Shown here piece after piece: positions 1 through 64,000 of a DNA stretch of 64,000 nt. The notes under the pieces are model-generated. The model saw only the letters and a list, made by a program, of their open reading frames with translations. It was not told where the DNA came from and searched no databases. The stretch spans positions 2,108,001 through 2,172,000 of the forward strand of contig NZ_CP063849.1 of NCBI RefSeq assembly GCF_015277775.1, given 5' to 3'. Each line of letters opens with the position of its first letter. Within the stretch, counting starts at the first letter, position 1. The DNA is from Paludibaculum fermentans (GTDB taxonomy: Bacteria > Acidobacteriota > Terriglobia > Bryobacterales > Bryobacteraceae). The position numbers were made by a program, and so were the translations under genes.

Positions 1-1
1 C

Positions 2-2554
2 GACGCGGTGGCTGAGGGCCGGAACGAAGCCGAGGCCCGGCGGGCACTGGGGGCCGCACTGCGGCTCCGCGAGGAAAGCCGCGATCTGCGGCTGCTGCCA
101 TGGCTCGATTCGCTGCGGGCGGATGCGGTGCTGGGGTGGCGGCAGATCCGCAAGCGGAAGGTCGCTTCCGCGGCGGCGATTCTGTCACTGGGACTGGCGA
201 TCGGCTCGTGCACAGCTGCCTTCCGTATCATCGACGCGCTGCTGCTGCGGCCTCTGCCAGTGGAGCGTCCGGGCGAGTTGTACGCGTTGACGCGCACGGG
301 CTTCGGCTTCGACGGGAAGTTCGACGTGTCCTACGCCTGGGCTTATCCCTCCTTCCAATTGATGTCGAAGGCGGTGCGGGGGCAGGCGGAGTTGCTGGCC
401 CTCGGGTACGTCGAGCGCGTTGATCTCACTTATTCGACGGATGGGGAGATGGAAAAGGCCAATATCCAGTATGTCTCGGGGCGGATGTTCCCGTCGTACG
501 GTCTGCGGCCGGCAGTGGGCCGCCTGTTCAGCGGCAATGAGGACAACATGGCGCAGCCGCAACCTTTCGCCGTGCTCTCCTACGATTACTGGTCGCGGCG
601 TTTTGGGCGGGATCGCGGCGTGGTGGGCCGGCAGCTGCGCATCGGCGAGAAGGTTTACGAAATTGTGGGGGTATGCGGCGAGTCGTTCACCGGCACTGAA
701 CCGGGCAGGGTGACCGGTGTATTCCTGCCGGCGACGATGTATGCAGGCGCAAGAGAAGAGGGTTGGACCTGGCTGCGGACCATGGTCAGGATTCCTCCAG
801 GCCAAGCGTTGGGACCGATCCGCGACAGGCTGGCCGCGTCATCGCGAGCCTTTGAGGAGAATCGGGCCAAAGGGTTCGAAGGAATAACGCGCGCAAACAT
901 CCAGCGGTATCTCGACCGGACGGTTGGGCTGCAGCCTGCCTGGGCCGGGCTGTCCAACCTTCAGTTGGAATACCGACGCGCCCTGGGCGCCATGGCCGTG
1001 CTGGTGTTGCTGGTGCTGCTGATCGCGTGTGCGAATGTCGCCAACCTGATGACCGCCCAGGCGGCGTCACGGGCGCGGGAGATGGCGCTACGCGTCTCGA
1101 TTGGCGCGGGCCGCGGCCGCCTGGTGCAACTGGTGCTGGTGGAGAGCGGCCTGATCGCGGTGCTGGCGGCCCTGACCGGCGGAGCGTTCGCCACCTGGGC
1201 GGCTCCCTTTGTCGTCGGCAGAATCAATCGGGCGGACAACCCGGCCCGGCTGGACATGCCGGCGGACTGGCGGGTGATGGCCTTCGCCTTCGCACTGACA
1301 CTGCTGGTGACCGGCCTGTTCGGACTCGCCCCGGCGCTGCGTGCTTCCGGCGTGAAACCGGCTGCCGTTCTGAAGGGCGGCTCGGATCCGCACTCACGGC
1401 GGCGGTTAATTCATGGTTTGATCGCGCTGCAAGTCACCTTCTGCTTTGTCGTGCTGTTTGTTTCCGGACTGTTCGTGGAAACCTTCCGGCTCCTTTCGGA
1501 GAGGCCGACAGGATTTGCAGCCGAGCGGCTGCTGGTGGTCTATGCAACGCCAAAGCAACCCCAGCCTCCCGCTGTGTGGGACGAACTGGCCCGGCAATTG
1601 AGGACAGTGCCGGGCATCGACGCCGTGGCGTCGTCTGCCTGGCCTCTGTTGGACGGCATGGCCTGGAACAACTTCGTGTCGGTGCATGGTGGTCCACCGA
1701 GTTCCGAGCTCGCCTACTTCCTGGCCGTCTCACCCGGCTGGATGGAGACGATGAAGATCGCATTCCTGGAAGGATCGGACTTCCGGCCGGATGCCGCGTC
1801 GCCTGGCACCGCGATCGTAAATGAGACGTTCGTCAAGACTTTTCTCCCGGGAGAACGGGCGCTGGGCCAGACATTCCTGAAATTCCGCGACCGATTTCAG
1901 ATTGCCGGAATCGTGCGGGATACCCCCTACAAGGGACTGCGCGGTCCAGTGCTACCGCTGGTCTTTGTCCCGCAGCATGAACTGGACAAAGATGGCCAAC
2001 TCATGCCGATCCGGCAGATGGCGTTTCTGGTCCGGACCCAGAGCGACCGGCCGTTTGCGCTGGCCGGGTCCCTGCGTTCGGAGATGCGGCGGCTGCGGCC
2101 GGATTTCCGTGTCACCAACATCCGCACGCAGCAGGAACTGATTGAGGGGCAAACCCTGCGGGAGCGGCTGTTGGCCCTGCTGGCGGTCTTCTTTACCGTG
2201 GTCGCGCTCTTGCTGGCCGGGGTGGGGCTGTACGGGGTGCTGGACTATTCGGTGCTGCAGAGGAGGAGGGAGATCGGGATCCGGATGGCGATTGGAGCTC
2301 AGGCGGCGGACATCGGCCGGCTGGTGACTTCGGTGTCGTCGAGGATGTTGCTGGCCGGTTCGGCGGCGGGCATCGTTCTAGGTCTGATATCGTCGCGGAC
2401 GATGGAATCGCTGTTCTACGGAGTGAAGGCGACAGACCCGAGGATGCTGCTGCTGCCCTGGCTCGTGATTGCCGGGACTTCGATCATCGCGGCGGTACCC
2501 GCGGTGATCCGGGCGGTGCGCACCGATCCGGTGACGAGCCTGCGGATGGAGTAG
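2..2554 (+). CDS. Large orphan MacB/FtsX-type ABC permease, 5'-truncated by the window edge
   Basis: Inner-membrane permease of the large duplicated MacB/FtsX type abundant in Acidobacteria. The order is a short soluble prefix, a first TM near residues 53-77, a periplasmic MacB-like domain, three TMs near 325-450, a second periplasmic domain and a last TM group near 720-840. Conserved features are LIACANVANLM before TM2, and repeated basic loops after the TMs (RAREMALRVSIGAGR and RRREIGIRMAIGAQ). The frame is open from base 2 through a GTG at 8, and the residues there look like the usual prefix domain, so the true start is probably upstream. No ATPase gene lies next to it. The transported substrate is unknown; the family is usually annotated as macrolide or lipoprotein export by homology only. 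Family call firm, function weak. Confidence 0.88.
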   Translation, partial: DAVAEGRNEAEARRALGAALRLREESRDLRLLPWLDSLRADAVLGWRQIRKRKVASAAAILSLGLAIGSCTAAFRIIDALLLRPLPVERPGELYALTRTGFGFDGKFDVSYAWAYPSFQLMSKAVRGQAELLALGYVERVDLTYSTDGEMEKANIQYVSGRMFPSYGLRPAVGRLFSGNEDNMAQPQPFAVLSYDYWSRRFGRDRGVVGRQLRIGEKVYEIVGVCGESFTGTEPGRVTGVFLPATMYAGAREEGWTWLRTMVRIPPGQALGPIRDRLAASSRAFEENRAKGFEGITRANIQRYLDRTVGLQPAWAGLSNLQLEYRRALGAMAVLVLLVLLIACANVANLMTAQAASRAREMALRVSIGAGRGRLVQLVLVESGLIAVLAALTGGAFATWAAPFVVGRINRADNPARLDMPADWRVMAFAFALTLLVTGLFGLAPALRASGVKPAAVLKGGSDPHSRRRLIHGLIALQVTFCFVVLFVSGLFVETFRLLSERPTGFAAERLLVVYATPKQPQPPAVWDELARQLRTVPGIDAVASSAWPLLDGMAWNNFVSVHGGPPSSELAYFLAVSPGWMETMKIAFLEGSDFRPDAASPGTAIVNETFVKTFLPGERALGQTFLKFRDRFQIAGIVRDTPYKGLRGPVLPLVFVPQHELDKDGQLMPIRQMAFLVRTQSDRPFALAGSLRSEMRRLRPDFRVTNIRTQQELIEGQTLRERLLALLAVFFTVVALLLAGVGLYGVLDYSVLQRRREIGIRMAIGAQAADIGRLVTSVSSRMLLAGSAAGIVLGLISSRTMESLFYGVKATDPRMLLLPWLVIAGTSIIAAVPAVIRAVRTDPVTSLRME

Positions 2555-2706
2555 GCGGCCAAAAAGCTGGCAGGTCGCTGACTTTACACGACTTAACAAT
2601 ACGAAGGGTCAATTCGGCTCGAACTCATCGGGGCCTCGTCGACAAGAAGGGTAGAGAAGCTCCGATCCAGACACGATCCGCCTTCTCGGAAAGATTGAGC
2701 AGTTCC

Positions 2707-3234
2707 ATGATCAGTTTCGTTGGAAGCGCAAATTCAGCATACGATTCACTGTCCTCGACGGAGACGCGTTCGAAGATGGTCGATCAGATGTTCGAGAAAG
2801 TTGACGTGAACCGGGACGGCAAGATCACGAAGGACGAACTATCGAATTCGATCGAGTCCGACTCATCCGCCAGCAGCAAGAAACTCAGTGCAGACCAGAT
2901 CTTCCAGGTCCTCGACTCGGGCGGCAAGGGCTACATCACTAAGCAGGATGCAGCCGACGGCCTGGAAAAGATGGCCCAGAAGATGGAGCAAGGAGGCGGA
3001 GCCCCGCCGGCCGACGGGGGGAAGCAGGGGTCCGGCGGCTCAGGATCCGGCGGCGGCAGCTCCAGCAGCACCACCTCCTCCTCTTCGAGTAGCGAAGTCT
3101 ACGACCCGAAAGACACCAATCAGGATGGAAAGGTCTCGATGCAGGAAGAGGTCGCCTATGCCTTGAGCCAGTACACCAAGGCGGAGAAGCTCCAGACAGC
3201 CCCGCAGGAGACCTCGACGACGACCTACGCGTAG
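2707..3234 (+). CDS. EF-hand calcium-binding protein with Gly/Ser-rich linker
   Basis: Protein of 175 residues, without an obvious signal peptide, carrying three EF-hand-type loops: DVNRDGKITKDE, DSGGKGYITKQD and DTNQDGKVSMQE. The first and third have the canonical Asp/Asn-x-Asp-x-Asp-Gly spacing; the middle loop is degenerate. A Gly/Ser/Thr-rich stretch of about 35 residues separates loop 2 from loop 3. An in-frame TTG at 2695 would also open the frame, but GGAAAG (2688-2693) sits one base before it and 13 bases before the ATG at 2707, so the ATG is preferred. It probably binds calcium; partner and location are unknown. It stands alone, between a permease and a convergent dehydratase gene. 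Confidence 0.8.
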   Translation: MISFVGSANSAYDSLSSTETRSKMVDQMFEKVDVNRDGKITKDELSNSIESDSSASSKKLSADQIFQVLDSGGKGYITKQDAADGLEKMAQKMEQGGGAPPADGGKQGSGGSGSGGGSSSSTTSSSSSSEVYDPKDTNQDGKVSMQEEVAYALSQYTKAEKLQTAPQETSTTTYA

Positions 3235-3245
3235 CCCGGGCCGTT

Positions 3246-4481
3246 CTACCAGTTGGTCACAGACCCATCCGGCCGCCGGTAGATCGGCGTCGGCTGGGTG
3301 TTCTCCGTGATCTCCGCCAGCAACGTGAGCTGTTTGGTGTCGACCTCCACGCCAAGACCGGGCCGGTCGTTCGGCCATAGCTTGCCGTCGCGGAAGTCGA
3401 ATGCCTTGGGCAGGTAGGGCGTGCCGCTGATGGCCACGCGCGGCAGCATCTCCATCAGCGCGGGTCCCGAGAACGAGCCGCACAGGTGGACGAGGGCCGC
3501 TTCGGAGATGGGTCCTGTAAAGTGCGGGATCAGGCCGACGTAGTGCGTTTCGCACAGAGCGGCGATCTTGACGAACTCCGTAATGCCGCCGACATTGGGC
3601 ACCGTGGCGCGGCAGTAATCGATGAGGTGGCCTTCGATCAGCTCGTTCATGTCCCAGCGGGAGCCGAACTGCTCGCCCACGGCGATGGGTACCTTGGTCA
3701 GCCCGCGCAGGGTCTTGTAGACCGCCGGGTCTTCCGAGCGCACCAGATCCTCGACGAAGTAGGCGCCTAGTCCTTCGATGAGCCCAGCCAGGCGCACGGC
3801 GTCGGTCATGTCGAAGCGAGTGTGGAAGTCCACCGCCCAGCCGCCGTCCTTCCCTGCCCCTTCGCGCGCATCGCGGCACATCTGGGCGGTGCGGTTCACC
3901 ATCTCGAAACGGTCGTAGGGCTGGCTGTCGGCCGGGCCGACGCGGAAGGCGCGATAACCGTCCTTGATACAGGCGGCGGCGGTTTCCTTCAGCGTGGCTT
4001 TGGGCGGATAGCTGGTGGCATAGCACTCGATATGTTCGCGGGTGAGGCCGCCCAGCAACTGGTAGAGCGGCACGCCGAGAGCCTTGGCCTTGAGATCCCA
4101 CAACGCCATGTCGATGGCGCCGAGGGCATGCAGCTTCTCGCGGCCGGCCGGATAGAAATAGCCACGAAACAGGACCTGCCAGATCTCCTGGATGCGGAAG
4201 GGGTCCATGCCGATGATGGCCGCCGCGCACTGCTCCAGCGTGTCCTTGGCGCCGCCTTCGCCGATGCCGGTGAGTCCGGCGTCGGTCTCGATCATCACCA
4301 CGTTGGTGCTCTGGTTGAAGAGACCGGGCACCTTGCTCTTGCGCAGCGCCGCGTCGCCGCCGGTGCCGTAGTAGAGGACGCGTTTGATCTTCATGCCGGA
4401 CTTGCGCGCTGGCGCCTGGGCGGCCGCGGCAAGGGACGAGGCTCCGGCGGCTGACGCGCTCAGGAACGATCTGCGTTTCAT
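3246..4481 (-). CDS. Exported mandelate racemase/muconate lactonizing enzyme family protein (sugar-acid dehydratase type)
   Basis: Enolase-superfamily enzyme, 411 residues, with a Tat-like N-terminus (KRRSFLSASAAG) that suggests export. The barrel carries the residues expected of a galactonate-dehydratase-like subgroup: Asp218 and His220 in VDFH, Glu244 in VEDL, Glu270 in GEQF, and His320 in IPHF. These would bind Mg2+ and abstract the alpha proton of an acid sugar before loss of water. The length is normal for the family (about 380-410 plus signal). An exported member is unusual outside Acidobacteria and Planctomycetes. The exact substrate cannot be read from sequence. It sits downstream of the UbiD-like gene on the same strand, 89 bases apart, so co-transcription is possible. 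Confidence 0.88.
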   Translation of the reverse strand: MKRRSFLSASAAGASSLAAAAQAPARKSGMKIKRVLYYGTGGDAALRKSKVPGLFNQSTNVVMIETDAGLTGIGEGGAKDTLEQCAAAIIGMDPFRIQEIWQVLFRGYFYPAGREKLHALGAIDMALWDLKAKALGVPLYQLLGGLTREHIECYATSYPPKATLKETAAACIKDGYRAFRVGPADSQPYDRFEMVNRTAQMCRDAREGAGKDGGWAVDFHTRFDMTDAVRLAGLIEGLGAYFVEDLVRSEDPAVYKTLRGLTKVPIAVGEQFGSRWDMNELIEGHLIDYCRATVPNVGGITEFVKIAALCETHYVGLIPHFTGPISEAALVHLCGSFSGPALMEMLPRVAISGTPYLPKAFDFRDGKLWPNDRPGLGVEVDTKQLTLLAEITENTQPTPIYRRPDGSVTNW

Positions 4482-4570
4482 GGATTCAGCTCCTCCAACG
4501 GATGATGCGGACGAGGCACGGGGGCTCCGCGAACAGATCCGGCCTTATATATCTATCGCAAATCGTACAG

Positions 4571-6052
4571 CTATGGGAGGAAGCGTTTCAGGTCGACGTC
4601 AACGAACTCGGCGCGGCGGAAGCGCTCCTTCAAACGGTAAGGCACCGTGCAGTCGAAGATCGTCTTGCAGGAGGTGGCGTCGGCCGGAATGCTGGGGCTG
4701 AAGTCAGGCGACTGGGAAGGGTCCAGCGGATGGCAGCGCACACCGGGAATGAAGATGGTACTGACGTCGCCCTGGTAGCGCGTGGTCATCGCCCACAATA
4801 CGTCGTTGGTGTCGTACAGATTCACGTCTTCGTCCACGAGGATGACGTGCTTGAGTTCGGGAAACGCCGCGAAGGCAGTGAGGGCGGCCTGCCGCTGGCG
4901 GCCTTCGTCGCTGGGCGCCGACTTCTTGAATTGCAGGATCGCCAGGTACTTTCCGCCTCCGGCGGAGTGGCAGTAAACACCCAGCAGTTTGCCCGGCATG
5001 CTGTCGTTCACCAGCTTCAGAATGCTGGCTTCGGTCGGAATGCCGGCCAGGTTCACGTGCTCTTCGCCCGGTCCGATGATGGTCTGCAGGATGGGATGAA
5101 GACGGTGCGTGATGGCTTTGATCCGGATCAAGGGCAGCGACGGCTGCGCCTTGCCCAGATAGCCCGGGAACTCGGGCATGCAGAAGCCGGTGTTCGTCTG
5201 CACATCTTCGCGGATCCGCTCATGCGGCAGGATCTCGCCTTCCAGGACGATCTCGGCCCGCGCGATGGCCTTGGCGTTGACCGAGACGCACTGCACCAGT
5301 TCCACCGGGCGGCGCCGTAACCCGCCGGCAATGGTCAACTCGTCGAAGCCGAGCGGCGTAGTGGGCGGTTCGAAACAGGCCGCGAGATAGACGGCCGGAT
5401 CCAGCCCCATGCTGATGGAGACCGGCAATGCCTCGCCCCGCGCCTCAGCCTTGATGCGAAACGCGTCGATGTGGCGGCCGGGTACGAAGTAGACGCTCAA
5501 CAGATCGGGTCCCTGCAGGCAGAGGCGGTGGATGGTGACGTCGGATTCGCCGGTCTCGGGATCCTCGGCGCGGATGAGGCCCATGTTGAAGTAGGGGCCG
5601 GCGTCCTTCAGGGTATTGGTGGGCGCGGGAATGAGGGTGCGGAGGTCGAAGGGCGGATGCAGGACCACCTGCTGGCAGGGCGCATCGGAGGCGGGAATGA
5701 CGACGGGCGTGTGCGGATGATTCAGGGCGTCCAAGAGGTCAAAGGGCAGGCGCTCGACCGTGCTGTTCAGCAGCAGGGCGGTGCGCAGGCGGCTGGCCAG
5801 GACGCCGGTTACCACGGGCATGGTGTAGCCTTTCACCGATTCGAAGAGCATGGCGGGGCCGATGCGCGTGGGCGGCATGACGGGCGTGCCCGCGCCCACC
5901 AACCGGTAGACGCCGGCGAGTTCGGCAACGGGATCCACGGGTTCACGCGTCGAGACGAGTTGCCCCGGGATCGAGGCCAGGAACTCAAGGGCGGACCGAA
6001 GGTCCACAATATCGGTGGCCCGCGAAACGGATGGCGCAACGCTCGTCGGCAT
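4571..6052 (-). CDS. UbiD family decarboxylase
   Basis: About 493 residues with the conserved blocks of UbiD-type prenylated-FMN-dependent (de)carboxylases: an N-terminal region ending FDLRTLIPAPTNTLKDAGPY, the central ITxGxC-like region replaced by DVTIHRLCLQG, the GEILPHERIRED block with acidic residues expected near the cofactor, and the C-terminal LVDEDVNLYDTNDVLWAM segment. Family members decarboxylate aromatic or alpha,beta-unsaturated acids such as 4-hydroxybenzoate derivatives; the substrate here is unknown. No ubiX-like prFMN synthase is visible nearby. The start is the ATG at 6052, where GGGAGA lies 7 bases upstream. Longer in-frame starts (up to 6130) lack such a site. It could be the first gene of a two-gene unit with the enolase-family gene. 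Confidence 0.88.
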   Translation of the reverse strand: MPTSVAPSVSRATDIVDLRSALEFLASIPGQLVSTREPVDPVAELAGVYRLVGAGTPVMPPTRIGPAMLFESVKGYTMPVVTGVLASRLRTALLLNSTVERLPFDLLDALNHPHTPVVIPASDAPCQQVVLHPPFDLRTLIPAPTNTLKDAGPYFNMGLIRAEDPETGESDVTIHRLCLQGPDLLSVYFVPGRHIDAFRIKAEARGEALPVSISMGLDPAVYLAACFEPPTTPLGFDELTIAGGLRRRPVELVQCVSVNAKAIARAEIVLEGEILPHERIREDVQTNTGFCMPEFPGYLGKAQPSLPLIRIKAITHRLHPILQTIIGPGEEHVNLAGIPTEASILKLVNDSMPGKLLGVYCHSAGGGKYLAILQFKKSAPSDEGRQRQAALTAFAAFPELKHVILVDEDVNLYDTNDVLWAMTTRYQGDVSTIFIPGVRCHPLDPSQSPDFSPSIPADATSCKTIFDCTVPYRLKERFRRAEFVDVDLKRFLP

Positions 6053-6212
6053 ATGAGATTCTCCCGCCAGCTGGCGGCCCATCTGTTCCGGCCGCCCAGT
6101 CACTACCATCTTAAGGAAACGGAGCGCCACTGGAGCGCTCCGGCGGGCCTTTCAAAAAGTGCAACCCGGCGGGGCGGCGTTCGTCCTTCGATATGATAGT
6201 TTGTGAGCAGCA

Positions 6213-6893
6213 ATGAGAATTGAACCCGCCGTCCGTGCCGGTGTTTGCGTCATCGGCGTCACCCTTACCGCGTTTTGTCTCGCCGCGCAGCCTCCCAGTG
6301 AAGTTGAGCAGCCGATGAAGTACGTTCTAAAAGAAGCCCAGCCTGTACCGCCCAGGGCGGCCCCAGCCGACTATTCGGCTGCGGGCAAAGCAGGCAAAGT
6401 CACCATCGCGGCCGACTTCACGGGCCACGGCTTCCCTGGCCCCAGCGGTGTGATGAATTCGGAAGAATACGTCATGGTGGAAGTAGGGTTGTACGGCGCG
6501 CCGGGCGACCAGTTGAACATTTCGATCGACCACTTCTCCCTGCGGATCAATGGGAAGAAAGTGCCGCTGCCCAGCCAGCCGTACGGCCTGGTGGTGAAGT
6601 CGCTGAAGGACCCGGATTACGAGCAGCCGAAGAAGCAGGAGTCGAAGTCGAGCATCGGCGGCAGCGGCGGCGGAGCCCAGGGCGACCCGCCCCCCATGCC
6701 AGCCAAACTGCCTATCGAGGTCGTGCGGTCCATCACGCAGCGTGCCCAGAAGGCGTCGCTGCTGGAAGGCGAACGGACCCTGCCGCAAGCCGGGCTCCTG
6801 TATTTCCAGTACCGGGGCAAGACCGAAAAGATTCAGACCGTCGAACTGCTGTACGACGGCCCGGCCGGCAAGGCCACGATCCCGCTGCAGTAG
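6213..6893 (+). CDS. Secreted protein of unknown function
   Basis: 226 residues with a Sec signal peptide (hydrophobic stretch about residues 9-24, then AAQP). The mature protein has a beta-rich central part (KVTIAADFTGHG, VMVEVGLYGAP, DHFSLRINGKKVPLP) that looks like an immunoglobulin-like fold, a Gly/Ser linker near residues 148-155, and a C-terminal strand region (GLLYFQYRGKTEKIQTVELLYDG). Similar proteins occur in acidobacterial genomes, but I do not recognise a named family. A possible -10 element TATGAT lies at 6192-6197. The gene ends 22 bases before a strong intrinsic terminator. Location is probably periplasmic. Confidence 0.75.
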   Translation: MRIEPAVRAGVCVIGVTLTAFCLAAQPPSEVEQPMKYVLKEAQPVPPRAAPADYSAAGKAGKVTIAADFTGHGFPGPSGVMNSEEYVMVEVGLYGAPGDQLNISIDHFSLRINGKKVPLPSQPYGLVVKSLKDPDYEQPKKQESKSSIGGSGGGAQGDPPPMPAKLPIEVVRSITQRAQKASLLEGERTLPQAGLLYFQYRGKTEKIQTVELLYDGPAGKATIPLQ

Positions 6894-6914
6894 GCAGATC
6901 CGTCCAGATACAGG

Positions 6915-6946
6915 AAAGGCTCCCCGAGTCCACCGGGGAGCCTTTT
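6915..6946. terminator. Intrinsic terminator between convergent genes
   Basis: An 11-bp perfect stem (6915-6925 with 6935-6945, arm AAAGGCTCCCC) with a 9-base loop, followed by a T run that continues the stem end. The 5' arm starts with AAA, so the reverse strand also ends in Ts; it can serve both the secreted-protein gene on the left and the BON-domain gene on the right. Confidence 0.85.
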
Positions 6947-6963
6947 CCGTTGTGTAGGCTGGA

Positions 6964-7632
6964 TTACTTCTTGACCTTGACGGCCTTGGGCTTGCTGGGG
7001 TTCGTCACCTGGATGTGGTTTTCCACCGAGAAGACGCCAGGCACGCTGTTGGCCTGCATCACCGCCACCTGCTGATCGGCCGCATTGTCCACGACTCCAT
7101 CCAGCGTGACATTGCCGTTGTTCACGATGATGTGAATCGGATGCCAGCCGATGGGCGGATCGTTGGTAATGCCGCCAGCCACGCGCGCCGGGCTGATCCA
7201 CAGCGGGGTGCCGCGGCCGGGATTGTAACGGCTGAGAATCGGGTGATAGTAAATCGCCACATAGGTGCGAGCGCGAATCACGTCATCATTCGGAGACAGG
7301 GACAAGACTTTAATCTCGTTCATCACATTGGTGACGCCTTCAATCTTCTTCACCACGCGCTCCGCTGAATCTTTCAAGATCGGCCGGGACGCGAAACCTC
7401 GCAATGTTACCGTGTAGTCCTTAATCTGGTAAGTGATGCTGTCGAAGACACCGTAATCAGTGAGCGACAGAATCTCCTTCTCTACCTGGCGGGCCATCTG
7501 CAGTACCGACTGCGGAGTCTGCGTTTTCTGGGCCGCCGCGATGGGATCCTCATCCTGCTTCTGTGCAAAGGCAGGGGCGACCCACAGCATGGCAGTGAGG
7601 GCGCCGCCGATTAGAGCTTTCGTGCTTTTCAT
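6964..7632 (-). CDS. Periplasmic protein with two BON domains
   Basis: 222 residues: signal peptide (MKSTKALIGGALTAMLWVAPAFA), then two BON-type alpha/beta repeats, roughly residues 45-110 (YQIKDYTVTLRGFASRP, then VVKKIEGVTNV) and 145-213 (IIVNNGNVTLDGVVDN, then ANSVPGVFSVENHI). BON domains occur in osmotic-stress and envelope proteins such as OsmY and are thought to bind phospholipid or other envelope components. The insert between the two repeats (ARTYVAIYYHPILSRYNPG) is typical of acidobacterial relatives. The start is supported by AGGAGG five bases before the ATG. It is monocistronic, ending at a shared terminator. About 210 bases without visible features separate it from the next gene upstream. 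Confidence 0.87.
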   Translation of the reverse strand: MKSTKALIGGALTAMLWVAPAFAQKQDEDPIAAAQKTQTPQSVLQMARQVEKEILSLTDYGVFDSITYQIKDYTVTLRGFASRPILKDSAERVVKKIEGVTNVMNEIKVLSLSPNDDVIRARTYVAIYYHPILSRYNPGRGTPLWISPARVAGGITNDPPIGWHPIHIIVNNGNVTLDGVVDNAADQQVAVMQANSVPGVFSVENHIQVTNPSKPKAVKVKK

Positions 7633-7844
7633 GCTTTCCTCCTCTGAGCCAGCCCAATGCTATCTGGTCTCACACCCTTGAGATGAACGCATTGATAACT
7701 AGGTTTCGATAAAGAGATCCGGATCCGCATCGATTAGGGAGGCGGCCGGGCGATGAAAACAGAAAGTTAGCAGAATCGCGGATGTAAGCGGTTTTATTCC
7801 GCCCGCACCGGAATAACCGGCTCCCGGATCAGGGTGGATTCAGA

Positions 7845-8582
7845 TTATCCGCGGCGGAAGCGCCCGGGCGTCGAAGGGCCGCGCTTGACGGTGGCTGGAT
7901 CCACAAGCCGGCGGCCCGGTACGCCCTCGATGAGGGGGGTGTTCCTGACGGTCGCCGCATTCCGGGCGGGCTTGGCCAGGGCAATCAACTCGGCGCCAGT
8001 GAGGTCGCGCCAGACGCCGGGCGCCAGGCCCTCGATGGTCAGCTTGCCGATGCCCACGCGGACCAGTCGCAGCGTCGGCAGGCCCGCGGCGGCTGTCATG
8101 CGGCGTACCTGGCGGTTGCGCCCTTCGGTGAGGATCAACTCGAGCCAGGCGGTCGGAATCAGGCGGCGGAAACGGATGGGCGGATCGCGCGGCGGCAGCG
8201 ACGGCTCGCCCTCGAGCATTCGTACCTGGGCAGGACGGGTCTTGCGGCCCTGGATCTCGACGCCCTGGCACAAGGCGGCCACGGCTTCCGGAGTGGGCGT
8301 CCCCTCCACCTGGGCCCAGTACGTTCTGGGATGCTCAAAGCGCGGATCGGTCAGGCGATGTTGCAGCGCGCCATCGCTAGTGAGCAGTAGCAGTCCTTCG
8401 CTGTCCGCGTCCAACCGGCCGGCGGCAAACACGCCGGGCACGTCGATGAAGTCCTTCAACGTCGGACGGCCGGTGCCGCTCTCGTCGGTGAACTGGGTCA
8501 GCACCCCGTAAGGTTTGTAGAACAGCAGGTGGCGGTGCGGCTGAATGTCCTTGGAGTCCATTTCGGTCTTCCGTACGGGCAT
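7845..8582 (-). CDS. rRNA pseudouridine synthase, RsuA/RluE type
   Basis: Pseudouridine synthase of 245 residues. The catalytic motif [14 protein letters not shown] places the nucleophilic Asp at residue 58, and the pattern closely resembles RluE, which modifies 23S rRNA U2457 in E. coli. Other conserved blocks are [13 protein letters not shown] near the start and [29 protein letters not shown] in the second half. No N-terminal S4 domain is present, as in RluE. A C-terminal tail of about 30 basic residues is extra. The ATG at 8582 overlaps the esterase stop codon (TAATG), suggesting translational coupling; a longer start at 8606 would run further into the esterase gene. Function confident; the exact target base is inferred from RluE. 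Confidence 0.9.
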
Positions 8583-9397
8583 TAGCGCAGTTCCCGCTTC
8601 AGCCACTCGACAACCTTGGGCTTCCAGGTGTGCCAGGCGGGATCCTTCTCCATACCCTCCACGCCGTGCGGAGCGCCTTCGATCAGCAGCACCTCACAGC
8701 GCGCGCCCGCAGCCTTCATCTGGTCGCACATAGCGGGCGACTGCTGCCACGGGACAGCCTTGTCCGCCGTGCCGTGAATGAACAGGAAGGGCGGCATCTT
8801 CTTATGGATGTAAGTGGCCGGTGAGGCGGCCTTGTAGGTGGCGTCGCTGCCATCGGGCAGGAACTGCTCGAGGTTCTTCGATTTGCCGCGCTGCTGGTTG
8901 ATGAGCGGCAGATCATTCAGACCATAGAAATCGACTACCGTCTTCACCTTGACCTTGCCGCGTGCGCCCGCCAACGCCACCAGGTGCCCGCCCGCCGATT
9001 CGCCCATGAGGGCGATGCGTTTGGGATCGATGTTCCACTTCTTCGCATTGGCCTGGACCCAAGTCACCGCGGCTTCCACATCTTCCACCGCCGCCGGGTA
9101 TTTCCACTGCGGCGCCAGACGGTAGTTGATGGTGAACCAGGCGATGCCCGCGTCGGTCAGAGTGGGGAACCACGGATTGATGTACGTCCGCTTGGTGCCC
9201 GCGTTCCACCCTCCGCCGTGCACCAGGATGACGGCCGGCTGCGCCTTGGCGCTGGCCGGGATCCACGCATCGAGGGTGAGCGAGACCCCGGCCGGCTTGG
9301 CGAACTCGACATCCTTCAGGTCAGTGGCGGCTGGTGGCGGAGCGGCCCACAACGTAGAGCAAGCCAGCAGGACGAGGGCGGCGGCATGGAGTTTCAT
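8582..9397 (-). CDS. Secreted alpha/beta hydrolase (esterase/lipase-like)
   Basis: 271 residues with a signal peptide ([16 protein letters not shown]). The alpha/beta-hydrolase core shows the oxyanion motif HGGGW (60-64), the nucleophile elbow GESAG with Ser134, Asp212 in HGTADKAVP, and His244 in APHG. The arrangement resembles BD-FAE/hormone-sensitive-lipase-like carbohydrate esterases that remove acyl or feruloyl groups from sugars. The start is the ATG at 9397, because the signal peptide begins there; the frame stays open far upstream but only as an overlap with the permease gene. It is in a run with the permease upstream (50 bases) and overlaps the pseudouridine synthase downstream. Substrate unknown. 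Confidence 0.88.
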
Positions 9398-9447
9398 TTG
9401 GGTCCATTGTGCGCCGCCGGGCCCGGCCGGGTCCAGTCGGACCCGTG

Positions 9448-10764
9448 CTAGCGCGGCATCGCGACGGTCTTCGGCTCCAGGCCGGCCTTGGCCAGCGCCG
9501 CGTAGACCACGAAACCGGTGATGAAGCTGTAGAGCACCGCCGGCTGCGAGAACTCCTGCACTTCCTTGCTCACCGGCAGGAACGGGATGATGCCCACGAA
9601 GAAGCCCACGGCCCAGGCGCCGTAGCCGGCCCAGTTGATGCCTTCGCGCGGACCGGCCCACTTCTTGCCCGAGAGGAAGTAGTCGGCGGCCATGGCTCCG
9701 CAGATGGGGCCGAATGAGGCTCCGACGATGGTGAAGAAGCCGACGAGGTTCTCGGCCACGCCACTGACGGCCAGGATGATGGCAACGGTCATGCCCGCCA
9801 TGGTCGAGCCCATGCGCGAGACGCCCGGCAGCATGGTGGAGAAGCTGTTGCCGGCGATGAACGACGAGAAGCAGGCGGGCGGGATCGAAGCCAGCGTGAA
9901 CAGGAAGAACATGGCCGTGGCCAGCGGTCCGCCGATGCCGGAAACCACGGCGTCGTAGTTGTAGCCCTGGACGTTCGGCATCATCACGCGGGCCCCGGCG
10001 ACCGAGACCAGCGGGAGTCCGCCGGCAATCATGATGGCGGCGACGATGCCCACCAGTCCGCCCCATTTCACATCGCTGGTGTTGCGGGCGTTGCTGCCGA
10101 AGTCTGTGCCGGCGGCTCCGGCTGTCGCGAAGAAGCCGATGACGATCTGCAGCAGCATCGTGAAGGCGACGAACGAGTTCGGCTCGGACGGCACGTGACC
10201 GGAGATGCCCGGCGAGACTTTCACGAAGACGACCAGGATCATCAGCAGCGGAATGAAGTTTAGGAACGTGGCGATGCGCGCGACGTACTGGATGCCCATC
10301 ACCCCGATCCACGCCATCAGGTAGCCCCAGATGACGCCCGTCACAATGAACGGCATGGTCCCCGCCTTGGCCTCGATGCCCAGCGCCGTCAGGACGAACT
10401 TCGTGGCAAAGAACGTGCCCACCGCCAGCCAGCCCACCTGCAGCAGGCCCATCAGCAATCCGGGCATGGCGTAGCCGCCGCGCGTGCCGAACGTGGAGCT
10501 GCCGATCACGTACAGCGGGTACCCGGTCTTCATGCCGAGGATGGCCGGCACATAGTAGTACAGGGCGTAGCTCAGCAGGCCAGCCGCGGCCAGGGCCAGC
10601 AGGCAGACCGTCAGTGTGCCGCGCGTGATGGTTCCGGCGGCGATGGAGTTGTAGAAGGCGATCCAGAGGAAGACGCCTGCATAACTGGGAGCGGTGTTTT
10701 TGTACCACGGGGCCCGATTCGAGACGGGGTTGGGTACGGCTTTGGAGAGGTAGTCAGGCAGCAT
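9448..10764 (-). CDS. NCS1-family permease (cytosine/purine/allantoin type)
   Basis: 438 residues with about 12 predicted TM segments. The N-terminal block NRAPWYKNTAPSYAGVFLW is typical of nucleobase-cation-symport-1 proteins of the CodB/purine-cytosine branch, followed by helices such as LLSYALYYYVPAILG and a GxGG-type substrate-region helix (GYAMPGLLMGLLQVGWLAVG). Such carriers import cytosine, purines, hydantoins or allantoin with H+ or Na+. The neighbours (esterase, LTPEQ protein) do not identify the substrate. All are minus strand with short gaps, so it may be carried on a longer transcript that begins at the sigma-factor gene. Confidence 0.87.
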   Translation of the reverse strand: MLPDYLSKAVPNPVSNRAPWYKNTAPSYAGVFLWIAFYNSIAAGTITRGTLTVCLLALAAAGLLSYALYYYVPAILGMKTGYPLYVIGSSTFGTRGGYAMPGLLMGLLQVGWLAVGTFFATKFVLTALGIEAKAGTMPFIVTGVIWGYLMAWIGVMGIQYVARIATFLNFIPLLMILVVFVKVSPGISGHVPSEPNSFVAFTMLLQIVIGFFATAGAAGTDFGSNARNTSDVKWGGLVGIVAAIMIAGGLPLVSVAGARVMMPNVQGYNYDAVVSGIGGPLATAMFFLFTLASIPPACFSSFIAGNSFSTMLPGVSRMGSTMAGMTVAIILAVSGVAENLVGFFTIVGASFGPICGAMAADYFLSGKKWAGPREGINWAGYGAWAVGFFVGIIPFLPVSKEVQEFSQPAVLYSFITGFVVYAALAKAGLEPKTVAMPR

Positions 10765-10824
10765 ACAAGGCTGCCGAATCTTATCAGAACTTCGAGTGGA
10801 GTGCGCGGGTGATGCGCGGACAGG

Positions 10825-11217
10825 CTAATGGATGCGGGCCGAGAGATTAGTCATCATCTTCTCGAACTTCACGCGCTGCTCCGGCGTGAGCACATGCGTG
10901 ATGCGCTGTTTGCCATCGGAGCGGAAGTCGTCCATCTGGCCCTGCAGGTTCTGGTAGTAGAGGACGAACTCGTCCAGCACGGTCTCAATCTGTACGGCCT
11001 GTTCCGGTGTGAGGTTGAGTTCCTTGCGCATCATCTCGAGCGTCAGCTCGCGGCCGCCCTCTTTCCAATATGGCCCGGAAGCGGGCCGGTTGGCTGTCAG
11101 GCGCACGGTCAGCGCACCGGCTGCCGCGCCGCACAGGAAGATGGTCAGCAACAACATCACGATCCTGGGGTTGTGCCAGGAGGGCCGGTTGTCGGCAAGA
11201 CTGGATCGCACACTCAC
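10825..11217 (-). CDS. Membrane-anchored Spy/CpxP/CnrX-like periplasmic protein
   Basis: 130 residues: one N-terminal TM helix (residues about 19-40, IVMLLLTIFLCGAAAGALTV), then a helical periplasmic part with two LTPEQ motifs (LNLTPEQAVQIE and VLTPEQRVKFEKM). This is the signature arrangement of the metal-resistance/periplasmic chaperone group that includes Spy, CpxP, ZraP and the sensor CnrX. It follows the sigma factor and anti-sigma factor genes on the same strand (22 bases after the anti-sigma stop), an arrangement reminiscent of CnrYXH, where CnrX is the periplasmic sensor. It has no His/Met-rich metal site of the CnrX kind, so the signal may not be a metal. Confidence 0.78.
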   Translation of the reverse strand: MSVRSSLADNRPSWHNPRIVMLLLTIFLCGAAAGALTVRLTANRPASGPYWKEGGRELTLEMMRKELNLTPEQAVQIETVLDEFVLYYQNLQGQMDDFRSDGKQRITHVLTPEQRVKFEKMMTNLSARIH

Positions 11218-11239
11218 CTTGAAATAATACTCCCCGCGG

Positions 11240-11743
11240 CTAGTCGGACGAGACGGGCAGAGCCGAAGCGGTGGCGCCGGTACTGTAAGTCGCCAGGTTC
11301 ACCAAAACCACTTCGCGATCGTGGCGAGGATCGTCGCCGCTGGCATGCGGCAAATCGTAGCCGGCCATGATCGTCATGGGATCGCTCTCGGTCGCTGTGG
11401 AGCTGGAATTCGTCTGGAACACAGCCGAGGTGAGGACTACGAACAGAGCCAGTGAGGCGTACATGAGCCGTTTGCCGAAGGCCGGCTCCAGGAAAATAGA
11501 CCAGAACGAATTGCCGGTTTGGGCTTCGATGCGATCCATGACCCGGGCGTAGAAACCCGGTGCCGGCTCGGCATCCGCCGGGGCACGCAGCGTCCGGAGC
11601 AGGGTCACCTGTTCAACCAATTGACCCACTTCGTCCCGACACTCCGCGCACACGCTCAGATGACGTTCCAGACCCTGGTATCGATGCGAATCCACCTTAC
11701 CGGAGAGGAAGTCTTCAAGTCCGTCCTCGATGGGCTGATGCAT
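11240..11743 (-). CDS. Zinc-finger anti-sigma factor, single-pass membrane protein
   Basis: 167 residues. The N-terminal cytosolic domain contains the zinc anti-sigma motif His28-x3-Cys32-x2-Cys35 (RHLSVCAEC). One TM helix follows at about residues 90-108 (MYASLALFVVLTSAVF), then a short periplasmic tail. Proteins of this type hold their cognate ECF sigma factor inactive until the signal arrives. The gene is 191 bases downstream of the sigma-factor gene and 22 bases upstream of the LTPEQ protein. The gap to the sigma gene contains a good sigma70-like promoter, so the anti-sigma can be made independently. Confidence 0.85.
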   Translation of the reverse strand: MHQPIEDGLEDFLSGKVDSHRYQGLERHLSVCAECRDEVGQLVEQVTLLRTLRAPADAEPAPGFYARVMDRIEAQTGNSFWSIFLEPAFGKRLMYASLALFVVLTSAVFQTNSSSTATESDPMTIMAGYDLPHASGDDPRHDREVVLVNLATYSTGATASALPVSSD

Positions 11744-11890
11744 AACCGTCTTCCCTCAAAAGTATCCGTTGCTCGGACTCCTGCTTAGGCCGCTGGTCTC
11801 TTTCCCTGCACCGTCCGGCTCATGTCGCCCGGTCCGGCCGCCAACGTGCCGCCGCTTTCAACCCCGTGGGGAACTAAACCCCTTGGGATT

Positions 11891-11918
11891 ATCATACCCG
11901 GACCACTCGTGGTTGCAA
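11891..11918 (-). promoter_or_regulatory. Putative sigma70-type promoter ahead of the anti-sigma gene
   Basis: On the minus strand, TTGCAA (11918-11913) and TATGAT (11896-11891) are separated by 16 bases, matching 4/6 and 5/6 of the -35 and -10 consensus. A GGAACC (ECF-like -35) lies just upstream at about 11925-11920. Transcription would start near 11884, leaving an untranslated leader of about 140 bases before the anti-sigma ATG. Assigned by eye. Confidence 0.4.
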
Positions 11919-11934
11919 GTGGTTCCGGTGAATC

Positions 11935-12612
11935 CTATTCCGCTGTCAACCGGGCCCCTGAACCCCGGGTAAGCCTTTGCGCCGCCTTCAATAGCTTCTG
12001 GCGAGCGCGAAATAACTTCACTTTGATCGTATTCTCGTTCATACCAGTCATTGCCGCCAACTCCTCAACGGAATGACCTTCCACTTCTTTAAGCATCATC
12101 AGGTTCCGGTCTTCCTCGGAAACCTTCGATAAAAGCTTGAGCACCAGGTCGCGCTTGGCAAGGGTGTCATCGGCGGCGGGCGTACCATCGGGCTCGCTGC
12201 GCTCCATGCTCACCGCGTCGTCTTCGCTGAAATCGCTCTCGTATACCAGCTTCCGGACCTTCTTCTTGCGCAGGTAGTCATAGCATTCGTTGACCGTGAT
12301 CTTGTAGACCCAGGTGAGCAGGCTGCTGCGGAAGTCGAAGCTGTTGATCGAGAAGTAGACTTTGGTGAATACTTGTTGAGCGATATCCTCGGCGTCGTTG
12401 CGATTGCGCAGTATGCCGAAGATGATGGAGAAGACCTTGGACTGGTAGCGTTCGACGATTTCGCCAAAGGCGAGTTGGTCGCGCGCCTGGACTCGTTTGA
12501 CCAGTTCAGCTTCTTCGGTCTTGCGGTAATCCACTCGCGTTTTACCCTGACGGGAGGCCTTTGCCATTACCCCGGCATCGGGAAGCGGTAGCACGCCGGT
12601 GTAGCTGCTCAT
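11935..12612 (-). CDS. ECF-type RNA polymerase sigma factor
   Basis: About 225 residues. Region 2 (LAFGEIVERYQSKVFSIIFGILRNRNDAEDIAQQVF, with the characteristic DAEDIAQ) binds the -10 element and core polymerase; region 4 (LMMLKEVEGHSVEELAAMTGMNENTIKVKLFRARQKL) is the helix-turn-helix for -35 recognition. A Lys/Arg-rich patch (YDYLRKKKVRKLVY) lies between them. No region 3, as in ECF sigmas. The ATG at 12612 has TAGGG five bases upstream; an ATG at 12567 and a TTG at 12651 are also possible and leave both domains intact. Downstream are a zinc anti-sigma factor and a periplasmic LTPEQ protein, so it probably responds to an envelope signal. Confidence 0.88.
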   Translation of the reverse strand: MSSYTGVLPLPDAGVMAKASRQGKTRVDYRKTEEAELVKRVQARDQLAFGEIVERYQSKVFSIIFGILRNRNDAEDIAQQVFTKVYFSINSFDFRSSLLTWVYKITVNECYDYLRKKKVRKLVYESDFSEDDAVSMERSEPDGTPAADDTLAKRDLVLKLLSKVSEEDRNLMMLKEVEGHSVEELAAMTGMNENTIKVKLFRARQKLLKAAQRLTRGSGARLTAE

Positions 12613-12836
12613 ACGCCCTAACCGACGCACGCCATCCGAGTCCGGTTTCAATTGATTCCGTTACGTTTGAGTCACTTCGGCGCTCACACCGGCGCCGATG
12701 GAATCAGGATGTGTTTAACATAGCAGATCCACGCACCCTTTGGCTCGCCGGCCGCATCTTCTATAATGAAAACGTGCACCGGATCCCGTGCTACCATGAG
12801 GATTCCGGACTAAAGTGTAGGAGGTCGACTAACGCA

Positions 12837-13160
12837 ATGATTACATTGACCCAGACGGCTGTCGGCAAGGTGAAGGAAATCCTCGACGCACAGGAACCGA
12901 AACCCGAAGGGCTCCGCATCTCGGTGGTCGGCGGCGGCTGCTCAGGCTTCAGCTACTCCATGGCCTTCGAGAACGCCCCCGGCATGCTCGACAAGACTTA
13001 TAAGTACGGCGACCTGAAGGTGTTCGTCGACCAGGCCAGCATGCTCTACCTGGACGGCGCCGAGGTCGACTACGTGGAAAGCCTGGAAGGTTCGGGCTTT
13101 AAGTTCAATAACCCGCAGGTGAAGTCCACCTGTGGCTGCGGCTCCAGCTTCAGCGTCTAA
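12837..13160 (+). CDS. A-type iron-sulfur cluster carrier (IscA/ErpA/HesB family)
   Basis: 107 residues. The three invariant cysteines are present: Cys35 in GGGCSGF, and Cys99 and Cys101 in the C-terminal CGCGSSF. Proteins of this family receive Fe-S clusters from the scaffold and hand them to apo-proteins such as IspG/IspH. Length matches the family exactly. The start is the ATG at 12837 with AGGAGG twelve bases upstream (12819-12824); the frame is open further upstream but that stretch is unlike coding sequence and overlaps the divergent sigma gene. Closest by pattern to ErpA. It is followed by a terminator, so it is probably a single-gene unit. Confidence 0.92.
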   Translation: MITLTQTAVGKVKEILDAQEPKPEGLRISVVGGGCSGFSYSMAFENAPGMLDKTYKYGDLKVFVDQASMLYLDGAEVDYVESLEGSGFKFNNPQVKSTCGCGSSFSV

Positions 13161-13193
13161 TCCGGCGCGGCGGGCCGTTTCAGTGAAGGATCC

Positions 13194-13233
13194 AAGGGCG
13201 TGCGGGACCAGTCAGGTTCCGTGCGCCCTTTTT
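13194..13233 (+). terminator. Intrinsic terminator after the Fe-S carrier gene
   Basis: A stem of 13194-13207 with 13217-13230 (outer arm AAGGGCG/CGCCCTT, inner part with G-U pairs), followed by a T run. It separates the Fe-S carrier from murQ. Confidence 0.7.
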
Positions 13234-13261
13234 CGCGTCCGCAGTGCTCCAGGAGTTGTTC

Positions 13262-14176
13262 ATGCCCAACGCCCCCCAGCCCGGCCTTGATCTCGGCCAC
13301 CTCATGACCGAACAGATCAATGCCGCCTCGGCCGGTCTCGATACGCTACCCACCGCTGAAATGCTGGCGGTCTTCAACCGCGAAGACCAGCGGGTCGCCC
13401 AGGCCGTGGAGCAGGAACTGCCCCACATCGCCCAGGCTGTCGACGCCATCGCCGGCGCAATCCGGACCGGTGGGCGGCTCTTCTACATCGGCGCCGGCAC
13501 CAGTGGCCGGTTGGGCGTGCTGGATGCCTCGGAGTGTCCGCCCACCTTCAACGTCCCCGCCGGACTGGTGGTGGGACTGATTGCCGGCGGCGACACGGCC
13601 CTGCGCAACGCCGTGGAAGGCAGTGAGGATTCCGGGCCGGCCGGACGCGCCGACCTGCAGGCGCACGGCTTCACGAAAGCCGACGTCCTGGTTGGGATTG
13701 CCGCCAGCGGACGCACGCCCTATGTCCTGGGCGCCATGGCCCTGGCCAACGAACTCGGCGCCGTCACGGTTGCCATCGCGTGCTCCCCAAACTCCGCGAT
13801 CGGCGCCGCGGCGAAGATCCCCATTGAAGTGCTTTCCGGACCCGAGGTGGTCACCGGCTCCACTCGCTTGAAGGCAGGCACCGCCACCAAGCTGGTACTG
13901 AACATGCTCTCTACCGGAGCCATGGTCAAGCTGGGCTACGTCTACTCAAACCTGATGGTGAACGTCCAGCCGACCAACGAGAAGTTGCAGGACCGCGCCA
14001 TCCGCATCGTCATGGCGATCAGCGGCCTCGACCGCGAAGCGGCGGCATCAGCCTTGGCCGCCTCAGGGCGCGATGTCCGCCTGGCGATTGTCATGGGCAA
14101 GCTGGGCCTGTCGCGCGAGCAGGCAGCCGAAAAACTCAAAGCCAGTGGCGGGCGGGTGCGCGAAGCAATCGGTTAG
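13262..14176 (+). CDS. murQ: N-acetylmuramic acid 6-phosphate etherase
   Basis: 304 residues. MurQ cleaves the ether bond of MurNAc-6-phosphate to give GlcNAc-6-phosphate and D-lactate in cell-wall recycling. The SIS domain carries the family signature YIGAGTSGRLGVLDASECPP; Glu91 in that block and a Glu in NAVEGSEDS (119-122) correspond to the catalytic pair Glu83/Glu114 of the E. coli enzyme. The C-terminal helical part (LSREQAAEKLKASGGRVREAIG) is also typical. Start: AGGAG ends six bases before the ATG at 13262; a GTG at 13244 would overlap the ribosome-binding site. No MurNAc kinase or PTS gene is adjacent. A rhodanese gene follows 12 bases later. Confidence 0.93.
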   Translation: MPNAPQPGLDLGHLMTEQINAASAGLDTLPTAEMLAVFNREDQRVAQAVEQELPHIAQAVDAIAGAIRTGGRLFYIGAGTSGRLGVLDASECPPTFNVPAGLVVGLIAGGDTALRNAVEGSEDSGPAGRADLQAHGFTKADVLVGIAASGRTPYVLGAMALANELGAVTVAIACSPNSAIGAAAKIPIEVLSGPEVVTGSTRLKAGTATKLVLNMLSTGAMVKLGYVYSNLMVNVQPTNEKLQDRAIRIVMAISGLDREAAASALAASGRDVRLAIVMGKLGLSREQAAEKLKASGGRVREAIG

Positions 14177-14188
14177 AATCGGGGAGTC

Positions 14189-14557
14189 ATGAAGCACGCC
14201 ACTGGATTCCTCGCCATCGTGAACGATGCGAAAACGCGCGTCCGGGAGATCGACATCCCGGCCTACCTCGAGATGCAGCAGGCCGGCACGCCGCACATCC
14301 TGATCGACACCCGCGAGCAGAGTGAGTGGGCCGCCGGACACATCCCCGGGGCCATCCACCTGAGCAAGGGCATCATCGAGCGCGACATCGAGGCCCAGGT
14401 GCCCGACACCGGCGCCACGCTGGTTCTGTATTGCGGCGGCGGCTACCGCAGCGCCCTGGCCGCCGACAACCTGCAGAAGATGGGCTACACCAATTGCATC
14501 TCGATGGATGGCGGCTGGCGTGGCTGGACCGAGCGGTCCCTGCCCGTCGAAAAATAG
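14189..14557 (+). CDS. Single-domain rhodanese-like protein
   Basis: 122 residues forming one rhodanese domain. The substrate-loop cysteine is Cys82 in YCGGGYRSALAA; other conserved parts are LIDTREQSEWAAGHIPGAIHL near residues 38-58 and the C-terminal GGWRGWTE. Such proteins transfer sulfur from thiosulfate or persulfides to acceptors. No signal peptide is evident, so it is cytosolic. The gene begins 12 bases after murQ and may be co-transcribed with it, though a functional link is not obvious. Confidence 0.88.
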   Translation: MKHATGFLAIVNDAKTRVREIDIPAYLEMQQAGTPHILIDTREQSEWAAGHIPGAIHLSKGIIERDIEAQVPDTGATLVLYCGGGYRSALAADNLQKMGYTNCISMDGGWRGWTERSLPVEK

Positions 14558-14562
14558 CCGGC

Positions 14563-14871
14563 TCAGTACGCTTTGAGCAGCGTGATCAGCAGGCGGTAGC
14601 CGATGTGTGCCAGGGCGCCGACCTCCAGCACGCGCACGAAGAACACCACCCGCTCGTTCATGAACTCGAAGCGGATGAATAGCGCGCAGACAACTGCCAC
14701 GTAAACGACGTAGGGATTCAGAACCAGCTCGTACGAGTTCAGGTACAGCACCAGCATGAGATAGAACAGCAGGGGCCAGCTGTTCTCCAGGCGCATTCTG
14801 AAACGGCTCGTGCCGATCCAGGTAGCACCCATTAACAGCCCGAAGGTCGCGAGCAGCCCAAAGTTCCCCAT
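14563..14871 (-). CDS. Small multi-pass membrane protein of unknown function
   Basis: 102 residues with three to four hydrophobic segments (about 3-18, 31-46, 50-65, 77-98). Charged residues cluster in FRMRLENS and RFEFMNER between helices. I recognise no family. It begins 22 bases after the outer-membrane barrel gene on the same strand and may be the last gene of the porin-cytochrome unit. No clear Shine-Dalgarno sequence precedes the ATG. It converges on the rhodanese gene with only five bases between the stops. Confidence 0.68.
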   Translation of the reverse strand: MGNFGLLATFGLLMGATWIGTSRFRMRLENSWPLLFYLMLVLYLNSYELVLNPYVVYVAVVCALFIRFEFMNERVVFFVRVLEVGALAHIGYRLLITLLKAY

Positions 14872-14893
14872 ACGCCAAACCCAGCCACACCAG

Positions 14894-16867
14894 CTAGAAA
14901 GTCCATAATACGCTGGTGTAGCCTGTGTTTGCGCGGTAATTCTGCAACGGCAGGAGATCTTCCCGGTAGCGGTAATACTGATACCCGGCGTTCCACCGAA
15001 GCTTGGGAAGAATCTTTACTGAGATGCGGGCCAGGGGCGCATCAAACTCCATGGGGAACGTCTGGACGGAACGCAGCAGCGCCAGCGTCGACCCGCCCGG
15101 CGTATTCCCACCCGCATCCCGAGTGAGGCTGAGGCCGGCATACAGATCCACCCGGCTCCTGATCGAGAAATGGGCGCCCAGGTGCCCGGTGTGGAGATTG
15201 CTGAGGAACAAAGACTGGTCGCCATTGATCTGTGTCGAGGCCAGGAAGTAGGCCAGGCCGGTGGCCGTGTAGGAATGCAGCTTCGAGTAGCCCGCATCCA
15301 CTGAGACCCAGTCGCGCGGCGTCCATGAGCCGTCAAACGAGTACTGCCGGGTGCGGGCGCTGTGCGCGAACAGGGATGTGGAGTTGTTGTTCGTGTACGA
15401 CCGCGCCAGCGCCGAGAGCATCAGCGGTCCATGCCGGTACAGGGCTCGCGCCGAGACGGCATGGTAGTTCTTCTCGGAGGTCGGGAAGAACGGCCGGTCC
15501 TGCCGGCCCAACTCGCCATCCACCGCCACGGTGAACGGCTTCCAGGGTTTCAACCGGATGCCGGCCACGCCCGCATTCAGCTTGTTGGTCTGTTCCGTAC
15601 GCACGGCAAACGGGAAGTTCTCGACCGTCACCTGCTCCACACTGCGGATCTGGCGGTTGGAGTACTGGTAGCCGCCGCGAAACGTGATCCACGGCTTCGC
15701 CTGGTATTGCGCGTCCGTGGCATTGGTGATGTTGCGGATGCCCAGGTAGTCGAAATTGACGTAGGTCGTGGTGAGGGAGGCGTTCTCCAGCTCAACGTAG
15801 GTCGAGTCGCCCTCCATGCGCGTGGAGTGGAACCCGGTGTGATTCGTGATCGTCAGCTTGGAGGTCGGAAACAGGCTGAGTGTCAGGTTTCCGGTGGCAA
15901 TGGGGCGCCGCGCGTTGCCGCTCACCAGCACCTGCCGGTTGCGTGCGCCGCCAAAACGATCGGTCCCCAGAGCGGTCTCATCCAGCGCGAAATTGCGGCT
16001 GCCGGCCGACCATGAGAATCGCCCGTTCACCGCCCAATGCTCGCCCTTCTCACGGAACAGGTTCAACCGGAACGATGGCGTCGTGCCCTTGTAGGGGTTG
16101 GTGCGCTGAAAGTCTGTAAGTTTGGTGCGGTCCACCGGGTTATTGCCGGCCGAGGCGCCGTCCAACGAGACCGGCATCTCCTCCCGGTAGAGCTCCCACG
16201 ACTGCATCCAGTTCACCTTCACTCCCAACAGCTTCAGCTCGTTCCCATAACGAAACTCGTTCTGCCGCCGGTGCACCTGGGCGAACAGCGGAAACTCGTC
16301 GCCCCGGACGTCGAACACGTTCACGGTTGTCAGCGCGGCGCCCTCCTGCAGGTTCCGGCTGAAACCGAGGAAGAAACGGACGCTACCCTGCGGGAATAGG
16401 GTGAAATCGTGATCCTGCATCTGGCGGTTCGTGTCGATGGCGTGCTGGCCGTTGGCCACAGCCAGCGCGGGATTGAAGTACTCGCTGGAGCGCCAGACGA
16501 GGTCGTATCGGTACAGTCCGTTCTTTGAGATGCGGAGGTTCGCGAACTGGTAAGGATCATTCCCCAGCCCTTGCGTGGACAGCACCAGTTCGTCCATCCA
16601 ACCGCCGTGCCCGTCCCGCGAACGAAGCGCCAGGCGGCTGCCCAGCAACCGGATTCCGTTGCCGTAGTTCACGTCGCTGCGGTACTTGCCGAGATTCCCG
16701 TCGACGTCGCGGAACCGGTAGCCCAGTTCCCACGACTGCAGCAGGTTGTAGTTGCCGTAGTTCACGCCGCGCGCTTCCCCCACCTTTTCATCGGTGGGCG
16801 CGACCGGCGGCTGCGCCCACAGCAGGCAGCCGCAGCCCAAAACCATGCCCCAAAGCCGCGTTCTCAT
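14894..16867 (-). CDS. Outer-membrane beta-barrel protein, putative MtrB/PioB-type partner of the decaheme cytochrome
   Basis: 657 residues with a signal peptide (TRLWGMVLGCGCLLWA) and a long succession of alternating amphipathic strands ending in an aromatic residue (VLWTF), as in outer-membrane barrels. The start overlaps the stop of the decaheme cytochrome gene by ATGA, indicating tight co-translation. MtrB/PioB proteins form the outer-membrane pore that sheathes a decaheme cytochrome and lets electrons cross the outer membrane; length (about 650-700) and pairing fit. There is no TonB box or plug domain, which argues against a TonB receptor. An N-terminal CxxC, seen in Shewanella MtrB, is not visible. 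The barrel is clear; the MtrB role is inferred from context. Confidence 0.75.
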   Translation of the reverse strand: MRTRLWGMVLGCGCLLWAQPPVAPTDEKVGEARGVNYGNYNLLQSWELGYRFRDVDGNLGKYRSDVNYGNGIRLLGSRLALRSRDGHGGWMDELVLSTQGLGNDPYQFANLRISKNGLYRYDLVWRSSEYFNPALAVANGQHAIDTNRQMQDHDFTLFPQGSVRFFLGFSRNLQEGAALTTVNVFDVRGDEFPLFAQVHRRQNEFRYGNELKLLGVKVNWMQSWELYREEMPVSLDGASAGNNPVDRTKLTDFQRTNPYKGTTPSFRLNLFREKGEHWAVNGRFSWSAGSRNFALDETALGTDRFGGARNRQVLVSGNARRPIATGNLTLSLFPTSKLTITNHTGFHSTRMEGDSTYVELENASLTTTYVNFDYLGIRNITNATDAQYQAKPWITFRGGYQYSNRQIRSVEQVTVENFPFAVRTEQTNKLNAGVAGIRLKPWKPFTVAVDGELGRQDRPFFPTSEKNYHAVSARALYRHGPLMLSALARSYTNNNSTSLFAHSARTRQYSFDGSWTPRDWVSVDAGYSKLHSYTATGLAYFLASTQINGDQSLFLSNLHTGHLGAHFSIRSRVDLYAGLSLTRDAGGNTPGGSTLALLRSVQTFPMEFDAPLARISVKILPKLRWNAGYQYYRYREDLLPLQNYRANTGYTSVLWTF

Positions 16868-17796
16868 CGCAGGAACCTCTGATCGGCGTTGGAGCCGTGG
16901 ATTCGAATGTGGCACGTCGTACAGTTCCGGAATCGCGGGTCGGCCATATTGTGGGTTGGCGGCGTCAGTTGCACGCCGTCGGCGTCGCGTCCAAACGAAC
17001 CCGCTCCGTTGTGGCACTCCAGGCAGACGGTGAACATGACCGGCCGCTTCAGCATCCTGGCGTTGGCGGTGCCGTGCGGCACGTGGCACGATGCGCAGCC
17101 CTCCACCCTCACTGCCGGGTGCTCAAAGGCGAACGGCCCACGCTTGTCCGTATGGCACTTCAGGCAAGGCTCCTCGTTGTTGAGAGCCGTATCGACCATG
17201 CGCGGCCGGGCGCCCATGCTCCAGTTGGCGGCGTTGGCCCCGTGCGGATTGTGGCAATCCGTACAGTTCATGAAGCCTTCGTTGACGCGGTGCTTGAAAG
17301 GCTGCGAGAACTGCGCCCGCACGTTGCCGTGGCAGCCGTAGCACACCTCGCGCTGCTCCTTGGCCAGCAGGCCCTTCTGCGACTTGGATTTGTGAATCGA
17401 GTGGCAGGAGTTGCAGCCCACGGAGGCCAGCGAGTGCGACGAGCGCCGGATGTTGGCCCGGCCCAGGCTCTCGGCGTGACAGCGCAGGCAGGTATCCAGC
17501 ACCTGCTTGGGCTGCATCACGGAGAAGGCCGAGATCTTCGACTTGTCGCCCTTCGCCGCGACGTGCTCGCTACCCGGACCATGGCAGCCCTCGCAGCCCG
17601 TCTTTTCGGGAGGTTCCTTGCCGCTGCTGATTGTCTTGTAATGCGGATTACGGTAGAAATCGACGGAGAGGCCCGGGTGGCACGTCTTGCACACCGCGCT
17701 GCCCACGTATTGGGAAGCCGCCAGCGTGGTCGCCGCCCCGAGAGAAATCTGTGCCGCCGTCGCCAGCAGCCTGATCCACCAACTGTTGCCCGCCAT
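16864..17796 (-). CDS. Periplasmic decaheme c-type cytochrome (MtrA/PioA/DmsE-like)
   Basis: 310 residues with a signal peptide (WWIRLLATAAQISLGAATTLAA) and exactly ten CxxCH haem-binding motifs: CKTCH, CEGCH, CLRCH, CNSCH, CYGCH, CTDCH, CLKCH, CASCH, CLECH, CTTCH. Their spacing in pairs and the length match MtrA and DmsE (about 310-330 residues), which carry electrons through the outer membrane inside a barrel partner. The partner gene overlaps by four bases. The ATG at 17796 has GAGGT just upstream and starts the signal peptide; a longer in-frame start at 17847 lacks both. No outer-surface multihaem cytochrome (MtrC-like) or inner-membrane quinol oxidase (CymA-like) is seen in the window. 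Confidence 0.92.
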   Translation of the reverse strand: MAGNSWWIRLLATAAQISLGAATTLAASQYVGSAVCKTCHPGLSVDFYRNPHYKTISSGKEPPEKTGCEGCHGPGSEHVAAKGDKSKISAFSVMQPKQVLDTCLRCHAESLGRANIRRSSHSLASVGCNSCHSIHKSKSQKGLLAKEQREVCYGCHGNVRAQFSQPFKHRVNEGFMNCTDCHNPHGANAANWSMGARPRMVDTALNNEEPCLKCHTDKRGPFAFEHPAVRVEGCASCHVPHGTANARMLKRPVMFTVCLECHNGAGSFGRDADGVQLTPPTHNMADPRFRNCTTCHIRIHGSNADQRFLR

Positions 17797-17814
17797 GCCT
17801 ACCTCAATAGACAA

Positions 17815-17845
17815 GGCCGGATCGCGTGCGGAACACGATCCGGCC
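17815..17845. other. Perfect inverted repeat upstream of the decaheme cytochrome
   Basis: A 10-bp perfect stem, GGCCGGATCG with CGATCCGGCC, and an 11-base loop lie between the small barrel gene and the cytochrome gene (minus strand). On the minus strand it is followed by TTGTC, a poor T run, so it may be a partial terminator, an RNA-processing hairpin or an operator. Confidence 0.5.
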
Positions 17846-17896
17846 AAAGTCTCTTAAGTTGTACGCCAGTTCCAGCCGGCGAGCGCCGGGCTTCGC

Positions 17897-18547
17897 CTAC
17901 CAGACGTAGGAGAGGGACACCGTGGGGACGATGTTGAATAGCCAACCGCCCAGGCTCCCGGTGACAGGAGTAATGACGTCCGTGGGCATCTCGTTGAAGT
18001 AGCCGCGAACTTCGCCACGCAACTGCATGTGGGGGCTGAGCGCCACGCGCACGCCGCCGCCGGCCGTCACAATAGGCTTCCACTGGCTGGTGTTCGTCAG
18101 CACAGCCAGGTTGCCCAGCGGCTGCAACGCCACAGCGGACCCGGTGCCCGTGAACTGCTTCATACCGCCGCCCACCAGAAAGTACGGCCGGAACTTGGCT
18201 TCCTTGTTCTTGTTCGTGTAGATGTGCACGTCGTAGTGAATCGCCTGCGAACGGCCGCCCATGGTGTAGCTTTTCCCCAGGCCTGCCAGTTCCATCTGAT
18301 TCGACATGTACGAATACCGGACTTCACCGCCCAGCCGGCCGCCGATCTGGCCGACAAAGCCGCTGAAGCTGTATCCGGGCTTGAACTTGGCGCTGATATC
18401 GCCCGATGGCGTTGTCAGCGTCTTCGAGTTGTACAACGAGGCGCCACCACCCACCCCGACTTCAAAACGTTGTCCGTATGCCACTGACGACATTAGTGTA
18501 ATCATGCCCGCGGCGATCATCAGCGAAACGATCCTGGAACGAAACAT
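17897..18547 (-). CDS. Outer-membrane protein with OmpA/OmpX-like small barrel
   Basis: 216 residues with a Sec signal peptide ending VAYGQ, followed by about eight amphipathic strands (FEVGVGGGASLYNSKTL, GGRLGGEVRYSYM, FRPYFLVGGGMKQF, KPIVTAGGGVRVAL, MQLRGEVRGYF) and a terminal VSLSYVW. The final aromatic residue is the usual barrel-assembly signal. AGGA six bases before the ATG supports the start. It lies 100 bases upstream of the decaheme cytochrome on the same strand, separated by a hairpin, so a shared function is possible but not shown. Confidence 0.82.
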   Translation of the reverse strand: MFRSRIVSLMIAAGMITLMSSVAYGQRFEVGVGGGASLYNSKTLTTPSGDISAKFKPGYSFSGFVGQIGGRLGGEVRYSYMSNQMELAGLGKSYTMGGRSQAIHYDVHIYTNKNKEAKFRPYFLVGGGMKQFTGTGSAVALQPLGNLAVLTNTSQWKPIVTAGGGVRVALSPHMQLRGEVRGYFNEMPTDVITPVTGSLGGWLFNIVPTVSLSYVW

Positions 18548-18630
18548 AGCGATCCTGCTTTTTTTCTTGTTTTAATGTTGATGCGAGCCAGGCCCGTCAC
18601 CCGCTGTGAAGCCTGGCCGAAGTCCTGGCG

Positions 18631-18665
18631 GAAAGGGCAGTGGAGCGGCAACCCACTCCACTGCC
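18631..18665 (-). terminator. Probable terminator after the beta-propeller gene
   Basis: A 10-bp perfect stem (GGCAGTGGAG with CTCCACTGCC) with a 10-base loop, directly after the stop codon of the large beta-propeller gene on the minus strand. The trailing sequence is CTTTC, a short T run, so termination may be incomplete. Confidence 0.55.
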
Positions 18666-18671
18666 ACCGGT

Positions 18672-21600
18672 CTAGTCAATGACTCGGACGTTGACTGAGC
18701 TCGAATACCCACCCTGCTGGATCTGCATGGTCTGATTCATGCCCTTGGGCACCTTGAACGGCACCGTCACCTTGATTTCGTAGACACCCACCTGGCCCGA
18801 TACCAGCTGTGAGGCGACCACCGGCAGTCTGTAGCCGTTGATCGTCACGCTCGGATCGGTCAGCACGACCGGCGCATCCGCCGGAGCCGGCGTACCGGCC
18901 GGAATCTCGGGATTCGTGATACCCATGCCGGTGAGGTAGATCACCAGCTCGTCGTTGCTGCGGATGGGATTCGAAGGAGTCACCACTTCGCCGTTCGAGG
19001 AACGAACCACGGTGGGCACTTCGTAGTCGGCGGCCAGGGTGGTGCGGAACACGCTCGGCGCGTTGGGCAGCACCGTCAGATTGTAGTTGTCGCTGACGCC
19101 GCCGGGCGTCCGCAGCACCATCGTCACATTGCCTTCCGCCTGGAAGGGCAGTTGAGCGTTGATCTGCGTAGGTGAAACCATCAGCATCGGGACAGAGAGC
19201 CCGTTGACCGACAGGCAGCTTTCGCCCAGCGCGGTCGGCAGCGGAATTTCCTTGGTCGCCAGGTTCGTGGCGCTCAGGTTGCTGCCCTGCACGATGATCA
19301 GGCCGCCCGGAGCCACCGCCGTGGTCCTGTCAGCAGCGTTCACCACACGATCGATCTGCGGAATCGCGACGGCTGAGTCGTAGTTCCAGGCCAGAATCGT
19401 GAAGCCGGAGGTCGTCAGGTTCACCAGGGCCGAGCGGTCTGGCAGGGTGGCCAGGGTGCGCGTAAAGACGGCGCCGGTCGAGCCCAGCACGGGAGCTTCC
19501 ACCATCCGCGTGGAATTGCGGCCCATGCCGCTGGCCAGATCGACCCGCTGAATCACGCCAGGGCTGTAGGAATTCGCGGCGCCGGTCCGGTAACCGGTCT
19601 GATCGATGAACACGAAGCCGGAGGAACTGCCCACCGCGGTGTCAAACTCAGCTACGGGCACCAGCGAAGCGTTGAACAATGTGGTGCCGATGACGAACTG
19701 ATTGAAGCTGGAAGCCGCGAACGCGCCGCTCAGGGCCGTGAAGTCCTGCCGCGAAACCGTAAACGCATCCGAGTTCGCGTTGTACAGCAGCACATGCCCG
19801 TCGGACATGGCCGCCATGATCGAACTCCCGTTGGCGGAGGCAACCAGTGCCGTGTTGAGGGCGATGCTGTTTTCGTAGACGCCCAGCGTCGGCAACTCGG
19901 TCGCCGTGCGGCTGAACAGATCCACGCGATCGATAGTGTGTTTGGGGCCGGCAACGCGCGTTGCCGCCAGAATCGCATTGGCCGAAGCCGCCAGCGTGCG
20001 GGGATAGTGCCCGAACGGGAAGCGGATGGGCGCCTGCTGCTCCAGCGTCTCCAGGTCGTAGACATTCGCATACTGCGAATTGTCGTTACCCACCAGCAGC
20101 AGCTTGCGGTCGAACGTCAGCGCCATTGACGTGGGCGTATTGCCCGTGCGCAACGTCGCGATCTGTGTGTAGTTGCTGCCATCGAACACCAGCACCTGGT
20201 TCGTGTCCTGGCGCAGGACGAAGAAGCGGTTGCGGAACGGATCGGCCACGATGTCCACCAGCTTGCCCGGAACATTCTGGAACGTGCCGCGCTGGTCGGG
20301 ATCCTGCAGATTGATCAGCAGCCGGACGGACGAAGGGATGTTCACGGCCGTCGCCGATTTCACCGAGATGGTTGCCGTCAGCGTCCCGCGCTGATTCTGG
20401 AACGAGCTCGGGTCGATGGCCACTTTCACCGTCATCGGCGTTTTGCCGCGGCTGGGCGAAATGCTGACACCAGAAGAGTTGCTCGAAAGCGAAAAGTCGG
20501 TCTGCCCACCGCTGGGATCGACAATCGTGAGTTCCTTGGTAATCACACCCTGGCTGCAGAAGCTGTTGCGGAACACCAGGTCCGGCTGGGCCGCCACGAC
20601 TCTCGGACTGCCGGCCAGATTGCCTACCGGCAGGATCATGACTCCACTCTGCGAGAGTGCGTACATGGTCGACCCGTCGGAGGACAGAATGCCCTTCCCG
20701 GCCAGATGCTCGGGCAGCTTGATCTTTTCGCGGACTGCGAGATTGTCGGCGTCGACGATGGTCAGAACCGGCGCGGGCAGGGTCGTGTCCGGCGTATTGT
20801 TGGTGTTGCCGGAACCGGTGCCCGTATCCGTGGTGGTCACGGCCTCCGGCACTTCGGCGTAAACGATGCCGCGATCGGAATCGATGGCGTGCGAACCAAC
20901 GTCCAGCAGGCCTCTCGGATTCGCAAACTGGTTGGTCACGCTCACACGGTCGAACATCGCCCAGCCGGCCAGGTAATAGGAGCCGTCCCGGGAGACGCTG
21001 ATGGCCCGGGGACCCAGCGGCGGAACCGCCACATATCCACCCGAGCTCACTGTGCGCGTCGAGACGTCATAGGTAAACAGAATTGTGTCCGTGACACCGT
21101 GAATCACCAGACCGTCGCCCGACGCCTGCACCGAGGCGCCCACAATCTCAGTCGGATAATTCGCCGGCGGCTGCGGCAATGTCTTCGCCGTCACACCCGC
21201 GATCGTGTCCAGCACACGCATGGTGCCCAACTCCGGATCGAACAGGAGGAACTGCGAGCTTGTCACAACTAGCGCCTGGCCGTCGATCCCGAAGGCGACG
21301 CCAAACGGCGGGTCAGCCAGGGAGAAGGTCTGCTTCGCCCGGCTGTCCAGCTCAATCACCGAGAGCGCATTGCGCGGAGTGCTCGGAGTCGTGAAATTGC
21401 CGTAGTGCCCTACCACCAGGTAGCGGCCATCCGGCGACAAGGACAGCGAACTCGGCTGCGAGGCCACATTGATCGACCGCGTCAGTTCGCCAGTCTGAGC
21501 CGAAACAACGTCAACCCGGTTCGCGGTGAAGTTCGCAACGTACAACAGGCCGCGAGGTTCATCGAGAACCAGGTCGGCGGAAGCACCTCCGAGCGCAACA

Positions 21601-21680
21601 ACCTTCCCGAAAGTCTGGCCCCAGGCGCTCGTTGCCAGGACCATTCCGATTGCCGCGATCCACCATCTTGACGTACGCAT
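18672..21680 (-). CDS. Large secreted beta-propeller protein with Solibacter-type C-terminal domain
   Basis: 1,002 residues with signal peptide (WWIAAIGMVLATSAWG). Two regions of about 300 residues contain YVTN/NHL-like propeller blades (GLLYVANFTANRVDVVSAQTG, RYLVVGHYGN and similar repeats), separated by an Ig-like strand segment (TIVDPSGGQTDFSLSSNSSGVS). The C-terminal 230 residues (NAADRTTAVAPGGLIIVQGSNL, SVNGLSVPMLMVSPTQINAQLP, DELVIYLTGMGITNP) match the TIGR03437-like Solibacter C-terminal domain found on many exported acidobacterial proteins, possibly for surface attachment. The ATG at 21680 has GGGAGAG upstream and opens the signal peptide. It lies downstream of the Tad genes and could be surface cargo of that system, but this is only positional. 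Confidence 0.88.
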   Translation of the reverse strand: MRTSRWWIAAIGMVLATSAWGQTFGKVVALGGASADLVLDEPRGLLYVANFTANRVDVVSAQTGELTRSINVASQPSSLSLSPDGRYLVVGHYGNFTTPSTPRNALSVIELDSRAKQTFSLADPPFGVAFGIDGQALVVTSSQFLLFDPELGTMRVLDTIAGVTAKTLPQPPANYPTEIVGASVQASGDGLVIHGVTDTILFTYDVSTRTVSSGGYVAVPPLGPRAISVSRDGSYYLAGWAMFDRVSVTNQFANPRGLLDVGSHAIDSDRGIVYAEVPEAVTTTDTGTGSGNTNNTPDTTLPAPVLTIVDADNLAVREKIKLPEHLAGKGILSSDGSTMYALSQSGVMILPVGNLAGSPRVVAAQPDLVFRNSFCSQGVITKELTIVDPSGGQTDFSLSSNSSGVSISPSRGKTPMTVKVAIDPSSFQNQRGTLTATISVKSATAVNIPSSVRLLINLQDPDQRGTFQNVPGKLVDIVADPFRNRFFVLRQDTNQVLVFDGSNYTQIATLRTGNTPTSMALTFDRKLLLVGNDNSQYANVYDLETLEQQAPIRFPFGHYPRTLAASANAILAATRVAGPKHTIDRVDLFSRTATELPTLGVYENSIALNTALVASANGSSIMAAMSDGHVLLYNANSDAFTVSRQDFTALSGAFAASSFNQFVIGTTLFNASLVPVAEFDTAVGSSSGFVFIDQTGYRTGAANSYSPGVIQRVDLASGMGRNSTRMVEAPVLGSTGAVFTRTLATLPDRSALVNLTTSGFTILAWNYDSAVAIPQIDRVVNAADRTTAVAPGGLIIVQGSNLSATNLATKEIPLPTALGESCLSVNGLSVPMLMVSPTQINAQLPFQAEGNVTMVLRTPGGVSDNYNLTVLPNAPSVFRTTLAADYEVPTVVRSSNGEVVTPSNPIRSNDELVIYLTGMGITNPEIPAGTPAPADAPVVLTDPSVTINGYRLPVVASQLVSGQVGVYEIKVTVPFKVPKGMNQTMQIQQGGYSSSVNVRVID

Positions 21681-21730
21681 CGTACTCTCCCTCACTCCAC
21701 AAAAATCGAACAAATTTTATCCGGTCAAAT

Positions 21731-21844
21731 CCAGCGGTCATGGCCCAGCCTCCGGCCTTCCGGCTCTCTCCCGGCCAGAGCCATGCCCCGCTGGATCGCA
21801 TCCAAGTCTTTTGCCTCAAGTTCCGGGTGTACCCGGTTCGAGGC
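21731..21844 (-). promoter_or_regulatory. Structured leader upstream of the beta-propeller gene
   Basis: Two hairpins occupy the gap between the 33-residue membrane peptide and the beta-propeller gene. The larger pairs 21731-21737 with 21788-21794 (CCAGCGG/CCGCTGG) and 21739-21744 with 21780-21785 (CATGGC/GCCATG) around a GC-rich apical region; the smaller (21813-21844) pairs GCCTC with GAGGC and CCGGGT with ACCCGG. Neither ends in a T run on the minus strand. It does not match a riboswitch class I recognise. Confidence 0.45.
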
Positions 21845-21856
21845 CCAGGCAGGAAT

Positions 21857-21958
21857 CTACTCGTCGGATTCCTTGCCCTTGCGGCGCATGATAATGACGC
21901 CGAGAAATACAACGGCCAGAACGGCGCAGGCCACGCGAACGAGTGAAGTCGTTTCCAT
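21857..21958 (-). CDS. 33-residue single-pass membrane peptide downstream of tadC
   Basis: A short open frame: ATG at 21958, TAG at 21857, with a strong Shine-Dalgarno AAGGAGA nine bases upstream. The peptide has a polar N-terminus (METTSLVR), one hydrophobic helix (VACAVLAVVFLGVIIM), and a charged tail RRKGKESDE, giving a positive-inside arrangement with the tail in the cytoplasm. It follows tadC after 75 bases on the same strand. It is not an Flp pilin, since it lacks the pilin signature and prepilin cleavage site. It may be an accessory subunit of the Tad assembly or a regulatory membrane peptide. Codon choice is GC-rich like its neighbours. Confidence 0.7.
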   Translation of the reverse strand: METTSLVRVACAVLAVVFLGVIIMRRKGKESDE

Positions 21959-22033
21959 TTGAGATTTCTCCTTTTCCCTATCCCGCGAACAACCAAATTA
22001 AACTTCGTGAGGCTTCTCTTTGAAAGAGACCAC

Positions 22034-22954
22034 TCACACGCCAGTCATCATGGGGATCAACTCCCGCATGATCTTGACAGCCACCGGTCCAACCGTCACC
22101 ACGAACAATGACGGCAAAATGCAAAAGAAGATCGGGAACACCAGCTTGACGCCCAGCTTGGCCGCCTTCTCCTCGGCGATCTGGCGCGCCTGGACTCGCA
22201 TGAAGTCCGAATGCGCGCGCAAGCTCTGCGCCACGCCCGTACCGAAGCGGTCCGCCTGAATCAGGACGGCGACCAGCTTCTTCAAATCGTCAACAGCCGT
22301 ACGTTCCGCCAGGTTGCGCAACGCTTCCGGACGCCTCTTGCCGGCCTTCAGCTCCAGGTTCACCATGGCGAACTCTTCGCTGATCTCGGGGTGCGCGTGC
22401 TCCAGCTCCTTGGCTACCTGCAGAATGGCCTGATCCAAACCAAGTCCTGACTCCACGCAGACGACCATCAGGTCGAGCGAGTTCGCCAGGCCGCGGCGAA
22501 TCTCTTTCTGCCTGCGCCGCGACATCAGCGACACATACTCGTTCGGCCCGAAGAAGCCCAACCCGGCAGCGGCCAGCACGGCCGCGCCTTTGTTGAAGCC
22601 CTCGGCCGAGGAATTCCAGACCACCGCGGTCATGATGAGCGGCAGGGCCACTCCCAGGACGACCTTTGCTCCGTAGAGCATCCGCAGCGAGTTCGGCCCT
22701 CGCATGCCAGCCCGCATCAGCCGGCGCTGCATCACCGAAACGTCCTTGGGTGACGCCGGCAACACCGTGCCCAGCCGGTTCAGCATGTCCCGGAACACCA
22801 GGCTGGGGTGCGTTGGAATCTCCTCTTCTGAGTTGATGCCGCCGCCCGTCACACGCTCAATCGCTTCCTTCGGCCGCAGCCAGAGCTTCATCCCCAGCAA
22901 TGCGATCCCGATCGCCACCGCCAGAAAGACCACGAAACTGAGAATCATTGCCAT
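22034..22954 (-). CDS. tadC: Tad-pilus inner-membrane platform protein TadC
   Basis: 306 residues with the T2SS GspF-like fold. TM helices are near residues 4-22, about 95-135, and 270-300. The cytoplasmic helical domain carries the family-typical LDLMVVCVESGLGLDQAILQVAKEL and LKKLVAVLIQADRFGTGVAQSLRAHSD. With TadB it forms the inner-membrane platform on which the TadA/CpaF ATPase acts to extrude Flp-type fimbriae. The ATG at 22954 lies three bases after the tadB stop, with GAGGT inside the end of tadB as ribosome-binding site. It is the last conserved Tad gene in the cluster. Confidence 0.92.
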   Translation of the reverse strand: MAMILSFVVFLAVAIGIALLGMKLWLRPKEAIERVTGGGINSEEEIPTHPSLVFRDMLNRLGTVLPASPKDVSVMQRRLMRAGMRGPNSLRMLYGAKVVLGVALPLIMTAVVWNSSAEGFNKGAAVLAAAGLGFFGPNEYVSLMSRRRQKEIRRGLANSLDLMVVCVESGLGLDQAILQVAKELEHAHPEISEEFAMVNLELKAGKRRPEALRNLAERTAVDDLKKLVAVLIQADRFGTGVAQSLRAHSDFMRVQARQIAEEKAAKLGVKLVFPIFFCILPSLFVVTVGPVAVKIMRELIPMMTGV

Positions 22955-22957
22955 GGA

Positions 22958-23935
22958 CTAGACCTCGATATTCACGATCTTCTTGATGATGAGATAGCCG
23001 ATAATCTGCAGCCCGACCGCGCCCAGCGCCATCATGTTGCCCACTTCCTCGCGCACAAAGAAGGTCACATAGTCGGGATTGACCAGGAACATGATTGCCG
23101 CCACCGCGCAAGGGATGGACGAGAGAGCCATGCCCGTCATGCGGCCGTGCGCGCTGATGGCACGGATCTTGCCGCGCAACTTGAACCGTTCGCGGATGAC
23201 GTACGCCAGTTTGTCCAGAATCTCGGCCAGGTTGCCGCCGGTGCGCTTCTGCAGCAGCACCGCCGATACGAAAAAGTGAACGTCCAGCGAAGGCACCCGG
23301 ACAGCCAGCTTCTGCAGCGCCGCATCCAGCGGCAGGCCAAGGTTGTGCTCCTCAAAAGTGCGCCGGAACTCGCCCGCCAGCGGCTCCTGAAACTCACGGT
23401 GCAGCATTTCCAGGGAAACCGAGAACGCGTGCCCGGCTCGCATCGAGCGGGCCACGAATTCCAGACTCTCCGGAAACAGTTCTTCGAACTTGTGCAGGCG
23501 CTGTTTGCGCTTGTGCGTGACGTACATCAACGGCAGGAATCCGGCGGCCAGCGCCGGCAACACGGCCAACGACTGGAAGCGGGCCGGCAGGAACAACCAC
23601 CCCGCGGCGAAGCCGGCCAGGAACAGCGCCAGGCACATGTGGATCAGCCGCGCCACTTTCCATTTCAGGCCCGCCTGGTCCAGCAGCGTCTTCAACCGGT
23701 CCTGCAACTGGTAGCGATGCAAGACCCTCAGGACGTACTTGCCTGTGATCTTGTCCTCTTCCGTGATGAGGGGGATCGCCGACTTGTCGCCCTTCTTGCC
23801 GCGCCCCAGCCGGTTCGTGCCCAGCAGCCGGTTCTTAATCTTGTCCGCATCGGCGCTCTTGAAGGCGTTGGACAGGATCCACCAGCCGCCGGCGACAGCA
23901 GCCCAGATGACAAGAAGGATGAGGATGAAGTTCAT
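22958..23935 (-). CDS. tadB: Tad-pilus inner-membrane platform protein TadB
   Basis: 325 residues: N-terminal TM (residues 3-24), two TMs near 97-140, and two near the C-terminus. The GspF-like cytoplasmic domain includes LEFVARSMRAGHAFSVSLEML, GLPLDAALQKLAVRVP and KRTGGNLAEILDKLAYVIRERFKLRGKIRAISAHGRM, all typical of TadB. It heterodimerises with TadC as the platform for fimbrial assembly. The ATG follows the cpaF stop by five bases with GAGG just upstream. Gene order cpaF-tadB-tadC is the conserved Tad order. Confidence 0.93.
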   Translation of the reverse strand: MNFILILLVIWAAVAGGWWILSNAFKSADADKIKNRLLGTNRLGRGKKGDKSAIPLITEEDKITGKYVLRVLHRYQLQDRLKTLLDQAGLKWKVARLIHMCLALFLAGFAAGWLFLPARFQSLAVLPALAAGFLPLMYVTHKRKQRLHKFEELFPESLEFVARSMRAGHAFSVSLEMLHREFQEPLAGEFRRTFEEHNLGLPLDAALQKLAVRVPSLDVHFFVSAVLLQKRTGGNLAEILDKLAYVIRERFKLRGKIRAISAHGRMTGMALSSIPCAVAAIMFLVNPDYVTFFVREEVGNMMALGAVGLQIIGYLIIKKIVNIEV

Positions 23936-23940
23936 GATCC

Positions 23941-25302
23941 TCAGATCTCCACTACTTCGTCGAACAGGTCAGGCCGCAGGCGAATGCCGGCCGCCAGCAG
24001 CTTCTCGTAGAACTTCGGCCGGATGCCGGTCGCCGCAAAGCGGCCCAGCACGCGTCCCTCGGGCGACAGTCCGCGTTTTTCAAAGACGAAGATGTCCTGC
24101 AGCGTCACGACTTCGCCTTCCATGCCCGTCACCTCGGTAATGTTCGTCACCCGGCGCGAACCATCGCTCAAGCGCGCCGCCTGCACCAGAACGTGCACGG
24201 CGCTGGCGATCTGCTGGCGGATGGAGAGCAGCTGCATGCTGGCGTTGGCCAGCGAAACCATCACTTCCAGACGGCTGATGCCGTCGCGAGGTGAATTGGC
24301 GTGGATGGTGGTCAACGATCCGTCGTGGCCCGTGTTCATGGCCTGCAACATGTCCAGCGCTTCCGCGCCGCGGACTTCGCCAACGACGATCCGGTCCGGA
24401 CGCATACGCAAGCTGTTGATCAACAACTCGCGCTGGCGGACCGCGCCGTGGCCTTCCAGGTTCGGCGGACGCGTTTCGAGGCGGGCCACGTGCGGCTGCT
24501 TCAGCTGCAGTTCGGCCGCGTCCTCAATCGTAATGATGCGTTCCTTGGGATTGATGAAGAAAGAGAGCGCGTTGAGCAGGGTCGTCTTACCGGCGCCCGT
24601 ACCACCAATGATGATGATGTTCAGGTGGGCCTTTACGGCCGCTTCCAGCAGCTCCATCATGCCGCGAGTCAGCGCCTTCTTCTCCACCAGGTCAGCCGGC
24701 ATCAGCTTGTCCTGGGAAAAGCGGCGGATGGACATCAGCGGCCCGTCCAGTGCCAGCGGCGGAATAATCGCGTTGACGCGGCTGCCGTCCAGCAGGCGGG
24801 CGTCGACCATCGGCGTCGATTCGTCAACGCGGCGGCCCACCTGGCTGACAATCTTGTCAATGATGCGCAGCAGGTGCTGGTCGTCGCGGAAGGTGACGCT
24901 GGTCAACTCCAGCAGGCCCTTGCGTTCCACATAGACCTGCTTGCTGCCGTTCACCAGGATGTCCGAGATGGTCGGATCCTGCAGCAGCGGTTCCAGCGGG
25001 CCCAGTCCGAAAACTTCGTCCAGGACCTCTTCGCAGATCTGCTGCTTCTCCAGCGCGCTCAGCAGCGTCGGTTCGCTGTCGATCAGCGAGATCAGCGCCG
25101 AGCGAACCTCACCCCTCACCCGCTGGTTGTCGATTGTCGCCAGCGCTTCGAGGTTGATCTTGTCCAGCAGCTTCCGATGCAGGGTGAACTTGAGTTCCTG
25201 ATACTCCGGCTTCAACGACGATTTGGGCTTCCCGGCATTCTTCAGAAGCCGTTGTTCCCAGGAGATCGGCTGAGCCGGTTTTTGATCCATCGTCGGAATC
25301 AT
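23941..25302 (-). CDS. cpaF: Tad/Flp secretion ATPase CpaF (TadA)
   Basis: 453 residues, a hexameric secretion ATPase of the VirB11/CpaF type powering Flp pilus assembly. The N-terminal domain (residues about 30-210) includes [17 protein letters not shown]. The ATPase domain has Walker [10 protein letters not shown] (233-241), an Asp box ITIEDAAEL (256-265), the arginine-rich [13 protein letters not shown] (300-312) and the His box [12 protein letters not shown] (325-336). Length matches CpaF. The ATG at 25302 has GAGG seven bases upstream; a second ATG 12 bases later is possible. It sits between cpaE and tadB. Confidence 0.95.
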
Positions 25303-25387
25303 GCTGGTCCTCTAAGATTCTTTCCGGGCAGCGTCTGCTGCCTACTCCTAATAGATCGGCCACCCTCGCAAAAAACTTGAGAGGCCA

Positions 25388-26596
25388 TTACCCCTCCGAC
25401 AGCGCCGGCTTCGTTTCCATTACTCCGGAGCCGGTCTTCTTGTCGCTCTGCCCCAGGCCCGCGATACGAGCCGAGAGCTGTTCAATGCTCCGGCCCAGGT
25501 CACAATCGGCCGGCAGCGGTTCAGCCCGCGTCACCACTTTGTGCAAAGCATAGTAGTCGTTCGGAAACGACGCGAACACCGAGCACGTGAAGATCTTCTC
25601 CATGTCCGCGGTCGAGATGTCGGCCTTCCGGTTCACCCGGTTGACCACCATCTGAAACCGGTCCTTGCCGTAGCCCAACTGGCCCAGCATGGCGACGGCG
25701 CGCCGGGCAAGGTGCAGGCTGGGCAGCTCCGAAGTCGAGACGAGATACGATTGATCCGCCTCCGACAGCACAAACAGGCTCAGCCGGTGGAATACCGTGG
25801 GCAAGTCCACCACCACCCAGTCGTAGAGCATGCGGGCATACTCCAGGACGTCGTGCAGACGGCTGAACTCGATCGAATCCGACATGGCCGTATCCGGCGC
25901 CGCCAACACATCCAACCCACCTGCGTTCACTACAAACGAGGACCAGAGACCCGGATCCAACTGCTCAGACCGTTCCAGGGCATCCATCAGCGAGTACGTC
26001 GGATTCACCTTCAACGCAAACGCAATCGACCCGCTCAGGATGTCGAAGTCCGCCAGCAGCACCCGCTTCCCGGTCATCCGCTTCAGGCAGTATGCCGTCT
26101 GCGTGGCCAGCGTCGAGGCCCCGGATCCAGGCTTCGCCGACGAGAACGTGATCACCTTTCCGAAGTCCTGCTTGGAGTGGCCCTCAGGCTCCCGCATGCG
26201 GCAGATCCGCGCCGTTGCTTCCTTCTGCGCCGCCACGTCGAACGGCTCATACAGGAACTCACAAGCCCCTGCCCGCAGGCTCTGAATCAGCACCTGGGGA
26301 TCGTTGTCGTTGTGGACCCCGATCACCTGAATCGCCGGCTGGAAACCAGCGATGAACCGCATCAGCCGGAGCGCCACATTCAGATCTGTGGCGACATCCA
26401 GCAACACGACCTCAGGTTGTATCTGCCTCAACCGGATCTCCAGCGTCTGCTCCATCGGATAGCTCTTCAGCTCCGACAGAACCTCGAAAACCCTGGATTC
26501 GGCAAGCGACAACTGAAGGCGTCGGGCCATCTCGCGGTCCTCTGCTATGAGCAGAGCCGTCAATGATGGCTCTCGAACTGTGCCACGGCCCTTCAT
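25388..26596 (-). CDS. cpaE: CpaE/TadZ-type localisation ATPase of the Tad system
   Basis: 402 residues. The N-terminal receiver-like domain (about 10-130) keeps an Asp at residue 67 (VVLLDVAT) but is probably an atypical, non-phosphorylated domain, as is common in TadZ. The ParA/MinD-like ATPase domain follows with a deviant Walker A (SSAKPGSGAST, about 152-162), VLLADFDILSGSIAFAL and DWVVVDLPTVFHRL. CpaE/TadZ proteins place the Tad machinery in the cell. GGAGATCGC directly before the ATG supports the start at 26596. It lies between the secretin gene and cpaF. Confidence 0.9.
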   Translation of the reverse strand: MKGRGTVREPSLTALLIAEDREMARRLQLSLAESRVFEVLSELKSYPMEQTLEIRLRQIQPEVVLLDVATDLNVALRLMRFIAGFQPAIQVIGVHNDNDPQVLIQSLRAGACEFLYEPFDVAAQKEATARICRMREPEGHSKQDFGKVITFSSAKPGSGASTLATQTAYCLKRMTGKRVLLADFDILSGSIAFALKVNPTYSLMDALERSEQLDPGLWSSFVVNAGGLDVLAAPDTAMSDSIEFSRLHDVLEYARMLYDWVVVDLPTVFHRLSLFVLSEADQSYLVSTSELPSLHLARRAVAMLGQLGYGKDRFQMVVNRVNRKADISTADMEKIFTCSVFASFPNDYYALHKVVTRAEPLPADCDLGRSIEQLSARIAGLGQSDKKTGSGVMETKPALSEG

Positions 26597-26639
26597 GCGA
26601 TCTCCAACATGTGTGTTTGTACGCGTCTCGGCCGCGGTG

Positions 26640-28046
26640 TTACTTAACTGGTGCGGTCCGCTTCATCGCATCCTTCTGGATCTGGGCCGGATCACCCTTG
26701 ATGATCTTCGCGCCCGAACCGGTGTTGGACGATTGCGGCATACCGTTCGGCAACATCATCGGATTCAGGAAGCCGCCCGGCAGGCTCGGCATCAGTTTCT
26801 GATCCGCCGCGTTAAGCGGTTCCACAAACTCAGGCGTCACCAGCACAATCAGTTCCGTCTTCTGGCGGTTCTCATTGCGGCTCTTGAACAGCTGCCCCAG
26901 CAGCGGGATGTTGGCCAGGCCCGGCATCTTGGCAAATACTTCATTGGTGCGGTCATCCACCAGCCCGCCAATGATGAAGCTCTGCCCGGGTCCGAGTTCG
27001 ATCGTCGATTCCACACGGCGAGTCGCCAAGGCGGGAATCACGAATCCGCTCACCGACACGGCGTTCGCCAGGTCGATGGTGGAAACCTCAGGCTTCACGT
27101 ACATCTTCAGCGTGCCGTTCTCGGTCAGCGTCGGATTGAACGTCAACCGGATGCCATACTCGCGGAACTGGATCGTCACCGCGCCCGAATTCGCGCCGCC
27201 CTGCAGCACCGGAACCGGGAACTCGCCGCCCACCAGGAAGCTGGCTTCCTTGCCGTTGCTCGTAATGAGATTGGGCTCGGCCAGGATCTGGAGCATGCCC
27301 TGCTGTTGCAGCAGTTTCACAAACGCGGCCAGGTTCAGGTCCGGCCGGAACGCGAAGACGTTGAGCGCGTCCGTAATGCTGAACGAATTCTCCCCACCGA
27401 TCGAGTTCGCCTTGATTGAGCCAAACTGGCCCGTGCCGACGCTGCCCACCGTATTCAGGGCGCCCAGCGACGTAAGGTTCACCGCGAACTGATTGGAGTA
27501 GTTCCGGTTCAACTCGGCAAACTTCACCCGCAGCATCACCTGCTTCTCAATCGGCCCGGCCTTCACCCTCAAATTGTTCACCACGCTCTTGGCCATCGGG
27601 GTGATATAGGCCACAAGCCGGTCGACCACAAGCTGGCTCGACACTGTACCCGTGATCGAGATGGTGTCCTTGGCGCTGGCTACCTGGATGTCTTCCTTCG
27701 GGAACGCATCGCGGATCAGCTTTCGTGCCGGCTCCAGATTCTGCTCCACATTGATGTTGTAGAAGTTGCGCTGTCCCGACTTCGCCCAGATCACCAGCGT
27801 CGCGGCGCCAAGACCCTTGGCGTGCAGCAGGATCTCCCGCGTGGAAACAGGCACGTAGTCCACTACTTCCGGATTCGACGTCGAGATCCGGTTCACATCC
27901 TCCGGGTAGTCGATGACCACGCTCTTGCCCAACGTGACGCGGATGTCTTCCGCCCCACCCTGCGCGTGCAGAGCCTGTGCTCCGGATACCACGATAATGG
28001 CCAGCCCAACGGCCAGGCCAAGCGCGAGTTTGACGATTCGTTTCAT
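26640..28046 (-). CDS. cpaC: Outer-membrane secretin of the Tad system (CpaC/RcpA)
   Basis: 468 residues with signal peptide (KLALGLAVGLAIIVVSGAQALHA). The N-terminal pilus-type domain (about 33-103: DIRVTLGKSVVIDYPEDVNRISTSNPE split over the family consensus) precedes a BON-like segment (DTISITGTVSSQLVVDRLV) and the secretin domain (about 230-420), with the family marks LAEPNLITSNGKEASFLVGGE, RLTFNPTLTENGTLKMYVKPEVS and FIIGGLVDD. It forms the outer-membrane ring through which the fimbria passes. The C-terminal 50 residues are Pro/Gly/Met-rich and variable. It starts five bases after the cpaB stop. Confidence 0.93.
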   Translation of the reverse strand: MKRIVKLALGLAVGLAIIVVSGAQALHAQGGAEDIRVTLGKSVVIDYPEDVNRISTSNPEVVDYVPVSTREILLHAKGLGAATLVIWAKSGQRNFYNINVEQNLEPARKLIRDAFPKEDIQVASAKDTISITGTVSSQLVVDRLVAYITPMAKSVVNNLRVKAGPIEKQVMLRVKFAELNRNYSNQFAVNLTSLGALNTVGSVGTGQFGSIKANSIGGENSFSITDALNVFAFRPDLNLAAFVKLLQQQGMLQILAEPNLITSNGKEASFLVGGEFPVPVLQGGANSGAVTIQFREYGIRLTFNPTLTENGTLKMYVKPEVSTIDLANAVSVSGFVIPALATRRVESTIELGPGQSFIIGGLVDDRTNEVFAKMPGLANIPLLGQLFKSRNENRQKTELIVLVTPEFVEPLNAADQKLMPSLPGGFLNPMMLPNGMPQSSNTGSGAKIIKGDPAQIQKDAMKRTAPVK

Positions 28047-28051
28047 GGCGC

Positions 28052-28990
28052 TTACTGGTTCCTTCCGGCGTCGTCGTTCGATTTCTTGCTGGCTACGTTC
28101 TCGACTCTCTTGTCGATGCCGCGAATCGTAATGATCTGGTCAGGCACAGGAGCCGGTGGCGGAGCGGCCACGGGCGTGGCGGCCACGGCCACGGGCTGCG
28201 GCCGGGGCCGGGGCCGCCTGGCCACCAGTCCATCCGGATCGTCCGAGTTCTGCCCATTCCCGCCACCTGTCATCCGGCTGTGGCTGCCATATAGGGTCGA
28301 AAGGCTCAGCCCTTCCGTCTTCTCGATGTTCTGGTCGCCGCCGTTGCGCAGCACCAGTTGGATGCGGCCTTCATTGCCGGCCAGCGTCAACAACTCAGCC
28401 TGCTGCGGCGTCACCAGCACGGTCACGTTCGGCGCGTCCACCGGCTTGCCCGACTGGTCGGTCTGCATCATCTGGCCCGATGACAGCACCAGGATGTTCT
28501 GCAGCACCGTCTTCGTCACCGTCGTCCCATTGCCCGGCGGATGGCCCGTGATCAGCACGTCCACGCGCATTCCAGGCAGCACGTAACCCGCCACGCCCAC
28601 CACGTCGTTGACGCGAACCGTCACGGCTCGCATACCGACGGGGATGATCGGCGCCAGGCCTACGCCGCTGCCGCGCTGCGCCAGGCGGCCTTCGCTGATC
28701 GGCTCTTCAGCCAGGATCGAGGACACCACCGGACGGTCCAGCACGTCTTCCGGCTTGCTGAACGCACCCTTGGGGAACGCCTGCACTGGTACCTTGATCA
28801 CCTTCACGTCCGCCGTCTTCACGGTGAGGCCCACCGGCAGCGGCCGCGCGGCGATTACCATATCTCGCAGGTCGCTGACCTCCTGCTTCTTTGGGCCGTT
28901 GGCCCGCGAGGTCATCTGGTAAAAGATGCTGCTGACAACCAGAGCAAACACCAGACTCACCCCGAGTACTGTTAGAAACCTGCGATCCAT
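28052..28990 (-). CDS. cpaB: Flp pilus assembly protein CpaB/RcpC
   Basis: 312 residues. N-terminal TM anchor (RRFLTVLGVSLVFALVVSSIFY), then an SAF/beta-clip domain (VIAARPLPVGLTVKTADVKVIKVP, around residues 47-70), then the RcpC segment (GMRAVTVRVNDVVGVAGYVLPGMRVDVL), typical of CpaB/RcpC. It is a periplasmic partner of the secretin. The C-terminal 60 residues are Pro/Ala/Arg-rich and likely disordered. The start is the ATG at 28990, with AGGAGG eight bases upstream; 60 bases of further open frame have no such site. It is the first recognised Tad gene of the operon. Confidence 0.9.
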   Translation of the reverse strand: MDRRFLTVLGVSLVFALVVSSIFYQMTSRANGPKKQEVSDLRDMVIAARPLPVGLTVKTADVKVIKVPVQAFPKGAFSKPEDVLDRPVVSSILAEEPISEGRLAQRGSGVGLAPIIPVGMRAVTVRVNDVVGVAGYVLPGMRVDVLITGHPPGNGTTVTKTVLQNILVLSSGQMMQTDQSGKPVDAPNVTVLVTPQQAELLTLAGNEGRIQLVLRNGGDQNIEKTEGLSLSTLYGSHSRMTGGGNGQNSDDPDGLVARRPRPRPQPVAVAATPVAAPPPAPVPDQIITIRGIDKRVENVASKKSNDDAGRNQ

Positions 28991-29207
28991 TTTCTTGCCT
29001 CCTGATCCATGGCCTTGACCGTCGCCGGTATAAGGCGCTTTGCCATCCAATTTCGATGTCCAGCCCCGTGGGCCGTGGATCGTGTCTCCACTCCACCGCG
29101 TTGCACCATCGATAGGCCCGCGGAGTTAAGCTGCCGGACTCCACTTCCGGCTCGCCTCCACAGTGCCAGCGGGCAGCCTGTACCACCGGCCGCCTCCATC
29201 GCCTTCA

Positions 29208-29441
29208 TCACATACGCCTCCGGGAACGTCCGCTCCGCGCATACTCGGAGCGCCGCTCTCTGACAGGCTCCAGCGGTCCGGGCAACAATGGCCCCGCCGC
29301 AAAGCCCGTCGCCAGCGCGAAGGAGATCAAATCCTCGCCTGAGGGCAGCCGCCATTCGCAGTCCGCCGCCATGCCGCGAGCCACTACATTCGCCAGTGGT
29401 GCTTCCATCTCCAAACGGGATATCGCCGTGCCGGGGGTCAT
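29208..29441 (-). CDS. Possible small gene ahead of cpaB, unknown
   Basis: A 77-residue frame with AGGAG seven bases before the ATG at 29441, 29 bases after the stop of the upstream membrane-protein gene. The predicted product (start MTPGTAISRLEMEAPLANVV, including DLISFALATGFAAGPLLPG) ends in a very basic tail (RSGRSRRRM) and has no family I recognise. GC at third positions is only moderately high. The adjoining 28991-29207 has open frames in two other phases with plausible protein-like stretches, so a frameshifted or decayed gene is an alternative. I see nothing else in 28991-29470. Confidence 0.3.
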   Translation of the reverse strand: MTPGTAISRLEMEAPLANVVARGMAADCEWRLPSGEDLISFALATGFAAGPLLPGPLEPVRERRSEYARSGRSRRRM

Positions 29442-29470
29442 CAACGTCTCCTGTGCATCTTTCGGCTGTC

Positions 29471-31111
29471 TCAAGGATTTTCATTAGCCCCCGCATCCGT
29501 GTTTTCAATCCTGGCCCGGGCCTCTCCGACCCCCTCCGCCGCACGCCGCCGGAACACGATCGCCTTGCCGTCGTCTTCCACCACCTGCCACTCGCCCGAT
29601 TCCTTCAAAACCGTCGCCAGCGGCGATTTCACCTTCAGCAGGGCCGCCGTGAAGCCGTACTTCCGCATCACGTCCCGCCAGCGGTATTCCCCGGCCATCA
29701 TCTGCGCGTATTCCTTCGTCAGCGCCTCGCCGTAAAAGTCACTGCGCCCGTCGAAGAACACCTTTTGCTGCGGATAGAACTTGTAGATCAGGTAGTCCGC
29801 CCATTGGTCTTCCGTCGCCACCCGCGACGTCTTCAGCAGGTCCGCGTGCCGCGCCGCCATCTTGGTCGGAAACCGGAAGCTCGGAAAATCCGTCGGCCAA
29901 GGGATCGGCAGAATCGGCAAGGCAATCAAAATAAAGGGGATCACTGCCCAGACGCTGGTCCGTTGCAGGCCCGGCTGCGCCTCGCGCGCCAAACCCTGCA
30001 GAATCCCCAACGTCGACTTCTTCCCTGCTCCGCTGGTCCAGGCCATCCAGGCTCCCTGGATCTCATCGGCCAGAAACGGCAAAGCCAGGGCTACAAAAAT
30101 GGGAATATGCCGGGCCGACACTAAGGAGGAGTGCGCCCAGAACAGGATCAGCAGCGGCCCGACGAACTGCTTCCGCCGTAAGGCCCACCCGGCCCCCACC
30201 AGCGAGGCCAGCATGATCAGCTCGAACTGCGACATGTTCTCTGACCGGAAGCTCGGCGACTGGAACTCGCTCACCATATCCTTGATCCAGCCGACGCTCA
30301 GGTACTCCGCCATGTGGGCATGCAGCCGCCACCCATACGGGTTCAGCAGCGACGCCCCCACACAGGCCGCAGCCAGCAGAAGATAGCGCTTTACCGTCGC
30401 CCATTGCGCCGTTCCGAACCACGCCTCCAGCGCCGTCCCCACCGCCACCAATCCCAGAATCGAGATCAGCGCCAGCCACCCGCCATGCAGATTCGTCCAC
30501 ACGGCCGTCACCGGCACCAGCGCCCAGATCCACTTCGTCGGCTTCTTCAGATCCGCCTGGATCAGCCAACTGCACCCTGCCACCAGCAGCAGCGTCCAAA
30601 GATGCGGACGCGCCAGCAGATGCACCGTGGCCGACCCGAAGCCCATCAAGGCAAGCGGTAATGCAATGAAAACATTAGCCCCACGCCACACCATGTGGCG
30701 GAAAATCAACCCGCAGAACAAAGCCGAACAGAGGATGCCGAACAGCAGCACGCCTTTCATCCCCGCCGCCGAATGCATCAGCGAGAACAGAATGTCCGAC
30801 AGCCACTCCCACGCAAACCACGCCTGGCCCGGCTTTGTGAACGAGAAAATGTCGCCGCTGACAAACTGGCGGTGCTGCAGGATCCAATCCCCGGTCCGGA
30901 TGTGCCAGCCCGTGTCGCCATCAAAGAGCAACAGGCCCGTGCCGCCGTCCGCCAACCCGAAGAACCAGAACGGCAGCGACACAAACAGCAGGTCGAACAG
31001 CGAGGGCCACAGCCACCGCGCCAGGCCGCCCTTTTCCATCGCACCGATCCCGGTTCCCGGCACGGGCAGCGCCGCGCTCTGTCCCGCCATGGGATTGCTG
31101 GAAGTGGCCAT
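29471..31111 (-). CDS. Multi-pass membrane protein with glycosyltransferase-C-like features, paralog 1
   Basis: 546 residues with about 10-12 TM segments and a soluble C-terminal part of about 120 residues. The first loop contains DGDTGWHIRTGDWIL followed by EWLSDILF, an acidic/histidine loop of the kind seen in GT-C-type polyprenyl-sugar transferases, and NLHGGW and HSSLVSARHIP in later loops. The C-terminal domain (DQWADYLIYKFYPQQKVFFDGRSDFYGE) is conserved in the neighbouring paralog. The enzymatic role is inferred only from loop pattern and topology. AGGAGG precedes the ATG, partly inside a hairpin. It lies upstream of the Tad genes on the same strand and could modify the pilin or surface glycans. 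Confidence 0.8.
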   Translation of the reverse strand: MATSSNPMAGQSAALPVPGTGIGAMEKGGLARWLWPSLFDLLFVSLPFWFFGLADGGTGLLLFDGDTGWHIRTGDWILQHRQFVSGDIFSFTKPGQAWFAWEWLSDILFSLMHSAAGMKGVLLFGILCSALFCGLIFRHMVWRGANVFIALPLALMGFGSATVHLLARPHLWTLLLVAGCSWLIQADLKKPTKWIWALVPVTAVWTNLHGGWLALISILGLVAVGTALEAWFGTAQWATVKRYLLLAAACVGASLLNPYGWRLHAHMAEYLSVGWIKDMVSEFQSPSFRSENMSQFELIMLASLVGAGWALRRKQFVGPLLILFWAHSSLVSARHIPIFVALALPFLADEIQGAWMAWTSGAGKKSTLGILQGLAREAQPGLQRTSVWAVIPFILIALPILPIPWPTDFPSFRFPTKMAARHADLLKTSRVATEDQWADYLIYKFYPQQKVFFDGRSDFYGEALTKEYAQMMAGEYRWRDVMRKYGFTAALLKVKSPLATVLKESGEWQVVEDDGKAIVFRRRAAEGVGEARARIENTDAGANENP

Positions 31112-31128
31112 GTGACCGCGAGATCCTC

Positions 31129-31159
31129 CTGAGGCTGGGACCTGAGAGGTCCCTCAGGT
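31129..31159 (-). promoter_or_regulatory. Hairpin overlapping the ribosome-binding site of paralog 1
   Basis: GGGACCT (31138-31144) pairs with AGGTCCC (31148-31154), and CCTGA (31129-31133) with TCAGG (31155-31159), in the untranslated leader. On the minus strand the outer arm takes up half of the AGGAGG (31131-31126) that precedes the ATG at 31111, so it could limit translation. Confidence 0.35.
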
Positions 31160-31197
31160 TTAGATCGGCGCGGAGAGCGGAAACAATTAGCCCACGG

Positions 31198-32757
31198 CTA
31201 CTTCCTGGGCAGAAAGAATAGGGCCTTCTTGTCCTCGTCCGCCAGCCGCCATTCCGGCGCCTGGTTCAGGACGCTCGCCAGCGGACTCCGCCGGTCCACT
31301 AGAAATGCCGTAAACCCATACTTCTGGGTGAGTTGCCTCCAGTTGTAAGGGGCATTCAGCAGATTGCAGTAATCCCGCGCCAGCTTCTCGCCATAGAAGT
31401 CGCCGCGCCCATCCACAAACACCTTCTGCCGCGGAGACGACCGGTAGATCAGATAGTCCGCCCATTGATCCGAGGTAAACACCCGCGCCCGCGCCAGCTC
31501 CTCCCGGTGCCGCTCCACCATCTGGATCGGGAACGACTCCGCCGTCAGGTTGTCCGGCCACCGGATGGGCGCCCACGGAACCGCCAGAAACGGCAGCACG
31601 GCCCATGCACTCGCCCGTGCGATCGCCGGCTGCGCATCGCTGGCCATCCCCCGCAGAATCCCCGCCATCGACTTCTTCCCCGCCCCGCTAGTCCAATCCC
31701 GCCACAGCCGGCCCAGTTCCTCCGCCACCGCGGGCAGCGCCAGCGTCAGGAACAGGGGAATATGCCGCGCCGAGACCAGGCTCGAGTGAGCCCAGAAGAG
31801 AATCAGTACGGGCCCCACCAGTTCCTTGCGCCGCACCATCCGGCTCACCGCCAGCAGCGAGCCCAGCAGCACCAGCTCGAACATCATCATGTTCTCTGAG
31901 CGGAACACCGGAGACTTGAACTCGTTCGTCAGCTCCTTCACCCACGCCGCGTTCAGGTACTCCAGGACATGCGCATGCAGGTGCCACGAGTACGGATTCA
32001 CCAGCGACGCCGCCAGGCACGCGCCCGCCAGCCCGGTATACCGCCACACCGTCTTCCATTGCGCGGCACCCAGCAGGGTCTCGGCCGCCTTCGCCGCCGC
32101 CACCAGCCCCAACACTGCCACCAGGGCCAGCCAGCCGCCGTGCAGATTCGTCCAGAGCACGGTCAACGGCACCAGCAGCCAGATCCGCCGGCCCGGACTC
32201 TTCAGATCCCGCTGGATCAGCCACCCCGACAGTGCCAGCAGCACCATCGTCCAGACATGCGGACGCGCCAGCAGGTGGACGCTCGCCGCTCCAAAGCCCA
32301 GCATCGCCAGTGGAAACGCGATGAAGATGTTGGCGCCCCGCCACACCATCTGCCGGAACAGCAGCGCCAGGTACACGGACGACAGCGCAATCGTCAGCAG
32401 CACCAGCCCCTTCATCCCCAGGGCCGAGTGCAGCCCCGAATACAGCACGTCGCTCAGCCACTCCCACGCAAACCAGGGCTGCCCGGCCTTGCTGAACGAG
32501 AACAGGTCCTCGCGCACAAACTGCTTGTGTTGCAGGATCCAGTCGCCCGTGCGGATGTGCCAGCCCGTATCACCGTCCGACAGCAGGGACGACGCCACAT
32601 CACCCGAGAGTCCGAAGAACCACAGCGGCAGCGCCACCACGATCACGTCGAACAGCGACGGCCAGAGCCAGCGCCGCCAGGCGGAGACCCTCGCGGCCGG
32701 CATCGGCGCGCTGAGCGTGCCCGAGTCATGACCAGGTGTCGAAATGTAAGTGGACAT
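31198..32757 (-). CDS. Multi-pass membrane protein with glycosyltransferase-C-like features, paralog 2
   Basis: 519 residues, clearly homologous along its whole length to the gene 86 bases downstream: RWLWPSLFDVIVVALPLWFF against RWLWPSLFDLLFVSLPFWFF, the same DGDTGWHIRTGDWILQHKQF loop, EWLSDVLYSGLHSALGMKG, HLLARPHVWT, TNLHGGWLAL, HSSLVSARHIP and the C-terminal DQWADYLIYRSSPRQKVFVDGR domain. It is therefore a tandem duplication that has diverged. The function is unknown; a role in adding glycans outside the membrane is suggested by topology only. It is probably the first gene of the minus-strand run leading into the Tad operon. Confidence 0.82.
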   Translation of the reverse strand: MSTYISTPGHDSGTLSAPMPAARVSAWRRWLWPSLFDVIVVALPLWFFGLSGDVASSLLSDGDTGWHIRTGDWILQHKQFVREDLFSFSKAGQPWFAWEWLSDVLYSGLHSALGMKGLVLLTIALSSVYLALLFRQMVWRGANIFIAFPLAMLGFGAASVHLLARPHVWTMVLLALSGWLIQRDLKSPGRRIWLLVPLTVLWTNLHGGWLALVAVLGLVAAAKAAETLLGAAQWKTVWRYTGLAGACLAASLVNPYSWHLHAHVLEYLNAAWVKELTNEFKSPVFRSENMMMFELVLLGSLLAVSRMVRRKELVGPVLILFWAHSSLVSARHIPLFLTLALPAVAEELGRLWRDWTSGAGKKSMAGILRGMASDAQPAIARASAWAVLPFLAVPWAPIRWPDNLTAESFPIQMVERHREELARARVFTSDQWADYLIYRSSPRQKVFVDGRGDFYGEKLARDYCNLLNAPYNWRQLTQKYGFTAFLVDRRSPLASVLNQAPEWRLADEDKKALFFLPRK

Positions 32758-32842
32758 GGCGGGGCGCTCGTCTTCGCGGACCGCATCCGGCGCCCGCTAT
32801 CTATCCAGATCGGCGCCCGGCCCGCAAACGTTTAGCCTGCCA

Positions 32843-34093
32843 TCACCATTGCACCAGCCACACCGCCGCTCCGGTCACGTACATGGCGGCAAAGCCGATC
32901 GCCACGCGCAGCCCAAAGGCGCGTCCGCCGCTCGAATAGGCCACCACCGCCTTGAAGATCGCATTGGCCGTCAACGAGATCAGGACGCCCGCCACCGCCA
33001 GCCACGACGCCGTCTGTCCATCCCGCAGCAGGCCGCTCAAGGTGAAAGCGATCGCATCCACATCCACCGAACCGCCAATCGCGCTCGATGCCAGCAAGCC
33101 CGAAGTGCCAAACTCCGTCGTCATCCCCCGAGCCACCAGCCGCACCAGGGCAAACAGCACGCCGAACTGGATCGCCGGCAGCAGCCGCAGCGGGTTGCTC
33201 AGCTTCACCGCATCCGGAGCCGGCACCGACGGAGCCGTAATGCCCCGCCTCAACCAGTACGTCGCCGCCACTCCGGCCAGCGTCATCACGCTCAGCAGCG
33301 GGACACACGCCAGCGCCAGCGGACCTCCGGCCAGCCACAACAGCGCCGCCACTCGCGGAAACTGCACCGTATTCGCCAGTACCGTCGCCATGGCCAGGCT
33401 CCGGATTCTCTCCGGTTCCTCATGTGCCTGCCGAGCGAACGCAGTCGTCGCCGCCGTCGTCGACCCGATCCCGCCCAGCACCGCCGTCAGCGGCAGCCCC
33501 CGCTCCTCCCCCAGGAACTTCTGCAGGAAATACCCCAGGTAAGAGATCGAACAGACCAGAATGACGAAAATCCAAACCCGGCGCGGTTCAAAGAACGCGT
33601 ACGGACCATAGCTCCCCTGAGGCAGCACCGGCAGGATCACGAAAATCACGGCCAGGAAGCGGAGTGTGTCGAAATACTCACCCTCCGTCAGCGATTCCAG
33701 GAAGAACTTGCGCAGCGGCTCCCGGGCATCCAGGAACAGCGCCAGGATCACGGTCAGCGCAATCGCCAGCTCAGACCCCCAACTCAGCCCCGGTGTCGCC
33801 GTCAGCACACACAACAGAAAGGTGACCACCGCCACGATCTCGGTCGTGATGCCCGTCCGGCCCGGGGTCTGGATCCGGAAAATCGCCACCAGCGCCGTAA
33901 ACGCCAGCAGCGCCGTGCACGTCAGCCAAGGCACATTCAAGATGCCGCACACTCCGCCGGCCAACCCGATGCCGATGAAGTCCCGCAGCCCCGCGTGCCG
34001 CTCCTTCCGGTCAGTCTCCCGTTCGATGCCGACGATCAGTCCAATCAGCAGCGACTCCCCCATCGCGATCCAGGCCGGAGGTAGATGATCCAT
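32843..34093 (-). CDS. MgtC/SapB- and DUF4010-type membrane protein
   Basis: 416 residues with about 12 TM segments. The N-terminal part has the MgtC/SapB hallmark GLIVGIERETDRKERHAGLRDF; the C-terminal part matches DUF4010 proteins (GLPLTAVLGGIGSTTAATTAFARQA, TSGLLASSAIGGSVDVDAIAFTLSGL). Proteins with this architecture are widespread but not biochemically assigned; MgtC relatives affect growth at low Mg2+ and virulence in pathogens. It stands alone between two differently oriented groups, 68 bases from a divergent small membrane protein. Confidence 0.85.
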   Translation of the reverse strand: MDHLPPAWIAMGESLLIGLIVGIERETDRKERHAGLRDFIGIGLAGGVCGILNVPWLTCTALLAFTALVAIFRIQTPGRTGITTEIVAVVTFLLCVLTATPGLSWGSELAIALTVILALFLDAREPLRKFFLESLTEGEYFDTLRFLAVIFVILPVLPQGSYGPYAFFEPRRVWIFVILVCSISYLGYFLQKFLGEERGLPLTAVLGGIGSTTAATTAFARQAHEEPERIRSLAMATVLANTVQFPRVAALLWLAGGPLALACVPLLSVMTLAGVAATYWLRRGITAPSVPAPDAVKLSNPLRLLPAIQFGVLFALVRLVARGMTTEFGTSGLLASSAIGGSVDVDAIAFTLSGLLRDGQTASWLAVAGVLISLTANAIFKAVVAYSSGGRAFGLRVAIGFAAMYVTGAAVWLVQW

Positions 34094-34161
34094 AGCTTCC
34101 GGCCCTATTCTGCCTCATCCTGGCTTGAAAATGCGACCCCTTCTGCTCTACCCTTGGTTCG

Positions 34162-34596
34162 ATGCAAGCTCCACTGTCTCTTCGCGTTAGCGCCTGGGTA
34201 CTGTTTGCCATGGGTTTGGCCCATACCCTTGGCCATATTGCGCTGCTCAAGCAGTGGCGCACACCGCCTGACCAGAAGACACACGTCCTGGTCACGACCA
34301 TGAACACTTTCATGCTCGGCGACTATCCCATCGACCGCAGCATGACCAGTATTTATCTGGGCTTCAGCCTGTTCGTGGCCGCAACGCCGATGATGATGGC
34401 CGCGCTCGTCCTGGTGGCGTCCAAAGCGATGCAGGACGACCGCCCGAACCTCCGCCGCCTGACGCGCATCTATCTGTCCGGCCTGCTGGTGCTATCGGCC
34501 ATCTCCATCAACTACTTCGTGTGGCCGCCCACCATCTTCCTGCTCACCGCTTTCGGCTTCGCCGCCTGGGCCATGGCCGGGCTGCGCAAGGCGTAG
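34162..34596 (+). CDS. Small four-TM membrane protein of unknown function
   Basis: 144 residues with four predicted TM helices (about 6-26, 64-88, 104-122, 122-142). Short conserved-looking loops include LAHTLGHIALLKQW near residue 20 and NTFMLGDYPIDRSM near residue 48. Similar proteins exist in Leptospira and Acidobacteria as uncharacterised membrane proteins. It is divergent from the DUF4010 gene and has no clear Shine-Dalgarno sequence, so the start is less certain. Confidence 0.78.
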   Translation: MQAPLSLRVSAWVLFAMGLAHTLGHIALLKQWRTPPDQKTHVLVTTMNTFMLGDYPIDRSMTSIYLGFSLFVAATPMMMAALVLVASKAMQDDRPNLRRLTRIYLSGLLVLSAISINYFVWPPTIFLLTAFGFAAWAMAGLRKA

Positions 34597-34620
34597 CCCA
34601 ACGGAATCTCGTAACGGGAC

Positions 34621-35001
34621 TTACTGTTCGCGAGGCAGCCTGCGCGCCTCTTCACTAGCCCGCCTGGCTTCTTCCCTGGCTCGACGCGCCGCTTCCCTCG
34701 TCTCCTGGCGCGCCTGCTGCGCGGCTTCCCGCACGGAATCCCGCACTTCCTTATGCGCCTTCTGCGCCTCGATCTTAGCCTCCCGCGCCGCCTTCGCCAG
34801 CTCTTCCTGTGCTTCCCGAGTCGACGAGTTCACTTCCCGCGCCGCGTCCCGCACTTCGTGCGCAGCCTCCCGCGCCGCCTGCCGAGCTTCCGTCGCAGCG
34901 TGCCGAAAATCTTCCCGCGCGTGCTGGCGGTCGTGCCGGGAGCAACCCCACACGCAGCCCAACAGCGGAACCATGAGGATAAGCAGGATCTTCACTCTCA
35001 T
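34621..35001 (-). CDS. Low-complexity Ala/Arg/Glu-rich lipoprotein
   Basis: 126 residues. A lipoprotein-type signal (MRVKILLILMVPLLGCVWGC) precedes a long low-complexity helix with repeats of roughly EAARxAREEA, predicted as an unbroken charged single alpha-helix or coiled coil. Net composition is dominated by Ala, Arg and Glu. Such lipoproteins can act as rod-like spacers between envelope layers (Lpp-like idea), but there is no motif to prove it. The ATG at 35001 follows GAGAAGAG; a GTG at 35025 is also open. Convergent with the preceding small membrane protein gene. Confidence 0.68.
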   Translation of the reverse strand: MRVKILLILMVPLLGCVWGCSRHDRQHAREDFRHAATEARQAAREAAHEVRDAAREVNSSTREAQEELAKAAREAKIEAQKAHKEVRDSVREAAQQARQETREAARRAREEARRASEEARRLPREQ

Positions 35002-35092
35002 CTCGCTCTTCTCTTTCATACGCACGGCCGGCCGGAATTGTTCGGCCCGAATTTACCCTAAACGCAATCCCAAAGGTACACTCCGGATTCTA

Positions 35093-38000
35093 CTATTCCA
35101 CCCGCAGCGAACCAACCATCGGCATCCGTACCGCCGCCCGCGCCGTCACCCACGCTCCGCCCAAACCGCCCCCAAAGACTACTACCAGCGCTCCAAACAT
35201 TCCCAGCACCGGCCAGCCCGAGCCCTCCCCCGCCAGTGCCGGACCCACCGCCACCAGCGCACTCAGGAACCCCGCCAGCAAACCCGCCGCCAATACCGCA
35301 CCCGTCTCCATCAGGATCATCCTCGACAACTGCCGCGGTTCATACCCCGCCGCCCGCAGCATCGCGAACTCCCGCCGCCGCTCCCACACATTGCGCATCA
35401 TCACGACCCCCAATCCGGCCGTCCCAAGCAGCAAGCCCAGAGCCCCCAGCACCTGGAACGCGCTCAGGTACGTGTTCTCCACCCGGTGATACGCCGCCAG
35501 CCGCGCCCGCGCCGGTCGCACCGCAAAGCCATACCCGCTCAGCGCCTTCTCCAGCGGACCCGCCGCCTCCAGCGGACCCTGCAGCAGAAACACCCGCCAG
35601 CCCGTCACGTGCGGAAACAGCCTCACGAAGTTCTTCTCGCTGATCAACAACTCGCTCTGGAACACACTGCCCTGCAGCGCCGCCACCAGCCTCAACCTCA
35701 ACGGAGGAGCCCCCTCCCGCGCCACCTCCACCTCATCCCCTACCTTCTTATGCAGCACGTACGCCAGCGAATTCTGGTCCACAATCGCCGGAATCGTCCC
35801 GCCATTCATCTGTGATTCCAGCAACAGCCAGGGATTCGCCTGCGTCTCGGCCGATTCGCCCGTCGACGCCGTAAACTGAAATCCGTTCGCTTGCAGGAAA
35901 CTCACCGGCACGCCCAGGATCCGCGGATCCTTCGGAATGTACAGATTCAATCCGCTCACGTCATCGCCCGGCCGCAGCCGGAAGCGCGCCCACTTCAGCG
36001 GCCCCGCCGCCTGCAGCCCCAACTGCTGGACGCCCTGCCTCGTCCCCCCGTCGTACACCAGCGGAGCCTGCGACTCCGCATACAGCGCATACCCGCCCGT
36101 CCCCTCCAGCGTCTCTTTCTGCCGGAACGACTCCATCGCCACCAGCAGGAACGCACACGGCGCAATCAACGCCAGGCTCAGCACCGTCCGCCTGCGCCGC
36201 CACGACAGGTTCCGCAACGCCAGCCGGAACAACGCGCGCTTTCCGGGAATCGCCACCAACGACGGATAAGGCTGCCGCAGCAGCCAGTCCATCCAGATCA
36301 CCAACGATGCCAGCAGGCTGGCGCCCGCCGCGAAAAACCCGGCCCGCGACGCAATCGTGCGCAATAGCGAGAGCCCGATCAGCCCGAATGCCAGCAGCAG
36401 CGTCGCCCAGCCCACCAGCCTCAGCCACCCCGGAGCGCCCTGCTCCGCCGTCTCCTCAATATGGAACGCCTTCGGAGCCAGGCCTTCCCAGTTGCGCATC
36501 GACATCCAGACACCCAGCGCCGCCGCCAGCGCCCCGGCCAGTGCGCCCTCCGTCAGCAGCCGCCCGTGCAGGCTCAAATGCAGAAACTGCGTGCCCACCG
36601 CGCCATTCCACCAGTTCCGCAAACCAATCAGGATCCCGGCCGCATAGAGGGGCGCCAGCACCACACCGGCCACCACGCCCGCCCCCACCACCACCAACCC
36701 TTCCACTTCGAACAGGCCCCGTAGCGAATCCGGCGGAAACCCCAGCGCCAGCAGCAGCCCGGTCTCCCGGTCCCGATGCTCCACCCCCAGCCGCAGGATC
36801 AGCACCATCACCAGAATCGCCGCGAACACTAGGAAGCAACTGAAATAGGCAAAATACTCGCCAAAGTCGGTCGACCCCGCCGCCGCCTCCAGGCTCTGGC
36901 GCCGCACCGCCTGAATCGTAAACAACCCGGCCAGCGGATCGATCTCCGACCGCAGCAGGTTCCGCAATTGCGGCTCGTCCTGCATAAACCGCACCGACGT
37001 GTACGACCCGAACCGCGTCCCCCACAACTTCCGCCCGGCCTCCAGCGGGATCCACGCCTTCGGTGTCGTCCGGAACAGATCCCAATACATCTGGTCGCGC
37101 GGCCGGATGCGCCGGACGTCCATCGCAAACGGGGCCGCCCACTTCGCCATCAGCTTCTGGTCGGTGAAGCCGGGCATCGGCGGCACAAAGTCCCTGTCCG
37201 CCGCCAGCCCCACCATCGGGACGATGCCGGCCAGCTCGAACTCCGCCTTCGTCTGCCTCGGAGCCCAATTCGACTCGCCGGCCGCGAACTCCAGCGTCAC
37301 CGTGTCCCCCTGTTTCACCCCCAGGTCCACAGCCGCCCAATCGTTGATCAGGATCGCCGGCTTCTTCGTCTTTGGCAAAGGCTTATCGTGATGGATCTCC
37401 GCCATCGAGGCATCATCCAGGGCCGCCACCACCGAATAGGGAATCGAATGTCCGCCCGCCGCGATCGTCCTCACCCACGACACCAGCGACGGCCGCGCCA
37501 GCACACCCAGCTCCTTCGCCGTATCGATCGCCCGGTCCGCCATCCGGTCGTCCAGGATCGTGCTCTCGTTCTCCAGCACCATCTCGTCCGTCGACGCGCG
37601 ATGCCGCAGCCGCAACCCCACATCCTCCATCTGGAAACGGGACTTCAACCGCGCGGCCAGTTCGGTGCCGCCGCCCGACCCGGCCAGCAGCACCAGGTTC
37701 ACCTCGTTCGGAACCCCCAGTTCATATTGGAGCCAGCCCAGGGGCACGAACACCGCGCGCACGACGCCCTGCTCCGCCTGCAACGAGAAATCGCCCAGGC
37801 TCTCCGGCTGCACCGCCTGCGCCACCTTCACCTGCAGCACCGACGCGGTGACGTCCTTTGTACCCTGCGGAGCCTCCCGCGGAATCGTCACGGGCTTCTC
37901 CACCAGCAGGGAGATCCCGACACCCGCCGCCGCGCCCAACTCAGCGGCCAGCGCCGGGCTCAGATAGGCTTCACCGCCCGCCGGCGCATGTCCAGCCCGC

Positions 38001-38347
38001 CCGTGGAACTGGTAGAAAGAGTCGTCGACCCCATACACCATCACGTTCGCGCCGCGCCCGGAGAGGCCCATCGACGCCCGGCCTTCCGCCGCCACCAGCC
38101 CGCAACTCCGCCACTCCGGCCGGAACAGCCCGGCCACCTGATGCCGGAAGTACCCTCGGGAAGTCAGCGCGTACTCCGTCGCCCCCAGCCGGTGCGTCAC
38201 CAACGCTCGCAGACTCTGGCGCACGGAATGGCCTGTCAGCAGCGCGCCCGTGATCACAGCCGTGGCCGCCGCCGCGCCCAGCGCCGCCGCCAGGTGCGAC
38301 CTCCGGTAGAACACCATCGATCGCCACAGGTACTTCAGCCGCGTCAC
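35093..38347 (-). CDS. FtsX-like ABC transporter permease (large, two FtsX domains)
   Basis: 1,084 residues. N-terminal TM (RSHLAAALGAAAATAVITGALLTG), a large periplasmic region, a first FtsX-like membrane block near residues 505-560 (YFAYFSCFLVFAAILVMVLILRLGVEHRDRE split over two helices), a second set near 640-700, and a C-terminal FtsX block (ENTYLSAFQVLGALGLLLGTAGLGVVMMRNVWERRREFAMLRAAGY, again two stretches). The partner ATPase gene overlaps it as GTGA at 38344-38347, so the start codon is GTG. Such pairs export or extract lipoproteins or lipids (LolCDE/MacB style) rather than import solutes. Substrate unknown. Confidence 0.9.
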   Translation of the reverse strand: MTRLKYLWRSMVFYRRSHLAAALGAAAATAVITGALLTGHSVRQSLRALVTHRLGATEYALTSRGYFRHQVAGLFRPEWRSCGLVAAEGRASMGLSGRGANVMVYGVDDSFYQFHGRAGHAPAGGEAYLSPALAAELGAAAGVGISLLVEKPVTIPREAPQGTKDVTASVLQVKVAQAVQPESLGDFSLQAEQGVVRAVFVPLGWLQYELGVPNEVNLVLLAGSGGGTELAARLKSRFQMEDVGLRLRHRASTDEMVLENESTILDDRMADRAIDTAKELGVLARPSLVSWVRTIAAGGHSIPYSVVAALDDASMAEIHHDKPLPKTKKPAILINDWAAVDLGVKQGDTVTLEFAAGESNWAPRQTKAEFELAGIVPMVGLAADRDFVPPMPGFTDQKLMAKWAAPFAMDVRRIRPRDQMYWDLFRTTPKAWIPLEAGRKLWGTRFGSYTSVRFMQDEPQLRNLLRSEIDPLAGLFTIQAVRRQSLEAAAGSTDFGEYFAYFSCFLVFAAILVMVLILRLGVEHRDRETGLLLALGFPPDSLRGLFEVEGLVVVGAGVVAGVVLAPLYAAGILIGLRNWWNGAVGTQFLHLSLHGRLLTEGALAGALAAALGVWMSMRNWEGLAPKAFHIEETAEQGAPGWLRLVGWATLLLAFGLIGLSLLRTIASRAGFFAAGASLLASLVIWMDWLLRQPYPSLVAIPGKRALFRLALRNLSWRRRRTVLSLALIAPCAFLLVAMESFRQKETLEGTGGYALYAESQAPLVYDGGTRQGVQQLGLQAAGPLKWARFRLRPGDDVSGLNLYIPKDPRILGVPVSFLQANGFQFTASTGESAETQANPWLLLESQMNGGTIPAIVDQNSLAYVLHKKVGDEVEVAREGAPPLRLRLVAALQGSVFQSELLISEKNFVRLFPHVTGWRVFLLQGPLEAAGPLEKALSGYGFAVRPARARLAAYHRVENTYLSAFQVLGALGLLLGTAGLGVVMMRNVWERRREFAMLRAAGYEPRQLSRMILMETGAVLAAGLLAGFLSALVAVGPALAGEGSGWPVLGMFGALVVVFGGGLGGAWVTARAAVRMPMVGSLRVE

Positions 38348-39000
38348 AATCGGCCATCCGTCAACAGCACCCGCCGCGACAGCTTCGACGCAATCACCTG
38401 GTTGTGCGTCGCCAGCACCAGCGAGACGCCATATTCCTGGCGCAGCTTCTCCAGCAGCTCCGCCACCTCGTTCGCCGGAGCGCTATCCAGGCTCCCGGTG
38501 GGTTCGTCGCACAGCAGCAGCTTCGGCCCGCGCACCATCGCCCGCGCCACCGCCGCCCGCTGCTTCTCGCCCGCTGAAAGCCGGGCCGGCATCTCATTCA
38601 GCCGCCCGGCCAGCCCCGCCTCTTCCAACAGCTTCCGCGCCCGCTGCGGACCCATCGTGTCCTCCGGCCCGATCATCAGAGGCACCATCACGTTTTCCAA
38701 CACCGTCAACTGCGGCAGCAGACAGTGGTCCTGGAACACGAAGCCCACCTGCTCATTCCGGAACTTCGCCTGCCCGGCATCGTCCAGGGCAAACGGGTCC
38801 ACTCCGCCCACCTTCACCGTGCCGCTCGTCGGGCGGTCCAGCGTGCCCAGGATCTGCAGCAGTGTCGACTTCCCGCTACCCCCCGGACCCACCACCGCCA
38901 CCCCTTCGCCGTCCCCTAACTCCAACGTCACGCCGCGCAGCACCTGCACCGCTCCACCCGGACTTTCGAAGGTTTTGGTCAGCTCTCGCACTTCGAGCAT
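38344..39000 (-). CDS. ABC transporter ATP-binding protein, LolD/MacB type
   Basis: 218 residues with all ABC motifs: Walker A GPGGSGKST, Q-loop VFQDHCLLPQLTVLENV, signature LSAGEKQRAAVARAMV, Walker B LLLCDEPTGSLDS and the switch His in ATHNQ. The ENVMVPLMI and EPTGSLDS segments are characteristic of the LolD/MacB/FtsE branch. The stop overlaps the GTG of the permease gene by four bases; the two are a unit that powers extraction of an inner-membrane substrate. GAGG upstream of the ATG supports the start. Confidence 0.93.
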   Translation of the reverse strand: MLEVRELTKTFESPGGAVQVLRGVTLELGDGEGVAVVGPGGSGKSTLLQILGTLDRPTSGTVKVGGVDPFALDDAGQAKFRNEQVGFVFQDHCLLPQLTVLENVMVPLMIGPEDTMGPQRARKLLEEAGLAGRLNEMPARLSAGEKQRAAVARAMVRGPKLLLCDEPTGSLDSAPANEVAELLEKLRQEYGVSLVLATHNQVIASKLSRRVLLTDGRL

Positions 39001-39095
39001 GAAGATCCTCGCCGCGGAATGGCCGCGTCATTCTGGCCAATACGCCGATTCGCTCCGCTTATGTTAGCGAACCCCCGGCGTCGCGCGCAGCCGCT

Positions 39096-39507
39096 TCACC
39101 GCTCCTGCGGCAAAAAGATGTCGCTCTTCACCTCGCCCCGCTCGAATACAATCTTGTCCGATTTCGGCGACCACGTCGGATACCGCAATAATCCGCCAGC
39201 GAGCCGTTCTCCGTCAGCCGCCTCGACTTCTTACTGCGCCGTGAAGTCCAGAATAGATTCCACACGCCGTCGCACAACCCTGTGTACGCAACCCGGGGCC
39301 CAGCCCGCCGGCCAGGCGTGCCCACCCTCAGTCGCAAGCCCACCTGGTAGATACTCGCCGTGCCCTGGTCGCCCTGGCTCACAAAGTGCAGAGTCCGGCT
39401 GCGGGTCGAATAGGACATCGCGCCCCCTCGCCCTCGACCGACCACAACTCCGGCCAGACGATCCGCGTGGCGCTCATAAAGAGGATGCGGCCATCCTCCG
39501 TCCAGAT
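39096..39507 (-). pseudogene. Decayed PD40/TolB-like beta-propeller protein remnant
   Basis: Three adjacent stretches on the minus strand read like one protein but lie in three different reading frames. 39507-39420: IWTEDGRILFMSATRIVWPE; 39418-39188: MSYSTRSRTLHFVSQGDQG and later SRRLTENGSLADY; 39188-39096: YPTWSPKSDKIVFERGEVK then a stop. Together they match the end of a TolB/PD40-type propeller (typical GRILF, RLTxNG, PTWSPxG and IVFE blades). At least two frameshifts separate them. The rest of 39001-39708 shows open but unconvincing frames on both strands and no recognisable gene. Confidence 0.65.
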
Positions 39508-39708
39508 TGATGGGCCTCAGCCTCTAGTCATACGGGCAGCAGTTCCGCCCGCTTGGCCAGAATCCCCTGGCTGCAAATTGGGTTCGTCCGTCTCAATCAC
39601 CAGCAAGCGGGCATCCTGCCCGGCACTCGCCCGGAGGACGGCCTGCTGGCCACTCGCCACTTCAGCCGGGTGTACGTGCTGGGCGATCGCGTCGCGTTCG
39701 AGCCCTAG

Positions 39709-41121
39709 CTACTTCAGGATCCCGTTCACCACCGAGGCTTTCTCTACGCCGGTGAGGCGTTGGTCCAGGCCCTGGTACTTGTAAGTAAAGGTTTCATGAT
39801 TGATCCCGAACTGATGCAATAACGTGGCTTGCAAATCACGCACATGCACCGGATCCCGCACGATGTTGTAGCTGAACTCGTCCGTCTCGCCGTGCACCGT
39901 GCCGCCCTTGATCCCGCCGCCGGCCAGCCACAGGCTGAAGCACCTGGGATGGTGGTCGCGGCCGTAGTCCTTGTCCGTCAGCTTGCCCTGGGAGTAAATG
40001 GTGCGCCCGAATTCCCCGCCCCAGATCACCAGCGTGTCGTCCAGCATCCCGCGCTGCTTCAGATCCTGTACCAACGCGTACGAGGGCTGGTCGACATCCT
40101 TGCACTGCGAAGGGAGGACCTCCGGCAGGTTTCCGTGGACGTCCCACCCGCGGTGATAGATCTGCACAAACCGCACTCCGCGCTCCATCAGGCGGCGAGC
40201 CATCAGGACGCTGTTGGCAAACGTCCCGGGCTTCTTCGCGTCGTCCCCGTACAGCTTGTAAGTCGCTTCGCTCTCTTTACTTAGGTCAGTTAGTTCAGGT
40301 ACGGACGACTGCATCCGGAACGCCATCTCGTACTGTTCGATACGGACCCGCGTTTCCGGATCGTGCAGCCGGTCGAACTCCATCTGGTTTAGCTGGCCCA
40401 GCCCGTCCAGCATCTTGCGCCGGACCTCCGGCGGCACCCCGTCCGGGTTATTGATGTACAAAACCGGGTCGCCAGCCGCGCGCAACGCCACACCGGAATA
40501 CTGGCCCGACAGGAACCCCGAACTCCACAGCCGCGCCGAGATCGCCTGGACGTTCGCCTTTGGATTGGAATGGGTTGCGTTCAAAACGACAAATGTTGGC
40601 AAGTCCCGATTCATGCTGCCCAGGCCGTAGGCGATCCATGATCCAATACAGGGCTTGCCGGCGATCATAAACCCGGTCTGGATGAACGTCATCGCCGGTT
40701 CATGGTTGATCGCTTCGGTGTGCATCGACCGGATGATGGCGATGTCGTCCGCCATCTTGCCCATATACGGCAGCAGCTCACTGACATAAGCGCCGGACTG
40801 CCCGCACTGCTTGAAGTTGAATACCGACGGCGCGATGGGGAACCGGCTCTGGTTCGAAGTCATCGTGGTCAACCGCTGGCCCTGCCGGATGGAGTCCGGT
40901 AAGTCCTTATCGAACCACGACTTCATCGTCGGCTTGTAATCGAAAGTCTCCTGCTGCGGCGGAGCCCCCACCATATGCAGGTAGATGGCCCGCTTCACCT
41001 TCGGCGGGAAGTTCGGCAACTGCGGCTTGGCGGCATCGGCGCTGAGAAGCTGCTGCAATGCCAGCGCACCGAAACCCCGCGCGCCGCCGGCCAGCAACCG
41101 CCGTCGAGTGATCTCGTTCAT
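39709..41121 (-). CDS. DUF1501 family exported protein (sulfatase-like fold)
   Basis: 470 residues with a Tat signal (TRRRLLAGGARGFGALAL). DUF1501 hallmarks are present: FPPKVKRAIYLHMVGAPPQQETFDYKP near the start, SMHTEAINHEPAMTFIQTG, and GGEFGRTIYSQG with DHHPRCFSLWLAGGGIKGG near the C-terminus. DUF1501 is structurally related to alkaline-phosphatase/sulfatase enzymes, with His and Asp residues that could bind metal. It is almost always next to a DUF1549/DUF1553 cytochrome-like protein, as here, where the start overlaps that gene's stop (ATGA). Reaction unknown; degradation of plant or algal polysaccharides has been proposed for such pairs. Confidence 0.9.
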   Translation of the reverse strand: MNEITRRRLLAGGARGFGALALQQLLSADAAKPQLPNFPPKVKRAIYLHMVGAPPQQETFDYKPTMKSWFDKDLPDSIRQGQRLTTMTSNQSRFPIAPSVFNFKQCGQSGAYVSELLPYMGKMADDIAIIRSMHTEAINHEPAMTFIQTGFMIAGKPCIGSWIAYGLGSMNRDLPTFVVLNATHSNPKANVQAISARLWSSGFLSGQYSGVALRAAGDPVLYINNPDGVPPEVRRKMLDGLGQLNQMEFDRLHDPETRVRIEQYEMAFRMQSSVPELTDLSKESEATYKLYGDDAKKPGTFANSVLMARRLMERGVRFVQIYHRGWDVHGNLPEVLPSQCKDVDQPSYALVQDLKQRGMLDDTLVIWGGEFGRTIYSQGKLTDKDYGRDHHPRCFSLWLAGGGIKGGTVHGETDEFSYNIVRDPVHVRDLQATLLHQFGINHETFTYKYQGLDQRLTGVEKASVVNGILK

Positions 41122-44100
41122 TTCGTCAGCACCTCGTCCAGATTCATCAACTGGTTGGTCACCATCGTCAACGCGGCCAGCTCCACAACCGGCACCGCCG
41201 GATCGGCTTTGCTTGCGCCGACATGCACCAGCTTCGTAGCGTCCGCCGGCTTGGTGTCGTAATACTTTAAGAATTCCTTGTAAGATGCTTTGACTACAGC
41301 TATTTCATTGTTGCTGAATGGCCTGTCGAGCAGGTTCAGGGCGACGTAGCTCAGCTGCCGGTCGACATCCGACTTGGCGCTCTCCATGGCTCGAGTGGCC
41401 AGCGCCCGGGCCGCCTCCACAAACTGCGGATCATTCATCGTGACCAGCGCTTGGAGCGGCGTATTCGTCCGCTCGCGCCGGACCGTGCAGGTCTCCCGCG
41501 TCGGCGCGTTGAAGATCTCCATCGACGCCGGCGGGGCGCTGCGCTTCCAGAACGTATAGAGGCTGCGGCGGTACAGCTTATCGCCGCTATCCTCCTTATA
41601 ATTCCTGGTGTTACTGCCGTCCATCGCAACCGCTTCCCAAACCCCGGAGGGCTGGTAAGGCCGCACGCTCGGACCGCCGATGGTCGGCGTCAGCAGCCCA
41701 CTGGCCGCCAGCGCGTAGTCGCGAATCATCTCGCCTTCCATGCGATAGCGCGACCCGCGGGAGAGTAACCGGTTCTCCGGGTCCTTCTCCAGTTTCTCGG
41801 GTGTCGTCACCGCCGCCTGGCGGTAAGTCGAAGAGGTCACCAGGAGCTTGAAGAACTTCTTCACATCCCAGCCATTGTCGCGGAACTCCACCGCCATCCA
41901 GTCCAGCAAGGCCTGGTTGACCGGACCCTCGCCCTGCGACCCGAAGTCCTCTGCTGTCTTCACGATACCGTCGCCAAACAACTGCTGCCAGAAGCGGTTG
42001 ACCGTCACCCGGGCAGTTAGAGGATTCTCGGGCGACATCAGCCACTCAGCCAACCCCAGCCGGTTGTGCGGCATGCTGCTGAGCATGGGCGGCAGCACCG
42101 ACGGAGTATTGGCATCCACCTTGGCCCGCGGCTGATCGTACATCCCTCGATACAGGACATGTGCGAAGGGCTTCTGGTCGTTGCGCTCCTCCATGACCAG
42201 TGAGATCGCGTCACGCTTCCGGATCGCCCGGCGTTCCATGTCCAAATCGTGAAGCTCTTTCGATGCAGCCTGATACACAGTGTCTTCATTCAGGCGGTTG
42301 AACAGAGCGAGGGAGGCGGGTTCGCCGGGGTTCAAGAGGGAGGCCTCCTGCAGCGACAGTGCCTGGTTGAAGATGCGGAAATCGGCGATCGCGCCATCTT
42401 CATCCCGCTTCGGATTGCCCAGTTTCAGTGGGACATCTGCCTTAAAGCTTCCGTTGATGGTCGCGCCTGCATCTCGCTGTGTACCAATCTCTTTCTGATT
42501 CAGAAAGAAGCGCACTCCCAGCGCCGCGCCGGTTCCGTCATAGGCCATCACAAGGTGGTTCCAGGTGCCCGGAATCACCTGATCCAGGTGGCCGCCGCGA
42601 ACCTCCATCGACTTCCCTTCATCCCCATAGAACCGCATACCCACCACACGTCCACTGACAAACAGCATCCAGCCGCGGTTCTTCTCTTTGGTATCCAATT
42701 GAGCAGCAATGGTATAGGTACTCTCGCCTTGCGGGTAGTAGAACCACGCGCTCAAGGTGAACGGATCCTTGACGTCGAGGGGCACCGGCGACAGTTCGAG
42801 CTGCGAGTTCGGCCCAAAGTGCAGGGCCGTCCGCCCCGGCCAGGGTGATCCTCCGAGCGACAAACCCTTTGCAAATGGCATGTTAATCGCAGCTCCTTCA
42901 GACTGCACTTGAATTGCGCCATTTGGCTCCACGGCCAGTCTTGCCTTGGAGGGACCCGGCTGAGCACTACCCGTCAACGCCTGCCGCCGGTTCGTCAACT
43001 GCTCGACCAACTGGGCTTCACGGCCTCGGATGGCATCCCAGCGCGGCCGGTCCTCTTCCTTCGGCACCACCACAATCGGCGGCGTATCCGAGATGTTGCC
43101 ATCCATGATGTTCTGGGTGGTATTGCGGAAGAACGCGCCCAGGGCATAGAAGTCCTTGGAAGGAATGGGGTCGAACTTATGGTCGTGGCAGGTCGCGCAA
43201 CCTACGGTCAGGCCTAGGTATACGGCTCCGATCGTGTCGGCCCGATCCTTGGCATAGATGGCATCGTACTCGTCAATGATGATGCCGGCCTCGTTCGTCG
43301 TCACGTTGCAGCGCTGGAAGCCGGTGGCGATCTTCTGCTCCAGGGTCGGATTCGGGAGCAGGTCGCCCGCCAACTGCTCCTTCGTGAAGCGGTCGAACGG
43401 CATGTTGGCGTTGAACGCCTGAATCACCCAATCGCGGTACGGCCAGATCTCACGGTAGTTGTCGATGTGGATTCCGTGGGTGTCCCCGTAGCGCGCCGCG
43501 TCCAGCCAATAACGGGCCCGGTGCTCGCCCCAACGAGGGCTTCCCAGATACTTATCTACTAATTTTTCGTATGCGTTAGGCGATGAATCTTCAACAAACG
43601 CTTCGACCTCCTCCGGTTTCGGAGGCAAGCCGGTGAGATCCAGCGCCAACCGCCGGATGAGGGTTCGCTTGTTGGCCTCCTGAGCCGGAGCCAGCCCCTG
43701 TGCTTCCAGTTTCGCTAACACGAATTGATCGATAGGGTTACGGACCCACCCGGTATTTTTGACCGCAGGCAGATCCACCTTGACGGGCGCGGAATAGGCC
43801 CAATGCTCTTTCCACTCGGCCCCCTGCTCGATCCAACGCTGCAGCGTTTCTTTCTGCTCCGCGGTTAAAGTCTTATGCGAGTATTCCGGCGGCATCCTCT
43901 TTGCAGCAATCGGGTTATTGATTCGCTGCAGAAGTAAACTCGCCTTTGGGTTCTTCGGAACGATCACCGTGCCGTTTTTGCGCTGCGAAAACGCCCCTTC
44001 GCGGGTGTCCAGGCGCAGTCCCGCCATACGCGTGGTCCGGTCGTTGCCGTGACAGTGGAAGCACGCGTCCGACAGGATCGGCCGCACCTCCTTCTGGAAG

Positions 44101-44177
44101 TCGACCGGCTTCGGCGGCGTAGCAGCATGGGCGCCGGCCGCCCAGAGCAGAGCGATAACGCAAACAGTGCGTGTCAT
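41118..44177 (-). CDS. DUF1549/DUF1553 protein with cytochrome c-like and LamG domains
   Basis: 1,019 residues, exported (signal peptide [17 protein letters not shown]). Order: a planctomycete-type cytochrome c domain with one CFHCHG haem site near residues 36-41; DUF1549 ([21 protein letters not shown] to [21 protein letters not shown], adding a second CxxCH); a LamG/concanavalin-like insert (about 440-610: [19 protein letters not shown]); and DUF1553 ([22 protein letters not shown] and the [30 protein letters not shown] region). It is translationally coupled to the downstream DUF1501 gene. Domain content suggests a periplasmic or surface redox-linked polysaccharide-processing complex, but no reaction is established. 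Confidence 0.92.
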   Translation of the reverse strand: [1019 protein letters not shown]

Positions 44178-44330
44178 GGAAGATTGGGGTACGGATAGTA
44201 TATCGCCACTCTCAGTGAAATGAGATATTCTGTGACTTGCCTTTGTCGGTCATTGTCCTCTAACTCGAAGCGGCTGAATCCCTCCCCGGATTCCTAACGA
44301 AGCCTGCGGTGTCTTTCGAGGACAACTCCA

Positions 44331-45197
44331 TTGCTTTCCACATATGGCTGGTCGCCCGAGCGGGCTGACCAATTCGCAGAGTGGCATCTGCGCGGCTGCG
44401 TGCCCGGCCGCGTCCTGCGCCAGGAGTACGGCTCCTGGCTCATCCTGCTAAGTGATACAGAACATTGGGTCCGTCACGCCCGGAAGGGCTTGGCGCCGGT
44501 GACCGGCGACTGGACGGCCGTCCGCTCCACGCTCGACTGCGTGGAAGCGATCCTGCCCCGACAAAGCCTGATCGAACGCAAGGCGGCCGGCAAACGGCCC
44601 GAACCGCAACCCCTGGCGGCCAATGTCGACTTGGCCTTCATTGTCATGGGGTTAGACCATGACTACAACCTCGCCAGGCTCGAACGCTACCTCATCCTGG
44701 TCGAGACCAGCGGAGCCCGGGCCTGCATCGTGCTGAACAAAAGAGACCAGCACCCGGCTCCGGATGCCTGCGTCCACGCCACCCGCGCAGTAGCCCGCGG
44801 CGCTGAGGTGGTACGCCTCTCTGCCCTGCAAGACGATGTACCTGCCCTGCTCGGGGGCGTATTGGGGCTGGGTGAGACGGCCGCCCTGCTGGGCTCCTCC
44901 GGCGCAGGCAAGAGTACGATCACGAACCAGCTATTGGGTTCGAACGTTCAATTGACCCAAGCGGTGAGAGAGGACGACAGCCACGGCCGGCACACGACCA
45001 CCCGGCGGGAGCTGCATCTGCTGCCACAAGGTTGGTTGCTGATGGACCTGCCCGGCCTGCGCGAGGTGATGCCCTGGACGGACGAACACGTCGAGGTGCG
45101 GTCGTCCAAGCTCAAAGCCGAGCTCGAGGAGCTGCGGGCGAAGCGGGCCATGAGGAAACGCTTCCTGCAGTACCGTGACACAAAAAGCCGGTGGTAG
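44331..45197 (+). CDS. RsgA-like circularly permuted GTPase lacking the C-terminal zinc module
   Basis: 288 residues. The OB-like N-terminus (residues 24-75) and the permuted GTPase order are those of RsgA, the small-subunit assembly factor: PRQSL then AANVDLAFIV, G4 NKRD (136-139), G1 GSSGAGKS (188-195), G2 GRHTTT (219-224), G3 DLPG (239-242). RsgA normally continues for about 90 residues with a Cys-His zinc site (CxxxxCxHxxxxxC) before the last helix; here only 46 residues follow DLPG and no cysteine is present. The last helix (KLKAELEELRAKRAM) looks like the normal end, so the zinc segment appears deleted in frame. The start is a TTG with GAGG nine bases upstream. It may be a divergent paralog. 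Confidence 0.82.
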   Translation: MLSTYGWSPERADQFAEWHLRGCVPGRVLRQEYGSWLILLSDTEHWVRHARKGLAPVTGDWTAVRSTLDCVEAILPRQSLIERKAAGKRPEPQPLAANVDLAFIVMGLDHDYNLARLERYLILVETSGARACIVLNKRDQHPAPDACVHATRAVARGAEVVRLSALQDDVPALLGGVLGLGETAALLGSSGAGKSTITNQLLGSNVQLTQAVREDDSHGRHTTTRRELHLLPQGWLLMDLPGLREVMPWTDEHVEVRSSKLKAELEELRAKRAMRKRFLQYRDTKSRW

Positions 45198-45212
45198 CGG
45201 TGCGGTTCACCG

Positions 45213-46859
45213 TCACTTTGCGGACGGTTTGCCGGTGCGAAGTTCGAGGTAGTGCGCTCCGATGCGGCGGCCGGCGAGCTGGAGGCTTCCCTCTATGTTC
45301 GCCGGCCCCTGGGGGAGGACCACTTTCGACAGGACGACCTGTGTCGCTCCGGCCGGCACGGGCACCTCCTGCCGGACCGAGCCGCAGGTGAGGATGGCGG
45401 TCGCATCCTGGGTCGTCGGGGGAAAGCGGAGCGTCACTTCGAACGTTGTAGTACTACGTACGTCGATTTCATAGTGACCCAAACCGTCCGCATTCCAGGA
45501 GGCCTGCGGTCCCCGCCAATCCTGACGCGAGAGGATCACCGGATTCTCGTGCGGCGTCCCGACAAAGATACGCGGCGGAGCGTAGCCGCGTTCGGCCGAG
45601 ACGTCGGCGAACCAGGCGTCGTATTGATAGCGGAGCTTGCGGGCGATCGCGGGTTCCGCAGCGGCCAGGTTCTTCGATTCGCCCGGGTCGTTGGGCAGGT
45701 CGTAGAGCTCCGGCTCCCGCTTATCGGTGCCGACCAGCTTCCACCTGTCGGTCAGCACCGCGCAGTTGCGGAACGCCTCGGGAGCATCCCCGCGGTGCCA
45801 TTGGAAGTAGAGCGACCGCTCGACCGGCGGCGCAAGCAGGGACCGGCCGTCGATCTTATGGTCCTTGGGCGGCGGCACTCCGCAGGCGTCGAGCACCGTC
45901 GGCAGGAAGTCGATGTGGGCGGCAATGCGCGCGTCCTTCGTACCCGGCTGGATCTTCGCGGGCCAGCGCAGGAAGCTGGGCACCCGGATTCCGCCTTCAT
46001 AGGGCGTCGTTTTCAGGCCGCGCAGTCCGGCGTTGAACCGCGGCTGCTGGGGCCCGTTGTCGGTCATGAACCAGAGCAGCGTGTTCTGCTCCAGGTTCAG
46101 CCGGCGCAGGTGCTCCATCAGGCGGCCGATGTTCGAGTCCAGATTCGCGACCATGCCATAGATCCGGGCCGTCGTGTCGTCGAGGCCTGCTTTGCGGTAG
46201 GGCTCCGCCCACTCCTCCTTGATCTCAAGCGGGGTGTGCGGAGCGTTTGTGGAGATATAGGTAAAGAATGGCTTTCGCCGGTTCTTCTCAATGAACTGCA
46301 GCGCCTCGTCGAAGAAGATGTCGGAGCAGTAACCCTTGCGGATGGCGCGCCGGCCGTTGAGTTCCAGCGGCGGATCGAAGTAGCCGGTGTTGGGTGGCGA
46401 GGCGGGCTGGGCCAAGCCGCCGCCGCGCAGGGTGAGGGCGGTCTGGAAGCCCTGATCCATCGCGCGCAAGGGGTAGTTGTCGCCCAGGTGCCACTTGCCG
46501 AACAGGCCAGTCTGGTAGCCGGCCGCCGCCAGCGACTCAGCCACGGTGACTTCACTGGAGTGCATCATCGAGCGGCCGAGGTAGGTATCCACCACTCCGG
46601 TGCGGTAGTTGTAGCGGCCGGTCATGAGGCACGACCGCGTGGGCGAGCAGACCGGCATGACGTGAAACCGGGTGAACTGGACGCCCTGCTGCGCGATGGC
46701 GTCCATATTCGGCGTGCGCAGGTTCGGGTTGCCGTGCAGCGAGACGTCGCCGTAGCCCTGATCGTCGGTCAGGATGAAAATGACGTTCGGACGGGCAGGC
46801 GCGGCCTTGAGGACAGCCGGGGCGAAGGCGGAAGCGAGGGCGGCACGGCGGGTGAGCAT
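45213..46859 (-). CDS. Exported arylsulfatase-type sulfatase
   Basis: About 548 residues. The formylglycine-type active-site motif is MPVCSPTRSCLMTGR (Cys-x-Pro-x-Arg), whose Cys is converted by a formylglycine-generating enzyme. Metal-binding residues appear in FILTDDQGYGD at the start and in FMTDNGPQQPR. The C-terminal third includes LYDLPNDPGESKNLA, typical of S1 sulfatases, followed by a beta-rich extension of about 100 residues ending PSAK. The chosen start (46859, MLTRRAAL) opens a Tat-like signal peptide; an ATG at 46916 has a better ribosome-binding site (AGGAAG) and is also plausible. It probably desulfates plant or algal glycans. Confidence 0.9.
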   Translation of the reverse strand: MLTRRAALASAFAPAVLKAAPARPNVIFILTDDQGYGDVSLHGNPNLRTPNMDAIAQQGVQFTRFHVMPVCSPTRSCLMTGRYNYRTGVVDTYLGRSMMHSSEVTVAESLAAAGYQTGLFGKWHLGDNYPLRAMDQGFQTALTLRGGGLAQPASPPNTGYFDPPLELNGRRAIRKGYCSDIFFDEALQFIEKNRRKPFFTYISTNAPHTPLEIKEEWAEPYRKAGLDDTTARIYGMVANLDSNIGRLMEHLRRLNLEQNTLLWFMTDNGPQQPRFNAGLRGLKTTPYEGGIRVPSFLRWPAKIQPGTKDARIAAHIDFLPTVLDACGVPPPKDHKIDGRSLLAPPVERSLYFQWHRGDAPEAFRNCAVLTDRWKLVGTDKREPELYDLPNDPGESKNLAAAEPAIARKLRYQYDAWFADVSAERGYAPPRIFVGTPHENPVILSRQDWRGPQASWNADGLGHYEIDVRSTTTFEVTLRFPPTTQDATAILTCGSVRQEVPVPAGATQVVLSKVVLPQGPANIEGSLQLAGRRIGAHYLELRTGKPSAK

Positions 46860-46947
46860 TTTCGACAACGATACCACCGGGACGAGGCGGGTGTAGATAT
46901 CCGCATTGTTTCGCATACTAACGACTTCCTGATACGTCTAAGCCGGA

Positions 46948-49407
<2,460 letters not shown>

Positions 49408-49473
49408 GACCCCTGAGTCCTGCTACTGTGTAGAATTCGGGTACTGATTTCATTTCAAACCGAGGTAGCAGCG

Positions 49474-50493
49474 ATGCAGGTAGTAGCAGGCGTGGACCTT
49501 GGCGGCACGGCCGTCAATTACACTCTGATTAACGCGGAAGAGCAGTTTTTGATCGACGGGTTGCAGGAGCATCCGGCGCGATCGAAAGAGGGTCCGGAGA
49601 TCTGCCTGCAGCAGATCGTGGACGGGCTGCATATCGCGGTGGAGAAGCTGGGCCTGACGATGGACAACGTCGCCGTGGTGGGCCTGGACACGCCGGGTCC
49701 GGCGAGCGCGTCGGGCGTGCTGAGCGCGGAAGGCTCGACGAACTTCGTCCACGCGAACTGGGCGTCGTATGACATCCGCGAGAATCTGGCACTGAAGCTC
49801 GGCAAGCCGGTGTCTTACCTGAACGACGGCAACGCGGGCGCGCTGTGGGGCCATTTCTCCCTGTTTGGCGGGAGTTCGGGGTCGACGTCGATCTCGGCGA
49901 TTGTCGGGACGGGCCTGGGCGGCGGCGTCATCATCGAAGACAACGTGGTGAAGGGCCGCAAGGGGTTCGGCGGCGAACTGGGCCACGTACTGATCCCTTA
50001 CCAGAGCATTCGCGGGATTGAAGGCATTGTGCCGCAGTGCAATTGCGGACGCGTCGGCGATCTGGAAGCGCTCTGCTCGCTGACGGCGATTGAGAAGACG
50101 TTCCTGCCGTATTTCTTCCAGAAGTTCCCGGGTCATGACCTGGAAAAGCTGGGCGATATTCACAAGGCGGCGAAGGCGGTGCGCGGGCTGGCCGAGAAGG
50201 GCGACCCGATGTGCAAGGAGATCTTCCGGGTCCAGGCCCATGCGCTGGGCGTATTCTTTGACGAGATGGTGAATACGTTCGATCCGGATGCGCTGATTGT
50301 GGGCGGCGGAGCCATTGAGACTTCGGTCGAGTTCCAGCAGTGGTTCATCTCAGAGATCCGCGCCGGCATGCCGGAACAGCGCGCTGAGCAGGCGGATATC
50401 CCGATCCATATCATGCCGAATGGGGATACGGCCGGAGCCCGCGGGGCCGCCGTCGAAGCGTTAAAGATTGCGCGGCAGGGTGGACTGATTTAG
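49474..50493 (+). CDS. ROK family sugar kinase-like protein
   Basis: 339 residues with the ROK/hexokinase fold: N-terminal phosphate loop (VAGVDLGGTAVNYTLIN), catalytic Asp118 in LNDGNAGALWG, and GTGLGGGVIIEDNVVKGRKGFGGELGH (split over residues 146-171). His171 and the cysteines of the zinc motif follow: the family pattern CxCGxxGCxE reads CNCGRVGDLE, so the third Cys is Asp196, though another Cys (201) is near. ROK members are glucokinases, N-acetylhexosamine kinases or transcription factors; there is no DNA-binding domain here, so kinase is more likely. GAGGTAGCAGCG precedes the ATG. Confidence 0.87.
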   Translation: MQVVAGVDLGGTAVNYTLINAEEQFLIDGLQEHPARSKEGPEICLQQIVDGLHIAVEKLGLTMDNVAVVGLDTPGPASASGVLSAEGSTNFVHANWASYDIRENLALKLGKPVSYLNDGNAGALWGHFSLFGGSSGSTSISAIVGTGLGGGVIIEDNVVKGRKGFGGELGHVLIPYQSIRGIEGIVPQCNCGRVGDLEALCSLTAIEKTFLPYFFQKFPGHDLEKLGDIHKAAKAVRGLAEKGDPMCKEIFRVQAHALGVFFDEMVNTFDPDALIVGGGAIETSVEFQQWFISEIRAGMPEQRAEQADIPIHIMPNGDTAGARGAAVEALKIARQGGLI

Positions 50494-50744
50494 TCTTTCA
50501 CCAATTTGAATGACGGCGCGGCGGCGGGATGACTCGCTTCCGTGCCGTTTGTGTTTTCAGGAGACGGCGGAGGGACTTGGCCTGGGACGACGCCTGGTTT
50601 CGTAGCGAAAACCGCGCTTGCCATACTCTTTTATACAATTACAGACGCGTTCACCAATTTTGTTACATCTCGTATTTATTTCGTGAATATTCGATGGAAC
50701 ACTACAGGATTCGGGACGGTAATCCGATTTCTTGGGGTGTCGCT

Positions 50745-51353
50745 ATGTCCTACATCGAATACGTAACTTCCGGCGATCCTGCGAATGATGTCCTGCCCGA
50801 GCTGGCGCGGACCAACCAGTTCAGCATGGAGGATCTGCAGCAGAACCGGGCCGGACGAATCAGTGATGCGCAGTGGATGCGGCTGCTGTTCCGCTCGCTG
50901 CGGCCGGTGCGCTACACCGGCGGAGCCCTGCTGGGCTGGCTGTTCTGCTGCTTTATCGTGAAGGCCCTCGTGCCGGATATTATCTTGACGATTGCGTCCT
51001 ATGTGGGCGCAAAGGGCATCGGTATTATTTTCGGAGGCGCGACACTGGCCTGTGTCGGCGCATTTCTGGTGTCGCTGTTCAGCAGTGCGCGGACCATGTC
51101 CCTGCTCGTGTTCGACCTCCGGGACGGGAAGGCGGTCTGCCTGGAAGGGCGCGTCAGGCACAGCCGTGAGGAGGAAGAGGGCTTGGGAATGGCGCGCTTT
51201 CACGGCGAAAACCATACGAAGCATTGCTATGTCGTCAAGGATGATTACTTCGAAGTGGACGAGGATGCGTTTAAGGCGTTGCCGGACGGGCTGGTGGCGC
51301 GGGTGTATCACACGCCTCGGAGTAAGTTGCTGCTTTCGATTGAGCCGAGGTAA
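50745..51353 (+). CDS. Membrane protein of unknown function
   Basis: About 202 residues: a polar N-terminus, two TM helices (about 58-80 and 85-108), and a soluble C-terminal domain (LLVFDLRDGKAVCLEGRVRHS, then CYVVKDDYFEVDEDAFKALPDG and VYHTPRSKLLLSIEP). The C-terminal part recurs in uncharacterised bacterial membrane proteins but I do not know its function. The start at 50745 has GGGG eight bases upstream; the frame is open back to 50529, through an unusually AT-rich stretch (about 50600-50710) that looks more like promoter or leader DNA than coding sequence. Confidence 0.7.
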   Translation: MSYIEYVTSGDPANDVLPELARTNQFSMEDLQQNRAGRISDAQWMRLLFRSLRPVRYTGGALLGWLFCCFIVKALVPDIILTIASYVGAKGIGIIFGGATLACVGAFLVSLFSSARTMSLLVFDLRDGKAVCLEGRVRHSREEEEGLGMARFHGENHTKHCYVVKDDYFEVDEDAFKALPDGLVARVYHTPRSKLLLSIEPR

Positions 51354-51444
51354 ACGGGTTGGCTGCTCGCCTGACGGCTGGGGGGCTTTCGGGGGCTCCA
51401 CCGCTTACGGACGTGCGCGGCTCAATAGGCTGGGCGGCGTGGGG

Positions 51445-52791
51445 TTACTCGAGGGCGGCCAGGATCGACGGCAGATAGCGATTGGGATCCCAAGTGGCTC
51501 CGGTGCGGGTGAGGCCCATGCGGACCATCACCAGATGATAAGTCGGCACGATGATTACCAGTTGCCCTTCATAGCCCTGGAACGAGTAAGTGTCGTCCGG
51601 CAGGAGCGGCCACTGGCGTTCATTCTCTGAGCCGCGGTTCAGCCAGACGTGGGCTCCATAGCTGCCGTGGGGCGCGGCCGGGGCGGGGGTTGTCGCAAAT
51701 CGGGTCCAGCCCTCCGGCAGCAGCCGGCGGCCCTGCACCATTCCATCGTCCAGGAACAACTGGCCCAGGCGAGCCCAGTCGCGGGCGGTGGCGTAGGCGA
51801 ACGAAGAGCCGACGAAGGTGCCGCTGGGGTCGACTTCCAGCATCATGTGGCGGGCGCCGATGGGATCGAACAGCGCCTGCCTCGGAAAGTTCCAATAAGC
51901 CTGCAGGTCACCGTGGAAGGTGTCCCGGAGCAGACGCGACAGGATATTGGTGGTCCCGCTCGAGTATTGCCACTGCGTGCCGGGCGCGGCCTCCAGCGGC
52001 ATGTCAGCGGCGTAGGCTCCGGCGTCCGGCTGGCGGAAGAGCATGTTGAGGGCGTCGGCGGGCAGGGCGGTCCGGGTTTCGCGGAAAGCAAGCCCGCTGG
52101 ACATGCGGAGGAGTTGCTCGGGCGTGATGGCGTGGCGCGGGTCGGAGGCGCTGGCCCATTCCGGGACCGCGGCGGGCCGGCGGATATCCAAGGCTCCGTT
52201 GGCTGTTCGCAGGGCGAGCAGGGCGTTGGTGATGCTCTTGGCCATCGACCAGGAGAGCAGCGGCATGTCGCGGTGGAAACCGGGGGCGTACCGCTCGGCT
52301 ATGAACTGTCCGTCGCGCATGACAACGACCGCGCGGGTGCGCAGGGCGTGAGCGCCGCCCGGTTCCTCGAAGGCCATCTGGAGAATGCCGTCGATGTTAC
52401 TGGGCGGGAGAGGGGTCTCCGGCTGCGGCGGCGGCGCGGGTTCAGGCAGAGGCTGGGCGCGTAGTGCGGCTTCGGTGACTCCGTTGAGCAGCGTGCAGCT
52501 GAGTCCGGGACGATGGATGGCGCGGCGGGTCCAGAGTCCCAGCAGCGAGACGGAAGCGGAGGCTGTTTCGACAGAGAAGCGCTGCAGCGGGGCGAGCGGG
52601 TTGTCCGGGCGGAGGTCCTGCTCGATCACAGCCTGGGGCGTGCGGCGCGAGAGGAAGACATCGGAACAGAGCGTTTTGGCGGCGACGGCGTTAGCGGTGG
52701 AAGCGACGGAATGAGCGACGAAGCCAAGGGCCGCAAGGGTGAGAACGAGGGCGGCGAGCAGTGCGTAGCGAAGTGTAGGCCGGCTAGGCAT
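51445..52791 (-). CDS. Secreted serine hydrolase, beta-lactamase class C/DD-peptidase-like
   Basis: 448 residues with an N-terminal signal-anchor (ALLAALVLTLAALGFVA). A Pro-rich linker near residues 115-130 precedes the penicillin-binding-type domain: the SxxK motif is Ser182-Met-Ala-Lys185 in LLSWSMAKSITNA, and the second motif appears as WQYSSGTTN (YxS in place of YxN). The closest general class is the beta-lactamase-like serine hydrolases (esterase EstB, 6-aminohexanoate hydrolase, D-aminopeptidase). Substrate cannot be assigned. No AmpG, regulator or beta-lactamase context is seen, so resistance is not implied. Confidence 0.88.
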   Translation of the reverse strand: MPSRPTLRYALLAALVLTLAALGFVAHSVASTANAVAAKTLCSDVFLSRRTPQAVIEQDLRPDNPLAPLQRFSVETASASVSLLGLWTRRAIHRPGLSCTLLNGVTEAALRAQPLPEPAPPPQPETPLPPSNIDGILQMAFEEPGGAHALRTRAVVVMRDGQFIAERYAPGFHRDMPLLSWSMAKSITNALLALRTANGALDIRRPAAVPEWASASDPRHAITPEQLLRMSSGLAFRETRTALPADALNMLFRQPDAGAYAADMPLEAAPGTQWQYSSGTTNILSRLLRDTFHGDLQAYWNFPRQALFDPIGARHMMLEVDPSGTFVGSSFAYATARDWARLGQLFLDDGMVQGRRLLPEGWTRFATTPAPAAPHGSYGAHVWLNRGSENERQWPLLPDDTYSFQGYEGQLVIIVPTYHLVMVRMGLTRTGATWDPNRYLPSILAALE

Positions 52792-52985
52792 GAGCTTCCA
52801 GGACCGATGACAGCATTGAAGTCAGGTTAGCATCGGGGCGTGCCACGGCTCTGCCGGGCAGCGATGCTGAATATGCAAGCCGGAACCGAGAACCAAAGTT
52901 GGGACTAAGTACCAGTACCCGTTACCCCGCCTGCTCCATTCCGGACTATCAGGTAGACGGCATATCCTCAAACAGGGTAATTGCA

Positions 52986-53282
52986 ATGTCTGAGAAACGT
53001 GAAAAACAACGCCGGACTTCAATAGGCAAGGTTCGATTGGCCTGGGTGGACAATGGCGGCGCCTACTATCAGGAGAAGCCCAATCTGCTGAATTGCTCCG
53101 ATTCGGGGATTTGCGTCATGCTGACCCGGCGGATCGCGCCGCAGACGTTGGTGGGTGTGCACTCAGAAGATCACGGACATATCGCAAACGCGGTGGTGCG
53201 GCACGTCACCCAGCACGGGCTGCGCTTCCGGATTGGCTTGGAATTTCCCTCAGAAGTAGCGGGCGGCCTCAGCAAACTCTAG
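52986..53282 (+). CDS. PilZ-like c-di-GMP-binding domain protein
   Basis: 98 residues. The motif pair expected in PilZ domains is present in weakened form: a basic N-terminal stretch EKQRRTSIGKVRLAW (RxxxR-like) and NCSDSGICVMLTR (the [D/N]xSxxG element), followed by beta strands ending RFRIGLEF. PilZ proteins sense cyclic di-GMP and regulate motility, adhesion or polysaccharide production. The ATG at 52986 has AGGGT eight bases upstream. The domain stands alone, so it must act through a partner. Confidence 0.72.
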   Translation: MSEKREKQRRTSIGKVRLAWVDNGGAYYQEKPNLLNCSDSGICVMLTRRIAPQTLVGVHSEDHGHIANAVVRHVTQHGLRFRIGLEFPSEVAGGLSKL

Positions 53283-53300
53283 TTGTTGGGCCTGCCGGCA

Positions 53301-54326
53301 CTAGTGTTTCAGCAGGGAGGCCCAGGTTTTAGGTCCGACAATGCCGTCCTGAGTCAGGCCGCGGACGCGTTGAAAGTTCATGACGGCCTCTTCGGTTTTG
53401 GGTCCGAACTTACCATCGACGACGAGGTGCGCCCCGGCCGCATTCAAATGCTGCTGGAGTTGAACGACGTCGGTGCCGGCCGCACCGTAATCCAGCACAG
53501 CCATGACGGAGCGCCCCGAGCCGAAGCCCGAACCGCTGCCGGACCGGCCGGGAATCGCCGTGGATTGCGGCGGGATGGCGTCTCCGACGAGATGGCGTCC
53601 TATTTCCAGTGCGACGTGGACGTGATCGGTATGTCCGCCGATGCGTTTGGGGTCCACAGGACGTCCGTCCTGCAGCCAGATATTCAGCGGCGCGAAGAAG
53701 AGTTCAAAGATGGGACCGCGCGGGCGGCGGGCGATGGGCAGCAGGACCTGGGCGACTTTCGGGGCGTCTGAGTCACCCACGCCGTAGTCGCGGGCGAGGC
53801 CGCGGTAATGGTACGACCCCGGCTCGTGCTTGCCGCCGTTGGTTTGTTCCTGTGTAGGCGGCCCAATGCGAACGGAGCGCCGGTGGAGGAACTCGTCGAT
53901 CTCCTGCCAGGGTTGGGTGAAGGTCTTTGGCGCGCGGCGGGTGGTCTTGTGCGTAATCTTGTGCGCGGCGGCGGGTCCGGCCTGATTCTTCGGCATGTGG
54001 CGGCCCGGTACGAGCGCCGCGTGGCAGTGATCCATGTGCCCGCCGATGCTGCCGCCGGGTACGCGATTGCCGTTGACGTACCAGATGTTGAGCGGCCCAA
54101 AGAAGAGCTCCGCCAGCGGTGAATGGCGCATGCGCGCGATGGGATGCAGGCAGCGGGCGACAGCGGCGGCATCGCTGTCGTAGAGGCCGTAGTCGCGAGC
54201 GGTACCGACGTAGTGGTAAGAGTTCGTGGCGTGGCCGCCACCAGTGGTTTGCCCCGTCGTGGGCGGACCGATGCGCACACCGTGGGCGCGCAGATAGTCG
54301 TCGATCTCCTTCCAGGCATCAGACAT
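53301..54326 (-). CDS. Protein with two M15-like peptidase-type repeats and a peptidoglycan-binding domain
   Basis: 341 residues, without a signal peptide. Two related segments: residues about 2-110 (SYHYVGTARDYG, then GGHMDHCHAAL) and about 140-250 (SYHYRGLARDYG, then GGHTDHVHVAL). Each holds the His-x2-Gly-x-Ala-x-Asp and Asp-x2/His pattern of the M15/VanY-type zinc peptidases. The end (about 285-340, DVVQLQQHLNAAGAHLVVDGKFGPKTEEAV) is a peptidoglycan-binding type-1 domain. The start has GGGGG four bases before ATG. The lack of a signal, the duplication and the wall-binding domain resemble phage lysins or contractile-system cargo. Active zinc ligands are inferred by pattern. Confidence 0.8.
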   Translation of the reverse strand: MSDAWKEIDDYLRAHGVRIGPPTTGQTTGGGHATNSYHYVGTARDYGLYDSDAAAVARCLHPIARMRHSPLAELFFGPLNIWYVNGNRVPGGSIGGHMDHCHAALVPGRHMPKNQAGPAAAHKITHKTTRRAPKTFTQPWQEIDEFLHRRSVRIGPPTQEQTNGGKHEPGSYHYRGLARDYGVGDSDAPKVAQVLLPIARRPRGPIFELFFAPLNIWLQDGRPVDPKRIGGHTDHVHVALEIGRHLVGDAIPPQSTAIPGRSGSGSGFGSGRSVMAVLDYGAAGTDVVQLQQHLNAAGAHLVVDGKFGPKTEEAVMNFQRVRGLTQDGIVGPKTWASLLKH

Positions 54327-54419
54327 GATTCCCCCTTGTTCCCCCAGGCGGCACAATGGCCGCGCCCTGCCCCATTCACGCCGGCCGTTCCGAGACTGGT
54401 CCAGCCGTCCCCAGATTCA

Positions 54420-54881
54420 CTAGTCGCCGTTCAGGAAACTGACGAAACGCCAGCTTCCATCCGGCTGCTGTTCAAACGCCGCGCGCCACTGACGGTAGCC
54501 ATCCTTCGCCGCTTCCGGCGGAGCGAGTTTGACCTTACCCTTTAAGCCCCACTGCGGCGGCGGCGTGTAGTCGACGATATCCTTGGCCGCGATCTCCTGC
54601 AAGGCATCCCAGCCTTTGATTTCAGAACGCCCCCAAAACTGGAAAGCGTTATCCGGGGTGGGTGTTCCATCACCGAATGTGTATTCAAATTTCCCAGACA
54701 TCAGCGGGCGCAGGCGGACCGGGTCGCGCGCATTGACGGCTTTCCGGAATTCCGCTTGAAATGACTCCCAGGAAGCCGGGGCCGCGGCTGTCTGCCCGGC
54801 CGGTTTACCGGGCGCCTGGGGCGCCGTGGAGCAGGCGGAGAGAAAGACAGCCAGCATCAGGCCGCAGATCGAGGGCTTCAT
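54420..54881 (-). CDS. Lipoprotein of unknown function (SnoaL/NTF2-like possible)
   Basis: 153 residues with a lipoprotein signal (ICGLMLAVFLSAC, lipobox LSAC). The mature part starts with an Ala/Pro-rich linker (about 20-38), then WESFQAEFRKAVNARDPVRLRPLMSG, which resembles the first helix of NTF2-like/DUF4440 proteins, and ends in a beta strand (DGSWRFVSFLNGD). Such folds bind small molecules or act as isomerases in other proteins. The gene sits alone, upstream of the M15-like gene on the same strand and 150 bases from the divergent oxidoreductase gene. Confidence 0.72.
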   Translation of the reverse strand: MKPSICGLMLAVFLSACSTAPQAPGKPAGQTAAAPASWESFQAEFRKAVNARDPVRLRPLMSGKFEYTFGDGTPTPDNAFQFWGRSEIKGWDALQEIAAKDIVDYTPPPQWGLKGKVKLAPPEAAKDGYRQWRAAFEQQPDGSWRFVSFLNGD

Positions 54882-55031
54882 GATGAGGGAGAATAGCACG
54901 ACTCGGCGCGAGCCCCAAGGATTTTACGTAAACCCGCACAGGTGCGACGGGGGTTGTGTTGCCGTGGATACACAGGTTGCACTAGGCTGGGCTAAAGCAC
55001 GCCGAAGCGCGGCAATACCAAGGAGATAGAG

Positions 55032-56339
55032 ATGCCAGACGAAACACAAATCACAGGTGCGACCCGGCGGGAATTCGTGGCCACGGCGGCGGGTGTGGGC
55101 CTCGGCTTGACAGCCCTGCAATACAAGGCGATGGCGGCTCCAGGCGCCAGTGACAAGATCCGTGTGGGCTTCATCGGATTGGGCGGCCAGGGCACAGGGC
55201 GGCTGAACGAATTCCTCAAGCATCCGGACGTGGAGGCGGTGGCCGTCTGCGACGTCGACCAGAAGCATGTGGAGCGGGCGGCGGGCATCGTGGAGAAGGC
55301 GCGCGGTGTGAAGCCGGAGATCTTCCACGACTACCGGAAGCTGCTGGAGCGCAAAGACATCGACGCCGTGATGGTGGGCACGCCGGATCACTGGCATGCG
55401 CTGCCGACCGTGCAGGCGTGCCAGGCCGGCAAAGACGTCTTCGTGGAAAAGCCGCTGTGCTACTCCATCGGCGAAGGCCGCGCCATGGCCAATGCGGCCC
55501 AAAAACATTCGCGTGTGACGCAGATGGGCAATCACATTCACAACGACCTGCCGAACTACCGGCGCGTGGTGGAGATGGTGCAGTCCGGCAAGTTGGGCAA
55601 GATCAATCGCGTCTACTGCGCCATGGCGAGCGGCGAAAAGTCGCTGGGCAAGCCGGCCGACACGGCTCCGCCACCCGAGCTCGACTACGATTTCTGGCAA
55701 GGACCGGCGCCGAAGCGGCCGTATAATCCGAACCGCTCCCATTTCACCTACCGGTATTTCTGGGATTATTCCAGCGGCTATTTCATCGACTTCTGGTGCC
55801 ACTACGCGGACGTGGCGTACTGGGCGCTGGACCTGAAGGCTCCGAAGAATGTCTCGGCGGCCGGCGGACGCTGGCTGGTGGACGACAACGCGGAGACGCC
55901 GGATACGCTGGAAGTTCTCTATGAATACCCGGAGCTCGTGCTTTCCTGGACATTGCATCCCAAGGGGCGGCCCGGCTACGAGCACATGGGCAGTTGCGTG
56001 ATCTTCGAGGGCACGGAAGCGACGCTTGTCACGAATTACAACCGGAATGAGATCTGGGCGAAGGGGAAACTGGCTCCGGATTTTCCACGGCCCGAGCCGA
56101 GTATCCCGAATTCTCCGGGCCATATCCGGGAGTTCCTGGATGCCGTCAAGTCGCGCAAACCCACCACCTGCAACATCGACTACGGTTACCGGCTGACGAA
56201 GGGTGGGCTGCTGGGTGTGATCGCGTTCCGTACCGGCGAGCGCATCTACTGGGACGATCAGAAGGAGAAGATCATCGGCAAATCGAAGGGGCATGACCTG
56301 GTCTCGCGGAAGTACCGCAAGCCCTGGAAGTTGAGCTAG
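55032..56339 (+). CDS. Exported Gfo/Idh/MocA family oxidoreductase
   Basis: 435 residues with a Tat signal (TRREFVATAAGVGLGLTAL). The nucleotide-binding fold follows (VGFIGLGGQGTGR, DVEAVAVCDVD), and the family Lys of the EKP motif lies in GKDVFVEKPLCYS. The C-terminal domain includes WHALPTVQ upstream and YPELVLSWTLHPKG. Exported members use tightly bound NAD(P) to oxidise or isomerise sugars in the periplasm, as known for glucose-fructose oxidoreductase. AAGGAG six bases before ATG gives a strong start. Only four bases separate it from the GH140-like gene, so they are probably one operon. Confidence 0.9.
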   Translation: MPDETQITGATRREFVATAAGVGLGLTALQYKAMAAPGASDKIRVGFIGLGGQGTGRLNEFLKHPDVEAVAVCDVDQKHVERAAGIVEKARGVKPEIFHDYRKLLERKDIDAVMVGTPDHWHALPTVQACQAGKDVFVEKPLCYSIGEGRAMANAAQKHSRVTQMGNHIHNDLPNYRRVVEMVQSGKLGKINRVYCAMASGEKSLGKPADTAPPPELDYDFWQGPAPKRPYNPNRSHFTYRYFWDYSSGYFIDFWCHYADVAYWALDLKAPKNVSAAGGRWLVDDNAETPDTLEVLYEYPELVLSWTLHPKGRPGYEHMGSCVIFEGTEATLVTNYNRNEIWAKGKLAPDFPRPEPSIPNSPGHIREFLDAVKSRKPTTCNIDYGYRLTKGGLLGVIAFRTGERIYWDDQKEKIIGKSKGHDLVSRKYRKPWKLS

Positions 56340-56343
56340 ACCC

Positions 56344-57774
56344 ATGCGAGCCGCGGTATGGGCTCCGATCGTATTGATGGCCGGACTGGCGGGCGGGTTG
56401 GTTGGACAGCCCGCCGCTCCGTTCTCCCACGGGCCGTTGATGGTTTCCCAGAATCACCGGTTTCTGCAGCATAAAGATGGCACCCCGTTCTTCTGGCTGG
56501 GCGACACGGGCTGGCTGCTGTGCCAGCAGTTGACTCGCGAAGAGGCGGAGAAGTATCTGGCCGACCGGAAGGCGAAGGGCTTTACGGTGATCCAGGTGAT
56601 GCTGCTGCATACGGCGGCGGACCGCAACGCGTACGGGGCTCCGGCGCTGGTGGAGCGGGATCCGGGCAGACCGGCCGAGAAGCCGGGCCATGCGCAGGCG
56701 GGCTACGACTACTGGGATCACGTGGACTGGGTGCTGGCCGCGGCGGCACGCCACGGCCTGTATGTGGCGATGGTGCCGGCCTGGGGCACCCTGGTGAAGA
56801 AGCGCGAGTTGAACGACCAGAACGTGGCGGCGTATGCGGGCTGGCTGGCCGCGCGTTATAAGGACCGCCCGAATGTTATCTGGATGACAGGCGGCGACAT
56901 CCAGGGCGATGTCCATCACGAGGTCTGGCGCAGGATGGGCCAAGCCCTGCGCCATGGCGATCCGCATCACCTGATCACGTTCCATCCGTTCGGGCGGACG
57001 CGGTCGGCGACATGGTTCCACAACGACCCGTGGCTGGACTTCAATATGTTCCAGTCGGGCCACCAGAGCTACGAGCAGGACACAGAAGGCCCCGATCCCA
57101 AGGGTGAAGACAACTGGCGGTATGTCGCCGAGGACTACGCGCTGACGCCGGTGAAGCCGACCATCGACGGCGAACCTTCGTACGAGCAGATCCCACGCGG
57201 CCTGCACGACAAGGCGCAGCCCCGCTGGAACGAGAACGATTGCCGGCGGTATGCCTACTGGTCGGTGTTCGCGGGCGCGTTCGGGCATACCTACGGCGAC
57301 AACTCCGTCATGCAGATGTTCAAGCCGGAGGACAAGGATCCGTCGTTCACGCCGAAGAAGCCGTGGTACGAGGCGCTTGACGATCCAGGCGCGAGGCAGA
57401 TGCAGTACCTGGCGAAGCTCGTGCGTTCGAGGCCGTTTTTCGAGCGCGTGCCGGACCAGAGTGTCGTAGCGGGCGAGAACGGGGCACGCTATGAGCGGGT
57501 GGCCGTCACTCGCGGCAAGGCCTACCTGTTCGCGTACACCTACACCGGCCGGCCCTTCGAGTTGAATCTCGGAGTGCTGCCGGGCGAGAAACTCATGGGC
57601 TGGTGGTACAGCCCGCGGGACGGCAAGTCGAAGTCGATTGGACTGCTGAAGAATGAGGGAGTGAAGAGGTTCACGCCGCCCGGCACGCCGGCCGAGGGGA
57701 ACGACTGGGTACTGGTGCTGGATTCCGTACAGCAGGGCTTCCCTGCCCCGGGCACGGTGCTGAGCGGCGACTGA
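56344..57774 (+). CDS. GH140-like glycoside hydrolase (DUF4038 family)
   Basis: 476 residues with a signal peptide (AVWAPIVLMAGLAGGLVG). DUF4038-type TIM-barrel features: FFWLGDTGWLLCQQLTREEAEKYL, GFTVIQVMLL, YWDHVDWVLAAAARHGLYVAMVP and NVIWMTGGDIQGD with an Asp that corresponds to a catalytic acid. Glu in KPTIDGEPSYE fits the second catalytic residue. The last 90 residues form a C-terminal beta domain (FELNLGVLPGEKLMGWWYSPRDGKS). GH140 members release apiose from rhamnogalacturonan-II side chains; here only the family similarity is claimed. Paired with the upstream oxidoreductase. Confidence 0.87.
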   Translation: MRAAVWAPIVLMAGLAGGLVGQPAAPFSHGPLMVSQNHRFLQHKDGTPFFWLGDTGWLLCQQLTREEAEKYLADRKAKGFTVIQVMLLHTAADRNAYGAPALVERDPGRPAEKPGHAQAGYDYWDHVDWVLAAAARHGLYVAMVPAWGTLVKKRELNDQNVAAYAGWLAARYKDRPNVIWMTGGDIQGDVHHEVWRRMGQALRHGDPHHLITFHPFGRTRSATWFHNDPWLDFNMFQSGHQSYEQDTEGPDPKGEDNWRYVAEDYALTPVKPTIDGEPSYEQIPRGLHDKAQPRWNENDCRRYAYWSVFAGAFGHTYGDNSVMQMFKPEDKDPSFTPKKPWYEALDDPGARQMQYLAKLVRSRPFFERVPDQSVVAGENGARYERVAVTRGKAYLFAYTYTGRPFELNLGVLPGEKLMGWWYSPRDGKSKSIGLLKNEGVKRFTPPGTPAEGNDWVLVLDSVQQGFPAPGTVLSGD

Positions 57775-57783
57775 GCGAGGGGT

Positions 57784-58944
57784 TCAGCGCATCTTCGTGG
57801 TGACGATGGGAGCCAGCGGCCACTCGTCCATGGTGATACGGCCGTCGTGGTTCCTGTCGAGTTTTCGCAGGACGGCGGGCGCATTGCGCATCTCGTCTGA
57901 GGAGATTTCGCCGTCGTGATTGGTGTCCAGGGCCTGGAGCAGCGGGTGCAGGCGGACCAGCGCTGCTTCAGAATCCGACGCTTCCGCACTTTGCACGATA
58001 TCCAGCGTGTAGGAGCCCTCGCCGCGTTGCCGGAGAATGCCGTATTCGGCTGCGGTACGCGTGGGGTAGAGGGAGCGCTCGGCGCGGGTCTGCGAAGCTG
58101 GAGCCCCAGGACTGGCCGGTGCCAGGGCCGCTTGCTCGCCTGCGGGCGGCGGAGCTGTGGAAGCGCGAACCGGCGCGAAATAGTCGTCCGCGGTCAGGCG
58201 GCCATCGCCGTTGCGATCCATGGCGTGCAGCGCGGCTCCGGCGTCCGCGATCTCCTCGGCTGAGACGACCCCGTCGTGATTGGTGTCAAAGGTCCGTGGG
58301 GACAGCGCCAGATACACGATGGAGCCTCCTGTCCGGGCCGCGGCCTGGGCCGGTGGCGGAGCGGGGGTCCAGGTCGCCGCAGTGGCTTCGCGCGGAGCCG
58401 GTGGGCGCGGCTTGGAGAACGCGTTCTCATAGAAACGCAGGATGCGTACCCAGACGGAGTCGGTCCCCACGTCGCTATGGTTCGAGGAGCGGCCGCCGCT
58501 GGCGCCGCCCCCAAACGCGATGGCCGATTGGCCGCCTTCCACACCAAAACCGGCGGAGCCCGCCACGGCGCGATTCGAGCCGGAGAATGTGGTATTCCAA
58601 GGTCGGCGGCCCTGCCCGTGCCCTAACGCGAAGCCCACCAGCGCAAACGCGGCCAGAGCCACGAGTCCGCCATTGAACAACGCGCTCTTGGGTGGCATCG
58701 ACTGATCGGCGCAGTAGAAGACCGGCACTCCGTCGCTGGAGGCCAGCGGCGCGGACTGCGGCTCGGGTTCGTTCTCGCGCAGCAGCCACTGGCGGCCGAG
58801 CGAGACGCAGGCGTCGCTGAAGAGCGGCCAAGGCCGGCCGGAGCGGGCCGTTTCGTCGTAGATCGAGAGCATCTCATCGCCATAGCGCGTGCGGAACGTG
58901 CCGGGATGGAGACGCAGTATTTGAACATAGAGAGACCGCAGCAT
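57784..58944 (-). CDS. EF-hand membrane protein with permease-prefix-like N-terminus
   Basis: About 386 residues. The first 60 residues (YVQILRLHPGTFRTRYGDEMLS) resemble the prefix domain of acidobacterial MacB-type permeases; then a TM helix (about 88-105) and a long low-complexity linker. Four EF-hand loops follow in two pairs: DTNHDGVVSAEE, DRNGDGRLTADD, DTNHDGEISSDE and DRNHDGRITMDE. The ATG at 58944 overlaps the stop of the PadR gene (GTGATG; the GTG at 58947 would also work), so translation is coupled. It may be a calcium-responsive membrane protein under PadR control. Confidence 0.8.
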   Translation of the reverse strand: MLRSLYVQILRLHPGTFRTRYGDEMLSIYDETARSGRPWPLFSDACVSLGRQWLLRENEPEPQSAPLASSDGVPVFYCADQSMPPKSALFNGGLVALAAFALVGFALGHGQGRRPWNTTFSGSNRAVAGSAGFGVEGGQSAIAFGGGASGGRSSNHSDVGTDSVWVRILRFYENAFSKPRPPAPREATAATWTPAPPPAQAAARTGGSIVYLALSPRTFDTNHDGVVSAEEIADAGAALHAMDRNGDGRLTADDYFAPVRASTAPPPAGEQAALAPASPGAPASQTRAERSLYPTRTAAEYGILRQRGEGSYTLDIVQSAEASDSEAALVRLHPLLQALDTNHDGEISSDEMRNAPAVLRKLDRNHDGRITMDEWPLAPIVTTKMR

Positions 58945-59297
58945 CACGCCCTCCCGAATTTCGTGCGCGCCAGGCGGAGCTTGGCCGCGTGCACGATCGC
59001 TTCCATCCGTTCCACCTCGGCGCTGAGCACTCCGCGGCCCAGCGAGCCCAGACGATAGTACCGGCGGCGCGGGTCGTCGTCGCCTTCGCGGGCTCCGGCC
59101 TCTTCGACGAGACCCTGCGTGGTGAGCCGCTGGAGATTGTCGTAGAGCGTACCGGGGCCAAGCTTGTACTGGCCATTCGACTGCCGCGCCACCTCCTGCA
59201 TGATGGCGTATCCGTGCAGTTCGCCCGCGCTCAGCGCAAGCAGGATGTGCAGCGACGCCGGAAGCAGCGGCAGGAACTTCGTGGGATCCGGTTTCAT
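58944..59297 (-). CDS. PadR family transcriptional regulator
   Basis: 117 residues: a winged-helix DNA-binding domain (LPASLHILLALSAGELHGYAIMQEV, then LGPGTLYDNLQRLTTQGLVEEAGA and RRRYYRLGSLG) plus a C-terminal helix for dimerisation (LSAEVERMEAIVHAAKLRLART). The recognition-helix motif GPGTLYxxLxRL is the PadR hallmark. In acidobacteria PadR genes commonly precede large MacB-type permeases; here the following gene instead encodes an EF-hand membrane protein with a permease-like prefix. The stop codon overlaps that gene, so the two are coupled. Confidence 0.92.
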   Translation of the reverse strand: MKPDPTKFLPLLPASLHILLALSAGELHGYAIMQEVARQSNGQYKLGPGTLYDNLQRLTTQGLVEEAGAREGDDDPRRRYYRLGSLGRGVLSAEVERMEAIVHAAKLRLARTKFGRA

Positions 59298-59384
59298 GGC
59301 TCGGCTTCCGTTATATCGGAATCCGAGTGAGATGACAAGCAGTTTAATGCGGAAGCTGGAAAGAATGCGTTATACTGGCATTTC

Positions 59385-59456
59385 ATGCAGTCAGCTCGGA
59401 ACATCGCCCGGCATCATCACCATCATCATGGGGTGGGCGGGCGTTCTTTGTCCTGA
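59385..59456 (+). CDS. hisL: his operon leader peptide
   Basis: A 23-residue open frame, ATG at 59385 and TGA at 59454, containing six consecutive histidine codons (59412-59429), CAT CAT CAC CAT CAT CAT. Leader peptides of this type report the supply of charged tRNA-His: when it is scarce the ribosome stalls at the His codons. It precedes hisI by 85 bases and its own transcription terminator by 26 bases. A TATACT at 59371-59376 could be the -10 element, in which case transcription would start almost at the ATG and translation would be nearly leaderless; no good Shine-Dalgarno sequence is present. Confidence 0.8.
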   Translation: MQSARNIARHHHHHHGVGGRSLS

Positions 59457-59520
59457 GCGAGGCAGCGCAGGAAAAGATTCAGAGCCCGCCCGGTCCGGCC
59501 AGGACCAGGCGGGCTTTTCG
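59403..59520 (+). promoter_or_regulatory. his attenuator with alternative pairings
   Basis: Four segments allow exclusive pairings. 1 (59405-59410, CGCCCG) can pair with 2 (59438-59443, CGGGCG), enclosing the His codons. 2 (59435-59442, GGGCGGGC) is also a perfect 8-base complement of 3 (59484-59491, GCCCGCCC). 3 is the 5' arm of the terminator with 4 (59502-59515). A ribosome stalled at the His codons would mask segment 1 and favour 2:3, preventing the terminator; one that reaches the stop codon would mask 2 and allow 3:4. This is the standard his attenuation logic, though GC-rich DNA makes chance pairing easier. Confidence 0.7.
59483..59518 (+). terminator. his attenuator terminator
   Basis: AGCCCGCC pairs with GGCGGGCT and GGTCC with GGACC around a 5-base loop and one C/A mismatch, followed by TTTT. 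It lies 24 bases before the hisI start codon, inside the leader of the operon. Confidence 0.85.
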
Positions 59521-59541
59521 TTTGCTGGAGTAATCGACACT

Positions 59542-59910
59542 ATGGATCTCGACTTCAATAAGACCGGCGGCATGATTCCCGCCGTTGTCCAGGATGTGAC
59601 CACGGGCCGTGTACTCATGGTCGGTTTCATGAACGAGGAAGCGTTTCAGAAGACCGTGGCCACGGGGCTGACGACCTTCTATAGCCGCAGCCGCAACAAG
59701 CTCTGGACCAAGGGCGAATCGTCGGGCCACACGCTGGTGGTGAAGTCGATCCAGACCGATTGCGACAAGGATTGCGTGCTGGTGCAGGTGGAGGCGCAGG
59801 GACCGGGCGTCTGTCACGAAGGCTACCAGTCGTGCTTCTTCCGGACCCTGGAAGAGGGCGAGTGGAAGATCACCGAAGCACAGACCTACGATCCGAAAGC
59901 CGTTTATTAA
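59542..59910 (+). CDS. hisI: Phosphoribosyl-AMP cyclohydrolase
   Basis: 122 residues, the length of a stand-alone HisI without the HisE domain. It opens the ring of phosphoribosyl-AMP in histidine synthesis. The metal-binding pattern is intact: the DCDKDC motif (first Asp and Cys) and the later Cys in [10 protein letters not shown], plus the [12 protein letters not shown] substrate block. The start is the ATG at 59542, with GGAG eleven bases upstream; the frame is open further upstream through the leader region, but that reading cuts through the leader peptide and terminator and is not real coding. First structural gene of the his operon. Confidence 0.95.
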
Positions 59911-59932
59911 CGCCAGGAAAGCGCACACACCC

Positions 59933-60802
59933 ATGAAACTCAAACTCGGCATCCCCAAGGGCTCACTGGAACAGGCCACCGTGGATCTGTTCCGCCGCGC
60001 CGGATTCAATATCACCACCTCGTCCCGCTCCTACTTCCCGTCGATCGACGATCCGGAAGTGGAGTGCATGTTGATCCGCGCGCAGGAGATGGCCCGCTAC
60101 GTCGAAGACGGCGTGCTGGACGCCGGCCTCACCGGACGCGACTGGGTGATTGAGAACGACTCGGAAGTGGAAACCGTAGCCGACCTCATCTACGCCAAGC
60201 AGAGCTTTGGCAAGGTGCGCTGGGTGCTGGCCGTGCCGGAAGCCTCTCCGGTGAAGACCGTGAAGGACCTGGAAGGCAAGATCATCGCGACCGAACTGGT
60301 GGGCGCGACGAAGCGTTACCTGGCCGCCAACGGCGTGACCGCCAAGGTGGAGTTCAGCTGGGGCGCGACCGAAGTAAAGCCTCCGGAACTGGCCGACGCC
60401 ATCGTGGAAGTGACCGAGACCGGCAGTTCGCTGCGCGCGAACAAGCTGCGCATCGTCGAGACGGTGATGGAATCGAACACCCAGTTGGTCGCCAACAAGT
60501 CAGCGTGGGCGGATGCCTGGAAGCGGCAGAAGCTGGAAGACATGCGGATGCTGCTGCAGGGCGCCATCAACGCGCTGGGCAAAGTGGGGCTGATGCTGAA
60601 CGTCAATAAGGAGAATCTGGAGGCGGTGCTGGGTGTGCTGCCGGCCCTGAAGAATCCGACGATCAGCCCGTTGAGTGACGGCCAGTGGTTTGCCGTGAAC
60701 ACGATTCTCGATGAGTCGACCGTGCGCACCATCATCCCGCGGCTCAAGCAGGCGGGCGCGGAAGGCATCGTCGAGTATCCGTTGAACAAGATCATTCTGT
60801 AG
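59933..60802 (+). CDS. hisG: ATP phosphoribosyltransferase (long form)
   Basis: 289 residues. HisG catalyses the first step, joining ATP and PRPP. The N-terminal substrate domain ([50 protein letters not shown]) is followed by a C-terminal ACT-like regulatory domain (about 215-289, [24 protein letters not shown]), which makes it the long, self-sufficient form not needing HisZ and subject to feedback by histidine. AGGAAAG lies about 16 bases before the ATG. Gap to hisI 22 bases. Confidence 0.95.
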
Positions 60803-60811
60803 GAGCCGCGC

Positions 60812-62053
60812 ATGCTACGAATCGTCGAATCCAGGCAGGCCGGGCGGTTGCTGAAGCGGCGCGCGGCGCGGATGACGGAGGCGGAAGAGGCCGTACGGCC
60901 GATTCTGGACGCAGTAAGAACTCGCGGCGATGCCGCGCTGCTGGAGTACGCGCAGAAGTTCGACAAGCTGACCCGCAAGAGCGTAGCGGTGCCGGGCGCG
61001 GAACTGCAGGCAGCGGCGTCCCGCCTGTCGCCCGCGTTTCGCAAAGCGGTCACGACCAGCGCGAAGAACGTCAAAGCCTACGCCAAGCTGCAACTGCCGC
61101 AGGTGAAGAAGACCCAGCCGTCGCCGGGGTTGAAGCTGAGCCAGATTGTGCGGCCGCTGGATTCGGTGGCCGCCTACATTCCGGCGGGCCGCTATCCCCT
61201 GCCCTCCACGGTGATCATGACCGTGGTGCCCGCGCTGGTGGCGGGCGTCGAGAACATCATGGTCTGCTCGCCGCGGCCGGTGGACGAGATCTTCGGTACC
61301 GCCTCGATCCTGGGCGCGACACGGGTCTTCGAGATGGGCGGAGCGCACGCCATTGCGGCCTTTGCCTACGGCACGAAGACCGTGCCACGCGCGGACCGCA
61401 TCGTGGGTCCGGGCAACATCTATGTGGCCGCGGCCAAGAAGCTGCTGGCCGGCGAGGTGGGCATCGACTTCGTTGCGGGCCCGACGGAGATCCTGATCAT
61501 CGCCGAAGAGGCAAACCCCGCGTGGCTGGCGGCCGACATGCTGGCGCAGGCGGAGCACGATACCGACGCATCGGCGATCCTGCTGACGACTTCGCGTTCG
61601 CTGGCCGAAGCCGTGGTGGCCGAAGTCGAGAAACAGCTCCAGACACTGCCGACCGCCGCCACCGCGCGGGTCGCGATCGATAAGAACTCGGCCGTGATCC
61701 TGGTGGCCGATTCGGCCGAGGCGGTGGAACTGTCGAACCGGTTTGCGCCGGAGCATCTGTCGATCCACGACGCGAAGCTGCTGCCGGGCATCCGGCATGC
61801 CGGCAGTGTGTTTGTCGGTGCGACGAGCCCGGAAGCCGCGGGCGACTACGCGTCGGGTCCGAACCATGTCCTGCCGACCTCCGGCGCGGCCCGGCTGCGC
61901 GGCGGGTTGAGCGCGGCCGACTATGTGAAGGTGATCTCCGTGCAGGAACTGTCCGGCAAAGCCCTGCGGGCGCTGACTCCGGCCATCACAACGCTGGCAA
62001 GGGCCGAGGGTTTGGAAGCGCACGCGCGGTCAGTGGAGGTGCGCAATGCCTAA
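60812..62053 (+). CDS. hisD: Histidinol dehydrogenase
   Basis: 413 residues. HisD catalyses the last two oxidations, histidinol to histidine, with Zn and NAD. Conserved blocks: AYIPAGRYPLPST, GATRVFEMGGAHAIAAFAYGT, GPGNIYVAAAKKLL, GPTEILIIAEEANP and NRFAPEHLSIHD, the last holding the catalytic Glu-His. AGGAG six bases before ATG marks the start. Slightly shorter than the usual 430 residues at the N-terminus, but all motifs are present. It overlaps hisC by 8 bases. Confidence 0.95.
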   Translation: MLRIVESRQAGRLLKRRAARMTEAEEAVRPILDAVRTRGDAALLEYAQKFDKLTRKSVAVPGAELQAAASRLSPAFRKAVTTSAKNVKAYAKLQLPQVKKTQPSPGLKLSQIVRPLDSVAAYIPAGRYPLPSTVIMTVVPALVAGVENIMVCSPRPVDEIFGTASILGATRVFEMGGAHAIAAFAYGTKTVPRADRIVGPGNIYVAAAKKLLAGEVGIDFVAGPTEILIIAEEANPAWLAADMLAQAEHDTDASAILLTTSRSLAEAVVAEVEKQLQTLPTAATARVAIDKNSAVILVADSAEAVELSNRFAPEHLSIHDAKLLPGIRHAGSVFVGATSPEAAGDYASGPNHVLPTSGAARLRGGLSAADYVKVISVQELSGKALRALTPAITTLARAEGLEAHARSVEVRNA

Positions 62054-63095
62054 GCCGAGACCGGCCGTGGTGGAGATGGCTCCGTATTCGCCGCCGGCGT
62101 CGGGCCGCGACGGCAAGCTGCGCCTGGACTTCAACGAGAACACCGTCGGGTGTTCGCCGAAGGTGCTGGAACTGCTGCGCGCGAAGCTGAGCGAAGAACA
62201 GTTGACGGTCTATCCGGAATATGAGGCGGCTCGGCTCGCCCTATCGGATTACTTCCAGGTGCCGCAGTCGGAGTTCCTGATCACCAACGGCACCGACGAA
62301 GCGATTCAGGTGTTGATCAATACGTATGTCGATAACGACGACGACGTGATCGTGCTGCACCCGTCTTATGCGATGTACCGCTTCTATGCCGAAGTGGCGG
62401 GCGCGAAGGTGCGCGACATCCCTTATCGCGCCGGTGATCTGACGTTCCCCATCGATGAACTGATCGCGGCGATCCGGCCGGATACGAAGGCGATTCTGGT
62501 CTCGAATCCCAACAACCCGACGGGGACGGCGATCGGGATCGGCGACATCGTCCGGATCCTGGCTGCCGCGCCCAATGCGGCAGTGCTGATCGACGAAGCC
62601 TACTACGAGTTCTACGGCGTGACGGCGCTACGGATGACAGACCAGTATCCGAATCTGTTCGTGAGCCGCACGTTCTCCAAGGCCTTCGGCATGGCAGCGC
62701 TGCGCGTGGGCTGCCTGTTCTCCCAGAAAGAGAACGTACAGTACATGCACAAAGCGCAATCGCCTTACAGCGTAAACCTGCTGGCGGCGATTGCGGTGCG
62801 CGCGGCGGTGGAAGATCGGACCTACGTCTCGAACTACGCCGCACAGGCCGTGGAGGCACGCGAAGCGCTCTATCGCGGCTTCGAGAAACGCGGCATCGCC
62901 TACTATCCCAGCCAGGCGAACTTCGTGCTGTTCCAGGCCGGCGCGCAAGCAGTCCCGGTGCGTGACGCACTCAGGGCGCGCGGCATTCTGGTGCGCGACC
63001 GCAGCTACGAACTGGCAGGCACGGTGCGCGTGACCGCCGGTACCACCGCCCAGGTGGCGCGGTTCTTCCAGGCACTGGACGAGGTGTGGAAGTGA
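62046..63095 (+). CDS. hisC: Histidinol-phosphate aminotransferase
   Basis: 349 residues, a class-II-type PLP aminotransferase of the HisC branch. RLDFNENTVGCSPKVLE near the start, VSNPNNPTGTAI in the middle, DEAYYEFYG and SRTFSKAFGMAALRVGCLF, the latter holding the PLP lysine, followed by VRVTAGT near the end, are typical. It converts imidazole-acetol phosphate to histidinol phosphate. GGAGGTGCGCA is directly before the ATG, inside the end of hisD. It overlaps the next gene by four bases. Confidence 0.95.
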   Translation: MPKPRPAVVEMAPYSPPASGRDGKLRLDFNENTVGCSPKVLELLRAKLSEEQLTVYPEYEAARLALSDYFQVPQSEFLITNGTDEAIQVLINTYVDNDDDVIVLHPSYAMYRFYAEVAGAKVRDIPYRAGDLTFPIDELIAAIRPDTKAILVSNPNNPTGTAIGIGDIVRILAAAPNAAVLIDEAYYEFYGVTALRMTDQYPNLFVSRTFSKAFGMAALRVGCLFSQKENVQYMHKAQSPYSVNLLAAIAVRAAVEDRTYVSNYAAQAVEAREALYRGFEKRGIAYYPSQANFVLFQAGAQAVPVRDALRARGILVRDRSYELAGTVRVTAGTTAQVARFFQALDEVWK

Positions 63096-63769
63096 AGGAC
63101 TCGCTACTCGTCTTCGACATGGACGGAGTGCTGGCCGAGGTCGGCGATTCGTACCGCGAGACGATCGTACAGACCGTTGCCCACTTCACCGGCCAGCAGG
63201 TGGCGCGCGAACGAATCCAGGACTACAAGAATCAGGGCGGCTGGAACAACGACTGGGCGCTCTCCCAGCGACTCTGCCAGGACCTCGGAGTCGACGTCCC
63301 CTACGAGGAGGTGATCGAACGCTTCAACCTCATCTTCCTGGGCGACGACTTCAACGGACTGATCCTGAAAGAACAGTGGGTGCCGCGCAACGGCCTGCTG
63401 GAGCGGTTGAGCGAGCGCTACGACCTCTCCATCTTCACCGGCCGTCCCTTGAAAGATGCCGCGCACACGCTGCGGCGCTTCGCCTCCGGCATCGTGTTCT
63501 CGCCGATGATTACGATGGAGAGCGTGACGGAGCACAAGCCCGCGCCGCAGGGGCTGCACCTGATCCGGGCGGAACGTCCCGATGCGAAAATGTTCTATGT
63601 GGGCGATACGGTGGACGACGCCCGCAGCGCGCGTGCCGCCGGAGTCCCGTTCATCGGCATCGCCGCGCCGGCCAATCCCCGGCATGCGGAACTGGTGGAC
63701 GTACTGAAATCAGAGGCCGCCATCGCCGTGCTGGATGACATCAATCAGTTGGAAGGAGTTCTGCCATGA
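63092..63769 (+). CDS. HAD-superfamily phosphatase in the his operon, candidate histidinol-phosphatase
   Basis: 225 residues of the HAD subfamily I. Motif I is DMDGVLAE (nucleophile Asp9 and acid Asp11), motif II is FTGRP, motif III Lys is in HKPAPQGL and motif IV is GDTVDDA. The gene starts with a GTG overlapping the hisC stop (GTGA), seven bases after GAGG, and ends overlapping the hisB start (ATGA). Placed between hisC and hisB, it is a strong candidate for the histidinol-phosphate phosphatase step, which has no other candidate here. The assignment is positional, not from a family-specific motif. Confidence 0.85.
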
Positions 63770-64000
63770 AGCGCACAGCCGTCATTGAACGCATTACGAA
63801 AGAGACGCAGATTCGCGCCAGCCTCACCATCGAGGGCAAGGGCCGCTACGAGATCTCCACCGGAGTGCGCTTTCTCGACCACATGCTGGAGCTCTTCTCC
63901 AAGCACGGCGGCTTCGACATGTCGCTGATCGCGCGCGGCGACCTCGACGTCGACCAGCACCACACGGTGGAAGATGCCGGCATCGTGCTGGGGCAGCTTT
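63766..64000 (+). CDS. hisB: Imidazoleglycerol-phosphate dehydratase, 3'-truncated by the window edge
   Basis: First 78 codons only. The family motif [19 protein letters not shown] and the metal-binding [12 protein letters not shown] are present; the enzyme dehydrates imidazoleglycerol phosphate. AAGGAG eight bases before the ATG gives a strong start, which overlaps the phosphatase stop. This stretch has no N-terminal phosphatase domain, unlike bifunctional HisB of enterobacteria, consistent with a separate phosphatase gene upstream. The rest lies past the window end. Confidence 0.95.

Follow-up and report, generated by a model that had tools for sequence, protein, structure and literature searches.

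According to passages of PMC9413887, the gammaproteobacterial his attenuator (RF00514) combines a run of His codons in a short open reading frame (ORF), competing RNA pairings and a terminator before the operon, and the element upstream of the histidine operon of Paludibaculum fermentans analysed here is built in the same way. The same passages report new his attenuator candidates in Firmicutes, in the Bacillus cereus group, Peptostreptococcaceae and Lutispora, and Erysipelotrichales, which share with our element the consecutive His codons (three to five there) and the terminator and antiterminator hairpins, and in which the RF00514 model likewise finds nothing. These systems belong to another phylum and to few lineages; the passages do not mention a leaderless start, and the main text of PMC9413887 nowhere uses the word Acidobacteria. 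Leader peptides that are leaderless, stand before an amino acid gene and are linked to attenuation appear in two further reports, as leuL, trpL and ilvL of Streptomyces lividans (PMC8079986) and as trpL of Sinorhizobium meliloti (PMC7298713). They resemble our element in this respect, but serve other amino acids in other phyla, and their starts come from RNA data, whereas ours is derived from the sequence alone. A run of the sensed codon also marks the mycobacterial polycysteine leaderless short ORFs (Canestrari et al. 2020), which differ in sensing cysteine and, as excerpted from the review PMC9031893, in regulating translation of downstream genes. In three Acidobacteria genomes, leaderless genes were put at 9.7–19.4%, with an estimate of 13.3%, in the relevant part of PMC3160421. 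An earlier note on this DNA had remarked that no well-studied acidobacterial example was known, and the literature searched, in which we found no acidobacterial his leader, agrees; Lopatovskaya et al. 2010, outside that search, may contain one.

We read the P. fermentans element as a ribosome-mediated transcription attenuator of the his operon with a leaderless leader, and assign this reading a probability of roughly 0.83. It draws on how the element is built and conserved, on its potential for pairing and on the spacing of its promoter box. In enterobacteria, hisG comes first in the his operon and translation of the his leader starts from a Shine–Dalgarno (SD) sequence. Our element departs from the RF00514 systems on both counts, with hisI as the first gene and a probable leaderless start.

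The his leader of Paludibaculum fermentans

The window, that is, the whole 64,000-nt stretch of P. fermentans DNA analysed, closes with a histidine operon on the forward strand. Its first gene, hisI (59542–59910), encodes phosphoribosyl-AMP cyclohydrolase (NCBIfam NF000768) and is followed by hisG (59933–60802; TIGR00070), hisD (60812–62053; TIGR00069) and hisC (62046–63095; TIGR01141), all four above the family cut-offs. Between hisC and hisB lies a gene for a HAD-type hydrolase (63086–63769; TIGR01548, below cut-off), a candidate histidinol-phosphatase that is suspected from its operon position. The start of hisB (63766–64000) reaches the end of the window, and hisH, hisF and hisA lie beyond it (own-genome locus L091), completing the operon as hisI, hisG, hisD, hisC, the HAD hydrolase gene, hisB, hisH, hisF and hisA; HisA scores below the cut-off of its best NCBIfam family. 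The operon downstream of the leader thus encodes the matching pathway, histidine synthesis. HisI of the window is identical to HisI of a MAG labelled Acidobacteria bacterium. A divergent gene on the reverse strand (58944–59297), with a below-cut-off match to an acidobacterial PadR regulator family, adjoins the his leader.

The leader ORF (59385–59456, forward strand, ATG to TGA) encodes 23 residues, MQSARNIARHHHHHHGVGGRSLS, with six consecutive His control codons at 59412–59429. A −10 promoter box, TATACT (59371–59376), stands 8 nt 5′ of the ATG and places the predicted transcription start at about 59383–59385. Four segments follow on the same strand: segment 1, CGCCCG (59405–59410), whose partner is segment 2; segment 2, GGGGTGGGCGGGCG (59430–59443), which can pair with segment 1 or, as antiterminator, with segment 3; segment 3 (59482–59496), the 5′ arm of the terminator; and segment 4 (59502–59518), its 3′ arm, including TTTT at 59515–59518. 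This intrinsic terminator stands between the leader ORF and hisI, and its hairpin was refined to 59482–59516 (−29.3 kcal/mol). The ORF of 23 codons, its six His codons in a row and the terminator before hisI had been described in the earlier note and are confirmed here, as are the four segments it named, which read CGCCCG at 59405–59410, GGGCGGGCG at 59435–59443, GCCCGCCC at 59484–59491 and GGACCAGGCGGGCT at 59502–59515. The fold of 59376–59525 (150 nt) is more stable than those of 200/200 dinucleotide shuffles (z −4.33).

General scans passed over the element. Promoter search with 9 of 12 matches required returned no promoter, and a terminator search for an unbroken stem with a loop of 3–8 returned two terminator-like sites, on the reverse strand only; such rules probably overlook the interrupted his hairpin and the weak −35 region. 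The RF00514 His_leader model reached 24.1 bits in the window against a gathering score of 49 (E 0.053; 301 bases), and at E≤1 it had no match in 20 loci totalling 42,836 bases (those of 19 of the 88 leaders described below, and L244), a larger search in which E-values are stricter.

In an energy model of the window RNA, the terminator forms when a ribosome is placed at the stop codon or at the sixth His codon, and the antiterminator is the best fold with a ribosome at the second. With a ribosome at the first or third His codon, the 2:3 and 3:4 pairings are equally stable in the full RNA, and the nascent RNA favours the antiterminator. The predicted folds for all these positions agree with a classical switch; it is by this energy model that antiterminator and terminator exclude each other according to the position of the ribosome. 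With sufficient charged His-tRNA, the ribosome would reach the stop codon and cover segment 2, allowing the 3:4 terminator to form and the RNA to end near 59518. With scarce His-tRNA, it would stall on the early His codons and cover segment 1, so that segments 2 and 3 pair, the terminator is blocked and RNA polymerase enters hisIGDC-HAD-BHFA. Without translation, 1:2 and 3:4 should form and keep the operon off. This is the weakest step: the full RNA without a ribosome folds in this way in the model, whereas the nascent RNA to 59501 prefers 2:3. Of the exclusive 1:2, 2:3 and 3:4 pairings proposed by the earlier note, all can form, with two qualifications from the model: the equal stability of 2:3 and 3:4 at the first and third His codons, and the preference of the ribosome-free nascent RNA for 2:3.

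Occurrence and pairing potential across Acidobacteriota

The comparison drew 150 hisI loci from the 194 genomes of the phylum with a match, comprising 61 places in 60 relatives, 29 further best phylum matches and 60 loci picked to cover families before their sequence was seen; overall, the set is a non-random sample. Two duplicates (L119 and L064), a contig end (L017) and a second HisI-like copy (L061) were removed before counting, leaving 146; one retained locus, L063, may be foreign, its genome having 8% contamination. A short ORF with at least three His in eight codons was present in 88 of the 146 upstream regions (60.3%), compared with 3.4% of 730 dinucleotide shuffles, and one with at least four in 84/146, compared with 7/1460; among the tests of whether the element exceeds chance, this comparison is the strongest. 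For each of the other 19 amino acids, the same test on these regions stayed within 11 percentage points of the shuffle level, with the largest departures for Val (19.2% observed versus 8.8%), Arg (56.8% versus 67.1%), Leu (19.9% versus 27.5%) and Thr (20.5% versus 13.6%).

A his leader preceded hisI in 16 of the 41 families examined, including three in which every region carried it (f8, 18/18; f29, 9/9; f50, 5/5). Comparison with relatives, which the earlier note had called for, found the His-rich ORF kept in 34/36 regions of the P. fermentans family (f1). One of the two exceptions, L044, keeps the TATACT box and the terminator; the other, L022, has neither a His-rich ORF nor a called terminator. 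Genus g31 of family f3 had the leader before hisI in 0/11 regions (for example, L029, L031 and L045), and in three genomes of this genus that were checked hisD lies 3′ of hisI and hisG elsewhere. In a collection of named genomes, which partly overlaps the set of 146 and was kept separate from its counts, 37 of the best 80 HisI loci had the leader. Granulicella sp. S156 is one of these 37, which also include MAGs of Bryobacteraceae, Bryobacterales and Acidobacteriaceae; two carry the labels Armatimonadetes and Acidimicrobium, and none is labelled as a Bacteroidetes group. Some Acidobacteria-labelled loci among the best 80 (for example, L248, L254 and L296) have no leader.

Thirty of the 58 genomes that lack a leader before hisI were also searched at hisG and hisD, up to 1.5 kb upstream and with weaker ORFs not counted. 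In three of them, from three further families, a leader precedes another first his gene: hisG in G095 (f26; L181 about 1363), with a T run after the leader; a gene that is hisZ-like from its translation in G088 (f30; L190 about 414), with TTGACA, a terminator and, 10 nt ahead of the ATG, TAGACT; and hisD in G062 (f10; L224), with an SD-like stretch and a box that stands about 21–23 nt upstream of the ATG.

An intrinsic terminator follows the leader in 86 of the 88 hisI regions; the script had called 87, of which L087 was rejected by eye, and L066 has none. Both exceptions, from family f20, combine a His-rich leader with a GC hairpin that has no clear T run, and there the hairpin may control translation instead of termination. 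The leaders have a median length of 23 codons, with 17–56 nt (median 27) from stop codon to hairpin. Their His codons are CAT (292) and CAC (256), and the frequent use of both indicates that codon meaning is kept rather than a DNA repeat. Codon differences between leaders of the P. fermentans genus, counted pairwise, are not mainly synonymous (42 synonymous and 70 nonsynonymous), which counts against the attenuator reading, as does the excess of Val over its shuffle level.

The potential for the antiterminator exceeds the shuffle mean in most leaders, though individual cases are often weak. In P. fermentans, the 2:3 duplex reaches −26.6 kcal/mol compared with a shuffled mean of −19.4; across the 86 leaders with a terminator, the mean is −16.4 kcal/mol compared with −12.6 when segment 2 is shuffled. 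The duplex was stronger than its own shuffle mean in 71/86 and no better in 15/86, and z fell below −1.64 in only 41/86. The claim of covariation comes from a test in which segments 2 and 3 were re-paired among species: own partners (−16.43 kcal/mol) beat all 2000 permutations (best −15.64), with relatedness and G+C only partly corrected for, and the own pairing beat both other-family means in only 47/86. Both sides of the duplex have changed in L071, L089 and L058: their segment 3 contains CCCGCTGA instead of the GCCCGCCC of the window, and close to the leader end they carry GTCAGCGG or GTCAGTGGG instead of GGGCGGGC. The 1:2 pairing averaged −18.8 versus −15.4 for shuffles, was better in 68/86 and had z below −1.64 in 29/86. 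In alignment A2, there is little variation in the core arms among members of the P. fermentans family; between families, spacing differs. Together, the His ORF, the terminator and the pairing comparisons support the classical ribosome-mediated attenuation suggested by the earlier note, as far as sequence allows.

Other amino-acid leaders were also looked for. A candidate second leader lies about 238 bases before an ilvB match in the P. fermentans genome (L343; G000:C1:1707054), as an ORF of 35–37 codons with an Ile/Val-rich stretch (VVVGIIQIGVTV in this genome), a GC-rich hairpin and a T run. It recurs in 9/9 genomes of the genus, where TANNNT lies 7–11 nt ahead of the ATG, and in one f2 genome, L348, which lacks this box; in total, it is present at 10/14 ilvB-type loci. 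Before trpE (14 loci in 13 genomes, 3/13 of which passed the family cut-off), there were a few Trp-containing ORFs and no convincing leader; before leuA (14 loci in 13 genomes, 1/13 passing), there was no Leu leader. Given how few genomes passed the cut-offs, this is a weak test.

Promoter box at the leader start

A transcription start downstream of 59456 would, according to the earlier note, speak against the attenuator, but no −10-like box lies there: the TATACT box next to the leader is the sole TANNNT within 59298–59541. This arrangement recurs among the relatives. Among the 83 leaders that begin with ATG and have sufficient sequence in front of it, 78 have a TANNNT 6–11 nt before the ATG (500 shuffles: mean 6.6, maximum 13), with a peak at 8 nt (33 leaders), 9 nt (29) and 10 nt (12), and an SD-like motif precedes only 4 of the 83. 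Taken together, these two counts suggest that the leader mRNA is probably leaderless. The leader set also stands apart from the genes of its own genome, since at crude gene starts in 444 kb of P. fermentans DNA the box occurs 7–10 nt before the first ATG in 17/207, as a weak peak, and an SD-like motif in 81/207. If the −10 box stands as far from the transcription start as is usual, RNA polymerase would begin exactly at the leader ATG or at most about 3 nt from it, and the peptide would be translated from a leaderless mRNA. A TTGACA at 16–19 nt is perfect in 24 of the 78 boxed leaders and matches at five of six letters in 7 more.

The same attenuator could instead be transcribed from farther upstream and loaded by ribosomes in the absence of an SD sequence, a variant that we consider unlikely. 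It would accommodate the poor −35 region of P. fermentans, which contains no TTGACA, as well as the five of 83 leaders that have no box at 6–11 nt (in L011, L021 and L150 it stands at 16–18 nt) and the f10 hisD leader with its distant box and SD-like stretch. It sits poorly with a box held at 6–11 nt in nearly all leaders and concentrated at 8–10 nt far beyond the shuffles, with the lack of any other TANNNT around the P. fermentans leader, and with the divergent gene, which leaves 87 nt upstream of the leader ORF.

Other readings and biological meaning

A constitutive terminator behind a His-rich ORF that makes a small functional peptide, such as a metal binder, would involve no attenuation at all; we regard this as very improbable. 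His-rich peptides can bind metals, which lends the idea some appeal. A leader peptide of S. meliloti acts in trans, according to part of PMC7298713, although a peptide that acts in trans is compatible with attenuation. In the his leaders, by contrast, peptide length, stop position and hairpin spacing are kept in concert, although outside the His run the sequence varies widely, and essential synthesis genes would hardly be expected behind a permanent terminator. Moreover, a search of the 9.53-Mb P. fermentans genome for six successive CAY codons gave four matches, two of them overlapping, and hence three places; the two other than the leader lie inside long open frames, which look non-genic, and not in short ORFs. 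As the compared regions were chosen upstream of his genes, the absence of such leaders elsewhere cannot be shown from them. Control by another regulator, either a T-box for histidine or a repressor of the HisR kind, that would use the hairpin only as its expression platform has a very small chance of being correct: both control his genes in other phyla, according to passages of PMC9413887, but in the window neither the T-box nor any other Rfam family scores at its gathering threshold, and the run of His codons would be left unexplained.

With ribosome-mediated attenuation as the preferred reading, the his genes of P. fermentans and of many relatives in its phylum would most likely be switched on only under histidine shortage. 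The mechanism itself is textbook, and each ingredient of the element is known elsewhere; what is new is its spread in Acidobacteriota and the apparent start with no leading RNA. The leaderless start and the occurrence in 16/41 families are also the points that go beyond the earlier note. If only ribosomes starting at a bare 5′ AUG can load the leader, the switch would read the capacity for leaderless initiation together with charged His-tRNA. That a leaderless his attenuator sensing both is an old, shared form of histidine control in much of Acidobacteriota is a tentative proposal, and a rather doubtful one. Overall, these findings add a large and poorly studied phylum to those with leader-peptide attenuation of his genes. 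They also provide naturally occurring leaders that retain attenuation hairpins alongside a leaderless-type start, making the coupling of leaderless initiation with transcription testable.
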